The notes below the pieces were generated by a model, which was given only the letters and a program-made list of their open reading frames with translations, did not search any database and was not told where the DNA came from. From positions 1 to 64,000 of the forward strand of contig JACMPQ010000098.1 in the NCBI GenBank assembly GCA_014377425.1: a DNA stretch of 64,000 nucleotides, written 5' to 3'. A program made the translations under genes and the position numbers. This document shows, one piece after another, positions 1-64,000 of this stretch. Source of the DNA: Microbacteriaceae bacterium (GTDB lineage Bacteria; Actinomycetota; Actinomycetes; Actinomycetales; Microbacteriaceae). Each line of letters opens with the position of its first letter. The first letter of the stretch is position 1.

Positions 1-126
1 CCGCCGAAAGCCGAGATTAGCGACTGGGCAGTGTCAAACAAGAAAATGACCAGCCGAATCATGGCGGCCTTCAGACGTGTCATTTGCCAAGACTAGGTCG
101 TGTTGCCGTTGTCGTTATCGCCATTT

Positions 127-182
127 TCGCTGCCGCTTTCGCTGCCGCTTTCGCTGCCGCTTTCGCTTTCGCTGCCGCTGCC
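127..182. repeat. 12-bp-type tandem repeat (cgctgccgcttt)n upstream of xerC-like gene
   Basis: Direct reading: cgctgccgctttcgctgccgctttcgctgccgctttcgctttcgctgccgctg; on the minus strand it would encode (GSES)n. Confidence 0.85.
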
Positions 183-266
183 ATTGCCGCCGCCGGATAA
201 GTAGCTCACTTGGTCAACCGCGTTTCGGTCGGGCACAGCGGGAGGGTTATCCGGCACCATGGAGGG

Positions 267-1313
267 GTGACACTGGAACGCGCCATCATCAACTTCGTCG
301 CCCATCTGGTGACGGAGCGCGGCTTCGGCAGCAACACCGTGCGGTCATACCGTTCTGATCTGAATCAACTAGCTGACTTTGCTGCCACGCAGGGTGCGGT
401 GAATACCCGCGAACTCACCCTCGAATTGCTGCGCGATTGGCTGTGGCACGGCGCGCAGACCGGGGCGGCGAAGTCCACACTGGCTCGGCGATCCGCCACG
501 GTGCGAGGTTTCACCGCTTGGCTGGCGCGCACCGAGACGGGAGCCGCGGATGTCGCGAGCCGACTGCGCGCGCCGAAACCCGCCAGCCATCTGCCGACGG
601 TACTCACCCGTCCGCAGATTGACGGCATTTTGACTCGTTTGAGCTCCGAAGCGACCTCGGCGACAAAGGCCTCCAGGGCTCGGGATGGGTCTGCGACACG
701 GGAGGTTTCTGCGACTCAAATGATGTCTGCGACACCGCAGGCCTCTGCCGCACAAGGGGTTTCTGTCACGCCAGCAACGATGGTGGCAGCGGCTGAAGCC
801 CTCCGAGACCTGGCCCTGGTTGAACTGCTCTACGCATCAGCGCTGCGCGTTAGCGAGGCAAGCGGGCTGAACATCGGTGACGTTGATTTTGATCGACTCA
901 CGGTGCGGGTTCGCGGTAAGGGCAACAAGGAACGGGTGGTGCCGTTCGGTATTCCGGCTCGGCGGGCTGTGGAGTCCTGGCTCGCGGACGGACGCGAGAA
1001 ACTGCTGAGTAACCCGGCACCCAATCAGGCAGCCGAGACGGCACTTTTTCTTGGCATTCGCGGCGGCCGACTCGGGCCACGCAGCATCTATGCCACGATT
1101 TCGCGACTTCTGGCGGATCTGCCGGGGACGGGCGCGGTGGGCCCGCACACGCTGCGGCACACCGCAGCAACACATCTGCTCGATGGTGGGGCGGATTTGC
1201 GCGGGGTGCAGGAGCTTCTCGGCCACGCCAGTCTCGGAACGACGCAAATTTACACCCACGTTTCCACCGAAAGGCTCGCCGAAAGCTACCGGCTGGCGCA
1301 TCCGCGCGCGTAG
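267..1313 (+). CDS. xerC: Tyrosine recombinase, XerC-like, with a low-complexity linker insertion
   Basis: ORF 210..1313; likely GTG start at 267 after ggaggg. Motifs ALRVSEASGLNIGDVDF, HTLRHTAATHLLDGGADLRGVQELLGHASLGTTQIYTHV (R..HxxR..H..Y catalytic set). Confidence 0.9.
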   Translation: MTLERAIINFVAHLVTERGFGSNTVRSYRSDLNQLADFAATQGAVNTRELTLELLRDWLWHGAQTGAAKSTLARRSATVRGFTAWLARTETGAADVASRLRAPKPASHLPTVLTRPQIDGILTRLSSEATSATKASRARDGSATREVSATQMMSATPQASAAQGVSVTPATMVAAAEALRDLALVELLYASALRVSEASGLNIGDVDFDRLTVRVRGKGNKERVVPFGIPARRAVESWLADGREKLLSNPAPNQAAETALFLGIRGGRLGPRSIYATISRLLADLPGTGAVGPHTLRHTAATHLLDGGADLRGVQELLGHASLGTTQIYTHVSTERLAESYRLAHPRA

Positions 1314-1360
1314 CAATCGGAGGGCTCTCACGCGCCATCACCTTTCGTTGCACACGAGCT

Positions 1361-1408
1361 GCAGTCGTTGCAGCCGTTGCAGCCGTTGCAGTCGTTGCAG
1401 CCGTTGCA
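1361..1408. repeat. 9-bp tandem repeat (gcagycgtt)n
   Basis: Direct reading: gcagtcgttgcagccgttgcagccgttgcagtcgttgcagccgttgca. Confidence 0.9.
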
Positions 1409-1431
1409 TGCGGCAGCCAGCCGCTCGAGCT

Positions 1432-2091
1432 TCAGATTTTGCGAGTCGGCAACAAGACTGCAGGGTGGATACCGCCCAGAAAGACCAGCGGGGAAACGTA
1501 TTCGCCGTGTACACGCACTCCAAGGTGCAGGCTCGGTTGCGGTCGGTGTCCAGCCTGCAAATTTCCTACCGGAGCGCCGCGTGCCACCGGTTGCCCGGCA
1601 GCCAGGGGAGAAGCCACCGGTTCGAAGCTGGAGATCACGCCATCGGCATGTTGAATCGACAGTACCGGCCGGTCGACCACCACGCCCACGAAATGAACAA
1701 TCCCGCTATCTGGTGCTGTAATCGTCGCACCCACAGGGGCTGCAATGTCGATACCACGATGCCCGGCGGCAAATCGGTTTGGGGGTGCCACGAACGGGCC
1801 GATGATGTGATGCGGTGGCGGAAGCGGCCACAGCCAGCCGCCCCGTGGCACGGCAGCACCGCGAAACGCGTCGACAGTTCCCGTCGAACGAGAAGCACCG
1901 GTTTGACGAGGACTGTAGGCTTCGAACGCAGTTCTGCCGCCGAAAGTCACGCGCAAACCATTGTTCTGCTCCCGTGGTGATGTCGCCCCCGCCGCAGATC
2001 CCGCTGGGAGTCCCAGCAGTGCAACGAGCAGGAGCGCCGTTAGACGGCCACTAAGCCGGAATGGTCGGATCAGGATCGACGGGAGCGACAT
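1432..2091 (-). CDS. M23-family metallopeptidase (LytM-like), secreted
   Basis: ORF 1432..2262; likely start MSLPSILIRPF at 2091 followed by a signal-peptide-like stretch; GHRGIDIAAPVGATITAPDSG and LHLGVRV motifs. Confidence 0.82.
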   Translation of the reverse strand: MSLPSILIRPFRLSGRLTALLLVALLGLPAGSAAGATSPREQNNGLRVTFGGRTAFEAYSPRQTGASRSTGTVDAFRGAAVPRGGWLWPLPPPHHIIGPFVAPPNRFAAGHRGIDIAAPVGATITAPDSGIVHFVGVVVDRPVLSIQHADGVISSFEPVASPLAAGQPVARGAPVGNLQAGHRPQPSLHLGVRVHGEYVSPLVFLGGIHPAVLLPTRKI

Positions 2092-2184
2092 AACACCAGC
2101 ATCGTGGTGTGCACCGCGGGCCGTGACATGCGCAATCGGAAAGTGAGAGATCAAACGCGGGGCACATCGGTGCAGGAGAGGAAC

Positions 2185-2226
2185 GCAGCTGCAGCCGCAA
2201 CCGCAGCTGCAGCCGCAACTGCAACC
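2185..2226. repeat. 6-bp-type tandem repeat (gcagcc/gcaact)n
   Basis: Direct reading: gcagctgcagccgcaaccgcagctgcagccgcaactgcaacc. Confidence 0.85.
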
Positions 2227-2474
2227 GGTAAACCGGAACGGCGAAACCACCCGCGGGCGCACCCTGCGAACCCGGTGCTAGCATTGGGTCAGCACTGGGC
2301 GAAAGCCCAGTGACTACGCGTGCCCATTCGGCCGCCACATCCACTCGGTCTCCGGCTTTGTCGACTCGTCGATTCTCTCGGAGCGGATGCGCGCCAGGGC
2401 ACCAGGGATCGCGCCACTTGGTGCGGCACAAACTGAAATGTCAGGCTCTTTAGCCTGCAGAAAAGGAGACGGCC

Positions 2475-3470
2475 ATGGCCGTTGTCACCATTCGCCAGCT
2501 TCTCGACAGTGGAGTCCACTTCGGACACCAGACCCGTCGTTGGAACCCGAAAATGAAGCGCTTCATTCTGACCGAGCGCTCGGGCAGCCACATCATCGAC
2601 CTGCAGCAGTCGCTCGTGCACATTGACCGTGCCTACGACTACGTCAAGGAGACGGTCGCCCACGGCGGAACCGTTCTGTTCGTCGGTACCAAGAAGCAGG
2701 CGCAGGGCTCCATCGCCGAGCAGGCTCAGCGCGTCGGCCAGCCTTACGTCAACCAGCGTTGGCTCGGTGGGCTCCTCACCAACTTCCAGACGGTTTCTAA
2801 GCGCCTCGCGCGCATGAAGGAACTCGAAGAGGTCGACTTCGACGACACCACCAAGGGTTACACCAAAAAGGAACTGCTCATCCAGCGCCGCGAGCTCGTT
2901 AAGCTCCAGCGTTCGCTCGGTGGTATTCGTAACCTCACCAAGACCCCCTCGGCGATCTGGATCGTCGACACCAAGAAGGAGCACCTCGCAATCGACGAGG
3001 CGCACAAGCTCGGCATCGCGGTCATCGCGATTCTCGACACCAATTGCGACCCCGACGAAGTTCAGTACCCGATCCCGGGAAACGACGACGCCATTCGCTC
3101 GGTTGGCCTGTTGACCCGCATCATTGCGGATGCTGCAGCCGAGGGACTCATCCAGCGTCACCAGAAGCCCGAAGAGGGTTCCGCGCCCGTCGAGCCGCTG
3201 GCCGCCTGGGAAGCCGAACTCCTCGGACAGTCGGAGACCGCTGAGGCGCCCGCCGCCGAGGTGGCGCCGCTGCCCGTCGAGGAAAACGACGCGGATGCGT
3301 CCGTTGTCGCCGGCGACGCCGCCGTTGTGCCCGTGCACGTTGTTGAGTCCGACGCCGCCACCGAGGCCCGCATCGAGGCCGATGCAACCGTCGCCGCAGC
3401 TGACGTCGTTGCCGAGACAACCGTCAAGCCCGCCAAGCCCGCAGCCGCATCCGCTGCGCCCACCGAGTAA
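2475..3470 (+). CDS. rpsB: 30S ribosomal protein S2 with long Ala-rich C-terminal extension
   Basis: [31 protein letters not shown]...; ribosome binding site aaaaggag upstream; followed by tsf. Confidence 0.98.
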
Positions 3471-3480
3471 GGACGAATCG

Positions 3481-4308
3481 ATGGCAGATTTCAGCCTCGC
3501 AGACCTCAAGACCCTGCGCGAGAGTCTAGGCACCGGAATGGTCGAAACCAAGAACGCTTTGGTCGAAGCAGGCGGCGACCTCGAGAAGGCCACCGAGCTC
3601 CTTCGCCTCAAGGGCGCTAAGGGCAACGCGAAGCGTGCCGACCGTTCCACCAGTGAAGGTCTTGTCGCCGCTCGCAAGGTCGGTGGCGCCACCACCCTGA
3701 TCGAGCTCGTCTGTGAGACCGACTACGTCGCCAAGGGCGAGCGTTTTGGCGCCCTCAGCGAGAAGGTGCTTGACTTCGTCACCGCGGCAAGCGCCACGAC
3801 CGTTGACGAGGCCCTCGCGGCCCCGACCGGTGAGCGCACCGTCGCCGATCTGATCGGCGAAGACGCGGCTGTGCTTGGCGAGAAGATCGTTTTGCGTCGT
3901 CTCGTGGTCGTTGCTGCCGACAGCACCGAGGTCTACCTGCACCGCACGAGCAAAGACCTGCCTCCGCAGGTCGGCGTGGTTGTCGGCTACAGCGGCGGCG
4001 ACGCTGAGACCGCCCGGTCCATCGCTCAGCACATTGCTTTCGCTGACCCGCAGGTGCTCAGCCGCGACGACGTTCCGGCCGACGAGGTTGAGCGCGAGCG
4101 CGCCATCGTCACCGAGATCGCCAACGGTGAGGGCAAGCCCGCAGCGGCTCTGCCGAAGATCATCGAGGGTCGTCTCACCGGGTTCTTCAAGCAGGTTGCC
4201 CTGCTCGAACAGGACTACGCGAAAGACAACAAGCAGACCGTAGCGAAGGTTCTCGACGCCGCTGGCCTCACGGTCACTGGGTTCGTGCGCTTCAAGGTCG
4301 GCGCCTAA
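3481..4308 (+). CDS. tsf: Elongation factor Ts
   Basis: MADFSLADLKTLRESLGTGMVETKNALVEAGGDLEKATELLR...; the ORF track extends upstream but ATG 3481 fits. Confidence 0.98.
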   Translation: MADFSLADLKTLRESLGTGMVETKNALVEAGGDLEKATELLRLKGAKGNAKRADRSTSEGLVAARKVGGATTLIELVCETDYVAKGERFGALSEKVLDFVTAASATTVDEALAAPTGERTVADLIGEDAAVLGEKIVLRRLVVVAADSTEVYLHRTSKDLPPQVGVVVGYSGGDAETARSIAQHIAFADPQVLSRDDVPADEVERERAIVTEIANGEGKPAAALPKIIEGRLTGFFKQVALLEQDYAKDNKQTVAKVLDAAGLTVTGFVRFKVGA

Positions 4309-4323
4309 CACAAACAATGAATA

Positions 4324-4360
4324 GGTCCGAGTCGCGCTAAAAGCGGCTCGGACCTTTTTT
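4324..4360 (+). terminator. Rho-independent terminator after tsf
   Basis: ggtccgag...ctcggacc stem followed by tttttt. Confidence 0.85.
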
Positions 4361-4408
4361 GCGCCAGCCAATACCCTGTAATCAGTCACACAAGCGAGGG
4401 AGCCTCAC

Positions 4409-5125
4409 ATGACAAACGAAATTCGCAAACGCCGCGTATTGCTCAAATTGTCGGGGGAAGCCTTCGGCGGCGGCGCCCTCGGTGTGAATCCTGATGTTGT
4501 GGGTGCGCTGGCCCGGGAGATCGCGGCGGCCGCACATGACGTTGAAATTGCAATCGTGGTCGGTGGTGGAAACTTCTTTCGCGGCGCCGAGCTGAGCCAG
4601 CGTGGAATGGACCGAGGTCGCGCCGACTACATGGGCATGCTCGGTACCGTCATGAACGCTCTAGCCCTCCAGGATTTTCTCGAGCAGGCGGGCGCTGCCA
4701 CTCGGGTGCAATCGGCCATCTCGATGACGCAGGTGGCGGAGCCCTATATCCCCCGCCGCGCCGAACGACACCTAGAGAAGGGCCGCGTGGTCATCTTTGG
4801 TGCCGGCGCAGGGCTGCCGTACTTTTCGACCGACACCGTCGCCGCCCAACGCGCGCTCGAGATCGGCGCCGAAGTGGTTCTGCTTGCCAAGAACGGCGTC
4901 GACGGGGTGTATTCGGCAGACCCCAGAACCAATGCTGACGCGACTAAAATCGACTCAATCACGTATCAGGAGGCGCTGATTCAGGGGCTCAAAGTGGTTG
5001 ATTCCACCGCTTTCAGCTTGTGTATGGACAACAACATGCCGATGGTTGTCTTCGGTATGAAGCCGGATGGCAACGTGGCTGGTGCCATCCGCGGTGAGCG
5101 CATTGGCACCCTCGTATCCAACTAA
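4409..5125 (+). CDS. pyrH: UMP kinase
   Basis: [15 protein letters not shown]..., [26 protein letters not shown]. Confidence 0.97.
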
Positions 5126-5159
5126 ACTGCTCTGGAACCACTTCTGGGAGGAAACACAC

Positions 5160-5714
5160 GTGATTGCCGAAGTAATGACCGAAGCGCGCGAAAAGATGAT
5201 CAAATCTGTCGAGGCGGCCAAAGAGGATTTCGGTAACGTTCGTACCGGGCGCGCAAATCCGGCAATGTTCCAGAAGATCCTCGTGGACTACTACGGAACC
5301 CCGACACCGCTCGCGCAGCTCGCGGGTATGAACAACCCCGAAGCGCGCACACTGTTGGTAACCCCCTACGACAAGGCGGCGCTGAAAGAGATCGAGAAGG
5401 CCTTGGTGAACGCGCCAAATCTCGGGGCCAACGTCGGTAACGACGGCACCGTAATCCGAGTCAGTCTTCCCGAACTCACGCAGGAACGTCGCCGTGAATT
5501 CGTGAAGATTGTGCGCTCGAAGGGCGAAGACGCCAAGGTTGCGATCCGCAACATCCGTCGCAAGGCCAAGGACGATCTCGATGCGCTCAAAAGCGAGGTC
5601 GGCGAAGACGATTTGGCTCGCGGCGAGAAGGATCTCGAGGCTGTCACGAAGGTGTACATCGACGCGATCGATGACGCATTGAAGAAGAAGGAAGCCGAGC
5701 TTCTCGAGGTCTGA
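5160..5714 (+). CDS. frr: Ribosome recycling factor
   Basis: GTG start after gggaggaaacacac; [38 protein letters not shown]. Confidence 0.97.
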
Positions 5715-6700
5715 TGCCTGACGCTCCGGATGCCTCGACCCCCACGGCAAAGAAACGTCGCGGGGTTATTCGTCGTCGGGAGTTCGAGGCGCTGGCTCAG
5801 GCGAAGCGCGAGGAGCTTCGTGCTCAGGTGGCGGTGACGCGAGCGCACATTGACGCCACGAACGAGAAGATCGAGGCGCGTACCGGGCGAAACCTTCCGT
5901 TGGCGATTCTGTTCGGTCTGGTTTTGGGCGTCTGTATGTTGCTCAGCCTCGTGCTGGTCAAATCGCTGTTCATGGTTGTCGCCGCCGGGCTGATGATTTT
6001 CACCGCGCTGGAGCTCGCCAGCGCTCTGCGTTTTTCGGGCCGCGCGATTCCCCGTATTCCGACGGTGATAACGGCCGTCGCCGTGGTGCCAGCCGCGTTT
6101 TACCTGCAGGATGCCGGCAAGTGGTTGGTATTTATTGCCTCCCTCGCGTTCGTGGCGGCCTGGCGGGCGCTGGAGCAGTTGTCGCCCGCGCGTCGCACCA
6201 ACGCCGCCGAGCTGTGGCGTGACCTCGGAGCGGGCACGCTGATTCAGGCCTACGTGCCGTTTTTGGGCGGATTTGCCGTTCTGCTCACCGCCCACCCCGG
6301 CGGCGAGTGGTGGACGCTGGCGTTTTTGCTGTTGGTAATCGTAACCGACACCGGCGCCTACGCGAGCGGCCTGCTATTTGGCAAGCATCCGATGGCGCCG
6401 CGAATTAGCCCGAAGAAGACCTGGGAAGGTTTCGCCGGGTCCGCGCTGGTGGCGTTGGTCGGCGGGGCGATTTTGGCCGTCTTCATGCTGAAACAGGATG
6501 TTTGGGTCGGGCTCATCTTCGGCGCGACCATTCTGGTCACGGCGACCGTCGGAGATCTCACCGAATCCCTGATCAAGCGAGATCTGGGCATTAAAGACAT
6601 CAGCACCTGGTTGCCCGGTCACGGGGGGTTCCTCGATCGACTGGACTCGGTGCTGCCGAGCGCCGTGGCGGCCTACGCACTGTATCTCATCTTCGCCTGA
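5714..6700 (+). CDS. cdsA: Phosphatidate cytidylyltransferase
   Basis: Multi-TM; SPKKTWEGFAGS ... HGGFLDRLDSVLPSAVAAYALY signature; overlaps frr stop. Confidence 0.93.
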   Translation: MPDAPDASTPTAKKRRGVIRRREFEALAQAKREELRAQVAVTRAHIDATNEKIEARTGRNLPLAILFGLVLGVCMLLSLVLVKSLFMVVAAGLMIFTALELASALRFSGRAIPRIPTVITAVAVVPAAFYLQDAGKWLVFIASLAFVAAWRALEQLSPARRTNAAELWRDLGAGTLIQAYVPFLGGFAVLLTAHPGGEWWTLAFLLLVIVTDTGAYASGLLFGKHPMAPRISPKKTWEGFAGSALVALVGGAILAVFMLKQDVWVGLIFGATILVTATVGDLTESLIKRDLGIKDISTWLPGHGGFLDRLDSVLPSAVAAYALYLIFA

Positions 6701-6759
6701 GGTCCGAGGAGCCCGGGTAGGGCATGCTGTGCTCTCCTCGGGTAGGGCAGAATGGCCAC

Positions 6760-7311
6760 GTGAGTACAACCTTTCCTCGAACACGCCGATCTCGTCTCGG
6801 GTACAACGTCGAACAGGTTGAGGACTTTCTCGAGGATGCCCGCCGTGCCTATAGCGCCGGCGCCGGTGAACTCACAGTAATCACCGCCGCGACCATCCGC
6901 AGTATGGCTTTCGTGATGCAAAAAGGCGGATATTTGACCACCGCCGTTGATGCCGCCATGGAGCGTCTCGAAGACGCTTTCTCGGCCCGGGAGCGCGAGG
7001 CGAGCGTACGTGTTCAGGGAGATGCCGCCTGGTACGCCCAGGCGCGCTCCAAGGCGCAGGAAATTCTCGATCGACTGGCACGGCCCGAAACTAAGCGGTT
7101 TTCCCGCGAGGGCATCCTTAGCGTTGGGTATCACCCGGTCGACGTTGATGACTTCACCGACCGCCTCGTGAGCTACTTCCAAGACGGGGGAGCTCTCAGC
7201 GCCACGGATGTTCGGGGCATCGCGTTTCGACCTAAACGCGGCGGCTACAGCGAGGCCCAAGTCGACCTCGTGCTCGACGGAGTGCTTGAGGTGATGTTGG
7301 CGGTTCGCTAG
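6760..7311 (+). CDS. DivIVA-domain-containing protein
   Basis: Two GYNVEQVEDFL / GYHPVDVDDFTDRL-like DivIVA motifs; GTG start at 6760. Confidence 0.7.
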   Translation: MSTTFPRTRRSRLGYNVEQVEDFLEDARRAYSAGAGELTVITAATIRSMAFVMQKGGYLTTAVDAAMERLEDAFSAREREASVRVQGDAAWYAQARSKAQEILDRLARPETKRFSREGILSVGYHPVDVDDFTDRLVSYFQDGGALSATDVRGIAFRPKRGGYSEAQVDLVLDGVLEVMLAVR

Positions 7312-7357
7312 ATTCCGATGTGCCAATTCGGCGATCGTCGGCTAGGGTCTTAGGATC

Positions 7358-8044
7358 GTGAGTCGTCATCGTGCAGAAGCCATAAGCCCAATCGCAAAAG
7401 CAGAGCACCCAAAACGCACTACCGTCTCCCGTGTTGTGAACGTCCGCAGTCGCACCGCCCTTCCACTGTTCGCGTCGGCCGCGGCTCTCGCGGTGGTTTT
7501 GGTTTCTGTCACCGCCCCGATGTCGCAAAACTCCGCGGCAGCCGCAGAGATCACGGCAGAGCTTAAATCCCTGCCCACACAGCAGTTGGCAGTCGACGGT
7601 AGCTCCCCCGCAGCAATTATTCGGGACAGCTACTCGCTCACCGAGAAGGCCGTTCCGGCCGCGACCACCGCGATCGCAGCAGCCAAGGCATCCGGCAAAG
7701 CATCCGGCAATGCAGCCGCTCCCGCAGCCGGTGTGCCCAATCCTGGCTCGGCGCAGGACATTGCCCATCAGATGGTCGCCGACCGCGGCTGGGGCGACGA
7801 CCAGTTCAACTGCCTCGTGGCCCTCTGGAACCGCGAATCCGGTTGGAACGCGTTCGCACACAATGGGGGCAGCGGAGCCTACGGAATTCCGCAGGCCCTC
7901 CCCGGAACAAAGATGGCCACTGCCGGGCCCGACTGGGCAACGAACCCGGCCACGCAGATCACCTGGGGACTCGGCTACATTTCCGGGCGCTACGGCACGC
8001 CCTGCGGCGCCTGGGCGTCGAGTCAATCCAAGGGCTGGTACTGA
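7358..8044 (+). CDS. Secreted lytic transglycosylase-like protein
   Basis: N-terminal TM/signal; C-terminal WGDDQFNCLVALWNRESGWNAFAHNGGSGAYGIPQALPG...ATQITWGLGYISGRYGTPCGAW. Confidence 0.85.
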   Translation: MSRHRAEAISPIAKAEHPKRTTVSRVVNVRSRTALPLFASAAALAVVLVSVTAPMSQNSAAAAEITAELKSLPTQQLAVDGSSPAAIIRDSYSLTEKAVPAATTAIAAAKASGKASGNAAAPAAGVPNPGSAQDIAHQMVADRGWGDDQFNCLVALWNRESGWNAFAHNGGSGAYGIPQALPGTKMATAGPDWATNPATQITWGLGYISGRYGTPCGAWASSQSKGWY

Positions 8045-8083
8045 CCGCCTCGCTTCGCGGCGCGTGAATACCGGCAGACTCCC

Positions 8084-8389
8084 ATGCCCCGAAGCAACCG
8101 TCCGCGCAACCCTCGCGTGGGTGCGGACGGGGCTGACGGCGAAGAACGGGACCTCGGCAGTTCGCTGCACGGCAACCTGAGCACCGAAACCAAACGCGGG
8201 GCGCGCTGGAATGTCCATCCGGTTTCATCCCGCGCTGCAACGAAAAACTATCTGTGCCCGGGATGCTCGCTCACGATTGCACCCGGCGTGGCCCACGTTG
8301 TCGCCTGGCGAGATGACGGGCTCATGGGCGCTGCCGACGACCTCGCCTCCCGCCGCCATTGGCACCCCCACTGCTGGAAGATCGGATGA
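8084..8389 (+). CDS. Conserved hypothetical, small CxxC-containing protein
   Basis: LCPGCSLTIAPGVAHVVAW...RRHWHPHCWKIG; ATGA overlap with the next CDS. Confidence 0.65.
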   Translation: MPRSNRPRNPRVGADGADGEERDLGSSLHGNLSTETKRGARWNVHPVSSRAATKNYLCPGCSLTIAPGVAHVVAWRDDGLMGAADDLASRRHWHPHCWKIG

Positions 8390-9114
8390 CCGTGCTTGGT
8401 AGAGGTGGGCTTATTAAAGGTGGCGTTTTGCTTCCCGCCCGACGCGAAGAGATTGAATTGCAGACCTCCGATGGGCTCACCCTCGTCGGCGAACTCGCGC
8501 TGCCGCTGGATCGTGAGCCGGTGGCCACGTTGGTGACGCTGCATCCGCTGCCCACCGCCGGCGGCTTCATGGACTCGCACATCATCCGTAAGGCCGCGGC
8601 ACGTCTCCCCGCCCAAGCCGACCTCGCCGTTCTGCGATTCAACTTTCGCGGCACCTCCTCGCCCCGTGGACTCTCGGAGGGTGTCTTCGGGGAGGGAATC
8701 GCCGAAGAGCACGATCTCGCCGCCGCTATGAGATTTGTGGCCGAGCGCGCTTTGCCCCATCCGTGGTTGGTCGGTTGGTCTTTTGGTACCGAGGTTGCTT
8801 TGAAGTTCGGGCTGAGCCATGCCATCGAGGGGGCAATTTTGCTGTCGCCGCCACTTCACCGCACCAGTGCTGCCGAAGTGGAGGCGTGGGCGGGCAGCGG
8901 CAAGCGGGTGGTTGCTGTCATCCCGGAACTCGACACCTACCTGCGCCCGCCCGAGGCGGCCGAGCGATTCGCGGCGATCGCCGAAGCGGAGCTCGTACCG
9001 GTGATCGGTGGCAAGCACCTGTGGGTGGGGGAGGCCCAAACGCATCGCGTGCTGACCGAGATCGTGGCACGGGTGAATCCCGGCGCTCTCCCACTTTCCG
9101 ACAGCTGGCTCTGA
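8386..9114 (+). CDS. Alpha/beta hydrolase
   Basis: MTVLGRGGLIKGG...; LHPLPTAGGFMDSHI, LRFNFRGTSSPRG, GWSFGTEVALKFGL. Confidence 0.8.
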   Translation: MTVLGRGGLIKGGVLLPARREEIELQTSDGLTLVGELALPLDREPVATLVTLHPLPTAGGFMDSHIIRKAAARLPAQADLAVLRFNFRGTSSPRGLSEGVFGEGIAEEHDLAAAMRFVAERALPHPWLVGWSFGTEVALKFGLSHAIEGAILLSPPLHRTSAAEVEAWAGSGKRVVAVIPELDTYLRPPEAAERFAAIAEAELVPVIGGKHLWVGEAQTHRVLTEIVARVNPGALPLSDSWL

Positions 9115-9152
9115 CTTTCGCTGACAGCTAACCCTCGCTGAATGGGAGAGGC

Positions 9153-10202
9153 TCAACGCAGGTTCTGCCGCGGAACAAACACCTGTTTGACGATCAATTG
9201 CACGGATGCCGCAATCGGGATCGCCACGAGGGCCCCCAAGATTCCTAGCAGGGTGCCGCCGGCGAGGGCCGCGATCACCACGATCACGCCGGGCACCTGC
9301 ACCGCTCGATTCATGATGCGCGGGTTGATGACGTATGCCTCAATCTGCATGTAGACGAGGTAGTAGCCCGCCACCCAGAACACGGCCGGCGTGCCGTTGA
9401 ACAGCAACACGGCCAGGGTGATCACGACCGAGGCGGAGATCGTGCCGACCAGCGGGATTAGCGAACCGATGAAGGCGACGAAGGCTAACAGCGCGGAGTA
9501 GTCGGCACGCACGAAGAAGGTCAACACAATGAACGACAGCACGCCGTTGATCAGGGCGAGAGTCACCTGCCCGACAACGTAGCGGCCCACCGACTGGCTG
9601 ATCTGCTCCGAGAGGTCGGCGAAACGCACCCGCTTCGAGGCCGGTACCAGACGGTAGACCCCCCGCTTCAGGCTGGCCAGCGAGGCGATGAAATACAGGG
9701 TGAGGATCAGGATGATGGCCGCACCGGTGACCCCAGAGAGCACTCCGAGCCCGGCCTTGAGCACGCCACCACCTAGATTGCTCAGGAACGCCGGATCCTG
9801 CGCGCTGGCAATGGCACTGGTCAGCACCTTGTCCACCGGCAGCCACGGGACGCTGGAGCGAAGATTTCGCAGAAGGCTCTGATCGTTGATTCCTTGAATC
9901 AGCGATGGAATTTGCCCGATCAGATTTTGAATCTCATTGCTGATTACTGGCACGAGCGCGAGTACGAGCCCGGTGAACACCGCCAAGACTGCGATGAGAA
10001 CGATCATGATCGCGAGCGGGCGTTTGATGCTCTTCGATTCCAGCCAGGTAACCAGCGGATCCAGTCCGAGGGCAATGAAAATGGCCGCGCCCACGTAGGT
10101 CAAGATCGTGGCCAGTGAGGTGAGGGCATCGCCGATAGCCATGGCGACCAGCACGCCGAGACCTCCCAGAAGCCCCAAACGGAACGCGTTATGAATTCTC
10201 AT
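9153..10202 (-). CDS. AI-2E family transporter (PerM-like) membrane protein
   Basis: Multi-TM; LNGVLSFIVLTFFVRADYSALLAFVAFIGSLIPLVGTISA, IMNRAVQVPGVIVVIAALAGGTLLGILGALVAIP. Confidence 0.88.
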   Translation of the reverse strand: MRIHNAFRLGLLGGLGVLVAMAIGDALTSLATILTYVGAAIFIALGLDPLVTWLESKSIKRPLAIMIVLIAVLAVFTGLVLALVPVISNEIQNLIGQIPSLIQGINDQSLLRNLRSSVPWLPVDKVLTSAIASAQDPAFLSNLGGGVLKAGLGVLSGVTGAAIILILTLYFIASLASLKRGVYRLVPASKRVRFADLSEQISQSVGRYVVGQVTLALINGVLSFIVLTFFVRADYSALLAFVAFIGSLIPLVGTISASVVITLAVLLFNGTPAVFWVAGYYLVYMQIEAYVINPRIMNRAVQVPGVIVVIAALAGGTLLGILGALVAIPIAASVQLIVKQVFVPRQNLR

Positions 10203-10247
10203 GGTTTCTGACCTCTGCTGAAATTTGCGACTTGCCCTAACCGATTT

Positions 10248-11603
10248 TTAGTCAGAGACGGATCTCTCTGCGTGGCTGAGAACTCCGCGAAGACTTTCGA
10301 AGTAGCCGGCTACGGCTTCCCGTTCGATCTTAATCTTCGCGAGTCGGTCTTCGGCATCCGACACGAGTGTGTCCGAGCGGTTCACGGCGTCGCTGATCAT
10401 TGCTTTCGCCCGAGCCTCGGCATTGGCCAAAATCTCGGCGGCAGTGGTGTCGGCGCTGTGGCGCTGCATTTTGGCTTCGTCGCGTAACCGCTCATCGAGA
10501 TCATCCGATTCGCTCTGCTTCTGGGCGGTATAGGCCACGGCCTCCGTCAGCTGGCGATTGGCATCTTCGAGGTAGCGCTGCATTTGGGCTACCGACTCTT
10601 GGTGCTGGGTCAACAACTCCCGCTCGGCTTCGTCTCGTCGGGAGGTTAACTCCACGTTCAGGTCGGTGCGACCCTGCTCAACCTCCCGGGCAATCATCGC
10701 TCGGGTTTGGTCTTTCTCGGCGGCGAGCTGCGCACGGCTGACTTCGGCTTCGCGGGTGAGGTCGGCCCGGCGCTGCTCGGCCTCCCGCGCAAGCTCGGCC
10801 CGGGTCACGATTACGGTGGCGTTGAGTTCGGTGGTGGTGGTTTCTGCCAGTTGGCGCAGAGCCTCGCTCTGTTCGGCAACCTCCCGTGCCAGGTCGCCGC
10901 GCTGCTTTTCACACACGCTGTTGAAGTCTGCCCGGCCATGCTCGGTGTCGCGGGCCAATTGGGAGGCCTGCTCACGGGCCTCGCCGACCTCGTGCAATGC
11001 AACCGCTCGGACCTCGGCAGACTCGCGTTCGGCTTCGGCGCGAAATGCGGCCGATTCCCGCTTGGTGGTGGCGCGGGCCTCCGCCGCCTCCGTGGCCACG
11101 GCTCCGCGAATTGCGGCCGCTTCCCGGAGGGCCACAGCCGTGAGCGATTCGGCGGCCGTTCGCGCACGGTTGATCCGTTCTTCGGCCTCCTGTTCGGCTT
11201 CGGTGAGGATGGCGGCTGCACGGGCCGCAGCCTGCTCCAATAGCGTCGCGGTGGATTCTGCTGCCTCGCTCCGCAGGTGCTGCGTCTCCAGGCGCACCGC
11301 GGTGCGCAGCATTTCGGCGTCGACATCCGCTTGGCCGATCAGCCGGGTGGACTGCTCTTCGGCGACGCGAAGGATGCTCTCGAGTTTTGTACCGAGACCG
11401 CTGTAGGTAGGGGTACCGGTTTCCAGTACCTCAGCCTCGAGATCTTTAACCGAGGCGGCCAGCCGTTTCACTTCACGGGTGGCATCCGCTCGATCGGCGT
11501 TGGCCTTGATCAGTTCCCGACGAAGTTCCTGCACCGCCTTATCGACCTCGTCACGGCTGTAGCCGCGCATCGCGATGCTGAATGTCTCGTCGTCGGTTGC
11601 CAC
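10248..11603 (-). CDS. Long coiled-coil, DivIVA-N-terminus-like protein
   Basis: MATDDETFSIAMRGYSRDEVDKAVQELRREL then extended Glu/Ala/Arg heptad-like repeats. Confidence 0.75.
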   Translation of the reverse strand: MATDDETFSIAMRGYSRDEVDKAVQELRRELIKANADRADATREVKRLAASVKDLEAEVLETGTPTYSGLGTKLESILRVAEEQSTRLIGQADVDAEMLRTAVRLETQHLRSEAAESTATLLEQAAARAAAILTEAEQEAEERINRARTAAESLTAVALREAAAIRGAVATEAAEARATTKRESAAFRAEAERESAEVRAVALHEVGEAREQASQLARDTEHGRADFNSVCEKQRGDLAREVAEQSEALRQLAETTTTELNATVIVTRAELAREAEQRRADLTREAEVSRAQLAAEKDQTRAMIAREVEQGRTDLNVELTSRRDEAERELLTQHQESVAQMQRYLEDANRQLTEAVAYTAQKQSESDDLDERLRDEAKMQRHSADTTAAEILANAEARAKAMISDAVNRSDTLVSDAEDRLAKIKIEREAVAGYFESLRGVLSHAERSVSD

Positions 11604-11886
11604 GATGTCTCCCTCGATTCCGCGGTGCCGATGGGTTAACCGCGACGTGCTGACGTACTGTACCGAGTTTAGCCAGAGGGCTGATCGTAGGTTTCGGTGC
11701 GATCTTGAGCCCTCCGATTGGGTTCGTTCAGGGGCATCCGCTATTCTTTACTGTCTTTGTCTGTTGCTACCCGTGGTCAGATTGACCTCGGAACTCCCTG
11801 TTTGCTCTGCTGTGAACGGTCGCTCTACGAACGCGACGCTCGGAGTGGGCCAGTAATCTGGCCCGGCATCACGAAAGGAGTCGTTC

Positions 11887-13668
11887 GTGCGCTTTATTTT
11901 TGCCCTTTTCAGCTTCGTCGTTGCCCTCGGACTCTTCGGTGTCGGTTTCGCTCAGCGCACCTTCCTCAGCGGACCGGAATCTTTCACCGCGTCGACGGTG
12001 TCGCTCACCGGCAACGCCGTCACCATCATTGATGGCGCTACCCTCACCGCGTTGGCCGGGCGGCAGACCCTGAGCTTGGCCGGGTCCGCGGCTATCGTTG
12101 CCGCCTACGGGCGAAGCACCGATGTTCGTGCCTGGCTGGGCGACACACGCCACACCACGATCAACTACGACGCGGCGAACAAGAAACTTGTTTCCCGCGA
12201 TCTGCCCGGAGTTGCGACGACGGTTCCCACCCCCGTCGGCTCGGATCTGTGGCTCGGCGAATTTACCGGCAGAAAGAGGCTGAACATACCGCTGACCGTA
12301 CCGAAAGAGATGTCGGTAATCATCGTTTCCGATGGAACCGCGAGCGCACCGTCAACCGTCGCCATCTCCTGGCCACTGAACAACCGCACGCCGTGGTCTG
12401 TGCCCCTGATGTTGGCGGGTGCGCTGGTATTGCTGGTGTCGCTGGGGCTGCTGGTGTGGGCACTCATCCACCGTCGCCGCACCCGCGGACCGCGACGCAA
12501 GAGCATTCGCGGAACTAAGGCGCCCCGGATGCCCCGTCGCCCACGCCGGCGCGTCTACCGGGCCACCACACCAAGCGTGCTGCCGGTGGTCCGGGGTCGT
12601 CGTTCGACCCGGCGAATGCTGGCGGCCGGGCCGATTGTTTTGGTCTCGGTTCTGTTGAGCACCGGTTGTGCATCGTTGTCGCCGGCGGCGACGTCACCGA
12701 TTGCCGTGCCATCGCCGTCGGGCAGCGGCGCCGGCAAGGGGGGTGCTGCGGTGATCGAGCATCTGCCAGTGGCAGTCGTCGGGCAGATTCGCACCATCGT
12801 GGCCTCGATTGCGGCGATTGCGGTGGCCGGGGATATTTCAATGGACCCGAAGACACTCGCACCGCGTTTTACCGGGCCGGCGCTGGCCGAACGTGCCGGA
12901 AACTATGCCGCCCGGAGCAAGGACAGCGCCTATGCGGCCCCCGTGGTCATCCCGGCCGGACCGGTGAAGGTCACCCTGCCGCAGCAGGCTGTTCCCCAAC
13001 CCAACTCTTGGCCGAGAGCCATTTTCACGGTGGTGCAGTCCACCGCCGTGCCGGCGGTCGCACCCATTGCCCTGATACTCATTCAACAAACTCCGCGTGA
13101 AAACTACAAGGTGCACTACGAGATCGCACTGTCGGCCGCCCTGCCGGTGCTGGCTCCGGAGGGTATCGGAGCTCCACGACTCAGCGCCGACACCAAGCTG
13201 CTGTCGCTGGCGCCGGAGAAATTGATTCCGGCCTACCTTGACGTGGTGTCGCAGGGGGCCGCGAGTGTGGCGGCTCCCCTCTTCGACCTCAGCAAAGACA
13301 CCGCTCTCGCCGAGGTGGGAATTGACAAACAGAACGCGGTGAAGGCCGGTCTGCCAGCGAAACTGGCGGGCAGCTTTGTCACCGCGGCGGGTGCGGAATC
13401 GGTCATCGCGCTCGGCTCAAATGCGGCCGGCGCGCTGGTGGCGGCAAATATCATCCAATCGGAGACGGTCACTCCTACGAGTCCCGGCGATACCGCCAAC
13501 CCGACCGGTGCGGTGAAATCTCTTTCCGGCGTTGCCGGCACCACCAAGGGCACTGTGGCCGAGTACGACTATCAGTTGCTGTTCTATATCCCCCCGATCG
13601 GAAGTACCGAAAAGATCACCCTGCTTGGTTTCAGCGGGGGCATCGTGAACGCGAAAGAGGTTCCATGA
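11887..13668 (+). CDS. Membrane/envelope protein of unknown function with internal TM and lipobox-like motif
   Basis: N-terminal TM, mid TM followed by basic stretch, then MLAAGPIVLVSVLLSTGCAS (possible second start at 12616); ATGA overlap with next gene. Confidence 0.65.
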   Translation: MRFIFALFSFVVALGLFGVGFAQRTFLSGPESFTASTVSLTGNAVTIIDGATLTALAGRQTLSLAGSAAIVAAYGRSTDVRAWLGDTRHTTINYDAANKKLVSRDLPGVATTVPTPVGSDLWLGEFTGRKRLNIPLTVPKEMSVIIVSDGTASAPSTVAISWPLNNRTPWSVPLMLAGALVLLVSLGLLVWALIHRRRTRGPRRKSIRGTKAPRMPRRPRRRVYRATTPSVLPVVRGRRSTRRMLAAGPIVLVSVLLSTGCASLSPAATSPIAVPSPSGSGAGKGGAAVIEHLPVAVVGQIRTIVASIAAIAVAGDISMDPKTLAPRFTGPALAERAGNYAARSKDSAYAAPVVIPAGPVKVTLPQQAVPQPNSWPRAIFTVVQSTAVPAVAPIALILIQQTPRENYKVHYEIALSAALPVLAPEGIGAPRLSADTKLLSLAPEKLIPAYLDVVSQGAASVAAPLFDLSKDTALAEVGIDKQNAVKAGLPAKLAGSFVTAAGAESVIALGSNAAGALVAANIIQSETVTPTSPGDTANPTGAVKSLSGVAGTTKGTVAEYDYQLLFYIPPIGSTEKITLLGFSGGIVNAKEVP

Positions 13669-14600
13669 GTACCCTTCCCCCGTCTGCTGCCAGCCTCCGT
13701 GGCGCCGTAGATCTCTCCTCGCTCCTGCGTAAGCCCGAGGCATCCGGCACAGAAACCGGTGCCGGCGTGGGCGGTGCCGCGGTGCAGGTCGCATCCCTCG
13801 TGGTGGACGTTACCGACGCCACATTCGGACAGGTGTTGGAACTGTCGAAGACGGTGCCGGTTATTGTCGAACTGCACGCGGGTGAACCGACGGCGTCGCT
13901 GGAGAAGCTCGTGATCTCCTTCGCGGGTCGTTTGGTGCTCGCCTCAATCAACGCAACCACAAACCCGCAACTGCAGCAGGCGTTTACCGCCGAGGTTGTT
14001 CCGACCGTGGCGGCTCTTGTGGGTGGACGCCCGCTGGCGCTCTACGAGGGTGCGCTTCCCGAGGCCGACGCGCGGGCCGTTCTCGATCAGGTGTTGGTGA
14101 TCGCCGGGCAGAACAACGTCGTCGGAGCAGTTTCGGTTGAGGATTCGGACGCCGTCGCGGCAGTCGGCCTGCCAGTGGAGGTCCCCCTCCCGCCGTTCCA
14201 TCAGGAGGCCTACGACGCCATCGATCGTGGCGACTATCCCGCGGCCATCGCGGCCTACACCACGGCCATCGCCCAGGATCCGCGCGACGTGCTGGCCGTG
14301 GCGGGACTCGCTCAGGTGTCGCTGCTCAACCGTCTTTCCGGGCGCACGGCGGTAGATATTAGAAACATCGCCGGGGCGAACCCTACCGAGCTCGATGCGC
14401 AGCTTGCGGTGGCCGACCTCGACCTCTCGGGAGGTCACCTGGAGGACGCCTTCGACCGACTGCTCACCCTGTTCGTGTCGCTCGATCAAGACGGCAAAAA
14501 CGCCGTGCGCACCCGCATGCTGGAATATTTCGAGGTGGCCGGAGCGGATGACCCGCGAGTGGGTGCCGCCCGCCGCCGGCTCACCACGCTGCTCTACTAG
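13665..14600 (+). CDS. YbbN-type thioredoxin-like/TPR co-chaperone, redox site absent
   Basis: VIVELHAGEPTASLEKLVISFAGRLVLASINATTNPQLQQAFTAEVVPTVAALVGGRPLALYEGALPE; TPR-like DRGDYPAAIAAYTTAIAQDPRD. Confidence 0.8.
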   Translation: MSTLPPSAASLRGAVDLSSLLRKPEASGTETGAGVGGAAVQVASLVVDVTDATFGQVLELSKTVPVIVELHAGEPTASLEKLVISFAGRLVLASINATTNPQLQQAFTAEVVPTVAALVGGRPLALYEGALPEADARAVLDQVLVIAGQNNVVGAVSVEDSDAVAAVGLPVEVPLPPFHQEAYDAIDRGDYPAAIAAYTTAIAQDPRDVLAVAGLAQVSLLNRLSGRTAVDIRNIAGANPTELDAQLAVADLDLSGGHLEDAFDRLLTLFVSLDQDGKNAVRTRMLEYFEVAGADDPRVGAARRRLTTLLY

Positions 14601-14610
14601 GTTTCGCAGA

Positions 14611-14646
14611 AACGACCCCGTTGTGCGCTGGCAACGGGGTCGTTTT
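14611..14646. terminator. Hairpin terminator between converging CDS
   Basis: aacgaccccgttg...caacggggtcgtttt. Confidence 0.8.
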
Positions 14647-14671
14647 CACGGGTGAGCTCGAATTTTCTGGG

Positions 14672-16954
14672 CTACGAGCGCCGCAGCTTCAACCACAACC
14701 CGCCCAGTGGCGGCACGGTGAGGGTGGCGGATGCCGGTCGCCCGGCCCATGGTTCGTTGCTCGCGGTGATCGAGCCGTAGTTACCGACACCCGACCCCCC
14801 GTAGACCTCGGCATCGGTGTTGAGCAGCTCGTCCCACACTCCGGCCATCGGCAGCCCGATCCGGTAATCGTTGATCGGATTGCCGGAGAAGTTCATCACC
14901 ACGGCGATTGGTTGACCGTCGTGTGACCAGCGCAGGAAAGAGACGAGGTTGAGCTCGGCAGCAGAACTGTCCACCCACTCGAATCCTGCCGGATCGTTGT
15001 CTTGCTCCCACAGGGCGGGTTCGGATCGGTAGACCCGGTTCAGCTCGGTGACCAGGGTGAGGAGTCCGCGATGCACCGGCTGATCGAGAATCCACCAGTC
15101 GAGTCCGCGCTGCTCTGACCACTCCGAGGGCTGACCGAATTCTTGGCCCATGAACAGCAGCTGCTTACCGGGATGCGACCACATGAAGGCGTAGTACGCA
15201 CGCAGGTTCGCCAACTTTTGCCATTGATCGCCGGGCATCTTGTGCAGCATCGAGCCCTTGCCGTGTACCACCTCGTCGTGACTGATCGGCAGCAAAAAGT
15301 TCTCTGTGTACTGGTACACCATGCTGAAGGTGATCTCGTTGTGATGGTACGAGCGGTGCATCGGGTCTTCTTCGATGTAGCGCAGGCTGTCGTTCATCCA
15401 GCCCATATTCCACTTGATGCCGAAGCCGAGGCCACCGGTGGAGGTGGGCCTCGTGACGCCTGGCCAGGCGGTAGATTCTTCGGCGATCACCATAATTCCG
15501 GGGCTGCGCTTGTAGGCGGTGGCGTTCACCTCCTGCAAAAAGCTGATGGCTTCGAGGTTCTCGCGCCCGCCAAACTTGTTTGGCTCCCACTCGCCGGTCT
15601 CGCGCGAGTAGTCGAGGTAGAGAATCGAGGCGACCGCGTCGACCCGCAGGCCGTCGATATGAAATTCTTCGAGCCAGTACAGGGCGTTGGCCACCAAAAA
15701 GTTGCGTACCTGCGAATCTCCGAAGTTGAAGATGTAGGTGCCCCAGTCCATCTGTTCACCGCGGCGTGGGTCGGAGTGCTCGTACAGGGACTCGCCGTCG
15801 AAGCGGGCCAGAGCCCACTCGTCTTTCGGAAAATGCCCGGGAACCCAGTCCATGATCACGCCGATGCCGGCATTGTGCAGGCTGTCGATCAGGAAGCGCA
15901 GGTCATCCGGATGCCCGAAACGGCTGGTCGGTGCAAAGTAGCCGGTGACCTGATACCCCCAGGAGCCGCCGAAGGGATGCTCCGCCAGCGGCATGAACTC
16001 CACGTGGGTGAATCCGGTCTCCAGCACGTAATCGACCAGCTGTTCGGCGAGTTCGCGGTAGCCAAGACCCGGACGCCACGAGCCGACGTGGAGTTCGTAG
16101 ATGCTCAGCGGGGCGAGGTGGGGGTCGTGGGCTGCGCGCTTCGTGAGCCAGGCGGCATCCGTCCATTCGTAGCTGTTTTCTCCCACGATGGAGCCGGTGG
16201 CCGGGGGAACCTCGGTGAAGCGCGCCATCGGGTCGGCGCGGGACACCCACTCCCCGTATTGGGTCAGTAACTCGAATTTGTAGATGGTGCCGGGCTCCAG
16301 GGCAGGCACGAAAAGTTCCCAGACGCCGTTATCGTCGAGGCGGCGCATGGCGTGGCCGGCGCCGCTCCAGCCGTTGAACTCACCGATGACCCGCGCTGCC
16401 TGAGCGTGCGGAGCCCACACGCTGAATGAGGTACCGGCGACGCTCTCGTGGGGGCGGAAGTGTGCGCCCAAGACCGTCCACAGTTGTTCGTGGCGTCCCT
16501 CGCCGAAGAGGTAGAGATCCGTGTCGCCCACCGAGGAAACAAAACGGTAGGGGTCATCCGCAATCCAACTGGAGCCTTCGGCGTAGCTGGTTTCCAAGGT
16601 GTAGGGCTGACCGGTGCCCGGAGCGAAGCCCTGCCAGAGGCCCTCCGCAATATGGTTCAGAGTGATTTTCGTGCCGTCGGGTTGAATCGCGGTGACCTTC
16701 TCGGCGAGTGGTCGCAGCGCTCGAATCACAAAGCCGCTGCCGAGGGCGTGCTGGCCCAGGGTTTCGTGCGGGCGCGGGTGTCGCCCCTGGCTGATTGCCG
16801 AGATCAGCCCCGAGTGAAGCTCGGGCAGTGCAGGTGCAGGTGCAGATGCAGGTGCAGATGCAGGTGCTGGTGCAGATGCCGGCTGCGGCAGCGCCGGGGT
16901 AGGGGTGGATAGCGCCGGGGGCATTTTTCCGGGAGGAGTGGTGTTGGACATCAA
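14672..16954 (-). CDS. glgB: 1,4-alpha-glucan branching enzyme
   Basis: VWAPHAQAARVIGEFNGW, HVGSWRPGLGYRELAEQL, FHIDGLRVDAVASILYLDYSR, EESTAWPGVTRP, LPISHDEVVHGKGS. Confidence 0.97.
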   Translation of the reverse strand: MMSNTTPPGKMPPALSTPTPALPQPASAPAPASAPASAPAPALPELHSGLISAISQGRHPRPHETLGQHALGSGFVIRALRPLAEKVTAIQPDGTKITLNHIAEGLWQGFAPGTGQPYTLETSYAEGSSWIADDPYRFVSSVGDTDLYLFGEGRHEQLWTVLGAHFRPHESVAGTSFSVWAPHAQAARVIGEFNGWSGAGHAMRRLDDNGVWELFVPALEPGTIYKFELLTQYGEWVSRADPMARFTEVPPATGSIVGENSYEWTDAAWLTKRAAHDPHLAPLSIYELHVGSWRPGLGYRELAEQLVDYVLETGFTHVEFMPLAEHPFGGSWGYQVTGYFAPTSRFGHPDDLRFLIDSLHNAGIGVIMDWVPGHFPKDEWALARFDGESLYEHSDPRRGEQMDWGTYIFNFGDSQVRNFLVANALYWLEEFHIDGLRVDAVASILYLDYSRETGEWEPNKFGGRENLEAISFLQEVNATAYKRSPGIMVIAEESTAWPGVTRPTSTGGLGFGIKWNMGWMNDSLRYIEEDPMHRSYHHNEITFSMVYQYTENFLLPISHDEVVHGKGSMLHKMPGDQWQKLANLRAYYAFMWSHPGKQLLFMGQEFGQPSEWSEQRGLDWWILDQPVHRGLLTLVTELNRVYRSEPALWEQDNDPAGFEWVDSSAAELNLVSFLRWSHDGQPIAVVMNFSGNPINDYRIGLPMAGVWDELLNTDAEVYGGSGVGNYGSITASNEPWAGRPASATLTVPPLGGLWLKLRRS
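16826..16880. repeat. 6-bp tandem repeat in 5' part of glgB, encoding (SA/PA)n
   Basis: gcagtgcaggtgcaggtgcagatgcaggtgcagatgcaggtgctggtgcagatgcc. Confidence 0.9.
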
Positions 16955-19098
16955 TCACCTTTCGCGGGGTTGGTGGTGCTGGTACCGGTGCTGGTGCTGC
17001 TAGCGCTGGTGCCAAGGCTAATGCGGTGAGCTCCGGGTACCGAATATCCGGCGCTCTCGAAATCGACGCTCAGAATGTGCACGGGCTCGATGAAGGCATC
17101 GAGGCGCACGTAGTTGTCGCGACCCCAGGTGAAGCGGTGGCCGGTCACCAGATCGGTGACGTCGAAGCGGGCATCTGGGTCGAGGCCGAATCGGGCGGGG
17201 TCGAGATACACCGACGTTGCCCGCACGGCGTGGGGGTCGAGGTTCGCCACCACGATGATCGCGTCCGGTATGCCGCTTTCGGTATATTCCGCGGCGAGGT
17301 ACTTGCTGTACACCAGAATCGCTTCGTCGTCGCTGAAGTGCAGGTCGAGGTTGCGCAATTGCCTCAGCGCCGGATGCTCGGCCCGCGCCGTGTTTAGCAT
17401 CGTCACATACGGGGCGAGCGAGCGACCCGCGGCCTCGGCGGCGGCGAAGTCGCGCAGCTTGTACTGATATTTCTCGTTGTCGATGTTTTCTTCCGAACCG
17501 GCGCGAGCGACATTTTCGAAGAGCTCGTAGCCGGCATACATCCCCCAGAGCGGGGAGGCTGTAGCCGCCAGGGCCGCGCGAATTTTGTAGGCCGGCACCC
17601 CGCCAAATTGCAGGTATTCGGTGAGGATATCGGGGGTGTTGACGAATAGGTTGGTACGCAGGAACGAGTCGAATTCATGCGAGTTTTCGGTGAAGAAATC
17701 TTCCAGCTCGGTCTTGGTGTTGCGCCACGTGAAGTAGGAATACGACTGTTGGAATCCCACCTGTGCGAGTGAGTGCAGCATCGCCGGCCGGGTAAAGGCT
17801 TCGGCCAAGAAGATTACGTCGGCGAATTCGGTGTTGATGTGATTCAACAGCCACTCCCAGAAGGCAAGCGGTTTGGTGTGTGGGTTGTCGACCCGGAAGA
17901 TTCGCACGCCCACGCCGATCCAATACCGAACGATGCGCAGCACCTCCTCGCGGAGGCCGATCGGATCGTTGTCGAAATTAATCGGGTAAATGTCTTGATA
18001 CTTCTTCGGCGGGTTTTCGGCGTAGGCAATCGAGCCGTCTGGCAGCGTGGTGAACCATTCCGGGTGCTCGGTGACCCAGGGGTGGTCGGGGGAACACTGC
18101 AGGGCCAGGTCGATGGCAACTTCAAGGTTGTTGGCCGCGGCTTCGCCCAAAAAGTAGCTAAAGTCGGCGACCGTGCCGAGCTCGGGATGAATCGCATCGT
18201 GGCCACCGTCGCGAGAGCCGATCGCCCAGGGTGAACCGGGATCCCCCGGAGCCGGGGTCATCGAATTGTTTGGACCTTTTCGAAAGGATTCCCCGATCGG
18301 ATGAATTGGCGGCAGGTAAATCACGTCGAATCCCATTGCGGCCACCGCCGGCAGCCGCTTCGCTGCCGTGCGGAAGGTGCCGCTGGCAATGGTGCCGTCA
18401 GCCAGGCGTTTGGCGCCCTCCGAGCGCGGAAAGAATTCATACCAGTTGCCCACCCCGGCCCGGGTGCGCTCGACCTGAATACTGCGCGTCTCGCTCAGGG
18501 TGGTGAGACTCGACAGCGGCGCAGCCAAGATCGCGGCCGCAACATCTGGATCGGTGGCGGGCGCAAAACGCGACGTGACCGGCAAAATCGAGTTGGCCAT
18601 TGTGGCGGCGGCATCCGAAATCAGGGCGGAAACGGGGCCGGCTTTTTTCACGGTACCGACTTTTGTAACGGCACTGGCACTGGCACTGGCACTGGCGTCG
18701 GCGGCCCGGGCAAGCAGAGCGGCTCCGATGGTGAGCATCAGTTCGACGTCGACGGCGGCCGGAATTTTGATGCTCGCATTATGAAACCAGGTGGCCCAGT
18801 CGTCGCTGGAAGCCTCAACCTGAAACGTCCACGTGCCGACGCCGGTGAGCATGGCGTCGCAACCGAAACGGTCACTTCCGCTGGCACCGGGGAGCATTCG
18901 TCGGCGCACGGTGGCGCCGGATGGGTCGGTGAGTAGCAGCGTGACCGCGAGCTCGTCGTGGCCCTCCTTGAATACAGTGGCGCCAAAGGGCACCACTTCA
19001 CCGGCAAATGCTTTCGCCGGCCAAAGATTCTCGGGTTGCTGGGGGGAGAGGTGCCGGATGGGAATTCGTCCCATGAGCGGTTCAGATGCCTTAGTCAC
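16951..19098 (-). CDS. glgE: Alpha-1,4-glucan:maltose-1-phosphate maltosyltransferase
   Basis: GRIPIRHLSPQQPENLWPAKAFAGEVVPFGATVFKEGHDELAV...; YLPPIHPIGESFRKGPNNS; GVRIFRVDNPHTKPLAFWEWL; start taken as GTG 19098 (ORF open to 19263); overlaps glgB start by ATGA. Confidence 0.95.
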   Translation of the reverse strand: MTKASEPLMGRIPIRHLSPQQPENLWPAKAFAGEVVPFGATVFKEGHDELAVTLLLTDPSGATVRRRMLPGASGSDRFGCDAMLTGVGTWTFQVEASSDDWATWFHNASIKIPAAVDVELMLTIGAALLARAADASASASASAVTKVGTVKKAGPVSALISDAAATMANSILPVTSRFAPATDPDVAAAILAAPLSSLTTLSETRSIQVERTRAGVGNWYEFFPRSEGAKRLADGTIASGTFRTAAKRLPAVAAMGFDVIYLPPIHPIGESFRKGPNNSMTPAPGDPGSPWAIGSRDGGHDAIHPELGTVADFSYFLGEAAANNLEVAIDLALQCSPDHPWVTEHPEWFTTLPDGSIAYAENPPKKYQDIYPINFDNDPIGLREEVLRIVRYWIGVGVRIFRVDNPHTKPLAFWEWLLNHINTEFADVIFLAEAFTRPAMLHSLAQVGFQQSYSYFTWRNTKTELEDFFTENSHEFDSFLRTNLFVNTPDILTEYLQFGGVPAYKIRAALAATASPLWGMYAGYELFENVARAGSEENIDNEKYQYKLRDFAAAEAAGRSLAPYVTMLNTARAEHPALRQLRNLDLHFSDDEAILVYSKYLAAEYTESGIPDAIIVVANLDPHAVRATSVYLDPARFGLDPDARFDVTDLVTGHRFTWGRDNYVRLDAFIEPVHILSVDFESAGYSVPGAHRISLGTSASSTSTGTSTTNPAKGD
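18670..18697. repeat. 6-bp tandem repeat inside glgE, encoding (SA)n
   Basis: ggcactggcactggcactggcactggcg; translates to ASASASASA loop. Confidence 0.85.
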
Positions 19099-19186
19099 CC
19101 CTAGAACGTACCCGCCAATGCGCACTACCGGGGTCAACCGAATGAAAAGGCGGAGGCCAAACTTCGTGCGTCTAGTATTGACCGCT

Positions 19187-21766
19187 GTGAAGGCCATTCG
19201 TCGATTTACCGTCCGAACCGTGCTCCCAGGAACCCTAGCGGGGCTGGAAGAATTGGCAACCAATTTGCGTTGGTCGTGGCACGAACCGACCCGTCAGCTG
19301 TTCGCCGACCTGTCTCCTGAGCTGTGGCGGAAAAGCGGCCACGACCCGATCGGACTCCTCGGTGAGGTCGAGCTGTCCCGGCTCACCGAGCTGTCGCTCG
19401 ATGAGGGCTATGTGTCGCGCGTCAACGCCGAGTTGGCGGCCCTGCACTCCTACCTCACCGAACCGCGCTGGTATCAGGGTCTTGAGGGGGATCGCCCCGC
19501 CTCGATCGGCTACTTTTCGCCCGAATTCGGAATCGCGGCGGCACTGCCGCAGTATTCCGGCGGCCTCGGCATCCTCGCCGGTGACCACCTCAAAAGCGCC
19601 TCCGACCTCGGGGTGCCAATCATTGGCGTCGGCCTCTTCTATCGCGCCGGCTATTTCGCGCAGGCAATCTCCTCCGACGGGTGGCAGCAGGAAAGCTACC
19701 CGGTGCTGGACCCGGATGGCCTACCGCTGCGGGTACTGCGCTACCCCGACGGCACCGCAGCCCAGGTTGCATTGGCCCTACCGGGCGGTCGCGCACTGCA
19801 CGCCCGCATCTGGCAGGTTGCAGTCGGTCGCATCCGATTGCTGCTGCTCGACACCGATATCCCCGAAAACGATGACGACCTGCGATCGGTTACCGACCGA
19901 CTCTACGGCGGCGGCGGGGAGCACCGCCTGCTGCAGGAGTTGTTGCTCGGAATCGGCGGGGTGCGCGCCATTAAGCTCCTCACCGAACTCACCGATGTCC
20001 AGGCGCCCAGCGTTTTTCACACCAACGAGGGTCACGCCGGTTTTCTCGGACTCGAGCGAATCAGCGACCTCGTCGGGGGTGGGTTGGGGTTCTACGAAGC
20101 GCTTCAGGTGGTTCGAGCCGGAACGGTCTTCACTACCCACACGCCGGTACCGGCCGGCATCGACCGCTTCGATGCAGCCCTCATCCACCAGTATTTCTCC
20201 ACCGGACTCCTGCCGGGAGTTACCGTCGACGAGGTACAGAGCCTCGGTGCGGAAAACTATCAGGGCGGCACCCCCGGCACCTTTAACATGGCGGTGATGG
20301 GGCTGCGGCTCGGCCAGCACGCCAACGGGGTGAGTCAACTCCACGGTGAAGTGAGCCGCGGAATGTTCGGACAGCTTTGGCCCGGCTTTGATTCCGCCGA
20401 CGTGCCGATCACCTCGGTGACTAACGGTGTGCACGCGCCCACCTGGACCGACCCGGCACTTCGAACACTCGCCGCGAACAAGCTCGGCACGACCGACACC
20501 ACCCAGTGCGACTGGAACAGCGACGCAATCAGCGACCGCGACCTCTGGATCGTGCGCAACGACATGCGTGCGCAATTGGTGGGCGACGCCCGCCGTCGGG
20601 TGGCGGCGGCGCTTGCCGACCAAAACCCGGGGCTTCTCACCCCGGCCTGGGTTTCGGAACTGCTCGACCCGAACGTCTTGACGATCGGCTTTGCCCGCCG
20701 CGTACCCACCTACAAGCGACTCACCCTGATGCTGCACGATGAGGCGCGACTGCGCTCGTTGCTGCTCTCAACCACCCAGCCCGTGCAGATCGTGATCGCC
20801 GGCAAGTCGCATCCGGCCGACGACGAAGGCAAACGGCTGATCCAGAAGCTCGTGAACTTCGCCTCCGCCCCGGAGCTTCGCACCAAGATCGTCTTTTTGG
20901 AAAACTACGACATAGCGATGGCTCAGCTGCTCTACCCGGGAACGGATATTTGGCTGAACAACCCGCTGCGACCGCTGGAAGCCTGCGGCACCTCCGGCAT
21001 GAAGGCGGCGCTGAACGGCTCGCTCAACCTGTCGATTCTCGATGGCTGGTGGGCTGAGTTCTACGACGAAGAAAACGGGTGGGCGATTCCGAGCGCGGAT
21101 GCTGCCGGGGATGCCGCCGAGCGAGACCAGCTCGAAGCCGACGCGCTCTACGACCTGATCGAGTACCAAATCGCCCCGCGCTTTTACGCCCGCGGCGATG
21201 ACGGCGTGCCCACCCGCTGGGTGCAAAACATCCGGCACACGCTCTCCACCCTGTCGCCGCTGCTCTCGGCCGATCGGATGGTGAAAGAGTACGTACACCG
21301 GCTCTACCTGCCCGCCGCCCGCGGTGCCGCGGTCATTCGCGCCAACGCGTTTGCCGGCGCGCGGGAACTTGCCAGCTGGAAACTGCGCGTTTACGCGGCG
21401 TGGCCTGCGGTGTCGGTTACCCACGTGGAATCCGGGGGCGTTGACACCGTGCCGCAGGTGGGCGATGTGCTGCACGTGCGCGCACAGGTGAACCTCGGCG
21501 CGCTCAGTGCCAGCGACGTTGCAGTGGAGGTCGTCTACGGTCGAGCCGGCGGCGGCGACATTTTGGAGCGGGTGGAGCGCGTCGCGCTGAGTGCCGAGGT
21601 GCCTGGTGACGCCGGGAGCGGCAGCGGTGAGGGTGCGCCCACGAACTACCGCGGAACGGTGCCGCTGGATCGGGCGGGCAGCTTCGGGTACAACGTGCGG
21701 GTGGTGCCGAGTCATCCGCTGCTGGCAAGTTCGGCTGAACTCGGACTGGTGGCGGTCGCCAGCTAG
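19187..21766 (+). CDS. glgP: Alpha-glucan (maltodextrin/glycogen) phosphorylase
   Basis: GTG start 19187, MKAIRRFTVRTVLPGTLAGLEELATNLRWSWHEPTRQLF; IGYFSPEFGI; VFHTNEGHAGFLGLERI; PLEACGTSGMKAALNGSLNLSILDGWW. Confidence 0.95.
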   Translation: MKAIRRFTVRTVLPGTLAGLEELATNLRWSWHEPTRQLFADLSPELWRKSGHDPIGLLGEVELSRLTELSLDEGYVSRVNAELAALHSYLTEPRWYQGLEGDRPASIGYFSPEFGIAAALPQYSGGLGILAGDHLKSASDLGVPIIGVGLFYRAGYFAQAISSDGWQQESYPVLDPDGLPLRVLRYPDGTAAQVALALPGGRALHARIWQVAVGRIRLLLLDTDIPENDDDLRSVTDRLYGGGGEHRLLQELLLGIGGVRAIKLLTELTDVQAPSVFHTNEGHAGFLGLERISDLVGGGLGFYEALQVVRAGTVFTTHTPVPAGIDRFDAALIHQYFSTGLLPGVTVDEVQSLGAENYQGGTPGTFNMAVMGLRLGQHANGVSQLHGEVSRGMFGQLWPGFDSADVPITSVTNGVHAPTWTDPALRTLAANKLGTTDTTQCDWNSDAISDRDLWIVRNDMRAQLVGDARRRVAAALADQNPGLLTPAWVSELLDPNVLTIGFARRVPTYKRLTLMLHDEARLRSLLLSTTQPVQIVIAGKSHPADDEGKRLIQKLVNFASAPELRTKIVFLENYDIAMAQLLYPGTDIWLNNPLRPLEACGTSGMKAALNGSLNLSILDGWWAEFYDEENGWAIPSADAAGDAAERDQLEADALYDLIEYQIAPRFYARGDDGVPTRWVQNIRHTLSTLSPLLSADRMVKEYVHRLYLPAARGAAVIRANAFAGARELASWKLRVYAAWPAVSVTHVESGGVDTVPQVGDVLHVRAQVNLGALSASDVAVEVVYGRAGGGDILERVERVALSAEVPGDAGSGSGEGAPTNYRGTVPLDRAGSFGYNVRVVPSHPLLASSAELGLVAVAS

Positions 21767-23877
21767 GTTGCCGGGGGCACCTCCGGGGTCGTTTCCGGCG
21801 GCGTTCCCGGTTGCAGAATTGTTACCGGCGGCGCTACGGCGTGGCCCACCGCGCGGAAGAGCTGCATCGAGGTTGCCGACACCGCGTGCTCACTTCCCGG
21901 TGCAAACTCGGTGGTTGCGGCGTTGTCGTCGGCGCTGTCCCAGAGCAAAAGGTAGGCGGTGACCCCCGGATGCCGCGGCAGCGTCACCGTGGTGTTCCGC
22001 TCCCGTGCGTGCACGATTAGCAGGGTGCGGTTGAACGCCTCGAATTCGGGGGTGGAGGCGGCGAGGTACTGCAGCGTGCGCGAGGACGGGGAATCCCAGT
22101 TCTCGATGGACATGAATTGGCCCTCGGCGTTGTACCAGTCCATTTGGGTGGCGGAGGGGGTGCGTCCGCTGTTGTGGCCGAAACGCACCGGGCGAAGCGC
22201 CGGATTTTCTCGCCGGAGGGTGAGGAGCTTTACGGTGACCGCCTGGAGCTCGCTCTGCCAGCTTTCCCGCTGCCACGACAGCCAGTTGAGGTCGCTGTCG
22301 TGGCAGTACGGGTTGTTGTTGCCGCGCTGACTGCGGCCGAATTCATCCCCGGCGGTGATCATCGGGATTCCGGCCGAGAGCAGCAGGGTGCCCAGCAGGT
22401 TGCGCATGGTGCGCCTGCGGGTGGCCAGAATTGCAGGGTCCACGGTCGGGCCCTCCACCCCGAAGTTATAGGAGTGATTGTTGTCGGTGCCGTCGCTGTT
22501 GCTTTCGCCGTTTCCTAGGTTGTGCTTTTGGTTATAGGCGGTGAGATCTGCCACGGTGAAACCGTCGTGCGCGGTGATGAAGTTGACCGACGCCAGCGGG
22601 CCGCGCTCGTGCGAAAACACGTGGCCACTTCCGGCCAGTCGCCGCGCCATTCCGCCGATGCCCTGCGAGGCCGTTCCGCGGGCGCGTTCGGTGGCGATAT
22701 CGGTGAGCCAAAAGTCGCGCATGCGGTCGCGGTAGCCGTCATTCCACTCCGCCCAGCCGGTCGGGAAATTTCCCACCTGCCAGCCGCCCATGCCCACATC
22801 CCACGGTTCGGCGATCATTTTCACGCCCTGCAGCCGCGGGTCAGTAATGATGGTGGTCAACAGCGGATTGGCCGGGTCGAAAATGGCGCTGTCGTTGCGA
22901 CCGAGCGCCGGGGCGAGGTCGAAGCGAAAGCCATCGATCTGGAGGTCGTTTGCCCAGTAGCGCAGGGAGTCGAGCACGAGGCGCTGGGCGGCGGGCCGGG
23001 AAAAGTTGACGGTGTTGCCACAACCGGTGACATCGATGTAGTCACCGTCGGCCATCTGGCGGTAGTAGTTGGCGTTGTCGATCCCACGCAGGCTCGATGT
23101 CGGCCCGGTGGTCCCCTCCTCGGCCGTGTGGTTGTAGACCACGTCGAGAATCACCTCGAGGCCCGCGGCATGCAGGTTCTTGACCATCGTCTTAAACTCG
23201 CGGAGCACCGCACCGGTACCGCCGAATTGCGCGTCGCGTGAGGCGTAGGCGGCGTGCGGGGTAAAAAAGTTGAGCGTGTTATAGCCCCAGTAGTTGCGCT
23301 GTCCCTGTGTGATCAGCCGTTCCTCACTGATGAACTGATGCACCGGCAAAAGCTCGACCGCGGTGACGCCGAGACCCAGAAGGTACGCGATGGTACTCGG
23401 ATGACCGATGCCCGCATAGGTTCCGCGAAGGGCTTCCGGAATCTCGGGGTTGAGTTTGGTGAGCCCCTTGGCGTGGGCCTCATAGATCACGGTGTGGTCG
23501 CGGGCGGTTCCCGGTTTTCTGACGCCCTCCCAGTCGAAGCTGTCGTCTTGCACATAGGAGCGCCAGCCACCGGAGGGCGTTCGGGCGAGCCCGCGGGCGT
23601 AGGGGTCGATCAGGTGCATGCTCGGGTCGAATGCGTCGTTTGGTCCGTTCGGCCCAGTGACGCGCAGGGAGTATCGGGTGCCGGGAACCAGCTTCGGCGA
23701 GCGCCCGCTCCACACATCGTGGGAGTCGCGAACCAGGGGGATCGACTCGGTCACCCAGTCGGCGTCGGTCTCATCAAACAGGCATAGTTCGATCGCGGTC
23801 GCACTCTGTGACCAGACCCGGATGACGCCGGTGGCGCCGCTCACGCCGAGGGTGCGAAGGAAATCGGTCTCAGGCAT
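21763..23877 (-). CDS. glgX: Glycogen debranching protein GlgX-like (isoamylase family)
   Basis: YEAHAKGLTKLNPEIPEALRGTYAG, ELLPVHQF, YWGYNTLNFFTPHAAYA, DGFRFDLAPALGR, NFITAHDGFTVADLTAYNQKHN. Confidence 0.95.
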   Translation of the reverse strand: MPETDFLRTLGVSGATGVIRVWSQSATAIELCLFDETDADWVTESIPLVRDSHDVWSGRSPKLVPGTRYSLRVTGPNGPNDAFDPSMHLIDPYARGLARTPSGGWRSYVQDDSFDWEGVRKPGTARDHTVIYEAHAKGLTKLNPEIPEALRGTYAGIGHPSTIAYLLGLGVTAVELLPVHQFISEERLITQGQRNYWGYNTLNFFTPHAAYASRDAQFGGTGAVLREFKTMVKNLHAAGLEVILDVVYNHTAEEGTTGPTSSLRGIDNANYYRQMADGDYIDVTGCGNTVNFSRPAAQRLVLDSLRYWANDLQIDGFRFDLAPALGRNDSAIFDPANPLLTTIITDPRLQGVKMIAEPWDVGMGGWQVGNFPTGWAEWNDGYRDRMRDFWLTDIATERARGTASQGIGGMARRLAGSGHVFSHERGPLASVNFITAHDGFTVADLTAYNQKHNLGNGESNSDGTDNNHSYNFGVEGPTVDPAILATRRRTMRNLLGTLLLSAGIPMITAGDEFGRSQRGNNNPYCHDSDLNWLSWQRESWQSELQAVTVKLLTLRRENPALRPVRFGHNSGRTPSATQMDWYNAEGQFMSIENWDSPSSRTLQYLAASTPEFEAFNRTLLIVHARERNTTVTLPRHPGVTAYLLLWDSADDNAATTEFAPGSEHAVSATSMQLFRAVGHAVAPPVTILQPGTPPETTPEVPPAT

Positions 23878-23972
23878 ACGTTCTAGAGTAACTAAGGGGT
23901 TGTCGCGGTATCTGCCCCGGGCCAGGCCACATCGGTCGAGCCGGTGTTGTGAAGTTTGTTTTGGAGTGTGTC

Positions 23973-25127
23973 ATGGCCGTTTATCTCGACCACGCGGCGA
24001 CCACGCCCATGCTGCCGGAAGCTATCACCGCCTACACCGCAGCCCTCACAATCGTGGGCAACCCGTCATCCATTCACAGCCAGGGGCAGAACGCCAAGCG
24101 GCTTCTGGAGGAAGCGCGCGAACAGGTTGCCGCCTCGCTCGGGGCCGAACCGATTGAGGTCATCCTCACCTCCGGTGGCACCGAATCGATCAACCTCGCC
24201 ATCAAGGGCCTGTTCTGGGAACGAAACACCGCGGAGGTCTCGCGCCCCCGAATTCTGGTGCCGCGCGGTGAACATCACGCCACCGTTGACGTCGTCGAGT
24301 GGTTGGAGACCTTCGAGCACGCGGTGATCGACTGGCTGCCGGTGGATGCCGATGGCCGGATTGTTTTGAGCGAATTATCGGCACGCCTCGGACCGGATGT
24401 CGCCCTCGTCACCCTTCTGATCGCCAACAACGAGGTGGGCACCCTCCAACCGGTAGCCGAGGTGGCGGCGCTCGCCGCGGGCCACGGCGTTCCGGTGCAC
24501 GCGGATGCCGTCTCCGCCTACGGCCACGTGCCCATCGACTTTCGCGCCTCGGGGCTGGCGGCACTCAGCGTCTCGGCGCACAAAATCGGCGGACCGCTCG
24601 GCATCGGTGCGCTCCTGGTGGCGCGCACGGCCACGCTCGTGCCCTTGATTCACGGCGGCGGTCAGCAGCGGCAGTTGCGATCGGGTACCCAGGACGCCCC
24701 GGCCGCGATCGCCTTTGGGGTCGCCGCGCGGCATCCGCAGCCCTCGCTCGTGCGCTTACGCGACCGGGTCATTGCCGGGGTGCAGCGGATGGTGCCCACC
24801 GCCGTTTTGCGCGGAGATGCCGTCAACCGGCTCGACAACAACGCGCACTTCACCTTCCCCGGCTGTCAGGGTGACTCGCTGCTCTTTTTGCTCGACAGTG
24901 CCGGAATCTCGGTCAGTACCGGTTCTGCATGCCAGGCCGGGGTGTCGCAGCCCTCCCACGTGCTGCTCGCGATGGGGCTCAGCGAGGATGTTGCGCGCGG
25001 GGCCCTGCGCATCACCGTCGGGCACACCACCACCGACGCCGATGTCGACGCCTTCCTGGCCGCGTTGCCGGCGGCTGTTGCCCGGGCGCAGCGGGCCGGG
25101 TTCGCCGATCGCCGGGTCGGAGAGTGA
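23973..25127 (+). CDS. Cysteine desulfurase (IscS/NifS family)
   Basis: MAVYLDHAATTPMLPEA...NPSSIHSQGQNAKRLLEEAREQ; SVSAHKIGGPLGIGALL; VSTGSACQAGVSQPSHVLLAMGLS. Confidence 0.95.
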   Translation: MAVYLDHAATTPMLPEAITAYTAALTIVGNPSSIHSQGQNAKRLLEEAREQVAASLGAEPIEVILTSGGTESINLAIKGLFWERNTAEVSRPRILVPRGEHHATVDVVEWLETFEHAVIDWLPVDADGRIVLSELSARLGPDVALVTLLIANNEVGTLQPVAEVAALAAGHGVPVHADAVSAYGHVPIDFRASGLAALSVSAHKIGGPLGIGALLVARTATLVPLIHGGGQQRQLRSGTQDAPAAIAFGVAARHPQPSLVRLRDRVIAGVQRMVPTAVLRGDAVNRLDNNAHFTFPGCQGDSLLFLLDSAGISVSTGSACQAGVSQPSHVLLAMGLSEDVARGALRITVGHTTTDADVDAFLAALPAAVARAQRAGFADRRVGE

Positions 25128-25669
25128 GGGCCGGGGCTGCCGGGCGCCTCGCCGTTCTCGCGGCGCTCATTCCTCTTCTAGTTGCCCTCACCGGGTGCAC
25201 CGCCACCGCGGCCCCAGCACCGAGCGCTTCTGTGTCTGGGGAGGCGGCGTCGCAGCTTCTTCCGAACATCTCCACGCCGCTGATACCGGCCGCGGTGCAG
25301 ACCGAAGCCGAGCGACTCGTTGCTCAACTGGTGTCCACCATCCCGGGCACTCAGGTGCGCAACAACGATTCGCATTCGCAGGAGGTCGTGAAGACGATCG
25401 CGCCCGGCGGACACTATTGGGGCGTCATCAGTACCCTGAGTCTCACTTCGACTACGGATGCCGCCGCCACAGCCCGCGCGCTGTCGAAATCGCTTCTCGC
25501 CGCCGGGTGGATCCAACGCGACTCCACCGACACCGCGGCAAACTTTCTCTCTGCCCTCGCCTCGAGCGGGGATCCGAAGACCGCCTGGTTTGTCGTGGTC
25601 GGTGCCGACCTCAGCGTCGTCACGCAGCCGGTGGTCACGGTACAACTGGCGAGCCCGGATTTGCCATAG
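25124..25669 (+). CDS. Putative lipoprotein
   Basis: GTGA overlap with the desulfurase stop; N-terminus VRAGAAGRLAVLAALIPLLVALTGC with lipobox. Confidence 0.7.
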   Translation: MRAGAAGRLAVLAALIPLLVALTGCTATAAPAPSASVSGEAASQLLPNISTPLIPAAVQTEAERLVAQLVSTIPGTQVRNNDSHSQEVVKTIAPGGHYWGVISTLSLTSTTDAAATARALSKSLLAAGWIQRDSTDTAANFLSALASSGDPKTAWFVVVGADLSVVTQPVVTVQLASPDLP

Positions 25670-25735
25670 CGTGCCTGCCGGAGCGTGCCTGCCGGAGCGT
25701 GCCTGCCAGAGCGTGCCTGCCGGAGCGTGCCTGCC
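25668..25735. repeat. 14-bp tandem repeat (agcgtgcctgccgg) x ~5 beginning at the lipoprotein stop codon
   Basis: Five consecutive near-identical 14-mers read directly. Confidence 0.95.
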
Positions 25736-25787
25736 TCGGCTGTCACCCCGGCTCCGTCGCATCCGAGCCCGCGCGTATCCTTGAATC

Positions 25788-26912
25788 ATGAAGGTTCTTG
25801 CAGCTATGAGCGGCGGCGTCGATTCGGCGGTCGCCGCAGCCCGCGCCGTTGAGGCCGGTCACGAGGTCGTCGGGGTGCATCTGGCTCTCAGTCGGATGCC
25901 CGGCACCCTGCGCACCGGCAGTCGCGGCTGCTGCACGATCGAAGACTCGATGGATGCCCAGCGCGCCGCCAACATCATCGGCATTCCTTACTACGTGTGG
26001 GATTTCTCCGAACGCTTTAAGCTCGACGTGGTCGACGATTTCATCGCCGAGTACACCGCCGGGCGCACCCCAAACCCCTGCATGCGCTGCAACGAACGCA
26101 TCAAGTTCGCGGCACTGCTCGAAAAAGCCCTCGACTTGGGCTTTGACGCCGTAGCCACCGGCCACTACGCCACGATTTTGACGGATGCCGACGGCAACCG
26201 AGAGCTCCACCGCGCGGCCGCCTGGGCCAAAGACCAGTCCTACGTGCTGGGTGTGCTCACCGCGCAGCAGCTCGCGCACTCGATGTTTCCGCTCGGGGCC
26301 ACGCCCAGCAAGGCTGAGGTGCGCGCCGAGGCCGCCGCCCGCGGGTTCAGCGTGGCCAACAAGCCGGACTCGCACGACATCTGTTTCATCCCAGACGGCG
26401 ACACCCGCGGCTGGTTGGCGGAGCGGGTGGGAGCCGAGCGCGGCGTCATCCGGGATCTGGACGGTGCGGTCGTCGGCACCCACGAGGGCGCGCACGCCTT
26501 CACGATCGGTCAGCGCAAGGGCCTCTCGCTTGGCGTGCCGGGCGCCGATGGTCGCCCGCGCTTCGTGCTGGAAGTCAAGCCGTCGAGCAATGAGGTCGTT
26601 GTCGGACCGCGCGAGGCGCTGGATCTGGCCGAAATCGCCGGGAGCCGCTTCAGTTGGGCGGGTCTTGCCCCGGAAGATGCCTCGATCCCCATCGACTGCG
26701 AGGTGCAGATCCGCGCGCACGCCGACCCGGTCGCGGCGATCGCCGTCGTGCGTCGCCACGCCACCGAGGATCGCCTGGAGCTGGTGATTCGTCCGACCGT
26801 GCCGCTGAACGGGGTTTCGACCGGCCAGACCGCCGTGGTCTACGTGGGCACGCGCGTGCTTGGCCAGTGCACGATCGACCGCACGGTGAGTGCGGTGGAG
26901 GTCTCCGCGTAA
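25788..26912 (+). CDS. mnmA: tRNA-specific 2-thiouridylase
   Basis: [76 protein letters not shown]. Confidence 0.97.
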
Positions 26913-26969
26913 ATCCCCGCGTAGTGCTTCCCTCGCGAGCGGGGCAGGACCATCAGGGGTCTTGCCTAA

Positions 26970-29411
<2,442 letters not shown>

Positions 29412-29422
29412 CACGGAGTCGC

Positions 29423-29722
29423 ATGTCTGAAATCACGACCGACCAGGTCGCGCATCTCGCGAACCTGGCCAGGATCGCCCTCACCGGCGCAGAGATCGAG
29501 AAACTCACCGGTGAACTCGGCGCGATCGTCGACGCCATCGCCAAGGTGTCGGAGGTGGCGGGGGTGGATGTACCGGCCACGAGTCATCCGATCCCGCTGG
29601 TGAACGTCTTCCGCCCCGACGTAGTCGGCCCCACCCTCACGGCAGCGCAGGCCCTGGCCGGGGCACCTGAGCACGACGGTTCGCGGTTCAAGGTCAGCGC
29701 AATTCTGGGGGAGGAGCAGTAA
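29423..29722 (+). CDS. gatC: Asp-tRNA(Asn)/Glu-tRNA(Gln) amidotransferase subunit C
   Basis: [39 protein letters not shown]. Confidence 0.96.
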
Positions 29723-31260
29723 TGGAACTCATTCGTCTCACCGCCGCCGAACTCTCGGTCAAGCTCGCGGCCAAGGAGGTGTCGAGCGTCGAGGTCACGA
29801 AAGCCCATCTCGACCGCATTACCGCCGTCGACGGCGACATCCGCGCCTTCCTGCACATTTCCACTGCAGCGCTTTCTACCGCAGCGGATGTCGACACCCG
29901 GCGACTCGCCGGCCAGAAACTTGGCCCGCTCGCCGGAGTGCCGATCGCGATCAAGGACGTGCTCTGCACGATCGACATGCCCTCCACCGCGGGCTCCCGC
30001 ATGCTCGAGGGCTGGATACCGCCCTATGACGCTACCGTCGTTCGAAAACTGCGCGAGGCGCACCTTATCCCGCTCGGCAAGACCAACATGGACGAGTTCG
30101 CCATGGGTTCGTCCACCGAGCACTCCGCGTTCGGCCCCACCCACAACCCCTGGGATCTGGAGCGAATCCCGGGCGGTTCCGGTGGCGGATCGGCTGCGGC
30201 CGTTGCCGCCTTCGAGGCTCCGCTCGCGCTCGGCTCCGACACCGGTGGCTCGATTCGCCAGCCCGCGGCCGTCACCGGTTCGGTCGGCGTGAAACCCACC
30301 TACGGCGGGGTCTCTCGCTACGGGGCGATAGCTCTCGCCTCCTCTCTCGACCAAGTCGGCCCGGTCAGCCGCACGGTGCTGGATGCCGCGCTGTTGCACG
30401 ACGTGATCGGTGGGCACGACCCGCGCGACTCCACCTCGCTCACCGACGTGTGGCCGAGCTTCGCCGCCGCCGCTCGCGCCGGGGCTGCTTCCCGATCACT
30501 GAAGGGCGTGCGCGTCGGGGTAGTCAAGGAGCTAAACGGCGACGGCTTCCAGGCCGGGGTCACCCAGCGTTTCACCGAATCCCTCGAGCTGATGGCTGCC
30601 GCCGGGGCCGAGATCGTGGAGGTGTCGGCGCCGAATTTCGAGTACGCGATCGCCGCCTACTACCTGATTCTTCCTGCCGAGGCATCCAGCAATCTCGCCA
30701 AGTTCGACTCCGTGCGCTTCGGCCTGCGGGTGAATCCGGCGGGCGGCGGAACGGTCGAAGAGGTGATGGCGGCCACCCGTCAAGCCGGCTTCGGCGACGA
30801 GGTGAAGCGCCGGGTCATCCTCGGCACCTATGCCCTGAGCGCCGGACACTACGACGCCTACTACGGAAGCGCGCAAAAAGTGCGCACCCTCATCCAGCGG
30901 GACTTCGCCGCCGCCTTCGAGCGGGTGGATGTCCTGGTGAGCCCGTCGGCTCCGACCACCGCGTTCAAGCTCGGCGAGAAGCTGGCCGACCCGCTGGCGA
31001 TGTACCTCAACGACATCACCACGATCCCGGCGAACCTCGCGGGAGTGCCCGGCATGGGTCTGCCGATGGGGCTCGCCCCCGAAGACGGCTTGCCCACCGG
31101 CATGCAGATCATGGCCCCGGCGCGGGAAGATGCCCGGCTCTACACGGTCGGTGCGGTGCTGGAAGCACTGCTCGAAGACCGCTGGGGTCATACCCTGCTC
31201 AGCCGGGCACCGGCGCTGGAACCCACCGAGATGACCGCGGCAACCGAGGGAGCTGTCTGA
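29722..31260 (+). CDS. gatA: Asp-tRNA(Asn)/Glu-tRNA(Gln) amidotransferase subunit A
   Basis: [56 protein letters not shown] amidase signature. Confidence 0.98.
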
Positions 31261-31261
31261 G

Positions 31262-32764
31262 ATGGCAAAAGCTGAATTGATGGACTTCGATAAGGCACTG
31301 GAACTCTTCGAGCCGGTACTCGGCTTCGAGGTGCACATCGAATTGAACACCAAAACCAAGATGTTCTCCGACGCCCCCAATTTCTTTGGCGGCGAACCGA
31401 ACACCAATATCACCCCGGTTGACCTCGGACTGCCGGGCTCGCTCCCGGTCGTCAACGAGCAGGCGATCAAGTATTCGATCAGCCTCGGCCTCGCGCTCGG
31501 CTGCTCAATCCGACCCTCCAGCCGTTTCGCCCGCAAAAACTACTTCTACCCGGACTTGGCCAAGAATTACCAGATCAGCCAGTTCGATGAGCCGATCGCC
31601 TTCGACGGAAACGTCGAGGTGGAGCTTGCGAACGGGCGGGTCTTTCAGGTCTCGATCGAGCGCGCCCACATGGAGGAGGATGCCGGCAAGCTCACCCACG
31701 TCGGTGGCTCCACCGGTCGCATCCAGGGCGCCGAATACTCGCTCGTGGACTACAACCGTGCGGGCGTTCCGCTGGTCGAGATCGTCACCAATATCATTTA
31801 CGGCGCCGAGAAGGATGCCCCGGAGCTGGCCAAGGCCTATGTCTCCACCATCCGCGACATCGTGCGCTCGCTCGGCATCTCCGACGCCAAAATGGAGCGC
31901 GGCAACCTGCGCTGCGACGCCAACATTTCGTTGACCCCGCGCGGCTCGGGACTTCTCGGCACCCGCACCGAGACGAAGAATGTCAACAGCCTGCGCTCGG
32001 TGGAGCGCGCCATCCGCTACGAAATCCAGCGGCAGGCGGCGATCCTCGCCAAGGGCGGAACAATCACGCAGGAGACCCGGCACTGGCATGAGGACACCGG
32101 GGTCACTTCCGCAGGGCGTCCGAAGAGCGACGCCGACGATTACCGTTACTTCCCCGAACCAGACCTCCTGCCGGTGGAGCCATCGCTCGCGCTGATCGAA
32201 GAGCTTCGGGCGGCGCTACCCGAGGCACCCACCATCCGTCGCCGCCGGCTCAAAGCCGACTGGGGCTTCACCGACCTCGAATTTCAGGATGTCGTGAACT
32301 CCGGCCTGCTCGTGGAGATCGAGGAAACCTGTGCCGCCGGTGCCTCCCCGGCGCAGGCCCGCAAGTGGTGGACGGGGGAAATCGCCCGGCTCGCCAACGC
32401 TGCCGAGGTCGACGCCACGAGTCTGGTGTCGGCCAGCCAGGTCGCCGAACTCATCGCGCTGATCGAATCCGGTGCGCTCACCGATCGCTTGGCCCGCCAG
32501 GTGCTCGAGGGCGTGATTTCCGGTGAGGGTTCGCCCGCCGAGGTCGTCGCGCTGCGCGGTCTCGCGGTGGTGTCGGATGATGGCGCCCTGATCGCCGCAA
32601 TCGATGAGGCTCTGGCCTCCCAGCCCGACGTGCTCGAGAAGATTCGCGACGGACGCGTGCAGGCCGCCGGTGCCGTAATCGGCGCGGTCATGAAGGCGAT
32701 GAAGGGCACGGCAGACGCCGCCCGGGTGCGCGAACTGGTGCTGGAGCGGGCGACCGCCGAATAG
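31262..32764 (+). CDS. gatB: Asp-tRNA(Asn)/Glu-tRNA(Gln) amidotransferase subunit B
   Basis: FEPVLGFEVHIELNTKTKMFSDAPN; LVDYNRAGVPLVEIVT; RYFPEPDLLP. Confidence 0.98.
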   Translation: MAKAELMDFDKALELFEPVLGFEVHIELNTKTKMFSDAPNFFGGEPNTNITPVDLGLPGSLPVVNEQAIKYSISLGLALGCSIRPSSRFARKNYFYPDLAKNYQISQFDEPIAFDGNVEVELANGRVFQVSIERAHMEEDAGKLTHVGGSTGRIQGAEYSLVDYNRAGVPLVEIVTNIIYGAEKDAPELAKAYVSTIRDIVRSLGISDAKMERGNLRCDANISLTPRGSGLLGTRTETKNVNSLRSVERAIRYEIQRQAAILAKGGTITQETRHWHEDTGVTSAGRPKSDADDYRYFPEPDLLPVEPSLALIEELRAALPEAPTIRRRRLKADWGFTDLEFQDVVNSGLLVEIEETCAAGASPAQARKWWTGEIARLANAAEVDATSLVSASQVAELIALIESGALTDRLARQVLEGVISGEGSPAEVVALRGLAVVSDDGALIAAIDEALASQPDVLEKIRDGRVQAAGAVIGAVMKAMKGTADAARVRELVLERATAE

Positions 32765-32789
32765 GCGCGGCGCAACACACCGCAGAGCA

Positions 32790-33129
32790 GAACGCAGCAG
32801 GCCGGTCCGCGAGGGTCGGCCCGTTGTGTTTTATTTCCGAAGACGCGAACGCCCACGCCGGCCACACTCCGATGATCACCGCCATCCCCACAACGGTCAC
32901 CAGCTCATGAACCACGTTGAACACGGCGAACCGGGTGGGGCGCTGGTCCGAAGGCCTCGCGCGCGTTGCCCGAGCAGGTGACCCCGGATGCCTTCATCCA
33001 GGAGTTTCCGAACACCTTCGGTGTGTACCAAATCGATCCGACGACCATCGACGCCAGCGTGGCCAACGCCACGGCTCGGTAGTTAATCTCGGATGTCACA
33101 GAGCGCTCCCTGAGCTGCCTAATGGTCAA
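32790..33129 (-). pseudogene. Remnant of a DUF1761-like small membrane protein gene
   Basis: N-terminal NYRAVALATLASMVVGSIWYTPKVFGNSWMKASGVT (ORF 32905..33129) and C-terminal FAVFNVVHELVTVVGMAVIIGVWPAWAF (ORF 32688..32924) are in different frames with the middle missing. Confidence 0.55.
32800..32835 (+). terminator. Candidate terminator after gatB
   Basis: ggccggtcc-gcga-gggtcggcc (9-bp stem with wobbles, GCGA loop) followed by a T-rich stretch ttgtgttttattt. Confidence 0.5.
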
Positions 33130-33370
33130 AGTTGTGAGGCAGTCTATTCCGGGGTTGGCGTCTCCGGGGTCTATCTACTTCTGGGCCTGCCGCGAGCCGG
33201 AGCGTGCGCAAGAACATGAATTTTTCTGGACACCGGATGTACACGGGCATATTCCGCCGGGGTCGGCGAGTGTCGACCCTTGGAACGAGTCCATCGTGAA
33301 ATATAAGTTCCTCTCCGTTGGCTCCGGTGCCGCGGTAATCGCAACAACCCTGCTGGCTGGGGGCCGGCAT

Positions 33371-33423
33371 TCGCCCCCAGCGCCACCCCCCCCAGCGTCA
33401 CCCCCCAGCGCCACCCCCCCCCT
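33371..33423. repeat. Clustered poly-C tracts within repeated cagcg(c/t)caccccccc units
   Basis: Direct reading: cccccagcgccacccccccccagcgtcaccccccagcgccacccccccc. Confidence 0.8.
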
Positions 33424-33475
33424 CGGGATCCCGTTTAGTGTCGGAACGGGCCGTCAAATTCTCATATTCGCGTGG

Positions 33476-34132
33476 TTAGCCGATCGGTGCGTATCGCCCG
33501 ACGACTTCATGAACGTGGGTGGTCAAGCGTGTGGTCGCTCCAAATCCGTGGCACTCAGAAATAATGATCGGAATGTCAGTGGTGTTGGTGTCGTCGTCGA
33601 TCAAAACAGGTAAAGCCGCTCCCATTGATTGGTTGACATTCGATCGTCCCAACGCGCGACCGGGTTGAATGTGCTTAATTACCGAACAGGACACTGTCAG
33701 CGGTTCTGGACGTGGATTCCGCGAAGAAAGTTGCAATCCCACAAGCGTTATTGCGACGGCGAGAGAACTCCCTTTAGGGAAGGACAGGCCGCGACTTTGG
33801 GTAGCACTCGCAGTTCGGGTGAAGCAGTGGTCATGAAGACCAGCGAGCCGGGGTTCACTCTGACCGCTGGTGCTGTTATCCGGCGCATGTACAACGAAAT
33901 ATGAGCACACGAAGAGCAGGCACAAGGCATCCACGACAGCCAAAACACCAAGGTCGTAATTATCTCGCGGTGTGAAAATAATGATTTGAGAAGGATATAT
34001 TCCTGCTTCGACGAATAGGGATAGCGCGATAAAAACGAGTACCGAACATCCAATTTTAATACTTATTTTTTTATTTTTCTCTGACCGATCCGGGGAAAAT
34101 CGTGGATCATTTACCGGCGACAGGGAGTGCAA
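33476..34132 (-). CDS. Hypothetical protein with N-terminal TM segments; orphan
   Basis: 218-aa ORF, KISIKIGCSVLVFIALSLFVEAG and LAVVDALCLLFVCSYFVVHAP hydrophobic stretches; no recognised family. Confidence 0.35.
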   Translation of the reverse strand: MHSLSPVNDPRFSPDRSEKNKKISIKIGCSVLVFIALSLFVEAGIYPSQIIIFTPRDNYDLGVLAVVDALCLLFVCSYFVVHAPDNSTSGQSEPRLAGLHDHCFTRTASATQSRGLSFPKGSSLAVAITLVGLQLSSRNPRPEPLTVSCSVIKHIQPGRALGRSNVNQSMGAALPVLIDDDTNTTDIPIIISECHGFGATTRLTTHVHEVVGRYAPIG

Positions 34133-34515
34133 TCGAGGCCGGCCTTCTGCAAGATAGTGACGCGACTTTTCCGGCTTCGTGTCCTTCCCGTGCTGGCATC
34201 AACACAAATAAGGGGACGGTTTCGCGATGGAGGGGCTATATAACCATGCTCAGCTTCGGCTGACAGCAGCCGGGACAATACCGCGGTGAACGATCCGAAG
34301 ATGGTGGCAAGCTCCGCGACACTGACAACAATCACGGATGTCAACGGAGACATCGTTGGGTAATCGATAACAAAGGCCACCACACCGATCGATCCAACGA
34401 CAGTGACGATCGATCCAATGCGCCGACGATCGGCAGCTGAGATACCCTCGAGAACTCGGGTGCGGTCTCGTTCGTCAGTAGGTTTATTTATTTTTAGAAA
34501 CCATCAGGGTATAAA
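34111..34515 (-). CDS. Possible small membrane protein, 5' end apparently frameshifted
   Basis: Open frame continues upstream of the listed ORF: NKPTDERDRTRVLEGISAADRRRIGSIVTVVGSIGVVAFVIDYPTMSPLTSVIVVSVAELATIFGSFTAVLSRLLS; the only nearby ATG (MVSKNK) is in another frame. Confidence 0.3.
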
Positions 34516-34937
34516 CCTCACCCCGATAATAAGGACTTAGGATTTTTTGCATTAAGCGAATTCGATCGAGGCATATTTCAGGCATGAAACCTAGTCAGCC
34601 TGCCAGCGACCCTCCGCCAGTCGGATGGCGTCGGCTGCAGCGAATTTGCGCAACCAGCCGTCCGTCGGCCAGTGTCCTTAGCGGTCGGAGTAGATTCCGG
34701 TGTTTCACGCAATGTCGTTGAGGTGCTGCCACGGCGGCATCCCGCTCCTGACCATCGCGGAAACCCGCGCACTGGCCCGTCGGTGTCGCTGGAATCGCAA
34801 CGACCTCTTCCTCGATGAGACGATCGTGGTGAATCGGGCCACCGCCCTGTCGCCGGAACCCGACGTTGAGGCTTACCTCGGCGGCTGGGGCTGAGGCCAG
34901 CGGGGGCCTAAGTGTTCTTCCCACGGAGGGTGACGCA

Positions 34938-36518
34938 CTAGCCTTCAATCGGTTTGCTCGCGCTTCCGCGCAGGGCTGCCTCTTCGGCGTCAATTGCGGC
35001 AATCACCGCCCGCACCGCACGATCCTGGTAGCGGCCCTCCGCCCGGGCGACAATTACGGCATTCCGCTCGGCTTCGATCATTAGCCGTCGCAGCCGGTTA
35101 TAGGCGGCGGGCGGCGCTTCGGCACCCTCTGGCGCCGGATCCTTCAGTGCGGCGGTGAGAAAACGGGCATTGGCACGAAGCCGCTCCACCACCCGTTCCT
35201 CGTCCGCGTCAGTCACTTCCTCATCGAGGCGGCGTAAACCGGCAACCTGCGCCTCGGCAAGCAGCATTTGGCGTTCCACTCGTTCTTGAGTGGCGTTCGG
35301 TGGGGGCAGGCGCAGGCGACGGTAAATGGCGGGCAGAGCGAGACCTTCCAGCAGGGTGCCCACCACCACCACGAACGCCAGGAGCTGGAGCAGGGCGCGC
35401 TCCGGCGTCTGTTCCGGCAGGAGAAAGACCGCAGCCAGGGTCACCACGCCGCGGATTCCGGCCGAGGAGATGGCAATACTCGTGCGCCATCCCCAGGCAC
35501 GATCCCGCGCCACCTGCGGACCGTATTGGTAAATCAGCGCCGCGAGCATCACCAGCGCAAACCGCGACACCACCAGTGCCGCGAGCACCACGAGCGACAG
35601 GCCCGCGATCATCCAAAATCCCAGTTTCGACGACTGCACGTCGGCGAGAATCCCTGCCAGGCTGAGCCCAATAAACAAAAACACGGCATTTTCCAAGAGA
35701 AACCGGATGGTGCGCCAGTTAATCAACTCGGCGATACGGGCTTCGGCGTTCTGAATCAGCGGTGACCGGTGCCCGAGGAACAACCCCGCAACGACCACCG
35801 CGAGCACGCCCGAGCCCCCCAGGAGCTGGGCCGGAATGAACGCAATGTAGGGGATCACGAACGACAAACTGGTGTCGAGCACCGGAGCATGAAGACGCTT
35901 CCGGATGATTCCGAGAACGAACCCCACACCGAGGCCCACCCCGGTTCCCCAGGCGATTGCCCACACGAATTCGAGGCCGACACTGAGCGGCGACACCTGA
36001 TGACCGATCGCCGCAATCGAAGCGCTCAACGCCACTAGGGCTGCGGCATCGTTCAACAGACTCTCGGTTTGCAACACCGCGGCTACGCGTCGGGAAAGTT
36101 TGACCCGCCCGGCAACGGCCGTCACCGCCACCGCATCCGTTGGGGCGACGACCGCCCCAAAAGCAAACGCGGCCGCGAGGGTCACCCCGGGCAACAAAAA
36201 CCAGACCGAGTAGCCGACGACCACCACGGTCAGCGCCACGAGGCACACCGAAAGCAAAATGATGCTGTCGCCCCGGGCGCGAATGTCCGACAGAGGGGTG
36301 CGAAGCGCTGCGGCAAAGAGCAGCGGTGGCAGGAGACCGTAGAGGATGAGGTCTGGCTGAACCACAATGGTGGGCACGCCGGGAATGAGCGACACCACCG
36401 CCCCGACCGCCACGAGCACAACCGGCGCCGACCAGCCGACCCGGCGGGAGAGTCCGGTCACGGTTACCGTCACGATCACGAATGAGACGATCCAGCAGAT
36501 CGTGGTGATCGCGTTCAT
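34938..36518 (-). CDS. CPA1-family Na+/H+ antiporter
   Basis: LILYGLLPPLLFAAALRTPLSDIRA; AFGAVVAPTDAVAVTAVAGRVKLSRRVAAVLQTESLLNDAAALV. Confidence 0.93.
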   Translation of the reverse strand: MNAITTICWIVSFVIVTVTVTGLSRRVGWSAPVVLVAVGAVVSLIPGVPTIVVQPDLILYGLLPPLLFAAALRTPLSDIRARGDSIILLSVCLVALTVVVVGYSVWFLLPGVTLAAAFAFGAVVAPTDAVAVTAVAGRVKLSRRVAAVLQTESLLNDAAALVALSASIAAIGHQVSPLSVGLEFVWAIAWGTGVGLGVGFVLGIIRKRLHAPVLDTSLSFVIPYIAFIPAQLLGGSGVLAVVVAGLFLGHRSPLIQNAEARIAELINWRTIRFLLENAVFLFIGLSLAGILADVQSSKLGFWMIAGLSLVVLAALVVSRFALVMLAALIYQYGPQVARDRAWGWRTSIAISSAGIRGVVTLAAVFLLPEQTPERALLQLLAFVVVVGTLLEGLALPAIYRRLRLPPPNATQERVERQMLLAEAQVAGLRRLDEEVTDADEERVVERLRANARFLTAALKDPAPEGAEAPPAAYNRLRRLMIEAERNAVIVARAEGRYQDRAVRAVIAAIDAEEAALRGSASKPIEG

Positions 36519-36675
36519 CGCTGCTCCTCTGAGCTAGAGCCACAAGGGTCAAGGCCAAACGCGGTGGGCTTCACGCTGCGTTGGGCGCCAGAAATGGGAC
36601 TCTCATCTTCGCCCACGACGCTGCGCGGGGCTGAGTCCAGCGGGGGCGCGGAATATTCCCTGGGCGGAATAATCG

Positions 36676-37236
36676 CTAGGTGCGAATTGCGGAGTGCTCC
36701 CCGAGCCGGTGCCAGGTGCGGTTGTGATAGACCAGCGGGTCCTCGGCCGGGGCGTTGGAGAGTTTCGCCTCGATCGCCTCGACGGCGATGATGGTGGAGG
36801 TTCCGGCGCTCATCCGGCTCACCACGCGCCCGCGAATCCAGGCGTGGGCGCTCGGAAAGTACGGCTCGCCGGTCTCCAGACGAGACCACAGGGCGAGGTC
36901 GGCGAAGCGGTCAATGCCGCTGGTCGCGCAGAGTTTGGCCAGCTCCAGCTGGTCAGCGCCGAGCAGGTGCACCACCACGGTGTCGGCCCGGGCGATGGTG
37001 GGGGAGCTGGATGACTGGTCGGAGAGCGAGAAGATCAGTAGCGGCGGGTCGGCGCTGACCGAGCTCACCGAGGTGGCGGTGAGTCCCACTGGGCCGTCAC
37101 CGGCGTCGGCGGTGACCACGGCGACCCCGGCCGCGTGATTGCGAAACGCGGCCTTGTATGCATCGGCGCTCAATACCGGTTCGTCAGAAGTCGAGTGCGA
37201 AGTGTTCATCGAATCGGCGGGGGCATAGATGGTCAT
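36676..37236 (-). CDS. Flavin reductase family protein
   Basis: AAFRNHAAGVAVVTADAGDGPVGLTATSVSSVSADPPLLIFSLSDQSSSSPTI; start taken at MTIYAPADS. Confidence 0.88.
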   Translation of the reverse strand: MTIYAPADSMNTSHSTSDEPVLSADAYKAAFRNHAAGVAVVTADAGDGPVGLTATSVSSVSADPPLLIFSLSDQSSSSPTIARADTVVVHLLGADQLELAKLCATSGIDRFADLALWSRLETGEPYFPSAHAWIRGRVVSRMSAGTSTIIAVEAIEAKLSNAPAEDPLVYHNRTWHRLGEHSAIRT

Positions 37237-37260
37237 CGTGTCTCCACTCGGGTCGATCGT

Positions 37261-37338
37261 GTTGTCCGGGTTGTCCGGGTTGTCCGGGCTGTCCAGGTTT
37301 TCCGGGCTGTGGGGCTGTGGGGCTGTGGGGCTGTGGGT
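37261..37338. repeat. Tandem repeats (ttgtccggg)n then (gctgtgggg)n upstream of flavin reductase
   Basis: gttgtccgggttgtccgggttgtccgggctgtcc ... ggctgtggggctgtggggctgtggggctgtggg. Confidence 0.9.
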
Positions 37339-37502
37339 AGCTAGTCGTACTGGGCCATTCCCAGCCTCCAATAATGCGGCAAATCCTCAGTCGGCGACGT
37401 TGTGTGTCCCTTTGTGACCCAGGGCGGCCTCGGTTTGGTCAGTGTGACGCCGTGTTGCACCCGTATCAACGGTGTCGCGGCGCCTGCGCCACTATAAGGA
37501 GC

Positions 37503-38894
37503 ATGTCTCGCCAAATTCGCTTTAACGCTTTCGATATGAATTGTGTCGCGCACCAGTCATCCGGAATGTGGCGTCATCCCGACGACCAGTCCTGGCGCTA
37601 CAAAGACCTGCGCTACTGGACGGATTTGGCGAAGCTTCTGGAGCGCGGCAACTTCGACGGCATCTTCATCGCCGACGTGCTCGGCACCTACGACGTTTAC
37701 GGCGGCAGCAACGAGGCCGCGATTCGTCACGGCGCGCAGGTTCCGGTCAATGACCCGGTGCTCTTGATTTCGGCGATGGCCGCGGTCACAGACCATCTCG
37801 GGTTCGGTGTCACCGCCGGCACCAGCTACGAGCACCCCTACCCGTTCGCGCGGCGCATGTCGACCCTCGACCACCTGACCAACGGCCGCGTCGGCTGGAA
37901 TGTAGTCACCGGTTACCTGCCCTCAGCCGCCCGCAACATGGGCCACGACGATCAGCTTGAGCACGACGACCGCTACGACGTGGCCGACGAATACCTCGAG
38001 GTGCTCTACAAGCTCTGGGAGGGTTCCTGGGAGGATGACGCGGTGCAGCGCAACCGCGAAACCGGCGTGTTCACCGACCCCACCAAGGTGCACGAGATCG
38101 GGCACTTCGGTAAAAACTTCACCGTTCCCGGCATCCACCTCGCCGAGCCTTCGGCCCAGCGCACCCCGGTGATCTACCAGGCCGGTGCATCCTCCCGCGG
38201 AATCGCCTTCGCCGCCGGTAACGCCGAGGCCATCTTCGTGGCCGCCTCCACCAAGGCGGGCCTGAAAGTCACCGTCACGAAGATCCGTGACGCGCTCGAG
38301 GCCGCCGGTCGCGACCGCAACTCCGCCAAGATCTACACCCTGCTGACGATCATCACCGATGCCACCCCCGAGCTGGCGCAGGCCAAGTACGAGGACTACC
38401 AGCAGTACGCCAGCGAAGAGGGTGCTCTGGTGTTCATGTCGGGCTGGATGGGCATCGACCTCTCGCAGTACGACCTCGACGAGCCGATCGGCAACGTCAA
38501 AAGCAACGCGATTCAGAGCGTCGTGGCCAACTACCAGGAGGCCAACGAAGACGGCTCCGAGTGGAAGGTGCGCGACATCGCCCGGCTCAGCGCCATTGGC
38601 GGCCTCGGCCCGTTCATCGTCGGTTCCGGCACCGAAATTGCCGACCAGCTCCAGGAGTGGGTGGAGGAGACCGACGTCGACGGCTTCAATCTCGCCTACG
38701 CGATCACCCCCGGCACCTTCGAAGACGTGGTCGAGTTCGTCATCCCGGTTCTGCGCGAGCGTGGACTGTATCCGGATGTCTACGAAGACGGCTCTCTGCG
38801 TAACAAACTGCACGGGCGCGGCGACCGCCTGCCGGTCGAGCACAAGGGCGCCAGTTTCCGCATCGGTGGCACCGGCAGCACCTCGCCCCAGTAA
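37503..38894 (+). CDS. LLM-class, NtaA/SnaA/DszA-type flavin-dependent monooxygenase
   Basis: MSRQIRFNAFDMNCVAHQSSGMWRHPDDQSWRYKDLRYWTDLAKLLERGNFDGIFIADVLGTYDVYGGS; NGRVGWNVVTGYLPSAARNMG; PVIYQAGASSRGIAFAAGNAEAIF. Confidence 0.93.
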   Translation: MSRQIRFNAFDMNCVAHQSSGMWRHPDDQSWRYKDLRYWTDLAKLLERGNFDGIFIADVLGTYDVYGGSNEAAIRHGAQVPVNDPVLLISAMAAVTDHLGFGVTAGTSYEHPYPFARRMSTLDHLTNGRVGWNVVTGYLPSAARNMGHDDQLEHDDRYDVADEYLEVLYKLWEGSWEDDAVQRNRETGVFTDPTKVHEIGHFGKNFTVPGIHLAEPSAQRTPVIYQAGASSRGIAFAAGNAEAIFVAASTKAGLKVTVTKIRDALEAAGRDRNSAKIYTLLTIITDATPELAQAKYEDYQQYASEEGALVFMSGWMGIDLSQYDLDEPIGNVKSNAIQSVVANYQEANEDGSEWKVRDIARLSAIGGLGPFIVGSGTEIADQLQEWVEETDVDGFNLAYAITPGTFEDVVEFVIPVLRERGLYPDVYEDGSLRNKLHGRGDRLPVEHKGASFRIGGTGSTSPQ

Positions 38895-38904
38895 CACCGG
38901 CTAA

Positions 38905-38946
38905 CGGTAAAAGCCCGTCACCTGAACAGGGGACGGGCTTTTACCG
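38905..38946. terminator. Bidirectional hairpin terminator between LLM monooxygenase and HisD paralog
   Basis: cggtaaaagcccgtc-acctgaacaggg-gacgggcttttaccg perfect 15-bp inverted repeat. Confidence 0.9.
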
Positions 38947-38957
38947 TGGGGCAGCGT

Positions 38958-40298
38958 TTAGCTTGCAGAGGCCAACTCGGCTTCGAGCCGTTCCATCCGC
39001 ATCGTGGCGGTGGCTTCGTGCGCGGTCATCCCCTCGCTGGCGGAGATTACGGCGACGGCGGGGGCAAGCTCGAGCGTCGCCTCGCGCGCGATGCGCTGGT
39101 AGGTGAGCGGCTTTAGGAAGCGCGACGCCGAGAGGCCGGCGCTGTGGCGGGCACCACCGGCGGTCGGCAGCGTGTGGTTGGTGCCGGCCATGCCTTTATC
39201 GGAATATGCCACGGTGCTCCACTCGCCAATAAACAGCGAGCCATAGTTCTTGAGAGCGTCGTGGTACCAGGCGTCCTCGACGGTCTGTACTTCGAGGTGC
39301 TCCGGGGCGAGTTCATCCATCACTATTACGGCGTCTTCGCGGGTGGCCACGAGAATTACCGATCCGTAATCGCGCCAGGCCGGGCCGCAGATGGCGCTGG
39401 TCGAGAGGGTGAGCAACTGCCGCTCGACCGCGGCAATCACCTCGCGGCCGAGGCGCTCGGAGGTGGTTACCAAAGCCGCGGGGGAGTTCGGGCCGTGCTC
39501 GGCCTGGCCGAGTAGGTCGGCGGCCACGAGCTCCGCGTTGGCGGTGTCGTCGGCGATCACGGCCACCTCAGACGGCCCGGCCAGCAGATCGATGGCAACG
39601 GCCCCGAAGAGCTGGCGCTTTGCTTCGGCAACGAAGGCGTTTCCGGCACCAACCAGCATGTCGACCGGGGCGGGTCCCAAGAGCCCGAAGGCCATCGCGG
39701 CAAGTGCCTGCACGCCGCCGAGCACGAACAGCTGATCAATGTTCGAGACGGCTGCAGCATAGGCCACGGCGGCGTTCGGCCCGCCGCCCGGCTGCGGCGG
39801 GGTACAGCCGATTACCGTTGGCACCCCGGCGACCTTGGCGACACCCACCGACATGAAGGCGCTCGCGGTGAGCGGAAAACGGCCGGCGGGCAGGTACGCG
39901 CCCACACTTCCGACCGGGATGTAGCGCTGGCCGGTCACGAGCCCGGGCACGAGCTCCGCCTCGAAGTCGGTGAGGTGCTCTCGCTGCAGGTGGGCGAACT
40001 GCTGGGTTCGGGCGGAGCCGAGGTCGATCGCCGCGCGAAGCTCGGGGGCTAATGAGTCGCCGGCCTTGGCGAGGGTGCGGGCGTCGAGTTCGAAGTTTCC
40101 GGTGCTGTGGTCGTTGTCGAGGCTCACCGCGTATCGGCGCACGGCATCCATTCCGCCGGTTTCGATCTCGCGGAGCATCGTGCTCACGGTGGCGGCCACG
40201 GCCGGATCGCGCTGTGCTTCGGGGGAGTCAACGCCCGGAGCCTTCAACTGCACGAAGCGGGAGGAGTGTTCGGCAATAAACCGGGTGCTGAGTTTCAT
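38958..40298 (-). CDS. Histidinol dehydrogenase-family protein (HisD paralog)
   Basis: VPVGSVGAYLPAGRFPLTASAFMSVGVAKVAGVP-type motif; LLGQAEHGPNSPAALVTTS; DELAPEHLEVQT; MAGTNHTLPTAGGARHSAGL. Confidence 0.9.
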   Translation of the reverse strand: MKLSTRFIAEHSSRFVQLKAPGVDSPEAQRDPAVAATVSTMLREIETGGMDAVRRYAVSLDNDHSTGNFELDARTLAKAGDSLAPELRAAIDLGSARTQQFAHLQREHLTDFEAELVPGLVTGQRYIPVGSVGAYLPAGRFPLTASAFMSVGVAKVAGVPTVIGCTPPQPGGGPNAAVAYAAAVSNIDQLFVLGGVQALAAMAFGLLGPAPVDMLVGAGNAFVAEAKRQLFGAVAIDLLAGPSEVAVIADDTANAELVAADLLGQAEHGPNSPAALVTTSERLGREVIAAVERQLLTLSTSAICGPAWRDYGSVILVATREDAVIVMDELAPEHLEVQTVEDAWYHDALKNYGSLFIGEWSTVAYSDKGMAGTNHTLPTAGGARHSAGLSASRFLKPLTYQRIAREATLELAPAVAVISASEGMTAHEATATMRMERLEAELASAS

Positions 40299-40394
40299 GC
40301 CTCACAGTGTGTCGCACTCCAAGACATAGGACAACACCGGGTCATCTTCGACCAGCGATAGCTTTGACCTATGGTAGGCAGAGCTAAATTCGTC

Positions 40395-41219
40395 TCAGCC
40401 GCCGGAGAGCTCCCGATATAGTTCCGGTCGACGGTCGCCGAAGACATCCGAGAAGTCGGTGAGTGTTTTGTCTTGGGATAACGCCGCGTCGAGCTCTGCC
40501 CAGGCGGTACCGATTCCAGCACCGACGGCATCCACTACCCAGCCGTCCGCGCCGACAATGGTCGTGCCCTCGCTCCACTCAACTCCCCGCTCGGTACCGG
40601 TGCGGTCGGCGCAAACAACGGCCATGCGGTTCACCCGCGCGGCAACAATTCCGATCTGTACCTCCGGGACCCGTTCCCCGGTCGGACGATACACCAACGG
40701 CCAATTGGTCGGCACCGTCAAGATGTCAATCCCGGCAAGCGCTGCGAGCCTCGTCCACTCCGGAAACTCGAGGTCGTAACAGATCATGATTCCGATGCGG
40801 CCGTGGGCGGTGTCGATGGCCAGCGGCGCGGAATTCCCGGCCTGAAAAAATCGCTTTTCCTCGTTCCACAGGTGCACCTTGCGATAGACGCCGAGCACGC
40901 CGCTCGCATCGATCATTACGGCGCTGTTGTAGACCAAGTCGTCGTCACCGAGCTCGGCAAAACCGGCGATCACAACGCTGTTTTCCCGACCGGCGGCAAG
41001 CTGTGCCCACTCCCCGAAGATCGCGGCATCCGCCGGCAGCGCTACCGAGCGAGCCTCCGCCAGAGACTCAAAGACGTAGCCGGATGTCGCCAGCTCCGGG
41101 AGCACCACGATGTCGGCCCCGGCGGCAAACGCCGCCGCAATCGCTTCCGTTGCAGCCGCTTGATTCTCCGCAAGTCGGCCCACGACCGGCGCAAGCTGCA
41201 CCGCCGCGACGCGGGCCAT
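40395..41219 (-). CDS. Carbon-nitrogen hydrolase (nitrilase superfamily)
   Basis: E-K-C triad motifs VVLPELATSGY, YRKVHLWNEEKRFF, GIMICYDLEFPEWTR. Confidence 0.92.
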   Translation of the reverse strand: MARVAAVQLAPVVGRLAENQAAATEAIAAAFAAGADIVVLPELATSGYVFESLAEARSVALPADAAIFGEWAQLAAGRENSVVIAGFAELGDDDLVYNSAVMIDASGVLGVYRKVHLWNEEKRFFQAGNSAPLAIDTAHGRIGIMICYDLEFPEWTRLAALAGIDILTVPTNWPLVYRPTGERVPEVQIGIVAARVNRMAVVCADRTGTERGVEWSEGTTIVGADGWVVDAVGAGIGTAWAELDAALSQDKTLTDFSDVFGDRRPELYRELSGG

Positions 41220-41285
41220 TACAGTTCGCCCAGCACTGGCTGTGCCCTGAGCACCGGCTGTGCCCTGACGTTGCCAATCAAAACC

Positions 41286-41316
41286 GGCGATGACAACAAA
41301 GGCGATGACAACAAAA
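41286..41316. repeat. 15-bp direct repeat (ggcgatgacaacaaa) x2
   Basis: ggcgatgacaacaaaggcgatgacaacaaa. Confidence 0.8.
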
Positions 41317-41480
41317 ACGGTAGCGAGTTGATGGTGATGCTCCTTGACGGTACTTCAGGCGAAGAGGGTTCCCACGCTAACGGCATTCCGCGACTCGGCT
41401 GCACGCGGGTCGGGCACAACAGAAGCCGGGCGGTAGGGAGCCCAGCCGATTCGGCCCGAAACTCAGCGTCGAATCTAGCC

Positions 41481-41771
41481 TCAATCGGCCCGATTTCCTT
41501 TGCCATCGAGCCACAATTCTGTCGACTCATCCCGATGTGTGCCACTGGTTCCTACGTGCGTGGCTGCGATGGTCGGGCCGTTTTTTATGACGTGAACCAG
41601 CGCCATAGCGTGCCCCCGGCCGAGGTCGTAGTCCGTTTTCAGCCACTGGATGATTTCCGCCACCGACACCGGGTCGGTGGTTAGGCCGCGGTGCTCGGCG
41701 GCCGCCAAAAGCATTCGCGGGGTGAGGCCGGTTTTCGTTTCGATCGCATCCAGGTAGGCCTGAAATGACAT
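41481..41771 (-). CDS. DUF4287-like protein
   Basis: MSFQAYLDAIETKTGLTPRMLLAAAEHRGL...VAEIIQWLKTDYDLGRGHAMALVHVIKNG. Confidence 0.75.
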   Translation of the reverse strand: MSFQAYLDAIETKTGLTPRMLLAAAEHRGLTTDPVSVAEIIQWLKTDYDLGRGHAMALVHVIKNGPTIAATHVGTSGTHRDESTELWLDGKGNRAD

Positions 41772-41897
41772 CGTCGTCCTTCCGAATCGTTGCCGAATCG
41801 TCGATCCCCTTGCAGCCGGACGGCTACTAATCGAGTCTAGTGAGACGGTCACGAGCACAGCGTGATTTTTACGATCGCGAAAGAGAGCGGGCCGAAT

Positions 41898-41958
41898 CGT
41901 TGTCTGTGAGGGAAGATTTTGTCTGCCAGGGAAGCCGTTGTTTGTCAGGGAAGATCAG
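41898..41958. repeat. Degenerate ~20-bp tandem repeat (ttgtctgycagggaag)
   Basis: tgtctgtgagggaagattttgtctgccagggaagccgttgtttgtcagggaagatcag. Confidence 0.75.
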
Positions 41959-42620
41959 TCAGCCGACACGTTTGTCAATTCGTGAACCTCCGCCCCGGCG
42001 TCATCGAACCTTTTCTCCACGCGCACGATCACCCCCCAAGCAATGTCCACGGTGAGGGAAAATTGGTCTCCGCCCGGCGAGGTGGAGAAGGGATCCCTGT
42101 CAAGTCCCGCATTCGGCGCGAATGTCGCCGTGGCCACTATTTGCCGGCGTCTGTAGTTCATAACCTCAACCCCGTCACTGAAGATTACGAGGTTGAGTTT
42201 CGCTGACGGCTGCAGGTTATGAATAACGCTGCAGGCGTGGTGCCCGCCGAAATTTCGCACCCCATCAGTAGCGGCGTCAACCACCGGCGAGGCGCCGCCG
42301 CGCCAGGGCACCCGTTCCGACCTCCGCCCCGAATCGTGAGCTTTGAGCTGCGCGGTAAGTAAAAACGGGGCTCTCTGGAAGACGAACGCGGTGGTGCAGT
42401 GGGCAACCCGTGAATGGTTTCGCCGAACTTCCTCCAAGGCATTGCGCGGGGTGCTTTGAATCATGGTGGAAGTACTGCCATCACAGGCGATCTGCCACGA
42501 CGGCTGGCTGTGATCCAAGGCACTTTCTATCGCCAATAGTGAGGCAAAGTTCACCGCCACATCAGTTGTTTCTGTCAGCTCGCCGCAGATTCGCGACCAC
42601 GACTGGGGCCGTAACAGCAC
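41955..42620 (-). CDS. Hypothetical ORF, no recognised family
   Basis: 221-aa open frame in the gap between DUF4287-like and LysR; no motif recognised. Confidence 0.25.
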   Translation of the reverse strand: MLLRPQSWSRICGELTETTDVAVNFASLLAIESALDHSQPSWQIACDGSTSTMIQSTPRNALEEVRRNHSRVAHCTTAFVFQRAPFLLTAQLKAHDSGRRSERVPWRGGASPVVDAATDGVRNFGGHHACSVIHNLQPSAKLNLVIFSDGVEVMNYRRRQIVATATFAPNAGLDRDPFSTSPGGDQFSLTVDIAWGVIVRVEKRFDDAGAEVHELTNVSAD

Positions 42621-42635
42621 CAGTTTTCCTCCATG

Positions 42636-43592
42636 TCAACGTCGTTTCTCGAGGAACGTGCCGCCGCCCGGAATCCGGGCGATCCGGTCAGCGGGGTCAG
42701 CCTGCGTGAGAAGAATGCTCTGGGCAAGCCGGGATAGTTCGCGCGTTGCCGGCGAAAGAGTCGCGCCGCGCCGTTTTACCACGGCGATGGTGTCGAAGAG
42801 TGGGTCGGCAAATCCGACCGTACATAGCCCACCAGGGAAGCCGGGGCTTGTCACGATCGCCTGCGACACGATGGTGTCACCGCCGCCCGCGGTCACCACC
42901 CCGAGCGCTGATTCGACCTGCTCCACCTCAACGACCGGGTCGAGGGTTACGCCGGCTATTTGCGCCCGTTCCTGCAATTGTCGCCGGGTCGGATCCCGCC
43001 AGCCGTAATGGGCGTCGTAGAGCACCAGTTTGCACTGTGCCAGAGCTTCGATCGTCATTGGCACCGTGGTGCGCGTCGGATCGGCCGAAACAAAAAGCAC
43101 CTCGCTGCGAATCAGCGGGGTGACTTCCAATCCTTCGGAGTCGATTGGCAAGACCACGAGCCCCGCCTCAAGCTTTCCCGCGCTGACAGACTCGGCTACT
43201 TCCACCGAGTTCAGCCCCACGGTTTTGAGCCGAACATCCGGATACCGCCGGTGAAAGGTCTCAATCAGCTGCGAAAGAAAGAAGTAGTTGGCGTTACGCA
43301 GCAAGCCAAAAACCGCGACGCCGCCGGTGAGGGAGGTGAGCGAGCGCAACGAAAAATCGGCCTGTTCGGCGGCTAATACGGCCTGCTCTGCCCACGGCAG
43401 CAGTCCGGAGCCGGCGGCGGTCAGTGAAAGCAGACGTGGTCCGCGCGCAAAAAGCTGCAGACCGTATTCCTCTTCCAGCCGGCGAACCAATTCGGAGATC
43501 GAAGGCTGGGTCATTTTGAGGTCCGCTGCGGCAGCGGTGAAACTTCCCAGCCGGGCCACGGCCAAAAATGCGCGAAGCTGGTTGAGGGTCAT
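42636..43592 (-). CDS. LysR-family transcriptional regulator
   Basis: MTLNQLRAFLAVARLGSFTAAAADLKMTQPSISELVRRLEEEYGLQLFARGPRLLSLT. Confidence 0.95.
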   Translation of the reverse strand: MTLNQLRAFLAVARLGSFTAAAADLKMTQPSISELVRRLEEEYGLQLFARGPRLLSLTAAGSGLLPWAEQAVLAAEQADFSLRSLTSLTGGVAVFGLLRNANYFFLSQLIETFHRRYPDVRLKTVGLNSVEVAESVSAGKLEAGLVVLPIDSEGLEVTPLIRSEVLFVSADPTRTTVPMTIEALAQCKLVLYDAHYGWRDPTRRQLQERAQIAGVTLDPVVEVEQVESALGVVTAGGGDTIVSQAIVTSPGFPGGLCTVGFADPLFDTIAVVKRRGATLSPATRELSRLAQSILLTQADPADRIARIPGGGTFLEKRR

Positions 43593-43636
43593 GGCTTGAC
43601 CCTAGCCAGTGCGGTGGCTGCGGGTACGCTTGCGCG

Positions 43637-44425
43637 ATGACTGTGCCCTCTGCCTGGAACCTTTCGACGAACACCGCCCTGATTAGTGGGGCCGGAAGTG
43701 CCTCCGGAATCGGTTGGGCGGCGGCTCGCGCGCTGGGTGAGCTGGGAGCGCGCGTCGCAATCACTGCCACGACCGATCGCATCCACGAGCGCGTTGCTGA
43801 GCTTCGCGACCTCGGTATTGACGCCATCGGTTTTGTCACCCGGCTCGATACCGAAGCTCAGCTCGCAAATCTTACGAAAGAGCTGGCGATCGCGGGGGTC
43901 GTTCCCAGCATCTTGGTCAACAACGCCGGGATGGTGAGCGTCGGGGATGACGGCATGCTCTCCGGCGACATCATGCAGGAAATTGCGGACTGGAATCGTG
44001 GCCTCACCATCAACCTCACCACCGCTTTTTTGCTGACCCGGGCTGTTATCCCGGCAATGCGTGCGGCCGGGTACGGACGAATCATCACGGTTTCTAGCGT
44101 GACCGGCCCGGTGATGGCTTCGCGCGGCGACGTGGCCTATGCGGCGGCCAAGGCGGGCATGGTCGGTCTTATCCGGGCCCTCGCAGTGGATGAGGCGGCG
44201 ACCGGAATTACGGCAAACGCGGTGGCTCCCGGCTGGATTGCCACCGGTTCTCAGCTCGATAGCGAAGAGCAGGAGGGCCATCTGGTTCCCGCGCGGCGCA
44301 GTGGCACCGCTGCCGAGGTGGCCTCCGCGATCGCCTGGCTCGCAACCCCGGGCGCGGGCTACGTCACCGGTCAGGTCATCGTGGTCGACGGTGGCAACAG
44401 CGTCGGTGAGCAGCGACTGCTCTAG
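43637..44425 (+). CDS. SDR-family oxidoreductase
   Basis: NTALISGAGSASGIGWAAARALGELGA; ILVNNAGMVS; YAAAKAGMVGLIRALAVDEA; divergent from lysR. Confidence 0.93.
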   Translation: MTVPSAWNLSTNTALISGAGSASGIGWAAARALGELGARVAITATTDRIHERVAELRDLGIDAIGFVTRLDTEAQLANLTKELAIAGVVPSILVNNAGMVSVGDDGMLSGDIMQEIADWNRGLTINLTTAFLLTRAVIPAMRAAGYGRIITVSSVTGPVMASRGDVAYAAAKAGMVGLIRALAVDEAATGITANAVAPGWIATGSQLDSEEQEGHLVPARRSGTAAEVASAIAWLATPGAGYVTGQVIVVDGGNSVGEQRLL

Positions 44426-44538
44426 GGAGGGAGCGGAAAACGAGCATGACTTATTGCCGCAACGGAGCGAAAATCGCTGCATTCCGTTCGGACTTGCGGT
44501 CATTGACTTCTCGTCGCTCAACCATTCTGGAGACACAC

Positions 44539-44913
44539 ATGTTCACTCCCACAAACGCCTACAGCGGATTCTCCGTCGCTGACATCCCGGCAGCGAAGAA
44601 ATTTTATTCGGATGTCTTGGGCCTCGCCGTCGACGAAAACAGCATGGGTTTTCTCACTCTTCGCCTCGAAAGCGGTGCCACCGTTTTGGTCTACGGCAAA
44701 AAGAACCACCTTCCGGCGAGCTTCACCGTGCTCAACTTTGAGGTCGACGATGTCGAAAAGGCGGTCGACGACCTGCGCGAGCGTGGGGTTATTTTCAAAC
44801 GCTACGACGCAATTCAGCAGGATGCCAAAGGCATCATGCACGGGCACGGCCCGGACATCGCCTGGTTCACCGACCCGTCGGGAAATGTCATGTCGGTCCT
44901 CAGCGGCCAGTGA
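44539..44913 (+). CDS. VOC (glyoxalase/bleomycin resistance) family protein
   Basis: AYSGFSVADIPAAKKFYSDVLGLAVDENSMGFLTLRL ... IAWFTDPSGNVMSVLS. Confidence 0.88.
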   Translation: MFTPTNAYSGFSVADIPAAKKFYSDVLGLAVDENSMGFLTLRLESGATVLVYGKKNHLPASFTVLNFEVDDVEKAVDDLRERGVIFKRYDAIQQDAKGIMHGHGPDIAWFTDPSGNVMSVLSGQ

Positions 44914-45054
44914 CCCGGCCATAACCAGCAGCACCTCACCAAGCTGAGGAAGACGCAAACTGCGCAACTGCTGAGCAGAACGAACTTCCCTTGTCGCACC
45001 GGGGTTGACCCCGTAGCTTTGGCCCCCCGAGCGGGTGTTGACAGGGAGGTCACG

Positions 45055-45915
45055 ATGGCAGTTGTGTCGCTAAAACAGGTGCTTGATCGGGCACGGGATG
45101 ATCACTACGGCGTCGCCGCGGTAAACATCTTCAACGATCTCACCCTCGAGAATGTTCTCGCTGGCGCGGTCGAAGCTCGCTCCCCGATCATCATCCAAAC
45201 CTCGGTTAAGACCGTTCGAACCGTCGGCGCCCCCGTGCTGTTTGGGATGTGGGAAAGCATGACCCGAGGCATCGAGGTGCCGGTCACCCTTCATCTTGAC
45301 CACTGTCCCGACCGGGCCGTGATTACCGAGTGCCTTCGCATGGGCTGGAATTCGGTTCTATTCGACGCCTCCCAACTGCCGGTTGAAGAAAATCTTCGAC
45401 AGACCATTGAGGTGGTCGCCGAAGCGCGCCAGTACGGAGCTCACGTCGAGGGGGAAATTGAGGCAATCACCGGGGTGGAAGACGGTCACGGCTCTGACGC
45501 CGAAGCCAGTCGCCAGTCGTTGGAGATTTCGCTCGACTTCATCCGCCGCACCGGGGTCGACGTGTTCGCCCCGTCCATTGGCAACGCGCACGGCGTTTAC
45601 AAGAGCGCCCCGGTGCTGGACTTCGACCGGGTGAGCGACATCGTGGCGGCCGAGCCCATCGCCATCGCCCTCCACGGTGGAAGCGGAATGACAGACGAGC
45701 AGTTCAGAGACCTCATCGCCCGCGGCTGCACCAAGGTAAATATTTCTACCAATCTCAAAATGCTCTACCTCACCTCCAGCCTAAAAAACCTGCGGCAGGC
45801 GGAGGCGGCCAACAAGTGGGATCCCCCGACCGTATTCGCCGCCGTCGCCGCCGATGTACGAGCGCTTACGGTGGAGCTCGCCAGCACCTTTGGCAGCGCC
45901 GGAAAAGCCGGGTAA
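45055..45915 (+). CDS. Class II (fructose-bisphosphate/tagatose-bisphosphate type) aldolase
   Basis: VSLKQVLDRARDDHYGVAAVNIFNDLTLENVLAGA; VTLHLDHCPD; GAHVEGEIEAITGVEDG; IALHGGSGMTDEQFRDLIARGCTKVNISTNLK. Confidence 0.92.
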   Translation: MAVVSLKQVLDRARDDHYGVAAVNIFNDLTLENVLAGAVEARSPIIIQTSVKTVRTVGAPVLFGMWESMTRGIEVPVTLHLDHCPDRAVITECLRMGWNSVLFDASQLPVEENLRQTIEVVAEARQYGAHVEGEIEAITGVEDGHGSDAEASRQSLEISLDFIRRTGVDVFAPSIGNAHGVYKSAPVLDFDRVSDIVAAEPIAIALHGGSGMTDEQFRDLIARGCTKVNISTNLKMLYLTSSLKNLRQAEAANKWDPPTVFAAVAADVRALTVELASTFGSAGKAG

Positions 45916-45917
45916 CC

Positions 45918-46697
45918 ATGCCCGCCCTCATCTTCGACTGCGACGGCGTACTCGCCGACACCGAACGCTTCGGACACCTACCCGCCTTCAACCAGACCTT
46001 TGCCGAGTTCGGGTTGCCTGTGCGCTGGTCGGATAGTGACTACGCCGAGAAGGTCAAAATTGGCGGCGGCAAGGAACGGATGAAAAGTCTGCTCACTGCT
46101 GAGTTCGTGGCAATCACCGGGCTTCCCACCGCTGCAGCCGACCAGCAGGCGCTAGTCGCCGACTGGCATCGCCGTAAAACCACGATTTACACTGAACTGG
46201 TCGGCGACGGACGGATGCCGGCACGCCCCGGCATCCTGCGGCTGGTCGAGGAGGCGCTGGCCGCCGGATTCACCCTGGCGGTCGCCTCCACCTCGGCGGA
46301 ACCGGCGGTTCGCGCCGTGCTCAACCACGTGGTCGGGGAGCAATTGGCCGATCGGTTTCGCGTGTTCGCCGGCGACGTCGTGGCGGCCAAAAAACCGGCA
46401 CCCGATATCTACCTCTTGGCGCTGACCGAGTTGGGCTGCGATGCTGACGACGCGATTGTGGTCGAGGACAGCGAGAACGGTTTGCGCGCGGCGCGGGCGG
46501 CCGGCATCCGCACCATCGTCACGGTCAGTAGCTACACCGCCGAGGAAGACTTCTCGTCGGCCTCGCTCGTGCTCTCCAGTCTGGGCGATCCGAACGGCGA
46601 GGAGGCCACCATCGTCGCGTCAGCCGCCGGGGTGCGCCCCGACCGCTACCTGCGCGCCTCCGACCTCATCGCTCTCCTCGCCACGCCTGCCAGTTGA
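45918..46697 (+). CDS. HAD-superfamily hydrolase (CbbY/beta-PGM-like)
   Basis: MPALIFDCDGVLADTERFGHLPAFNQTFAEFGLPVRWSDSDYAEKVKIGGGKERM; VAAKKPAPDIYLLAL; VVEDSENGLRAARAAGI. Confidence 0.92.
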   Translation: MPALIFDCDGVLADTERFGHLPAFNQTFAEFGLPVRWSDSDYAEKVKIGGGKERMKSLLTAEFVAITGLPTAAADQQALVADWHRRKTTIYTELVGDGRMPARPGILRLVEEALAAGFTLAVASTSAEPAVRAVLNHVVGEQLADRFRVFAGDVVAAKKPAPDIYLLALTELGCDADDAIVVEDSENGLRAARAAGIRTIVTVSSYTAEEDFSSASLVLSSLGDPNGEEATIVASAAGVRPDRYLRASDLIALLATPAS

Positions 46698-46724
46698 ACT
46701 GGGCTCCTGAGCCCAATCTCACCA

Positions 46725-46840
46725 TCACCGCAACCCAACCCAACCCGACCCAAACCCCAATATCCCCACTCTTCCAGCCCCAGCCCAGCCCCAGCCCGAA
46801 TCCAACCCAACCCCAACCCGACCGCCCCAACCCCGAAAGC
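46725..46840. repeat. C/A-rich (caaccc/cagccc)n repeats between HAD and dhaL
   Basis: acccaacccaacccgacccaaaccccaat...cagccccagcccagccccagcccgaatccaacccaaccccaacccgacc. Confidence 0.8.
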
Positions 46841-46846
46841 ACCGTG

Positions 46847-47515
46847 ATGTCCGCCGAATCATCCCCGTCCCCGTCTGGCGATCTCGCGGTCGCCGAGTTC
46901 GTCGTTCGCGTCATTGCCGAAACCTGCGTGGAGAACGAAAAGTATTTTTGCGATCTCGACTCGGTGGTCGGCGACGGCGACTTCGGCTACTCGCTTGCTC
47001 GCGGTTTTGAACAGGTTTTGGAGCACTGGCAAGACTTTGATCGCACCGATGCGTCAACTTTCATCCTGAAAATTGCGACGGCCATCACCAGCCGAATCGG
47101 CGGCACCAGCGGTCCGATCTGGGGCACCGGCTTTCTTCGAGTGGGCATGACGCTGAAGGCAAACCCGGCAATCACAGCCAGCGATGTAGTTGCTGCGCTT
47201 CGCTCGGGGGTCGAGGGCATCAAAAAGCGTGGCAACTCCGACGTCGGCGACAAAACTCTCATCGACGCGCTGGTTCCGGCGATTGACGCCTTTGAGCGAG
47301 CAGCGGATGCCGGCACCGAAGCCTCCGACGCGCTGCGAGCCATGGCAACCGCAGCGAGATCTGCGGCCGAGGCCACCAGCGCCATGCAGGCCAAGCGTGG
47401 CCGCGCCAGCTACAGCGGAGAGCGCAGCATTGGCTCGCCCGATGCCGGTGCTGTCGCGGTTGCTGTGCTTGCCGAGCGCCTCGCCGACACCTGGCCCAGC
47501 CGCCCGACGGTCTAA
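46847..47515 (+). CDS. dhaL: DhaL-type dihydroxyacetone kinase subunit
   Basis: CENEKYFCDLDSVVGDGDFGYSLARGFEQVL; GGTSGPIWGTGFLRVG; AKRGRASYSGERSIGSPDAGAVAVAVL; ORF open upstream to 46694. Confidence 0.9.
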   Translation: MSAESSPSPSGDLAVAEFVVRVIAETCVENEKYFCDLDSVVGDGDFGYSLARGFEQVLEHWQDFDRTDASTFILKIATAITSRIGGTSGPIWGTGFLRVGMTLKANPAITASDVVAALRSGVEGIKKRGNSDVGDKTLIDALVPAIDAFERAADAGTEASDALRAMATAARSAAEATSAMQAKRGRASYSGERSIGSPDAGAVAVAVLAERLADTWPSRPTV

Positions 47516-47694
47516 GGCAACCAGACCGGCAACGGACCAAATACCAGCACGCCGCACCATCTGCAACCCACCACCAAACCGCTCCATCTGCAGCCCGCAC
47601 CACCCGCACCCCACCAAAAAATCGCACCCCACCAAAAAAATCGCACTACCACCCAACACCCGGCACGACCTTTCCCAACGACGTGGAGCCCCGC

Positions 47695-48690
47695 ATGAAG
47701 AAGTTCATTAACGACCCAAAGCAGTTCGTTCCCGAGATGCTGCACGGTCTCGCCCTCGCCAACCCCGACACGCTGCGCTACGTGCCCGAATACAACCTCA
47801 TTCACCGTGCCGATGCCCCGAACGACAATAAGGTCACCATCATTCAGGGCAGTGGGTCAGGTCACGAGCCCGCCCACGTCATGACGGTGGGCCGCGGCAT
47901 GCTCGACGCGGCCTGCCCCGGAGACGTGTTCGCGGCTCCGCCGATGGACTACATCTACGAGACAACCAAGCTCATGTCGTCGCCCAAGGGCGTGCTGCTT
48001 CTGGTCAACAATTACACCGGCGACCGGATGGCGTTCGATATGGCGCAGGAGCTGTCCGAGGCGGACGGCGTGAAGGTGCGCACGCTGTTCATCGACGATG
48101 ACGTTTCGGTACAGGACTCCACCTACACGGTGGGTCGCCGTGGGGTCGCCGGAAACTTTTTCGTCATGAAGGCGGTCGGCGCTGCATCCGAAAATGGTGC
48201 CGACCTCGACGAGCTAATGCGCATCGGCGAGAAGGTCAACTCAGTCACCCGCACGATGGGTCTCGCCCTCACCGCCTGCACCCCGCCGTCGAAGGGTTCT
48301 CCGCTATTCGAACTCGGCGAGGACGAGATTGAGGTGGGCGTCGGCATCCACGGCGAGCCCGGTCGCCGCCGCGACAAGTGGGCTCCGGCCAACGAGCTCG
48401 TCGAGGAACTCCTCGAGGCGGTCGTCTCCGATCTGCCCTTCGCCAGCGGCGATCGGGTGGCACTGATGATCAACGGCCTCGGTGGCACACCGATTAGCGA
48501 GCTCTACTTGCTCTACGGAATCGCCCACGACAAGCTCACCGAGCGAGGCATTACCGTGGGTAGAAACTACGTGGGCGAGTACTGCACTTCGCTCGACATG
48601 GCCGGCGCATCCCTCACCCTGGTGAAGCTGGATGACGAGATCGAGGCGCTGCTCGCAGCCCCGGCCGAGATCGCGATCCGGGTCTTCTAG
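47695..48690 (+). CDS. dhaK: DhaK-type dihydroxyacetone kinase subunit
   Basis: MKKFINDPKQFVPEMLHGLALANPDTLRYV; IIQGSGSGHEPAHVMTVGRGMLDAACPGDVFAAPP; VEVGVGIHGEPGRRR. Confidence 0.94.
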   Translation: MKKFINDPKQFVPEMLHGLALANPDTLRYVPEYNLIHRADAPNDNKVTIIQGSGSGHEPAHVMTVGRGMLDAACPGDVFAAPPMDYIYETTKLMSSPKGVLLLVNNYTGDRMAFDMAQELSEADGVKVRTLFIDDDVSVQDSTYTVGRRGVAGNFFVMKAVGAASENGADLDELMRIGEKVNSVTRTMGLALTACTPPSKGSPLFELGEDEIEVGVGIHGEPGRRRDKWAPANELVEELLEAVVSDLPFASGDRVALMINGLGGTPISELYLLYGIAHDKLTERGITVGRNYVGEYCTSLDMAGASLTLVKLDDEIEALLAAPAEIAIRVF

Positions 48691-48739
48691 GGTAAGTTCC
48701 CCCGAGCCTCGGTATCCGCTACGGTGCGGGTGCCGAGGC

Positions 48740-49447
48740 TCAGCCATTGCTAGCCGTCTCAACGCCCCGAATGCCGGCGGTGAAAGCAGTCACCCGCGCT
48801 AACAGGGCATCTGCACGCGAGGTAACCACGGCGGCCGGTTCGGGTTGCAGTTCCGAGACCGGCGGCAAAATGCGAATGATGTGCGAGCAGGCAAGATCCG
48901 CGCAAATGTAGGTCGCCACCGAGTTGCCGTCCCGCCCAGCCTGACCCGCCCGAGCGGCACTAAACAGGCGCACCTGATGAGCCGGTTGGGATGTCCGACA
49001 CAGTGAGCATTGCGCCGAGATTCCCGGCGACATTCGTCCCTCGGCGGCGCGAAGCATCACTCCCACCGGTTGCCCCTCTCGCCAGTGCACGAGGTGGCCG
49101 CGCAGCGGTGTGCGCGGATCAATCCAACCGAGGTATTCGCGCGTCGACCAGATCACCTCGAGCAGGCCCGGCAACGGCATCCGTTCAATTTCCCCGCGGG
49201 TCGCATTGATCATTGAACGCCGGATCTCGCTGACGGTAAGGGGTTCCACACGCGCTCCGAACGGGTTGACGGCAGCAACTGCCTCACTATCAGCGTAACC
49301 GGGCCTGATGACGGCCCGCCGGGGAGGCAGAAGAGTAGCGTGGTCGAGGTTCCACTGACCAGTGTTGTTTGCGTGGAGTACTGCATCCCGATCAAATGCC
49401 TGGGTGCACGAAGGCAGCATCAGAAAGAGGGCACTCCTTGTCAGCAA
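48740..49447 (-). CDS. FBP-domain (FusB-like, treble-clef zinc finger) protein
   Basis: VEPLTVSEIRRSMINATRGEIERMPLPGL; CSLCRTSQPAHQVRLFSAARAGQAGRDGNSVATYICADLACSHIIR; true start probably the GTG just before EPLTVSE (~49240s). Confidence 0.75.
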   Translation of the reverse strand: MLTRSALFLMLPSCTQAFDRDAVLHANNTGQWNLDHATLLPPRRAVIRPGYADSEAVAAVNPFGARVEPLTVSEIRRSMINATRGEIERMPLPGLLEVIWSTREYLGWIDPRTPLRGHLVHWREGQPVGVMLRAAEGRMSPGISAQCSLCRTSQPAHQVRLFSAARAGQAGRDGNSVATYICADLACSHIIRILPPVSELQPEPAAVVTSRADALLARVTAFTAGIRGVETASNG

Positions 49448-50277
49448 AAATTTGGTTCATCACCGGTACGTCTCGCGGTTTCGGTCGCGAATGGGCGATT
49501 GCCGCCCTCGACCGTGGCGATCGGGTGGCCGCCACCGCCCGCTCCATCAGTAGCCTCGACGATTTGGTGGACACCTACGGGGAAGCGATCCTTCCGATCA
49601 CGCTGGACGTCACCGACCGCGCTGCCGCCTTCGCCGCTGTTGCGCGGGCCCACGATCACTTCGGCCGCCTCGATATCGTGATCAACAATGCCGGTTACGG
49701 CCAGTTCGGGATGATCGAAGAGATCAGTGAGCAGGAGGCCCACGCGCAGTTCGACGCGAACGTGTTTGGTGCGCTCTGGGTCAGCCAGGCTGCGCTGCCA
49801 TTCATGCGCGAACAGGGAAGCGGACACATCCTGCAGGTGTCCTCCATTGGCGGCATCAGCGCGTTCCCGACCGTCGGCATTTACAACGCGTCAAAATTTG
49901 CCCTTGAGGGGATGTCGCAGGCGCTCGCCAACGAAATAAAGGGGTTCGGCATCTTCGTCACCCTCATCGAGCCCGCCGGCTACACCACCGACTGGAGTAC
50001 CGACTCCGCGCAGCGAGCCACGCCAATTCCCGCTTACGACAAAATGCGCGAAGCCGCAACCACGATGCGTGCCAGCCGCCAGTCTGCCCAGGGCAATCCG
50101 TTGGCCACCCGCACCGCCATCTTGAAGGTCGTCGACGCAGCAGAGCCACCGCTGCGCGTGTTCTTCGGTGAGAGCCCGCTGGCTCTCGCCAAGGCGGAGT
50201 ACGCAGCCCGCATCGCTGAGTGGGAAAAATGGCAGCCGGTCTCGATCGAGGCGCAGGGCACCCAGCCCGGCGCGTGA
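49438..50277 (+). CDS. SDR-family oxidoreductase
   Basis: SAKIWFITGTSRGFGREWAIAALDRGDRVAATARS; DIVINNAGYGQFGMIEE; YNASKFALEGMSQALANE; TTG start at 49438 proposed. Confidence 0.92.
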   Translation: MSAKIWFITGTSRGFGREWAIAALDRGDRVAATARSISSLDDLVDTYGEAILPITLDVTDRAAAFAAVARAHDHFGRLDIVINNAGYGQFGMIEEISEQEAHAQFDANVFGALWVSQAALPFMREQGSGHILQVSSIGGISAFPTVGIYNASKFALEGMSQALANEIKGFGIFVTLIEPAGYTTDWSTDSAQRATPIPAYDKMREAATTMRASRQSAQGNPLATRTAILKVVDAAEPPLRVFFGESPLALAKAEYAARIAEWEKWQPVSIEAQGTQPGA

Positions 50278-50293
50278 GGCACGTTGTCTGTCG

Positions 50294-50380
50294 GGTGAAT
50301 TGGTGTGATTTATCGTGAATTGGCGTGATTTATCGGTTCAATTAGCGTGATTCGTTGGGTCAATCAGCGTGATTCGTCTG
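50294..50380. repeat. ~20-23-bp degenerate tandem repeat (tgaattggcgtgatttatcg) x4 upstream of sugar porter
   Basis: gtgaattggtgtgatttatcgtgaattggcgtgatttatcggttcaattagcgtgattcgttgggtcaatcagcgtgattcgtctg. Confidence 0.85.
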
Positions 50381-50523
50381 TTTACGTGGAGTGAAAGCTG
50401 GGTGCAGCATTTTGTGGCAGCCAGGATTTGCTTTTTTGGTCAAACGTCAGAGAAAACCTCTGGTTCGCTCTCCGATCGCGACGTACGCTGATTTCGGGGC
50501 GAGCACCACCGGAGAGAGCAACA

Positions 50524-52080
50524 ATGCCCACCGATCAGCCCACATCCTCCGCAGCCAAGTTATCTCCCAACGGTGAGTCATCCGCGACCGGAACGCCATC
50601 AGCAACCGGCAAGTCATCCGTCAACGGCACGCAATCAGCAAACGGCAAGTCATCCGCGAACGGCAAAGTCATCGCTCTAGCGACCGCCGGCGCGGTCGGC
50701 GGGTTCCTGTTCGGCTTCGATTCTTCTGTTATCAACGGTGCGGTCGATGCGATTCAGAAGCAGTTCGCACTTGGAAAGACCATCACCGGGCTCGCGGTGG
50801 CCAGCGCCCTTCTCGGCTGCGCGCTCGGTGCCTACCTCGCCGGGCGCTTGGCCGATCGGTTGGGACGCATCCCGGTCATGATCATCGGTGCAATTCTGTT
50901 TTTCGTCAGCTCGATCGGTTCCGGGCTCGCTTCGGGCGTTGTCGATCTTATTTTCTGGCGGCTGGTGGGCGGCCTCGGAATCGGTATCGCGTCGGTGATT
51001 GCCCCCGCCTATATTGCCGAGATTTCGCCCAAGCAGTTGCGTGGGAGGCTCGGCTCACTACAGCAATTAGCGATTACCATCGGGATCTTTGCGGCCCTGC
51101 TTTCTGACGCTGTTTTCGCCAATTTCGCCGGCGGTGCCAGCGCCAAATTCTGGCTCGATCTCGAAGCCTGGCGCTGGATGTTCATTGCTTGTTCGGTGCC
51201 CGCGGTCGCCTACGGGGTCATCGCGGTGCTGCTGCCGGAATCCCCGCGCTTTCTGGTTTTGAAGGGTCGTGAAGATAGGGCGCGGCAGGTTTTTGAGCGG
51301 TTGTGGCCAGCGGATGACGCTAACCGGGCGATTCGCGACATCCGAACCTCGATTGAGAATGATCAGCAGGCGGCGCGCACCGGCACCCTGCGGGGCAAGA
51401 CTTTCGGGCTCAAGCCGATCGTTTGGGTGGGAATTGCGCTCTCGGTTTTTCAGCAATTTGTGGGCATCAACGTAATTTTCTATTACTCCACCACCCTCTG
51501 GAAGGCGGTAGGTTTTCAGGAATCGGACTCACTCACCATCTCAGTGATCACGAGCGTCACTAACATCCTCGTGACACTCGTGGCAATCGCCCTAGTGGAC
51601 CGGATCGGTCGGCGCCCGATTCTGCTCGCCGGCTCGATCGGGATGACCGTGTCGCTGGCGACCATGGCGTTCGCCTTCAGCCAGTCGGTGCTGGTGAAGG
51701 ATGCCCCGATCCTCCCCGGTGCGTGGGCGCCGATCGCTTTGGTTGCGGCCAACGTGTTCGTGGTGTCGTTCGGTGCCTCCTGGGGACCGATCGTTTGGGT
51801 CTTGCTGGGTGAAATCTTCCCCAACTCGATCCGCGCCCGCGCCTTAGGTCTTGCCGCAGCGGCCCAATGGCTCGCGAACTTTCTGATCACGATTAGCTTC
51901 CCGCCGCTCTCGGCTGTCTCGCTGCCGCTCACCTATGGCATGTACGCCCTGTTCGCCGGGTTGTCGTTCTGGTTTGTGCTGGCCAGGGTACCGGAGACTA
52001 ACGGCATGTCGCTGGAGGAGGCAGACACTCTCTTCCCGCCCAAAAATTCGGCCAAGCAGGGCGCAAAGCAGATCGCATAG
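50524..52080 (+). CDS. MFS sugar porter (sugar:H+ symporter family)
   Basis: GAVGGFLFGFDSSVINGAVDAIQKQF; GRLADRLGRIPVM; VPAYIAEISPKQLRGRLGSLQQLAITIG-type motif; WGPIVWVLLGEIFPNSIRARALGLAAAAQW; RVPETNGMSLEE. Confidence 0.94.
   Translation: MPTDQPTSSAAKLSPNGESSATGTPSATGKSSVNGTQSANGKSSANGKVIALATAGAVGGFLFGFDSSVINGAVDAIQKQFALGKTITGLAVASALLGCALGAYLAGRLADRLGRIPVMIIGAILFFVSSIGSGLASGVVDLIFWRLVGGLGIGIASVIAPAYIAEISPKQLRGRLGSLQQLAITIGIFAALLSDAVFANFAGGASAKFWLDLEAWRWMFIACSVPAVAYGVIAVLLPESPRFLVLKGREDRARQVFERLWPADDANRAIRDIRTSIENDQQAARTGTLRGKTFGLKPIVWVGIALSVFQQFVGINVIFYYSTTLWKAVGFQESDSLTISVITSVTNILVTLVAIALVDRIGRRPILLAGSIGMTVSLATMAFAFSQSVLVKDAPILPGAWAPIALVAANVFVVSFGASWGPIVWVLLGEIFPNSIRARALGLAAAAQWLANFLITISFPPLSAVSLPLTYGMYALFAGLSFWFVLARVPETNGMSLEEADTLFPPKNSAKQGAKQIA
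50565..50670. repeat. Imperfect 18-36-bp repeats encoding (SANGKSS)n at porter N-terminus
   Basis: gagtcatccgcgaccggaacgccatcagcaaccggcaagtcatccgtcaacggcacgcaatcagcaaacggcaagtcatccgcgaacggcaa. Confidence 0.85.
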
Positions 52081-52254
52081 AAGCCCGCGTGTCAAAGCAC
52101 GGCTTGCATTTTTGCGATCACCTCTTCTTACCTAACCGTTCAGTCGCGCGCTTCCAGCTGGCGTACGCCGGAGTTGATTAATCGCTGCACCCTCAAGTTG
52201 CAGGGCTCCCGAGCTGCAGGGCTCCCGAGCAACACGGCTCACCAACATCACCGC

Positions 52255-52320
52255 TCCCGAATCCTGTGCCCCCGAATCCTGTGCCCCCGAATCCTGTGCC
52301 CCCGAATCCTGTGCCCCGAA
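52255..52320. repeat. 15-bp tandem repeat (cccgaatcctgtgcc) x4
   Basis: cccgaatcctgtgcccccgaatcctgtgcccccgaatcctgtgcccccgaatcctgtgccc. Confidence 0.95.
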
Positions 52321-52383
52321 CCAGGTGCTCCCGAACGGCGATAGGGCGCCTGCTGTCTCATCAGAATTTCTCTTCATGTCGGC

Positions 52384-53958
52384 TCAAAATGGTGGTGAGT
52401 CGGCGTCTTGGCGGTAGCCGGTGGGGCTGGTCCAGGTGGCTCGTTGGGCGCCGGGGGGTTTGTCGACCTGCCATTTGGTTCTGTGCTTCAGTGTGTGGTG
52501 GTTGCGGCAGCGGTGAGTAAGGTTCGCGGCAGTGGTCGAACCCCCGTCAGCCCACGCTCGAGTGTGGTCGAGGTCACAGTTGGCGGCGCGGCGTCCGCAG
52601 CCGGGGAAGTCGCAGGTGACCTGTTCTATCGCGAGCCACCGTTTCAACGCGGCGGGAACCCGATATTGGTGCGGGTCCATCTGCAGGATGGTTCCGCTGA
52701 TCGGGTCGGTGAGCAGCCGGGTGATTGAGGTGGCGGTGGCGCAGAGCTTTCGGGCGGCAGCAATATCGATCGGCCCGACACCTTCGAGTAGGGCGGGGTC
52801 GTTGGAGTGGCCGAGAAGTGTAAGTACCGGGATGGTGAGGGCCACGGTGACGCCGACCGAAGGCCGGATGCGAGCGGCACGGGCGCACGCGCAGGTGCCT
52901 GCAGGCGCGCAGGCGCTGTCGGTGCCGCTACGGTCGCTGCTGCTCTGGTCGCTGCTGCTCTGGCCGACGCTGCCCGTTCCGACCTTGCCCGTTCTACCGC
53001 CGCCGGCCTCGTCATAGCCGTCGCAGGTGCAGGATGCCGCGCCGACGTTACCGTGGCTTTTACCGGTGAGCAGATCGCTGAGCACGTCGGCGCGCAGTTG
53101 CGCCATCGTGCGGGTCTCGGCTGCTGCCTTGGCTGTTGGGGCTGTTCCCTTGAACAGGCTGAACGCGATGCCGTCCAGGTTCGCGTTCACCCGGGCGAGG
53201 GTCTCGGCGGGGAGGTGGGCGTTGAGCCAGCCCATCCCGTCGCGGTCGATCTCGGTCCACACCCCCCGACGCAATCGTGCGGCCGCGTGTCTTTCGGTCA
53301 GGGTGTGGGCTCGTAACCGTTCGCTGATCGCTCGTGCCCTTGCCCGAAACCGTGCTGGTGCGCGGGTCGCTGCGGCCAAAACATGGGTTTCGAATTCGGC
53401 CCACAGCTCGGTCGGAAGTTCGGAGACGATTGAGGCTGCTTCGCGGGCGTTCTGCGTCGACACACCCCCTGCGGTGAACAGAGCCCAGAGGTGGGGAATG
53501 CGTTCTTGCAGGGTGTGAGCGATCATCCCGTGGTGACGCACTATTAACTCGGCCAGGCTCAGCCGCACGGCAAGATCGGCGGTCGCGGCCCGTTCCGCAT
53601 ATTCGGTGTCTTCCCGAAGCGAAAACATCCCCGTTCGTGCCCCGGACTGTGCCCCCGCCCGTTCCCTAGTCTGTGCCCCGGAATGTGCCTCCACATGCGC
53701 CCCGACACGTTCCCCAACTCGTGGGGCGCCGAGGAAAATTTCGGGGTGGACGACCGCTTCCCGCAAGGTCACATCGATGGCTCGGAACAGTTCCGCGGAT
53801 GCCCGCCATTGAATGTGTTGCGCAGCCATCGCCTCGGCCATCGCTACCCCCACCCGCGATTCCGAATCGACGGAATCGAGCAACGCAATGGCCGGAGCCG
53901 CATTTTCTGCGGCTGCGGCTGCGCTGTCGAGGGGGAGCTGATTCATACCCTCACTCAA
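52384..53958 (-). CDS. DUF222 / 13E12-type HNH endonuclease-domain protein
   Basis: C-terminal CDFPGCGRRAANCDLDHTRAWADGGSTTAANLTHRCRNHHTLKHRTKW HNH motif; long Ala-rich N-terminal domain. Confidence 0.92.
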   Translation of the reverse strand: MSEGMNQLPLDSAAAAAENAAPAIALLDSVDSESRVGVAMAEAMAAQHIQWRASAELFRAIDVTLREAVVHPEIFLGAPRVGERVGAHVEAHSGAQTRERAGAQSGARTGMFSLREDTEYAERAATADLAVRLSLAELIVRHHGMIAHTLQERIPHLWALFTAGGVSTQNAREAASIVSELPTELWAEFETHVLAAATRAPARFRARARAISERLRAHTLTERHAAARLRRGVWTEIDRDGMGWLNAHLPAETLARVNANLDGIAFSLFKGTAPTAKAAAETRTMAQLRADVLSDLLTGKSHGNVGAASCTCDGYDEAGGGRTGKVGTGSVGQSSSDQSSSDRSGTDSACAPAGTCACARAARIRPSVGVTVALTIPVLTLLGHSNDPALLEGVGPIDIAAARKLCATATSITRLLTDPISGTILQMDPHQYRVPAALKRWLAIEQVTCDFPGCGRRAANCDLDHTRAWADGGSTTAANLTHRCRNHHTLKHRTKWQVDKPPGAQRATWTSPTGYRQDADSPPF

Positions 53959-54229
53959 CCAGCCACCCCCGACATTGCATCCGACAAAGAAACACTCGGT
54001 CAGAAGCTATTTATGCAGACGCATGTGCAGGAGGTGACGAATGTGAAGGAGGGGATTTTTATGAAGGAGTGGTGACCGGCGAAAGAGGAGAGGCCGGTTA
54101 AAGGCAATGAAGCCTATGAAAGGAGACGGAGAACGGTCATCTAAGCAACAGGGACGCCACTCGGCGATATTCAAGACGAAATTTCTGAGCAGACCGTAGG
54201 TAACTCAAATGCTCCGCGAGCACCGCCCC

Positions 54230-55882
54230 ATGCCCTTGAATGGAACCGTGACCGATACCGAACTCATCCTCCGCCTACGCGACGATCTTCAGTCGCTGCG
54301 ATTCAGCGTCGAGTCCGTGAACGCCCTGTGGGGGGATGACGCGACCGCCGCCCTCCGTCGCGGTCATCGCGTGCCCGCGCTGCGCGCGCTCGCAGCCACC
54401 ACTGCCACCTCGACAGACGCCTCGGTCAGCGGTGCCTCAGTGAGAGAAACTCCGGATGCCGCTGAGCTCGCGACCGTCGCCCGGTTTGCAATGCTCAGCT
54501 TGCCAGTCACGCGGGCCGCGTTCAATGCAGCCTTTCCTCGTCTGGGGGCGGACGGGGCGATCGCGCTCGGACTGGCGGCCGTCATTCCGGCCACCCACGC
54601 CGATGCCACTGGCCCGGCCGTCCCCGCAGATCAAGGCAGTCTCGCCGACCCCACCGAAACCCTCCGCCCACTACTCGACCTTCGCCCGCACAGCTTCGTC
54701 GACTCCCGCGGCGTTGGTACCTGGTGGATTCTGTCCGACCTCGGCGAGCTCGCCCTCGGCACCGCCCTCCCCGAGGGGCACGTGCTTGGTGTTGGCGGGG
54801 CATCCGTCACCCTCAGCGGGTTGATGATCCAAAGACAAGTGGACTTGGCACTTGATTTAGGAACCGGATGCGGCATCCAAGCGCTCCACGCCGCCCGGCA
54901 TGCCCGCCGCGTTGTCGCCACCGACATCTCGCCGCGCGCCTTGTGGCTGGCCGAACTCAATGCGGTGCTCAACGGTATCGACAACATCGAGTTTCGGCTC
55001 GGCAGCCTATTCGAACCCGTCGGAGGGGAGCGCTTCGATCACATCGTCTCGAACCCGCCATTCGTCATTACCCCGCGAGCAAGCGGGGTGCCGAATTTCG
55101 ACTACCGCGACGGCGGGCTCGTCGGCGATGAAATCGTCGAAGCCGTGGTGCGCGGTGCTGCCGAGCACCTCACGGTCGGCGGAATTATGCAGTTGCTCGG
55201 TAACTGGGAGTACCGCGGCGGAGGCGACGCCTTCTCACGCGTAGCCGCGTGGCTCGACGCCCCGGCTGACGGCCTCGATGCCTGGATCATTGAGCGGGAA
55301 CTGCAGCATCCCACCCTCTACGCTGAAACCTGGATTCGTGACGGCGGCACTGTTCCGGGGCCGAGGTTCGATGCCCTCACCACGGCCTGGCTCGATGATT
55401 TTGACTCCCGAAAAGTGCGTGCGGTCGGTTTTGGCTACCTCACCCTGCGACGCACTTCAGGTACCGAGCCCTTCCGGCGGTTCGAACGGCTGACGGGTCA
55501 CGCCGGTCACAACCCGGCAGGGCGCGGCGAGCACCTCGCGGCAACCCTCGCCGCCCACGATTGGCAAAACTCACACACAGATGACGCGCTTCTGAAAGCG
55601 TTTTTGGAGGTGGCACCGGATGTCACGGAGGAGCGTCACTACTGGCCCGGCGCCGAGGATCCGACCGTAATGACCCTGCACCAGGGGGGAGGGTTCGCTC
55701 GCTCGCGTGCGCTCGACACGGCCCTCGCCGCCTTCATCGGAGCATGTGACGGAGACCTTAGCGCCGAGTCGATAATTGGCGCGGTGGCTCAACTTCTCAG
55801 AGTTGATGAGGCTGCGCTGCGGGCGGAACTTACGCCGAGCATCCGGGAACTGATCGTGACCGGATTTTTGACGGGAGGCTAG
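54230..55882 (+). CDS. Class I SAM-dependent methyltransferase (HemK-like NPP motif)
   Basis: VDLALDLGTGCGIQALHAARHARRVVATDISPRALWLAELNAVLNG; FDHIVSNPPFVITPR. Confidence 0.88.
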   Translation: MPLNGTVTDTELILRLRDDLQSLRFSVESVNALWGDDATAALRRGHRVPALRALAATTATSTDASVSGASVRETPDAAELATVARFAMLSLPVTRAAFNAAFPRLGADGAIALGLAAVIPATHADATGPAVPADQGSLADPTETLRPLLDLRPHSFVDSRGVGTWWILSDLGELALGTALPEGHVLGVGGASVTLSGLMIQRQVDLALDLGTGCGIQALHAARHARRVVATDISPRALWLAELNAVLNGIDNIEFRLGSLFEPVGGERFDHIVSNPPFVITPRASGVPNFDYRDGGLVGDEIVEAVVRGAAEHLTVGGIMQLLGNWEYRGGGDAFSRVAAWLDAPADGLDAWIIERELQHPTLYAETWIRDGGTVPGPRFDALTTAWLDDFDSRKVRAVGFGYLTLRRTSGTEPFRRFERLTGHAGHNPAGRGEHLAATLAAHDWQNSHTDDALLKAFLEVAPDVTEERHYWPGAEDPTVMTLHQGGGFARSRALDTALAAFIGACDGDLSAESIIGAVAQLLRVDEAALRAELTPSIRELIVTGFLTGG

Positions 55883-55902
55883 GCGGACGGCTTGTGACCT
55901 TC

Positions 55903-56620
55903 TCAACTCTGGTCGTCGTCGGCATTTCCGCGGGATTCGGCTTGAGCGCTGAGCGGTGTGGCAATCCGTTCGAGCGACTTGCCCTCCGCATTGCCGCCGA
56001 AGAGGATTTCCACGATGCCGGCCGCGATCAGAAGGCCGGAAAGATTTCGCTCACCGTGAGGTTGGCGACGCTTGCCCCGGCGGAGGCAATGAAGAACACC
56101 ACAGCCCAGGCAATGGTGAGGGTGGTGGCATCTAGCCATTCGGCGGAGACCAGGAGACCGGGGGCCACCAGCAGCACGTCGGAGCCGATGTACGAAACCG
56201 AAATCATCACCTTCCGGCCGATCGTGTCAAATAACCGGCCGAGCACCAACCGCTTGGGATACTTGTTCACGCCACGTGGAAGATCTGGCCGAAGCTCCCT
56301 GTTTTACTCTGCGTGATGCTGAGGTAATCGTCAACCCAGTCGACCATGTCGCCGATTGATTCTTCCGCCTAACGTTCCACGTCGCCCACGATCTTCTCGG
56401 CGTCGGCGTCGGCGTCGGCAGCGTAGTCGGCGCCGATCGCCCCCACGATGGTGATCCCCAGGCCGTCCAGAATCCAGCTGGTGTCGAGACCGATCACGAT
56501 CAGCTAATGCCAGCGCGCCCACGGCAGGCGATCCATGCGGCCGAAAATGATGGTTTTGATGGTTTGCGATTTCGTCGTTGGACTCACCGAATCCCCCATG
56601 GTTGTTTTCAAAATACCGAG
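55903..56620 (-). pseudogene. Decayed MFS transporter gene (N-terminal and C-terminal fragments, stops, internal deletions)
   Basis: C-terminal: LVLGRLFDTIGRKVMISVSYIGSDVLLVAPGLLVSAEW...ASVANLTVSEIF then frame change to IVEILFGGNAEGKSLERIATPLSA; upstream (minus strand): [37 protein letters not shown]. Confidence 0.75.
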
Positions 56621-56754
56621 CAGGATTCCTCACGGCGAGCCCTTGCGCGGGGTGCGGGGGCGAGGGACGTCGCCCCGTCAACCGATCAATAGTCAGGCGT
56701 GAGCTCCGTGGTGGTGCCGCTAAACTGGCACTCCCCATGGGTAAAGGATTTCAA

Positions 56755-56928
56755 ATGAACATCGTTGCGTTCGTTGTTGGTGCCGTACTTTTCGTCGGTG
56801 GTATCGTATTATTTGGCTACTCTTGGGATGGCACCCATTTCTCCCAGCTGATGTTCGCCGCGGGGCTCGCCGCCATTGCCGCCAGCATCGCGGTTCCGTT
56901 TCATATCTTGAAGCGCGTCGACAGCTAG
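56755..56928 (+). CDS. Small two-TM membrane protein
   Basis: aaagga RBS then MNIVAFVVGAVLFVGGIVLFGYSWDGTHFSQLMFAAGLAAIAASIAVPFHILKRVDS. Confidence 0.65.
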   Translation: MNIVAFVVGAVLFVGGIVLFGYSWDGTHFSQLMFAAGLAAIAASIAVPFHILKRVDS

Positions 56929-56940
56929 GAAGCACCCCAG

Positions 56941-57522
56941 TTGGCTTCGCTGCTTGCGGTCTGTGTGGTGCAGACTCTTCACGATGATGCGGGCTCGGTG
57001 GGCACGACCGCCATCAACAAACGTGCGATTTCTGGGCCGGTGCGTGTTCGCCCGTTGGGGCTAAATGCCGATGTTCAGGCCGATCGCAAACACCACGGTG
57101 GTCTCGACAAAGCGGTGTATGTCTACGCGCAGGAAGACGCCGACTACTGGGTCGATCAACTCGGTCGGCCGCTTGAGCCCGGCTGGTTCGGTGAGAATCT
57201 TCGCGTCGTGGGGCTGGATGTCTCCGGCGCACTCATCGGCGACCGCTGGCAGTTCGGCTCGGGCGAAAACTCGGTCACCCTAGAGGTCACGATGCCTCGG
57301 GAGCCCTGCGCAACGTTCGCTCGTTGGGTGGTTCGCAGCGGTGGTGAACCGGCAGATGCACGGGGCTGGGTCAAACGCTTCACCGCCGCGGGGCGTCCCG
57401 GGGCTTACGCTCGGGTAATCCGACCGGGCATGATCTCCGCAGGCGACGCCATCATCCGGGTGGGTTCCGCGATACCTGGGGCGGAATCTATCGCACACGT
57501 CTTCTCTGGCATCGCGGCTTAG
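56941..57522 (+). CDS. MOSC-domain protein
   Basis: TTG start; TAINKRAISGPVRVRPLGLNADVQADRKHHGGLDKAVYVYAQEDADYW; LTVSGLTDCL-type FGENLRVVGLDVSGALIGDRW. Confidence 0.9.
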   Translation: MASLLAVCVVQTLHDDAGSVGTTAINKRAISGPVRVRPLGLNADVQADRKHHGGLDKAVYVYAQEDADYWVDQLGRPLEPGWFGENLRVVGLDVSGALIGDRWQFGSGENSVTLEVTMPREPCATFARWVVRSGGEPADARGWVKRFTAAGRPGAYARVIRPGMISAGDAIIRVGSAIPGAESIAHVFSGIAA

Positions 57523-57621
57523 CGCTAGCCCAGCCGGCCAGCCCCGCGATATTTCCCCGGTTTGGCCCTGCGGATCGGTGCTGTGCGCAATAACTTTCTG
57601 ATCGCGCTCCGCTTTTGAGGA

Positions 57622-57652
57622 CAAAAAACCCCGGCTCAAAAGAACCGGGGCT
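57622..57652 (-). terminator. Rho-independent terminator for csp gene (minus strand)
   Basis: Minus strand: gccccggttcttttgagccggggttttttg. Confidence 0.88.
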
Positions 57653-57686
57653 TGTTGTGATTCGCGACCGAAGTCAGCGAGTAGAT

Positions 57687-57890
57687 TTAGAGGGCGCGAA
57701 TGTTCTCGGCCTGAAGGCCCTTGGGGCCCTGAGCTACATCGAATTCGACCTTTTGGTTCTCGTCAAGCGACTTGTAGCCGTTGCCCGAGATGGCGGAGAA
57801 ATGCGCGAAGACATCGGCGCTTCCGTCGTCGGGAGAGATGAAGCCGAAGCCCTTTTCAGCGTTAAACCATTTCACAGTACCGGTAGTCAT
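57687..57890 (-). CDS. Cold-shock-domain protein
   Basis: [70 protein letters not shown] aggaggag. Confidence 0.98.
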
Positions 57891-58132
57891 TGCAAGCTCC
57901 TCCTGGAGTGCTATGCGGGACCCGAACGTCGGGGCCTCGCGCCGAGGAGCCCGCAGTCGCTCTCACTGTGAGACGAATTTAGGCTGACCCAAACGCGTTT
58001 GCGACGTGCGATGCACATCAACTTCTATGGCAAGAGTAGCCCATAAAGCGGAAAGCGCGCCATGTTTTTTCTGAATTCTTTTCTCGGGGTGTCGGAGGTG
58101 AGAACGACACCCCCGCAAAATAGCCTCAGACA

Positions 58133-58972
58133 ATGGGCGATGACCGATACTCCAGCGATGTTTTGGCACAGTTCTCGCGACGAGCTCCACGAGTAGCCGC
58201 GGCTACCGTCGCTGCAGATCGTGATCTCGTGGTGGAGCATGCCGGTACCGGATTTTGCGGGGCCGTCGTGCGCCTCGATGGGCGGATGGTCGAACTGGAA
58301 GATTTCGGTGGGGCGGTGCGACTCTTCGCTCTCGGCTCTGGTTTCTTAATTGATGGCGAGCCGATAACCCTCGTGGCACCTGTTCGCCGTGCCACCGGAC
58401 TCGCGCGATCCGCATCCGGGTCGGTGGTCGTTGCGAACCTCACCGCCCGCACTGCCCGGGCTAGCCGAATCTTCGTTGAGGGGCGCCACGACGCCGAGCT
58501 GGTGGAGAAGGTGTGGGGTCACGACCTCCGCGTCGATGGAGTGGTCGTGGAATATCTGGAGGGTGTGGATGACCTCGCGGCAGAAATTGCGCGTTTTCAA
58601 CCGACGGCCACCCGCCGAGTGGGGGTGCTGGTGGATCACTTGGTTGCAGGGTCGAAGGAGAGTCGGGTGGCCAACGCCGTGGCGCGCGGACCCTTTGGCG
58701 CGCACGTACTCGTGGTGGGGCATCCGTTCGTCGATGTCTGGCAGGCGGTGAAGCCGGGCCGCCTCGGAATGATCGGTTGGCCCACGATTCCGAGATCGAT
58801 TGAGTGGAAGCACGGAATATGCGCAGCGCTTGGCTGGCCCCACGAGGATCAGGCCGATATCTCTCGGGCGTGGCAGAAGATTCTCGCGCAGGTGCGCAGT
58901 TTCAATGATTTGGAGCCGGTGCTGCTGGGCCGAGTAGAGCAACTCATCGACTTCGTGACGGCCGAGGAGTAG
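58133..58972 (+). CDS. DUF3097-family protein
   Basis: VEHAGTGFCGAVVRLDGRMVELEDFGGAVRLFALGSGFLIDGEPITLV; VEGRHDAELVEKVWGHDLRVDGVVVEYLEGVDDL. Confidence 0.85.
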   Translation: MGDDRYSSDVLAQFSRRAPRVAAATVAADRDLVVEHAGTGFCGAVVRLDGRMVELEDFGGAVRLFALGSGFLIDGEPITLVAPVRRATGLARSASGSVVVANLTARTARASRIFVEGRHDAELVEKVWGHDLRVDGVVVEYLEGVDDLAAEIARFQPTATRRVGVLVDHLVAGSKESRVANAVARGPFGAHVLVVGHPFVDVWQAVKPGRLGMIGWPTIPRSIEWKHGICAALGWPHEDQADISRAWQKILAQVRSFNDLEPVLLGRVEQLIDFVTAEE

Positions 58973-58979
58973 GCCACCC

Positions 58980-59987
58980 CTACGCGCGCAGTTCCTGCTC
59001 GTCGCGAATCTTGCGCGATCCGAGGCCATGGAACGAGTTATCGACAGGCCGCATGCCCAAGACGACTTTACCGCGGGCATGTCGCTTTTCAAGATCGTCA
59101 AACGCCTCGCGCACCCGGTCGAAGGGGTAGAAACCTGAGATGAGCACGCTCAGGCTGCGATCGGCCGCGAATCCTGCCAGCTTGGCCAAGATTCTGGTCT
59201 GTGATTCGGCGGTTTCGGGACTCGGACGCATGGCTTGAAGCTCCACCTCGCGCCGGTGGTCGCTGGACTGGAATCGCGACGGGCTCACCCCGAGTTCGAG
59301 AGACACGTCGCGGTTGTTTTTACCGAAATTGTCGATGTAGGCGCTCACCCCTCCGGGTGCGAGAGCCCGGATACGGTCGGCGAGACCATCGCCGTAGACA
59401 ACCGGTTTTACTCCGATATGACGCAGATAGTCGAAGTTGCGCTCGCCGCAGGTTCCAATCACGGTCACCCCTTTGATCATGGCCAGATGTGCCTCCATGG
59501 CGCCGACCCCACCGGCGGCCGCGGAGATCACCATGGTTTCCCCAGCAACGACGTTCACCGCCTGCACCGCCTCGTAGGCGGCAAGACCCGCAAGAAACAG
59601 GCTTCCCGCAATTTCCCACGACAGATTGGCCGGTTTGGCCACCAGGTTGCCCTGAGGCACCACAAGGTGGGTGGCCTGCGAACCCATGGTGGTGTGACCG
59701 AGAACCTCGGATCCCTTGGCGAAGTTGGTCACGCCTTCGCCGATCGCGGTTACGATCCCTGCGAAGTCACTGCCCTGCCCCTGGGGAAAGTCAATGGGCA
59801 TTTCGTCTCGGAAGAGACCCTGCCGAACAAACGCCTCGATGTGGTTGATGCCTGCCGCCATAACCTCGACAAGGACCTCGCCCGGCCCGGCAATCGGGGT
59901 TTCGATGGGAACAATTTCCAGCATGTCCACTCCGCCGTAGCCGGAGAATCGAACAGCGCGGGCGGGGGATTTGCGGAGGGAAACCAT
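58980..59987 (-). CDS. Zinc-type/quinone oxidoreductase-like alcohol dehydrogenase (MDR family)
   Basis: AGPGEVLVEVMAAGINHIEAFVRQG; QGSDFAGIVTAIGEGV; GETMVISAAAGGVGAMEAHLA. Confidence 0.9.
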   Translation of the reverse strand: MVSLRKSPARAVRFSGYGGVDMLEIVPIETPIAGPGEVLVEVMAAGINHIEAFVRQGLFRDEMPIDFPQGQGSDFAGIVTAIGEGVTNFAKGSEVLGHTTMGSQATHLVVPQGNLVAKPANLSWEIAGSLFLAGLAAYEAVQAVNVVAGETMVISAAAGGVGAMEAHLAMIKGVTVIGTCGERNFDYLRHIGVKPVVYGDGLADRIRALAPGGVSAYIDNFGKNNRDVSLELGVSPSRFQSSDHRREVELQAMRPSPETAESQTRILAKLAGFAADRSLSVLISGFYPFDRVREAFDDLEKRHARGKVVLGMRPVDNSFHGLGSRKIRDEQELRA

Positions 59988-60146
59988 ACCGACATTTTGC
60001 CTCTCGTCAGGTGAACATACGGTGTGTGTTTACCCGGAGCGGTGGCTGTTCCGTATGGAGGAGGCGCGGCCGATGGGGTACCAACGTTCGGGCATTGGTG
60101 CACAGAATTTGAGAAGCTGGTAGTTCACCCACGAAAGGACACTGTC

Positions 60147-60914
60147 ATGGGCTTTCTTGATCGGCTGTTTGGCCGCGAAGAAAAAAACATCGAAACGGCC
60201 GGCGGTGTTTCGGTGCCGAATACCGGGCGTGAGCGCAGCGACGATGAGATTGCGGTGGAGCGCTACCAATACCTGCTGCGCACGGCACCGCCGTCGACGA
60301 TCGAACAGGTGCACACCGAAGCCTTCAGCAAGCTGACGCCGGAACAGCGTGAATTGCTGTTCACTCAGCTGAGCACCGAACTTCCCGCCGCGGAACGACC
60401 GGCGAATTCTGATGCCGCAACAATGGCCACCTCGGCGACGCGGGCTGAGATTCAGCAGCCGGGAACCCTCATGCGCACCCTCGGTAGTCAGGGTGGTGGC
60501 GCCGCCGGGCAGGCGGAATTTGGCGGGCAGCAGGGCGCCCAACCGGGCGGAATGGGCTTCGGGCAGGGACGCGGCATGGGCGGCATGGGAGGGATGGGCT
60601 TCGGGGGGATGTTTGGAAGCTCTCTGCTTGGTTCGGTTGCCGGTTACGTCATCGGCTCAAGCATCATGCATTCCTTTCTCCCGACCGATTCCGGCAACGC
60701 GGGTGCAGACGGTGGCGGAGACAGCGGAGCAGATTCCGGAAATGGGGATTCGGGTGGCGCTGATTCGGGTGCGGACTCGGGGACGACCGAGGCGGCCGGA
60801 GCTGATGCCGGTGCAGCTGATGCCGGTGCAGCTGACTCCGGTGGGGACTTCGGTGGTGGTGGGGACTTTGGCGGTGGCGGCGATTTCGGGGGTGGCGGCG
60901 ACTTTAGCTTTTAG
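60147..60914 (+). CDS. Gly-rich protein with repetitive acidic/GGDF-rich C-terminus
   Basis: MGFLDRLFGREEKN...DDEIAVERYQYLLRTAPPSTIEQVHTEAFSKLTPEQRELLFTQLS; C-terminal (GGGGDF)n; gaaagga RBS. Confidence 0.75.
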   Translation: MGFLDRLFGREEKNIETAGGVSVPNTGRERSDDEIAVERYQYLLRTAPPSTIEQVHTEAFSKLTPEQRELLFTQLSTELPAAERPANSDAATMATSATRAEIQQPGTLMRTLGSQGGGAAGQAEFGGQQGAQPGGMGFGQGRGMGGMGGMGFGGMFGSSLLGSVAGYVIGSSIMHSFLPTDSGNAGADGGGDSGADSGNGDSGGADSGADSGTTEAAGADAGAADAGAADSGGDFGGGGDFGGGGDFGGGGDFSF

Positions 60915-60945
60915 CGGTGCACACTGGGCGCGCTAGCCTCAATCC

Positions 60946-61467
60946 GTGACCCACATCATTCGAAACCTGACTGCTACCGACCTCGATCAGGTGTGCGAGT
61001 TAAATTCGGCGGCCGTGCCCGCGGTGTCGGAGGCCTCGTCCGCGGCGATTGAATCCTTGCTCGCACTGAGCGGCCACGGGTTTGCCGTCGTTGATGAGGC
61101 TGCCGATGCGGCCATACTCGGATTCATCGTTGCCTTTGATCCGGGCAGTAACTACGCGAGCGAGAACTACCGCTACTTCGAGCAGCGCGGCAGCGACAGC
61201 CTTTATATTGACCGCGTTGTTGTGCGCGAAGAACATCGTGGATTGCACTTGGGTCAGTTTCTCTACGCGCACGCCTTTGCATTAGCCCGAGCTGCGGGCC
61301 GGGAGGAGGTGACGTGTGAGGTGAACATCATCCCGCCCAACCCGGGATCGATGCGTTTTCACGCCCGGTTAGGCTTCGCCGAGGTCGGCCAGCAGGAAAC
61401 CAAAGACGGCACCGTGCGGGTGGCTCTGTTGGCGGCGGGAGTCGCACGCGAGTCCCGGTCGGCTTGA
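60946..61467 (+). CDS. GNAT-family N-acetyltransferase
   Basis: IRNLTATDLDQVCELNSAAVPAVSE; LYIDRVVVREEHRGLHLGQFLYAHAFALARAAG; NPGSMRFHARLGFAEVGQQ. Confidence 0.9.
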   Translation: MTHIIRNLTATDLDQVCELNSAAVPAVSEASSAAIESLLALSGHGFAVVDEAADAAILGFIVAFDPGSNYASENYRYFEQRGSDSLYIDRVVVREEHRGLHLGQFLYAHAFALARAAGREEVTCEVNIIPPNPGSMRFHARLGFAEVGQQETKDGTVRVALLAAGVARESRSA

Positions 61468-61578
61468 CCGGTATTTTCGGCCTCGACTGAGCAGAGGAGC
61501 ACTTCCGAGGTTTAGACCATTTCACGGGCTCGCGCAAGGGTGGGAAACCCGCAGGCTGGTCAAGTTAGATTCGCTCCC

Positions 61579-62643
61579 ATGTTGCAGAAGAACTCCGCCA
61601 TCGCTCGGTTGGACGAACGGCGCAATGAGCAGGTCGACCGGATGCTGCGAGACGCCGTAACGCACACAATCGCCTGCTCCGACGATCTCGACGCCACCCT
61701 CGCGTTCGCCCGTCAACTCGGAACGGCCACACCCTCACCCGGGCATGGCCGCACGCTCCAGTTGTGGCAGACGCTGGCGAGCGTCGCCGCCGTCGATCTC
61801 ACCGTCGCGCGAATAGTGGAACCGCACCTCGATGCTCTCGCCATCTTGCGCGAGGCTCGAGAGGGGGCTCTTGCCACACCGAGCAGCGTGTGGGGAGTGT
61901 TCGCTGCAGAGTCCGCCGGGGTTGAACTGACGGCCGCGGAGACGGACGACGGCTGGCGGCTTTCCGGAACCAAACCCTGGTGCTCACTCGCCGGCCGACT
62001 CAGCCACGCCCTCGTAACGGCGCGACTCGCCGACGGACACCGCCGACTTTTTGCCGTCGACCTCACCGATGAGGGAATCGTTGTTCGCCCCGACGCCTGG
62101 GCGGCGCGCGGGTTGACGGAGGTGCCGAGCGGGCCGGTTGACTTCGACCGGGTAGACGCACGGCCGGTGGGGGCCGCGGGTTGGTATCTCAGCCGCGCGG
62201 GTTTCGCCTGGGGTGGTATCGGGGTGGCCGCCATCTGGTGGGGTGGCACCTTGGGGATTGCACGCACCCTCGACCACAGCACGCGGGAGCGTCGGGCCGA
62301 TCAGATCGCTCTCATGCAACTCGGTGCGGTGGACGTGTTGATCGAGACCGGTCGGCTCGCGCTGGCGTATGCCGCTGCGGTAGTGGACGCAACCGGAATC
62401 GACGCCGAACAGCCCGAGCGGGCAGGAATTCTGGCGCTCCGTACCCGGTCTATCGTTGCGGGCTCGGCCGAACAGGTTATAGCCCGGGCCGGCCATGCGC
62501 TGGGGCCGGCACCGCTTGCCCTCAACGCCAGTCACGCCCGACGGGTAGCCGATCTGCAGTTGTATCTTCGCCAGCATCACGCCGAACGGGATGAGGCTGC
62601 ACTCGGCACGGCGTTGCTGGAGTCGGGACTGCCGACGTGGTGA
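61579..62643 (+). CDS. Acyl-CoA dehydrogenase-like protein
   Basis: GVELTAAETDDGWRLSGTKPWCSLAGRLSHALVTARLADG; AWGGIGVAAIWWGGTLGIARTL; AGHALGPAPLALNASHARRVADLQLYLRQHHAERD. Confidence 0.82.
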   Translation: MLQKNSAIARLDERRNEQVDRMLRDAVTHTIACSDDLDATLAFARQLGTATPSPGHGRTLQLWQTLASVAAVDLTVARIVEPHLDALAILREAREGALATPSSVWGVFAAESAGVELTAAETDDGWRLSGTKPWCSLAGRLSHALVTARLADGHRRLFAVDLTDEGIVVRPDAWAARGLTEVPSGPVDFDRVDARPVGAAGWYLSRAGFAWGGIGVAAIWWGGTLGIARTLDHSTRERRADQIALMQLGAVDVLIETGRLALAYAAAVVDATGIDAEQPERAGILALRTRSIVAGSAEQVIARAGHALGPAPLALNASHARRVADLQLYLRQHHAERDEAALGTALLESGLPTW

Positions 62644-63992
62644 GTTTTGACCATCGGGCGGAGGGCACCCGCGAAGAGAGCTGGCTTACCGCAGACCGCT
62701 GGGGCGCGGTTCCGGCGCTGGTGTTAACCGATCTCACGCGGCTAGTGGTTGTGGCGGCGCATCCGGATGACGAATCCCTCGGCGCAGGCGGCCTCATGGC
62801 ACGGGCGACGGCGCTTGGCGTACCAATTCGAGTGGTGGTCGCAACCAATGGCGATGCCTCGCATCCGAATTCCCCCACCATGACGCGGGCGGCGCTCGCC
62901 GAGAAGCGCAAAGCCGAGGTTCGCACCGCGGTGCGGTTCGTCGCCCCACTTGCCGAGATCGATTTTCTGGATTTACCGGATGGCGAGTTGGCCGAGCACA
63001 GCGAGCAATTACAGGCGCACCTCGACGGACTGGATCTCGCTCCCGGTGCGCTCCTGGTGGCGCCCTGGCGGGAGGACGGGCACGGCGACCACGATGTGGC
63101 CGGTCTGGTTTCGGCTCAGGTGGCGCGAACATCCGGTGCTCAGACACTGGAGTATCCGGTGTGGATGTGGCACTGGGCGGCCGTTGACGACAACGCCGTG
63201 CCCTGGGATCGTTTTGTCACCCTGAAACTGGGCGGGGAGGAGGTTGCGGCCAAATCCCGAGCAATTGAGGCCCATCGGAGCCAGATCGAGCCGCTGTCGG
63301 AGGCGGTGGGCGATGAGGTGCTGCTGGGCGAGGAGTTCCAAGAATATTTTCGCCGGCCGTTTGAGGTGTTTGTGACCCCGCTGGGCAGCCAGACCCTGGC
63401 CGAAGATTATTTCGACGAGTTCTACCGGGGCAACGACGACCCCTGGGGGTTTGAGACCCGGTGGTATGAAATTCGTAAGCGTGCGCTCACCGTGGCCAGC
63501 CTGCCTCGACCGCTCTTCGCCTCGGGTTTGGAGATCGGATGCTCGATCGGAGTACTCACCGCGGAGCTGGCCGGTCGCTGCGCCCACCTGGTGGCTACCG
63601 ACATTGCGGAACAGCCGCTCTCACGCGCCCGAGCACGGCTCATCGACCAGGCTCACGTGCGGCTGGAGCGACTGGACATGCCCCGCCAGTGGCCGGAAGG
63701 GACCTTCGACCTGGTGGTGCTTTCGGAGGTTGCCTACTACTGGAGCGCCGACGACCTCAGCTCCGCGATTGCGTTGATTGATGAGTGCCTCACCGCCGAC
63801 GGGGTTGTTGTGGCCTGCCACTGGCGGCATCCGGTCGATGGATATCCGGAGCGTGGCGACGACGTGCACGCCGCGTTGCGGGCACACCGCGGCCTGCGGT
63901 TGCTGTCATCTCACGTGGAGGAGGATTTTTTACTCGACGTTTTCGTGCGCCCCGGTGCCCGATCGGTGGCCAGCGAAAACGGGCTGGTCTGA
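62640..63992 (+). CDS. Bifunctional PIG-L-family deacetylase / NodS-like SAM-dependent methyltransferase
   Basis: VVVAAHPDDESLGAGGLMARATALG (PIG-L); APWREDGHGDHDVAG; second half DEFYRGNDDPWGFETRWYEIRKRALTVASL...LEIGCSIGVLTAELAGRC; GTGA overlap with previous gene. Confidence 0.92.
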   Translation: MSFDHRAEGTREESWLTADRWGAVPALVLTDLTRLVVVAAHPDDESLGAGGLMARATALGVPIRVVVATNGDASHPNSPTMTRAALAEKRKAEVRTAVRFVAPLAEIDFLDLPDGELAEHSEQLQAHLDGLDLAPGALLVAPWREDGHGDHDVAGLVSAQVARTSGAQTLEYPVWMWHWAAVDDNAVPWDRFVTLKLGGEEVAAKSRAIEAHRSQIEPLSEAVGDEVLLGEEFQEYFRRPFEVFVTPLGSQTLAEDYFDEFYRGNDDPWGFETRWYEIRKRALTVASLPRPLFASGLEIGCSIGVLTAELAGRCAHLVATDIAEQPLSRARARLIDQAHVRLERLDMPRQWPEGTFDLVVLSEVAYYWSADDLSSAIALIDECLTADGVVVACHWRHPVDGYPERGDDVHAALRAHRGLRLLSSHVEEDFLLDVFVRPGARSVASENGLV

Positions 63993-64000
63993 TGGTGGTG
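63992..64000 (+). CDS. Start of a further translationally coupled CDS (truncated by window)
   Basis: tgATG overlap with the stop at 63990-63992; only MVV visible. Confidence 0.35.

Follow-up and report, generated by a model that had tools for sequence, protein, structure and literature searches.

A set of four genes, encoding a class II aldolase, a HAD phosphatase and the kinase subunits DhaL and DhaK, forms a conserved unit; its gene order is shared by about 58 loci, which belong to Actinomycetota, Chloroflexota, Dormibacterota, Pseudomonadota, Acidobacteriota and Myxococcota. In the window, i.e., the whole stretch of 64,000 nucleotides analyzed here, this unit occupies positions 45055-48690. 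It is tentatively proposed, with somewhat less than even confidence, to be an assimilation operon which would convert glycolaldehyde and dihydroxyacetone phosphate (DHAP) into xylulose 5-phosphate.

Organization of the locus

Six enzymes are encoded on the plus strand, with a divergent LysR gene at the head. This arrangement had been described in the initial annotation, and it is borne out, with the families backed by Pfam and NCBIfam models. The features are as follows:

42636..43592, minus strand: LysR regulator (PF03466/PF00126), divergent from the SDR gene; probably not the regulator of the four-gene module itself
43637..44425, plus strand: SDR oxidoreductase (PF13561), adjoining the module and probably outside the pathway; no conserved linkage
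44539..44913, plus strand: VOC/glyoxalase-fold protein (PF00903, 5.6e-9), adjoining the module and probably outside the pathway; position not conserved
45055..45915, plus strand: class II aldolase, 286 aa (PF01116); proposed xylulose-1,5-bisphosphate (XuBP) aldolase, working in the condensing direction
45918..46697, plus strand: HAD hydrolase of the CbbY (XuBP phosphatase) family, assigned by PDB matches, cap residues and trees; proposed XuBP 1-phosphatase
46731..46834, no strand: C/A-rich low-complexity spacer in the HAD/dhaL gap
46847..47515, plus strand: DhaL, nucleotide-binding kinase subunit (PF02734, TIGR02365, GDGD motif)
47552..47646, no strand: C/A-rich low-complexity spacer in the dhaL/dhaK gap
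47695..48690, plus strand: DhaK, the substrate-binding subunit of the kinase, from a separate group of paralogues (PF02733, TIGR02363); proposed to bind glycolaldehyde

The tight spacing noted earlier holds for the aldolase and HAD genes, which are 2 bp apart, but not for the HAD/DhaL and DhaL/DhaK gaps of 149 and 179 bp, both of which are filled by C/A-rich low-complexity repeats. For the VOC gene, the ATG at 44539 is the probable start codon, since it is preceded by GGAG, resembling a ribosome-binding site, and the N-terminus of the longer reading is unrelated; the SDR/VOC and VOC/aldolase gaps would therefore measure about 113 and 140 bp, respectively. Simple scans of the locus detected no promoter of the sigma-70 type, and sites resembling terminators did not exceed the chance level.

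Conservation of the four-gene unit

The conserved unit consists of the class II aldolase, HAD, DhaL and DhaK genes, without SDR, VOC and LysR. Chance is excluded for these four genes only, because their order is fixed across phyla. LysR is not conserved with the module across its other copies, which are preceded by GAF-LuxR, GntR or SorC regulators, and the copies compared share neither a transporter nor a sugar dehydrogenase gene. Culturable genera carrying the operon include Cryobacterium and Leifsonia. Literature searches on the operon, on a glycolaldehyde kinase and on phosphoglycolaldehyde, covering mostly freely accessible papers, yielded no account of the operon.

It had first been proposed that all six genes form a single SDR-VOC-aldolase-HAD-DhaKL polyol pathway. 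Their adjacency on one strand in the window would fit such a pathway, as would the SDR gene (35%) that precedes the aldolase gene in Compostimonas (L003). Nevertheless, nearly all other loci lack SDR and VOC next to the module, among them that of a genome of the same genus (L091), in which a GAF-LuxR gene lies upstream and the VOC homologue is found elsewhere. This makes the six-gene pathway very improbable. The idea of an unassigned sugar-phosphate pathway is supported for the joined kinase, aldolase and HAD genes, but not for SDR, VOC and LysR.

The HAD protein belongs to the CbbY family

The best PDB matches of the HAD protein are plant CbbYA (4uav, 1.4e-58), to which it is 48% identical, and R. 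sphaeroides CbbY (9e-44), with an identity of about 42-44%. It retains the CbbY cap signature (TE..H..FN..F, W, Y, GGKER and H..K), and its sequence places it among the XuBP phosphatases of the CbbY family. The C1-phosphatase activity of CbbY enzymes on XuBP has been assayed, and a high specificity for this substrate is ascribed to them (PMC10212915). In the trees, the HAD protein is bracketed by two assayed XuBP phosphatases, those of plants and Rhodobacter, and family and tree position together suggest a putative XuBP 1-phosphatase. A topology uniting the four RuBisCO-linked CbbYs in a single clade was rejected (p-AU 0.0028), in a sample without cyanobacteria and algae and with some long cbb branches.

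RuBisCO is absent from the host genome, and no match to it was obtained in 16 of the 22 other genomes searched. Without RuBisCO in the genome, XuBP would need another source. Known CbbY/CbbYA enzymes, from R. sphaeroides and Arabidopsis (At3g48420), share the HAD family and the cap residues with the window protein, but they occur in Calvin-cycle organisms, where they remove a RuBisCO inhibitor, whereas the HAD gene of the window is linked to genes for an aldolase and for DhaLK. The finding questions the published belief that XuBP phosphatases are absent outside photosynthetic organisms (PMC9833046).

The kinase differs from other DAK enzymes of the host

Both kinase subunits are well assigned. 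DhaK matches PF02733 (3e-122) and exceeds the NCBIfam cut-off of TIGR02363 (417.8 vs 406.25 bits), while DhaL, with its GDGD motif, matches PF02734 (1.9e-50) and exceeds that of TIGR02365 (180.5 vs 138.3 bits). The catalytic residues H56, D109 and H218 of DhaK, known from PTS-dependent DhaKLM, are retained. Its pocket signature, in contrast, is S52/M62/A80/P82/N104, at positions (such as 62, 80 and 104) which we take to belong to the substrate pocket. The pattern S52, M/L62, A/G80, P82 and N104 was present in 69/69 module DhaKs and in 0/12 comparison proteins; conversely, the residues of DHA kinases, G52, G62 and S80, were found in all 12 comparison proteins and in none of the 69. The G52S and G62M changes may narrow rather than widen the pocket of the module DhaK. 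An AlphaFold2 model of the protein has a mean pLDDT of 84.

The host genome additionally contains a separate, complete dhaKLM on contig C44 and, on contig C6, a DAK-RpiB operon of the erythrulose type. Because the genome has both of these, and because the module pocket is altered in an invariant manner, the module DhaK is probably neither a DHA kinase nor an erythrulose kinase. The earlier suspicion that DHA is not its substrate is thereby supported. The sole EIIA-Man gene of the genome lies within the dhaKLM on C44, so a dhaM gene exists in the genome but not in the module operon, which also distinguishes the latter from PTS-dependent DhaKLM. It had been argued from a missing DhaM that the kinase is ATP-dependent; this argument is not supported, since the genome has a complete dhaKLM and an EIIA-Man domain occurs in 49 of 53 searched genomes with the operon or a sister form, a figure with no baseline from related genomes lacking the operon. 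The phosphoryl donor may thus be ATP or, through the PTS, PEP.

A tetrulose had been favored as the substrate. In such a tetrose route, DhaKL would act on erythrulose, isomerases would lead to erythrose 4-phosphate, the aldolase would form sedoheptulose 1,7-bisphosphate and the HAD protein would serve as SBPase. The TPI and RpiB genes adjoining the module on a Cryobacterium plasmid resemble erythritol-pathway isomerases, and the score of this RpiB with the model for D-erythrulose-4-phosphate isomerase is 118.8 bits; yet the cut-off is 240, and the best matches of the protein are general ribose-5-phosphate isomerase B models. Such an isomerase is absent from the window operon and from most copies, and the DAK of the C6 operon has the ordinary G52/G62/S80 pocket, from which the module DhaK differs. 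The tetrose route thus appears improbable. DAK-type erythrulose kinase operons likewise place a DAK-family kinase within a sugar operon, but they contain isomerases instead of the aldolase-CbbY pair.

The aldolase and the proposed pathway

The aldolase belongs to PF01116 (2.5e-75) but scores under every NCBIfam equivalog cut-off (218.1 vs 343.05 bits for TIGR01859; 202.6 vs 215.6 for the cbbA subfamily). The pathway aldolases form one clade (100/99), separate from KbaY, FBA and the other FBAs of the host genome. FBP-type aldolases can produce XuBP from DHAP and glycolaldehyde phosphate, so the aldolase next to the HAD gene could be the source of XuBP that is needed where RuBisCO is lacking.

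In the proposed pathway, DhaKL would phosphorylate glycolaldehyde to glycolaldehyde phosphate, which the aldolase would condense with DHAP to D-xylulose 1,5-bisphosphate. The CbbY-type HAD protein, as its family and tree position suggest, would then take off the C1 phosphate, yielding xylulose 5-phosphate and rendering the sequence irreversible. In effect, glycolaldehyde, DHAP and one phosphoryl group would give xylulose 5-phosphate and Pi, with no carbon loss and no RuBisCO. We infer both the substrates and this assimilatory direction, which is opposite to the cleavage to DHAP and an aldehyde assumed initially; a CbbY-type C1 phosphatase adjoining the aldolase makes condensation more logical.

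A catabolic ketose 1-phosphate route would come near that initial scheme: DhaKL would act at C1 of xylulose or another ketose, the aldolase would split the product into an aldehyde and DHAP, and dead-end bisphosphates would be cleared by the HAD protein. A natural pathway joining a HAD enzyme and an aldolase in the cleaving direction is known from haloarchaea (PMC9700705), and a designed xylulose 1-phosphate pathway is reported to operate in this manner (PMC5029101). On the other hand, the kinase step would be reversed by a C1 phosphatase of the operon, the G52S and G62M changes hint at a narrower pocket, and no conserved transporter or sugar dehydrogenase accompanies the module; a ketose 1-phosphate route is therefore rather unlikely.

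The haloarchaeal non-carboxylating pentose bisphosphate pathway also resembles the module in its operon of a HAD pentulose-bisphosphate phosphatase and a DHAP aldolase, its glycolaldehyde partner and its lack of RuBisCO. It differs in using RuBP rather than XuBP, in removing the C5 phosphate, in its FucA-type, cleaving aldolase (PF01116 in the module) and in the absence of DhaKL. Synthetic glycolaldehyde shunts, such as the xylulose shunt (PMC6298115), likewise bring glycolaldehyde back to pentose phosphates in a carbon-neutral way, but they are designed and employ another enzyme set. The operon is a candidate natural counterpart of the carbon-conserving shunts that synthetic biologists have designed.

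More tentative still is the broader reading that this is a widespread natural RuBisCO-independent route, in which C2 aldehydes would be assimilated via XuBP without carbon loss, and that the plant enzyme may derive from the aldolase-linked lineage and not from the proteobacterial cbb-operon enzyme. If this is true, XuBP phosphatase has a metabolic role beyond the Calvin cycle. The operon also offers a lead on the origin of the plant enzyme.

Neighboring genes and sister operons

Counted in favor of the glycolaldehyde pathway are the gene order in about 58 loci, the likeness of the HAD protein to assayed XuBP phosphatases, the lack of RuBisCO, the distinct DhaK and the sister operons. Counted against it are the lack of a glycolaldehyde-producing enzyme in the window operon, the failure to find any assayed member of this enzyme subfamily in the literature covered, and the glycerol/DHA genes (MIP, GlpK, DhaK, DhaM) adjoining the module in Dormibacterota and one Chloroflexota genome (L139), which suit trioses as well as C2 compounds.

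These neighbors bear on the main rival, triose assimilation via FBP, which is unlikely. DhaKL would phosphorylate glyceraldehyde (or DHA under other regulation), the aldolase would condense DHAP and GAP to fructose 1,6-bisphosphate, and the HAD protein would be a dedicated bisphosphatase yielding fructose 6-phosphate. The aquaporin, TPI, RpiB and transketolase genes beside the module on the Cryobacterium plasmid agree with this, and glyceraldehyde is accepted by DhaK-type enzymes such as human triokinase (PMC6429413). Against it stand the high XuBP specificity described for CbbY enzymes and the dhaKLM and FBA genes that the host already has, one of the latter beside a gene that reads as GlpX-like.

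The sister operons show no obvious triose logic in one of their forms, in which the same aldolase-HAD pair is combined with an ethanolamine-type kinase and a HisC-like aminotransferase. In another, the pair is joined by FGGY kinases and acetoin-dehydrogenase-type E1/E2 and, in Shinella, also by a phosphoglycolate phosphatase. Either the kinase and aminotransferase or the acetoin-dehydrogenase-type complex could be a source of glycolaldehyde phosphate. On the same aldolase-HAD lineage, DhaLK replaces the kinase and aminotransferase in L173.

A Chloroflexota sister operon considered to be a Calvin-cycle operon with phosphoribulokinase and transketolase was found by Pfam to encode a choline-type kinase, an aminotransferase and a DAO-GCV_T protein. 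Similarly, what had been suspected to be a small aldolase beside the HAD gene of L142 turned out to be a sigma factor.

Gene layout and conserved unit

In the window, all six enzymes lie on the forward strand in the order described by the initial annotation, with a divergent LysR gene at their head:

42636-43592, divergent from the + strand genes, LysR regulator
43637-44425, +, SDR
44539-44913 (likely, with the start codon re-read), +, VOC protein
45055-45915, +, class II aldolase
45918-46697, +, HAD protein
46847-47515, +, DhaL
47695-48690, +, DhaK

Only 2 bp separate the aldolase and HAD genes. The gaps on either side of dhaL measure 149 and 179 bp, both with C/A-rich repeats (low-complexity spacers at 46731-46834 and 47552-47646).

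Loci from other genomes were collected by an aldolase scan of GTDB genomes and by searching genomes of the same family and phylum and of three further groups; the module was placed in them by tblastn, the remaining gene calls there being approximate. A CbbY-like HAD is present in 100 loci, 61 of which also contain DhaL and DhaK. By our own count, the order aldolase-HAD-DhaL-DhaK is kept in about 58 distinct loci, hosted by Microbacteriaceae, Mycolicibacterium, other Actinomycetota, Chloroflexota, Dormibacterota, Acetobacteraceae, Bryobacteraceae and Polyangiaceae. Within Microbacteriaceae the distribution is patchy, the aldolase occurring at no less than 65% identity in 16 of 200 sampled genomes, including that of the window. 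The conserved unit is these four genes. The SDR, VOC and LysR genes are not kept beside them in other loci, which argues against their membership in one pathway and makes the polyol route of six genes, as first envisaged, less likely. Upstream regulators in other loci are often GAF-LuxR proteins, some of which carry fused histidine kinase and receiver domains; GntR or SorC proteins also occur in this position. The LysR may belong with a carbon-nitrogen hydrolase (40395-41219) rather than with the SDR or the module, because homologues of both are adjacent in locus L108 (15053-16797; 61% and 63%). The four-gene operon is real and conserved, and apparently unassigned; no description of it was found in the literature searched.

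The HAD protein and the kinase

The HAD is related to CbbY: among solved structures it is closest to CbbYA of Arabidopsis (E=1.4e-58), followed by CbbY of R. sphaeroides (E=9e-44). Both are described as specific xylulose-1,5-bisphosphate (XuBP) phosphatases that take off the C1 phosphate (PMC10212915). The CbbY cap residues are conserved across all context groups. XuBP phosphatase orthologues have been believed missing outside photosynthetic organisms (PMC9833046). RuBisCO was not found in the window's own genome (97% complete), nor was it matched in 16 of 22 related genomes. In trees leaving out cyanobacteria and algae, and with some long cbb branches, the plant enzyme groups with aldolase-linked HADs, while the Rhodobacter, Cupriavidus and Mesorhizobium enzymes fall outside; constraining these four RuBisCO-linked proteins as one group is rejected (p-AU 0.0028). 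A Shinella HAD encoded in an aldolase operon shares 60% identity with plant CbbYA. Further CbbY-like HADs, at 56-60% identity to that of the window, occur in L141, L142, L144, L145, L146 and L163, where no aldolase or DhaLK was found nearby, on contigs that are in some cases short.

The genome holds three DhaK-type genes: the module copy, one in a complete dhaKLM (contig C44), and, on contig C6, a fused DAK with RpiB downstream. The earlier argument from a missing DhaM to an ATP-dependent kinase is not supported, and the phosphoryl donor may be either ATP or the PTS: an EIIA-Man domain occurs in 49 of 53 genomes searched, a set made up only of carriers of the operon or its sister forms. H56, D109 and H218 are conserved in 69/69 module DhaKs. 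The same 69 all carry S52, M/L62, A/G80, P82 and N104. Not one of these residues occurs in the 12 proteins used for comparison, which comprise DhaK of E. coli, canonical copies and DAKs and all have G52, G62 and S80. Positions 80 and 104 are presumably DHA contacts in E. coli. Together with the separate dhaKLM, these residues make it improbable that the module encodes a DHA kinase of the ordinary kind.

Sister operons and proposed pathway

The aldolases of all contexts form a single clade (100/99), separate from KbaY, FBA and the genome's other FBAs. Type A, as in the window, joins aldolase-HAD to DhaLK; variants have a more distant aldolase (L107, L108, L110 and plasmid L176) or a fused DAK replacing DhaLK (L105, L118). 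Type B, from Chloroflexota, adds a choline/ethanolamine-type kinase, a HisC-like aminotransferase and a DAO-GCV_T protein, and L173 joins a B-type aldolase-HAD to DhaLK. In L148-L153 and L168-L172, also Chloroflexota, the three type B partners form a conserved operon with the class II aldolase and CbbY-like HAD (DAO-GCV_T, kinase, aldolase, aminotransferase, HAD), possibly an unassigned route for methylated ethanolamines. Type C adds acetoin/pyruvate-dehydrogenase-type E1 and E2, mostly with FGGY kinases; the Shinella form further includes a GlpD-like oxidase, TPI and phosphoglycolate phosphatase. With B and C substrates guessed from family membership, the common denominator would be a C2 phosphate: glycolaldehyde phosphate could arise by phosphoethanolamine transamination, tetrulose phosphate ketol cleavage or glycolaldehyde phosphorylation.

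In the window, DhaKL would phosphorylate glycolaldehyde, the aldolase would condense glycolaldehyde phosphate with DHAP to XuBP, and the HAD would release xylulose 5-phosphate and Pi. Direction would come from the HAD step; the cleaving direction initially ascribed to the aldolase is less likely, as is a tetrose route. Triose assimilation via fructose bisphosphate is the strongest rival, because glycerol/DHA genes adjoin the module in Dormibacterota and in locus L139. Assimilation via XuBP is the best-supported reading, if a tentative one that falls somewhat short of even chances. Among described pathways, the non-carboxylating pentose bisphosphate pathway of haloarchaea comes closest in logic; it runs the opposite way, with an aldolase of a different type and with loss of the other phosphate group (PMC9700705); designed glycolaldehyde shunts serve the same purpose (PMC6298115).

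On Cryobacterium plasmid pA10BH1 (L176, NZ_MN657133.1, 7202-19946), the module lies near a Tn3 transposase and a recombinase, with an aquaporin, a GlcG/HbpS-like heme-binding protein, TPI, RpiB, a split transketolase and GntR. It is possibly a mobile, nearly self-contained version, whose added genes could together return xylulose 5-phosphate towards DHAP. In Shinella sumterensis (L182, CP132317.1, 9350-28966), the aldolase-HAD pair sits inside a polyol-type cluster with an FGGY kinase, a glycerol-type ABC transporter, a GlpD-like oxidase, an acetoin-DH-type complex, a transaldolase-like protein and phosphoglycolate phosphatase.
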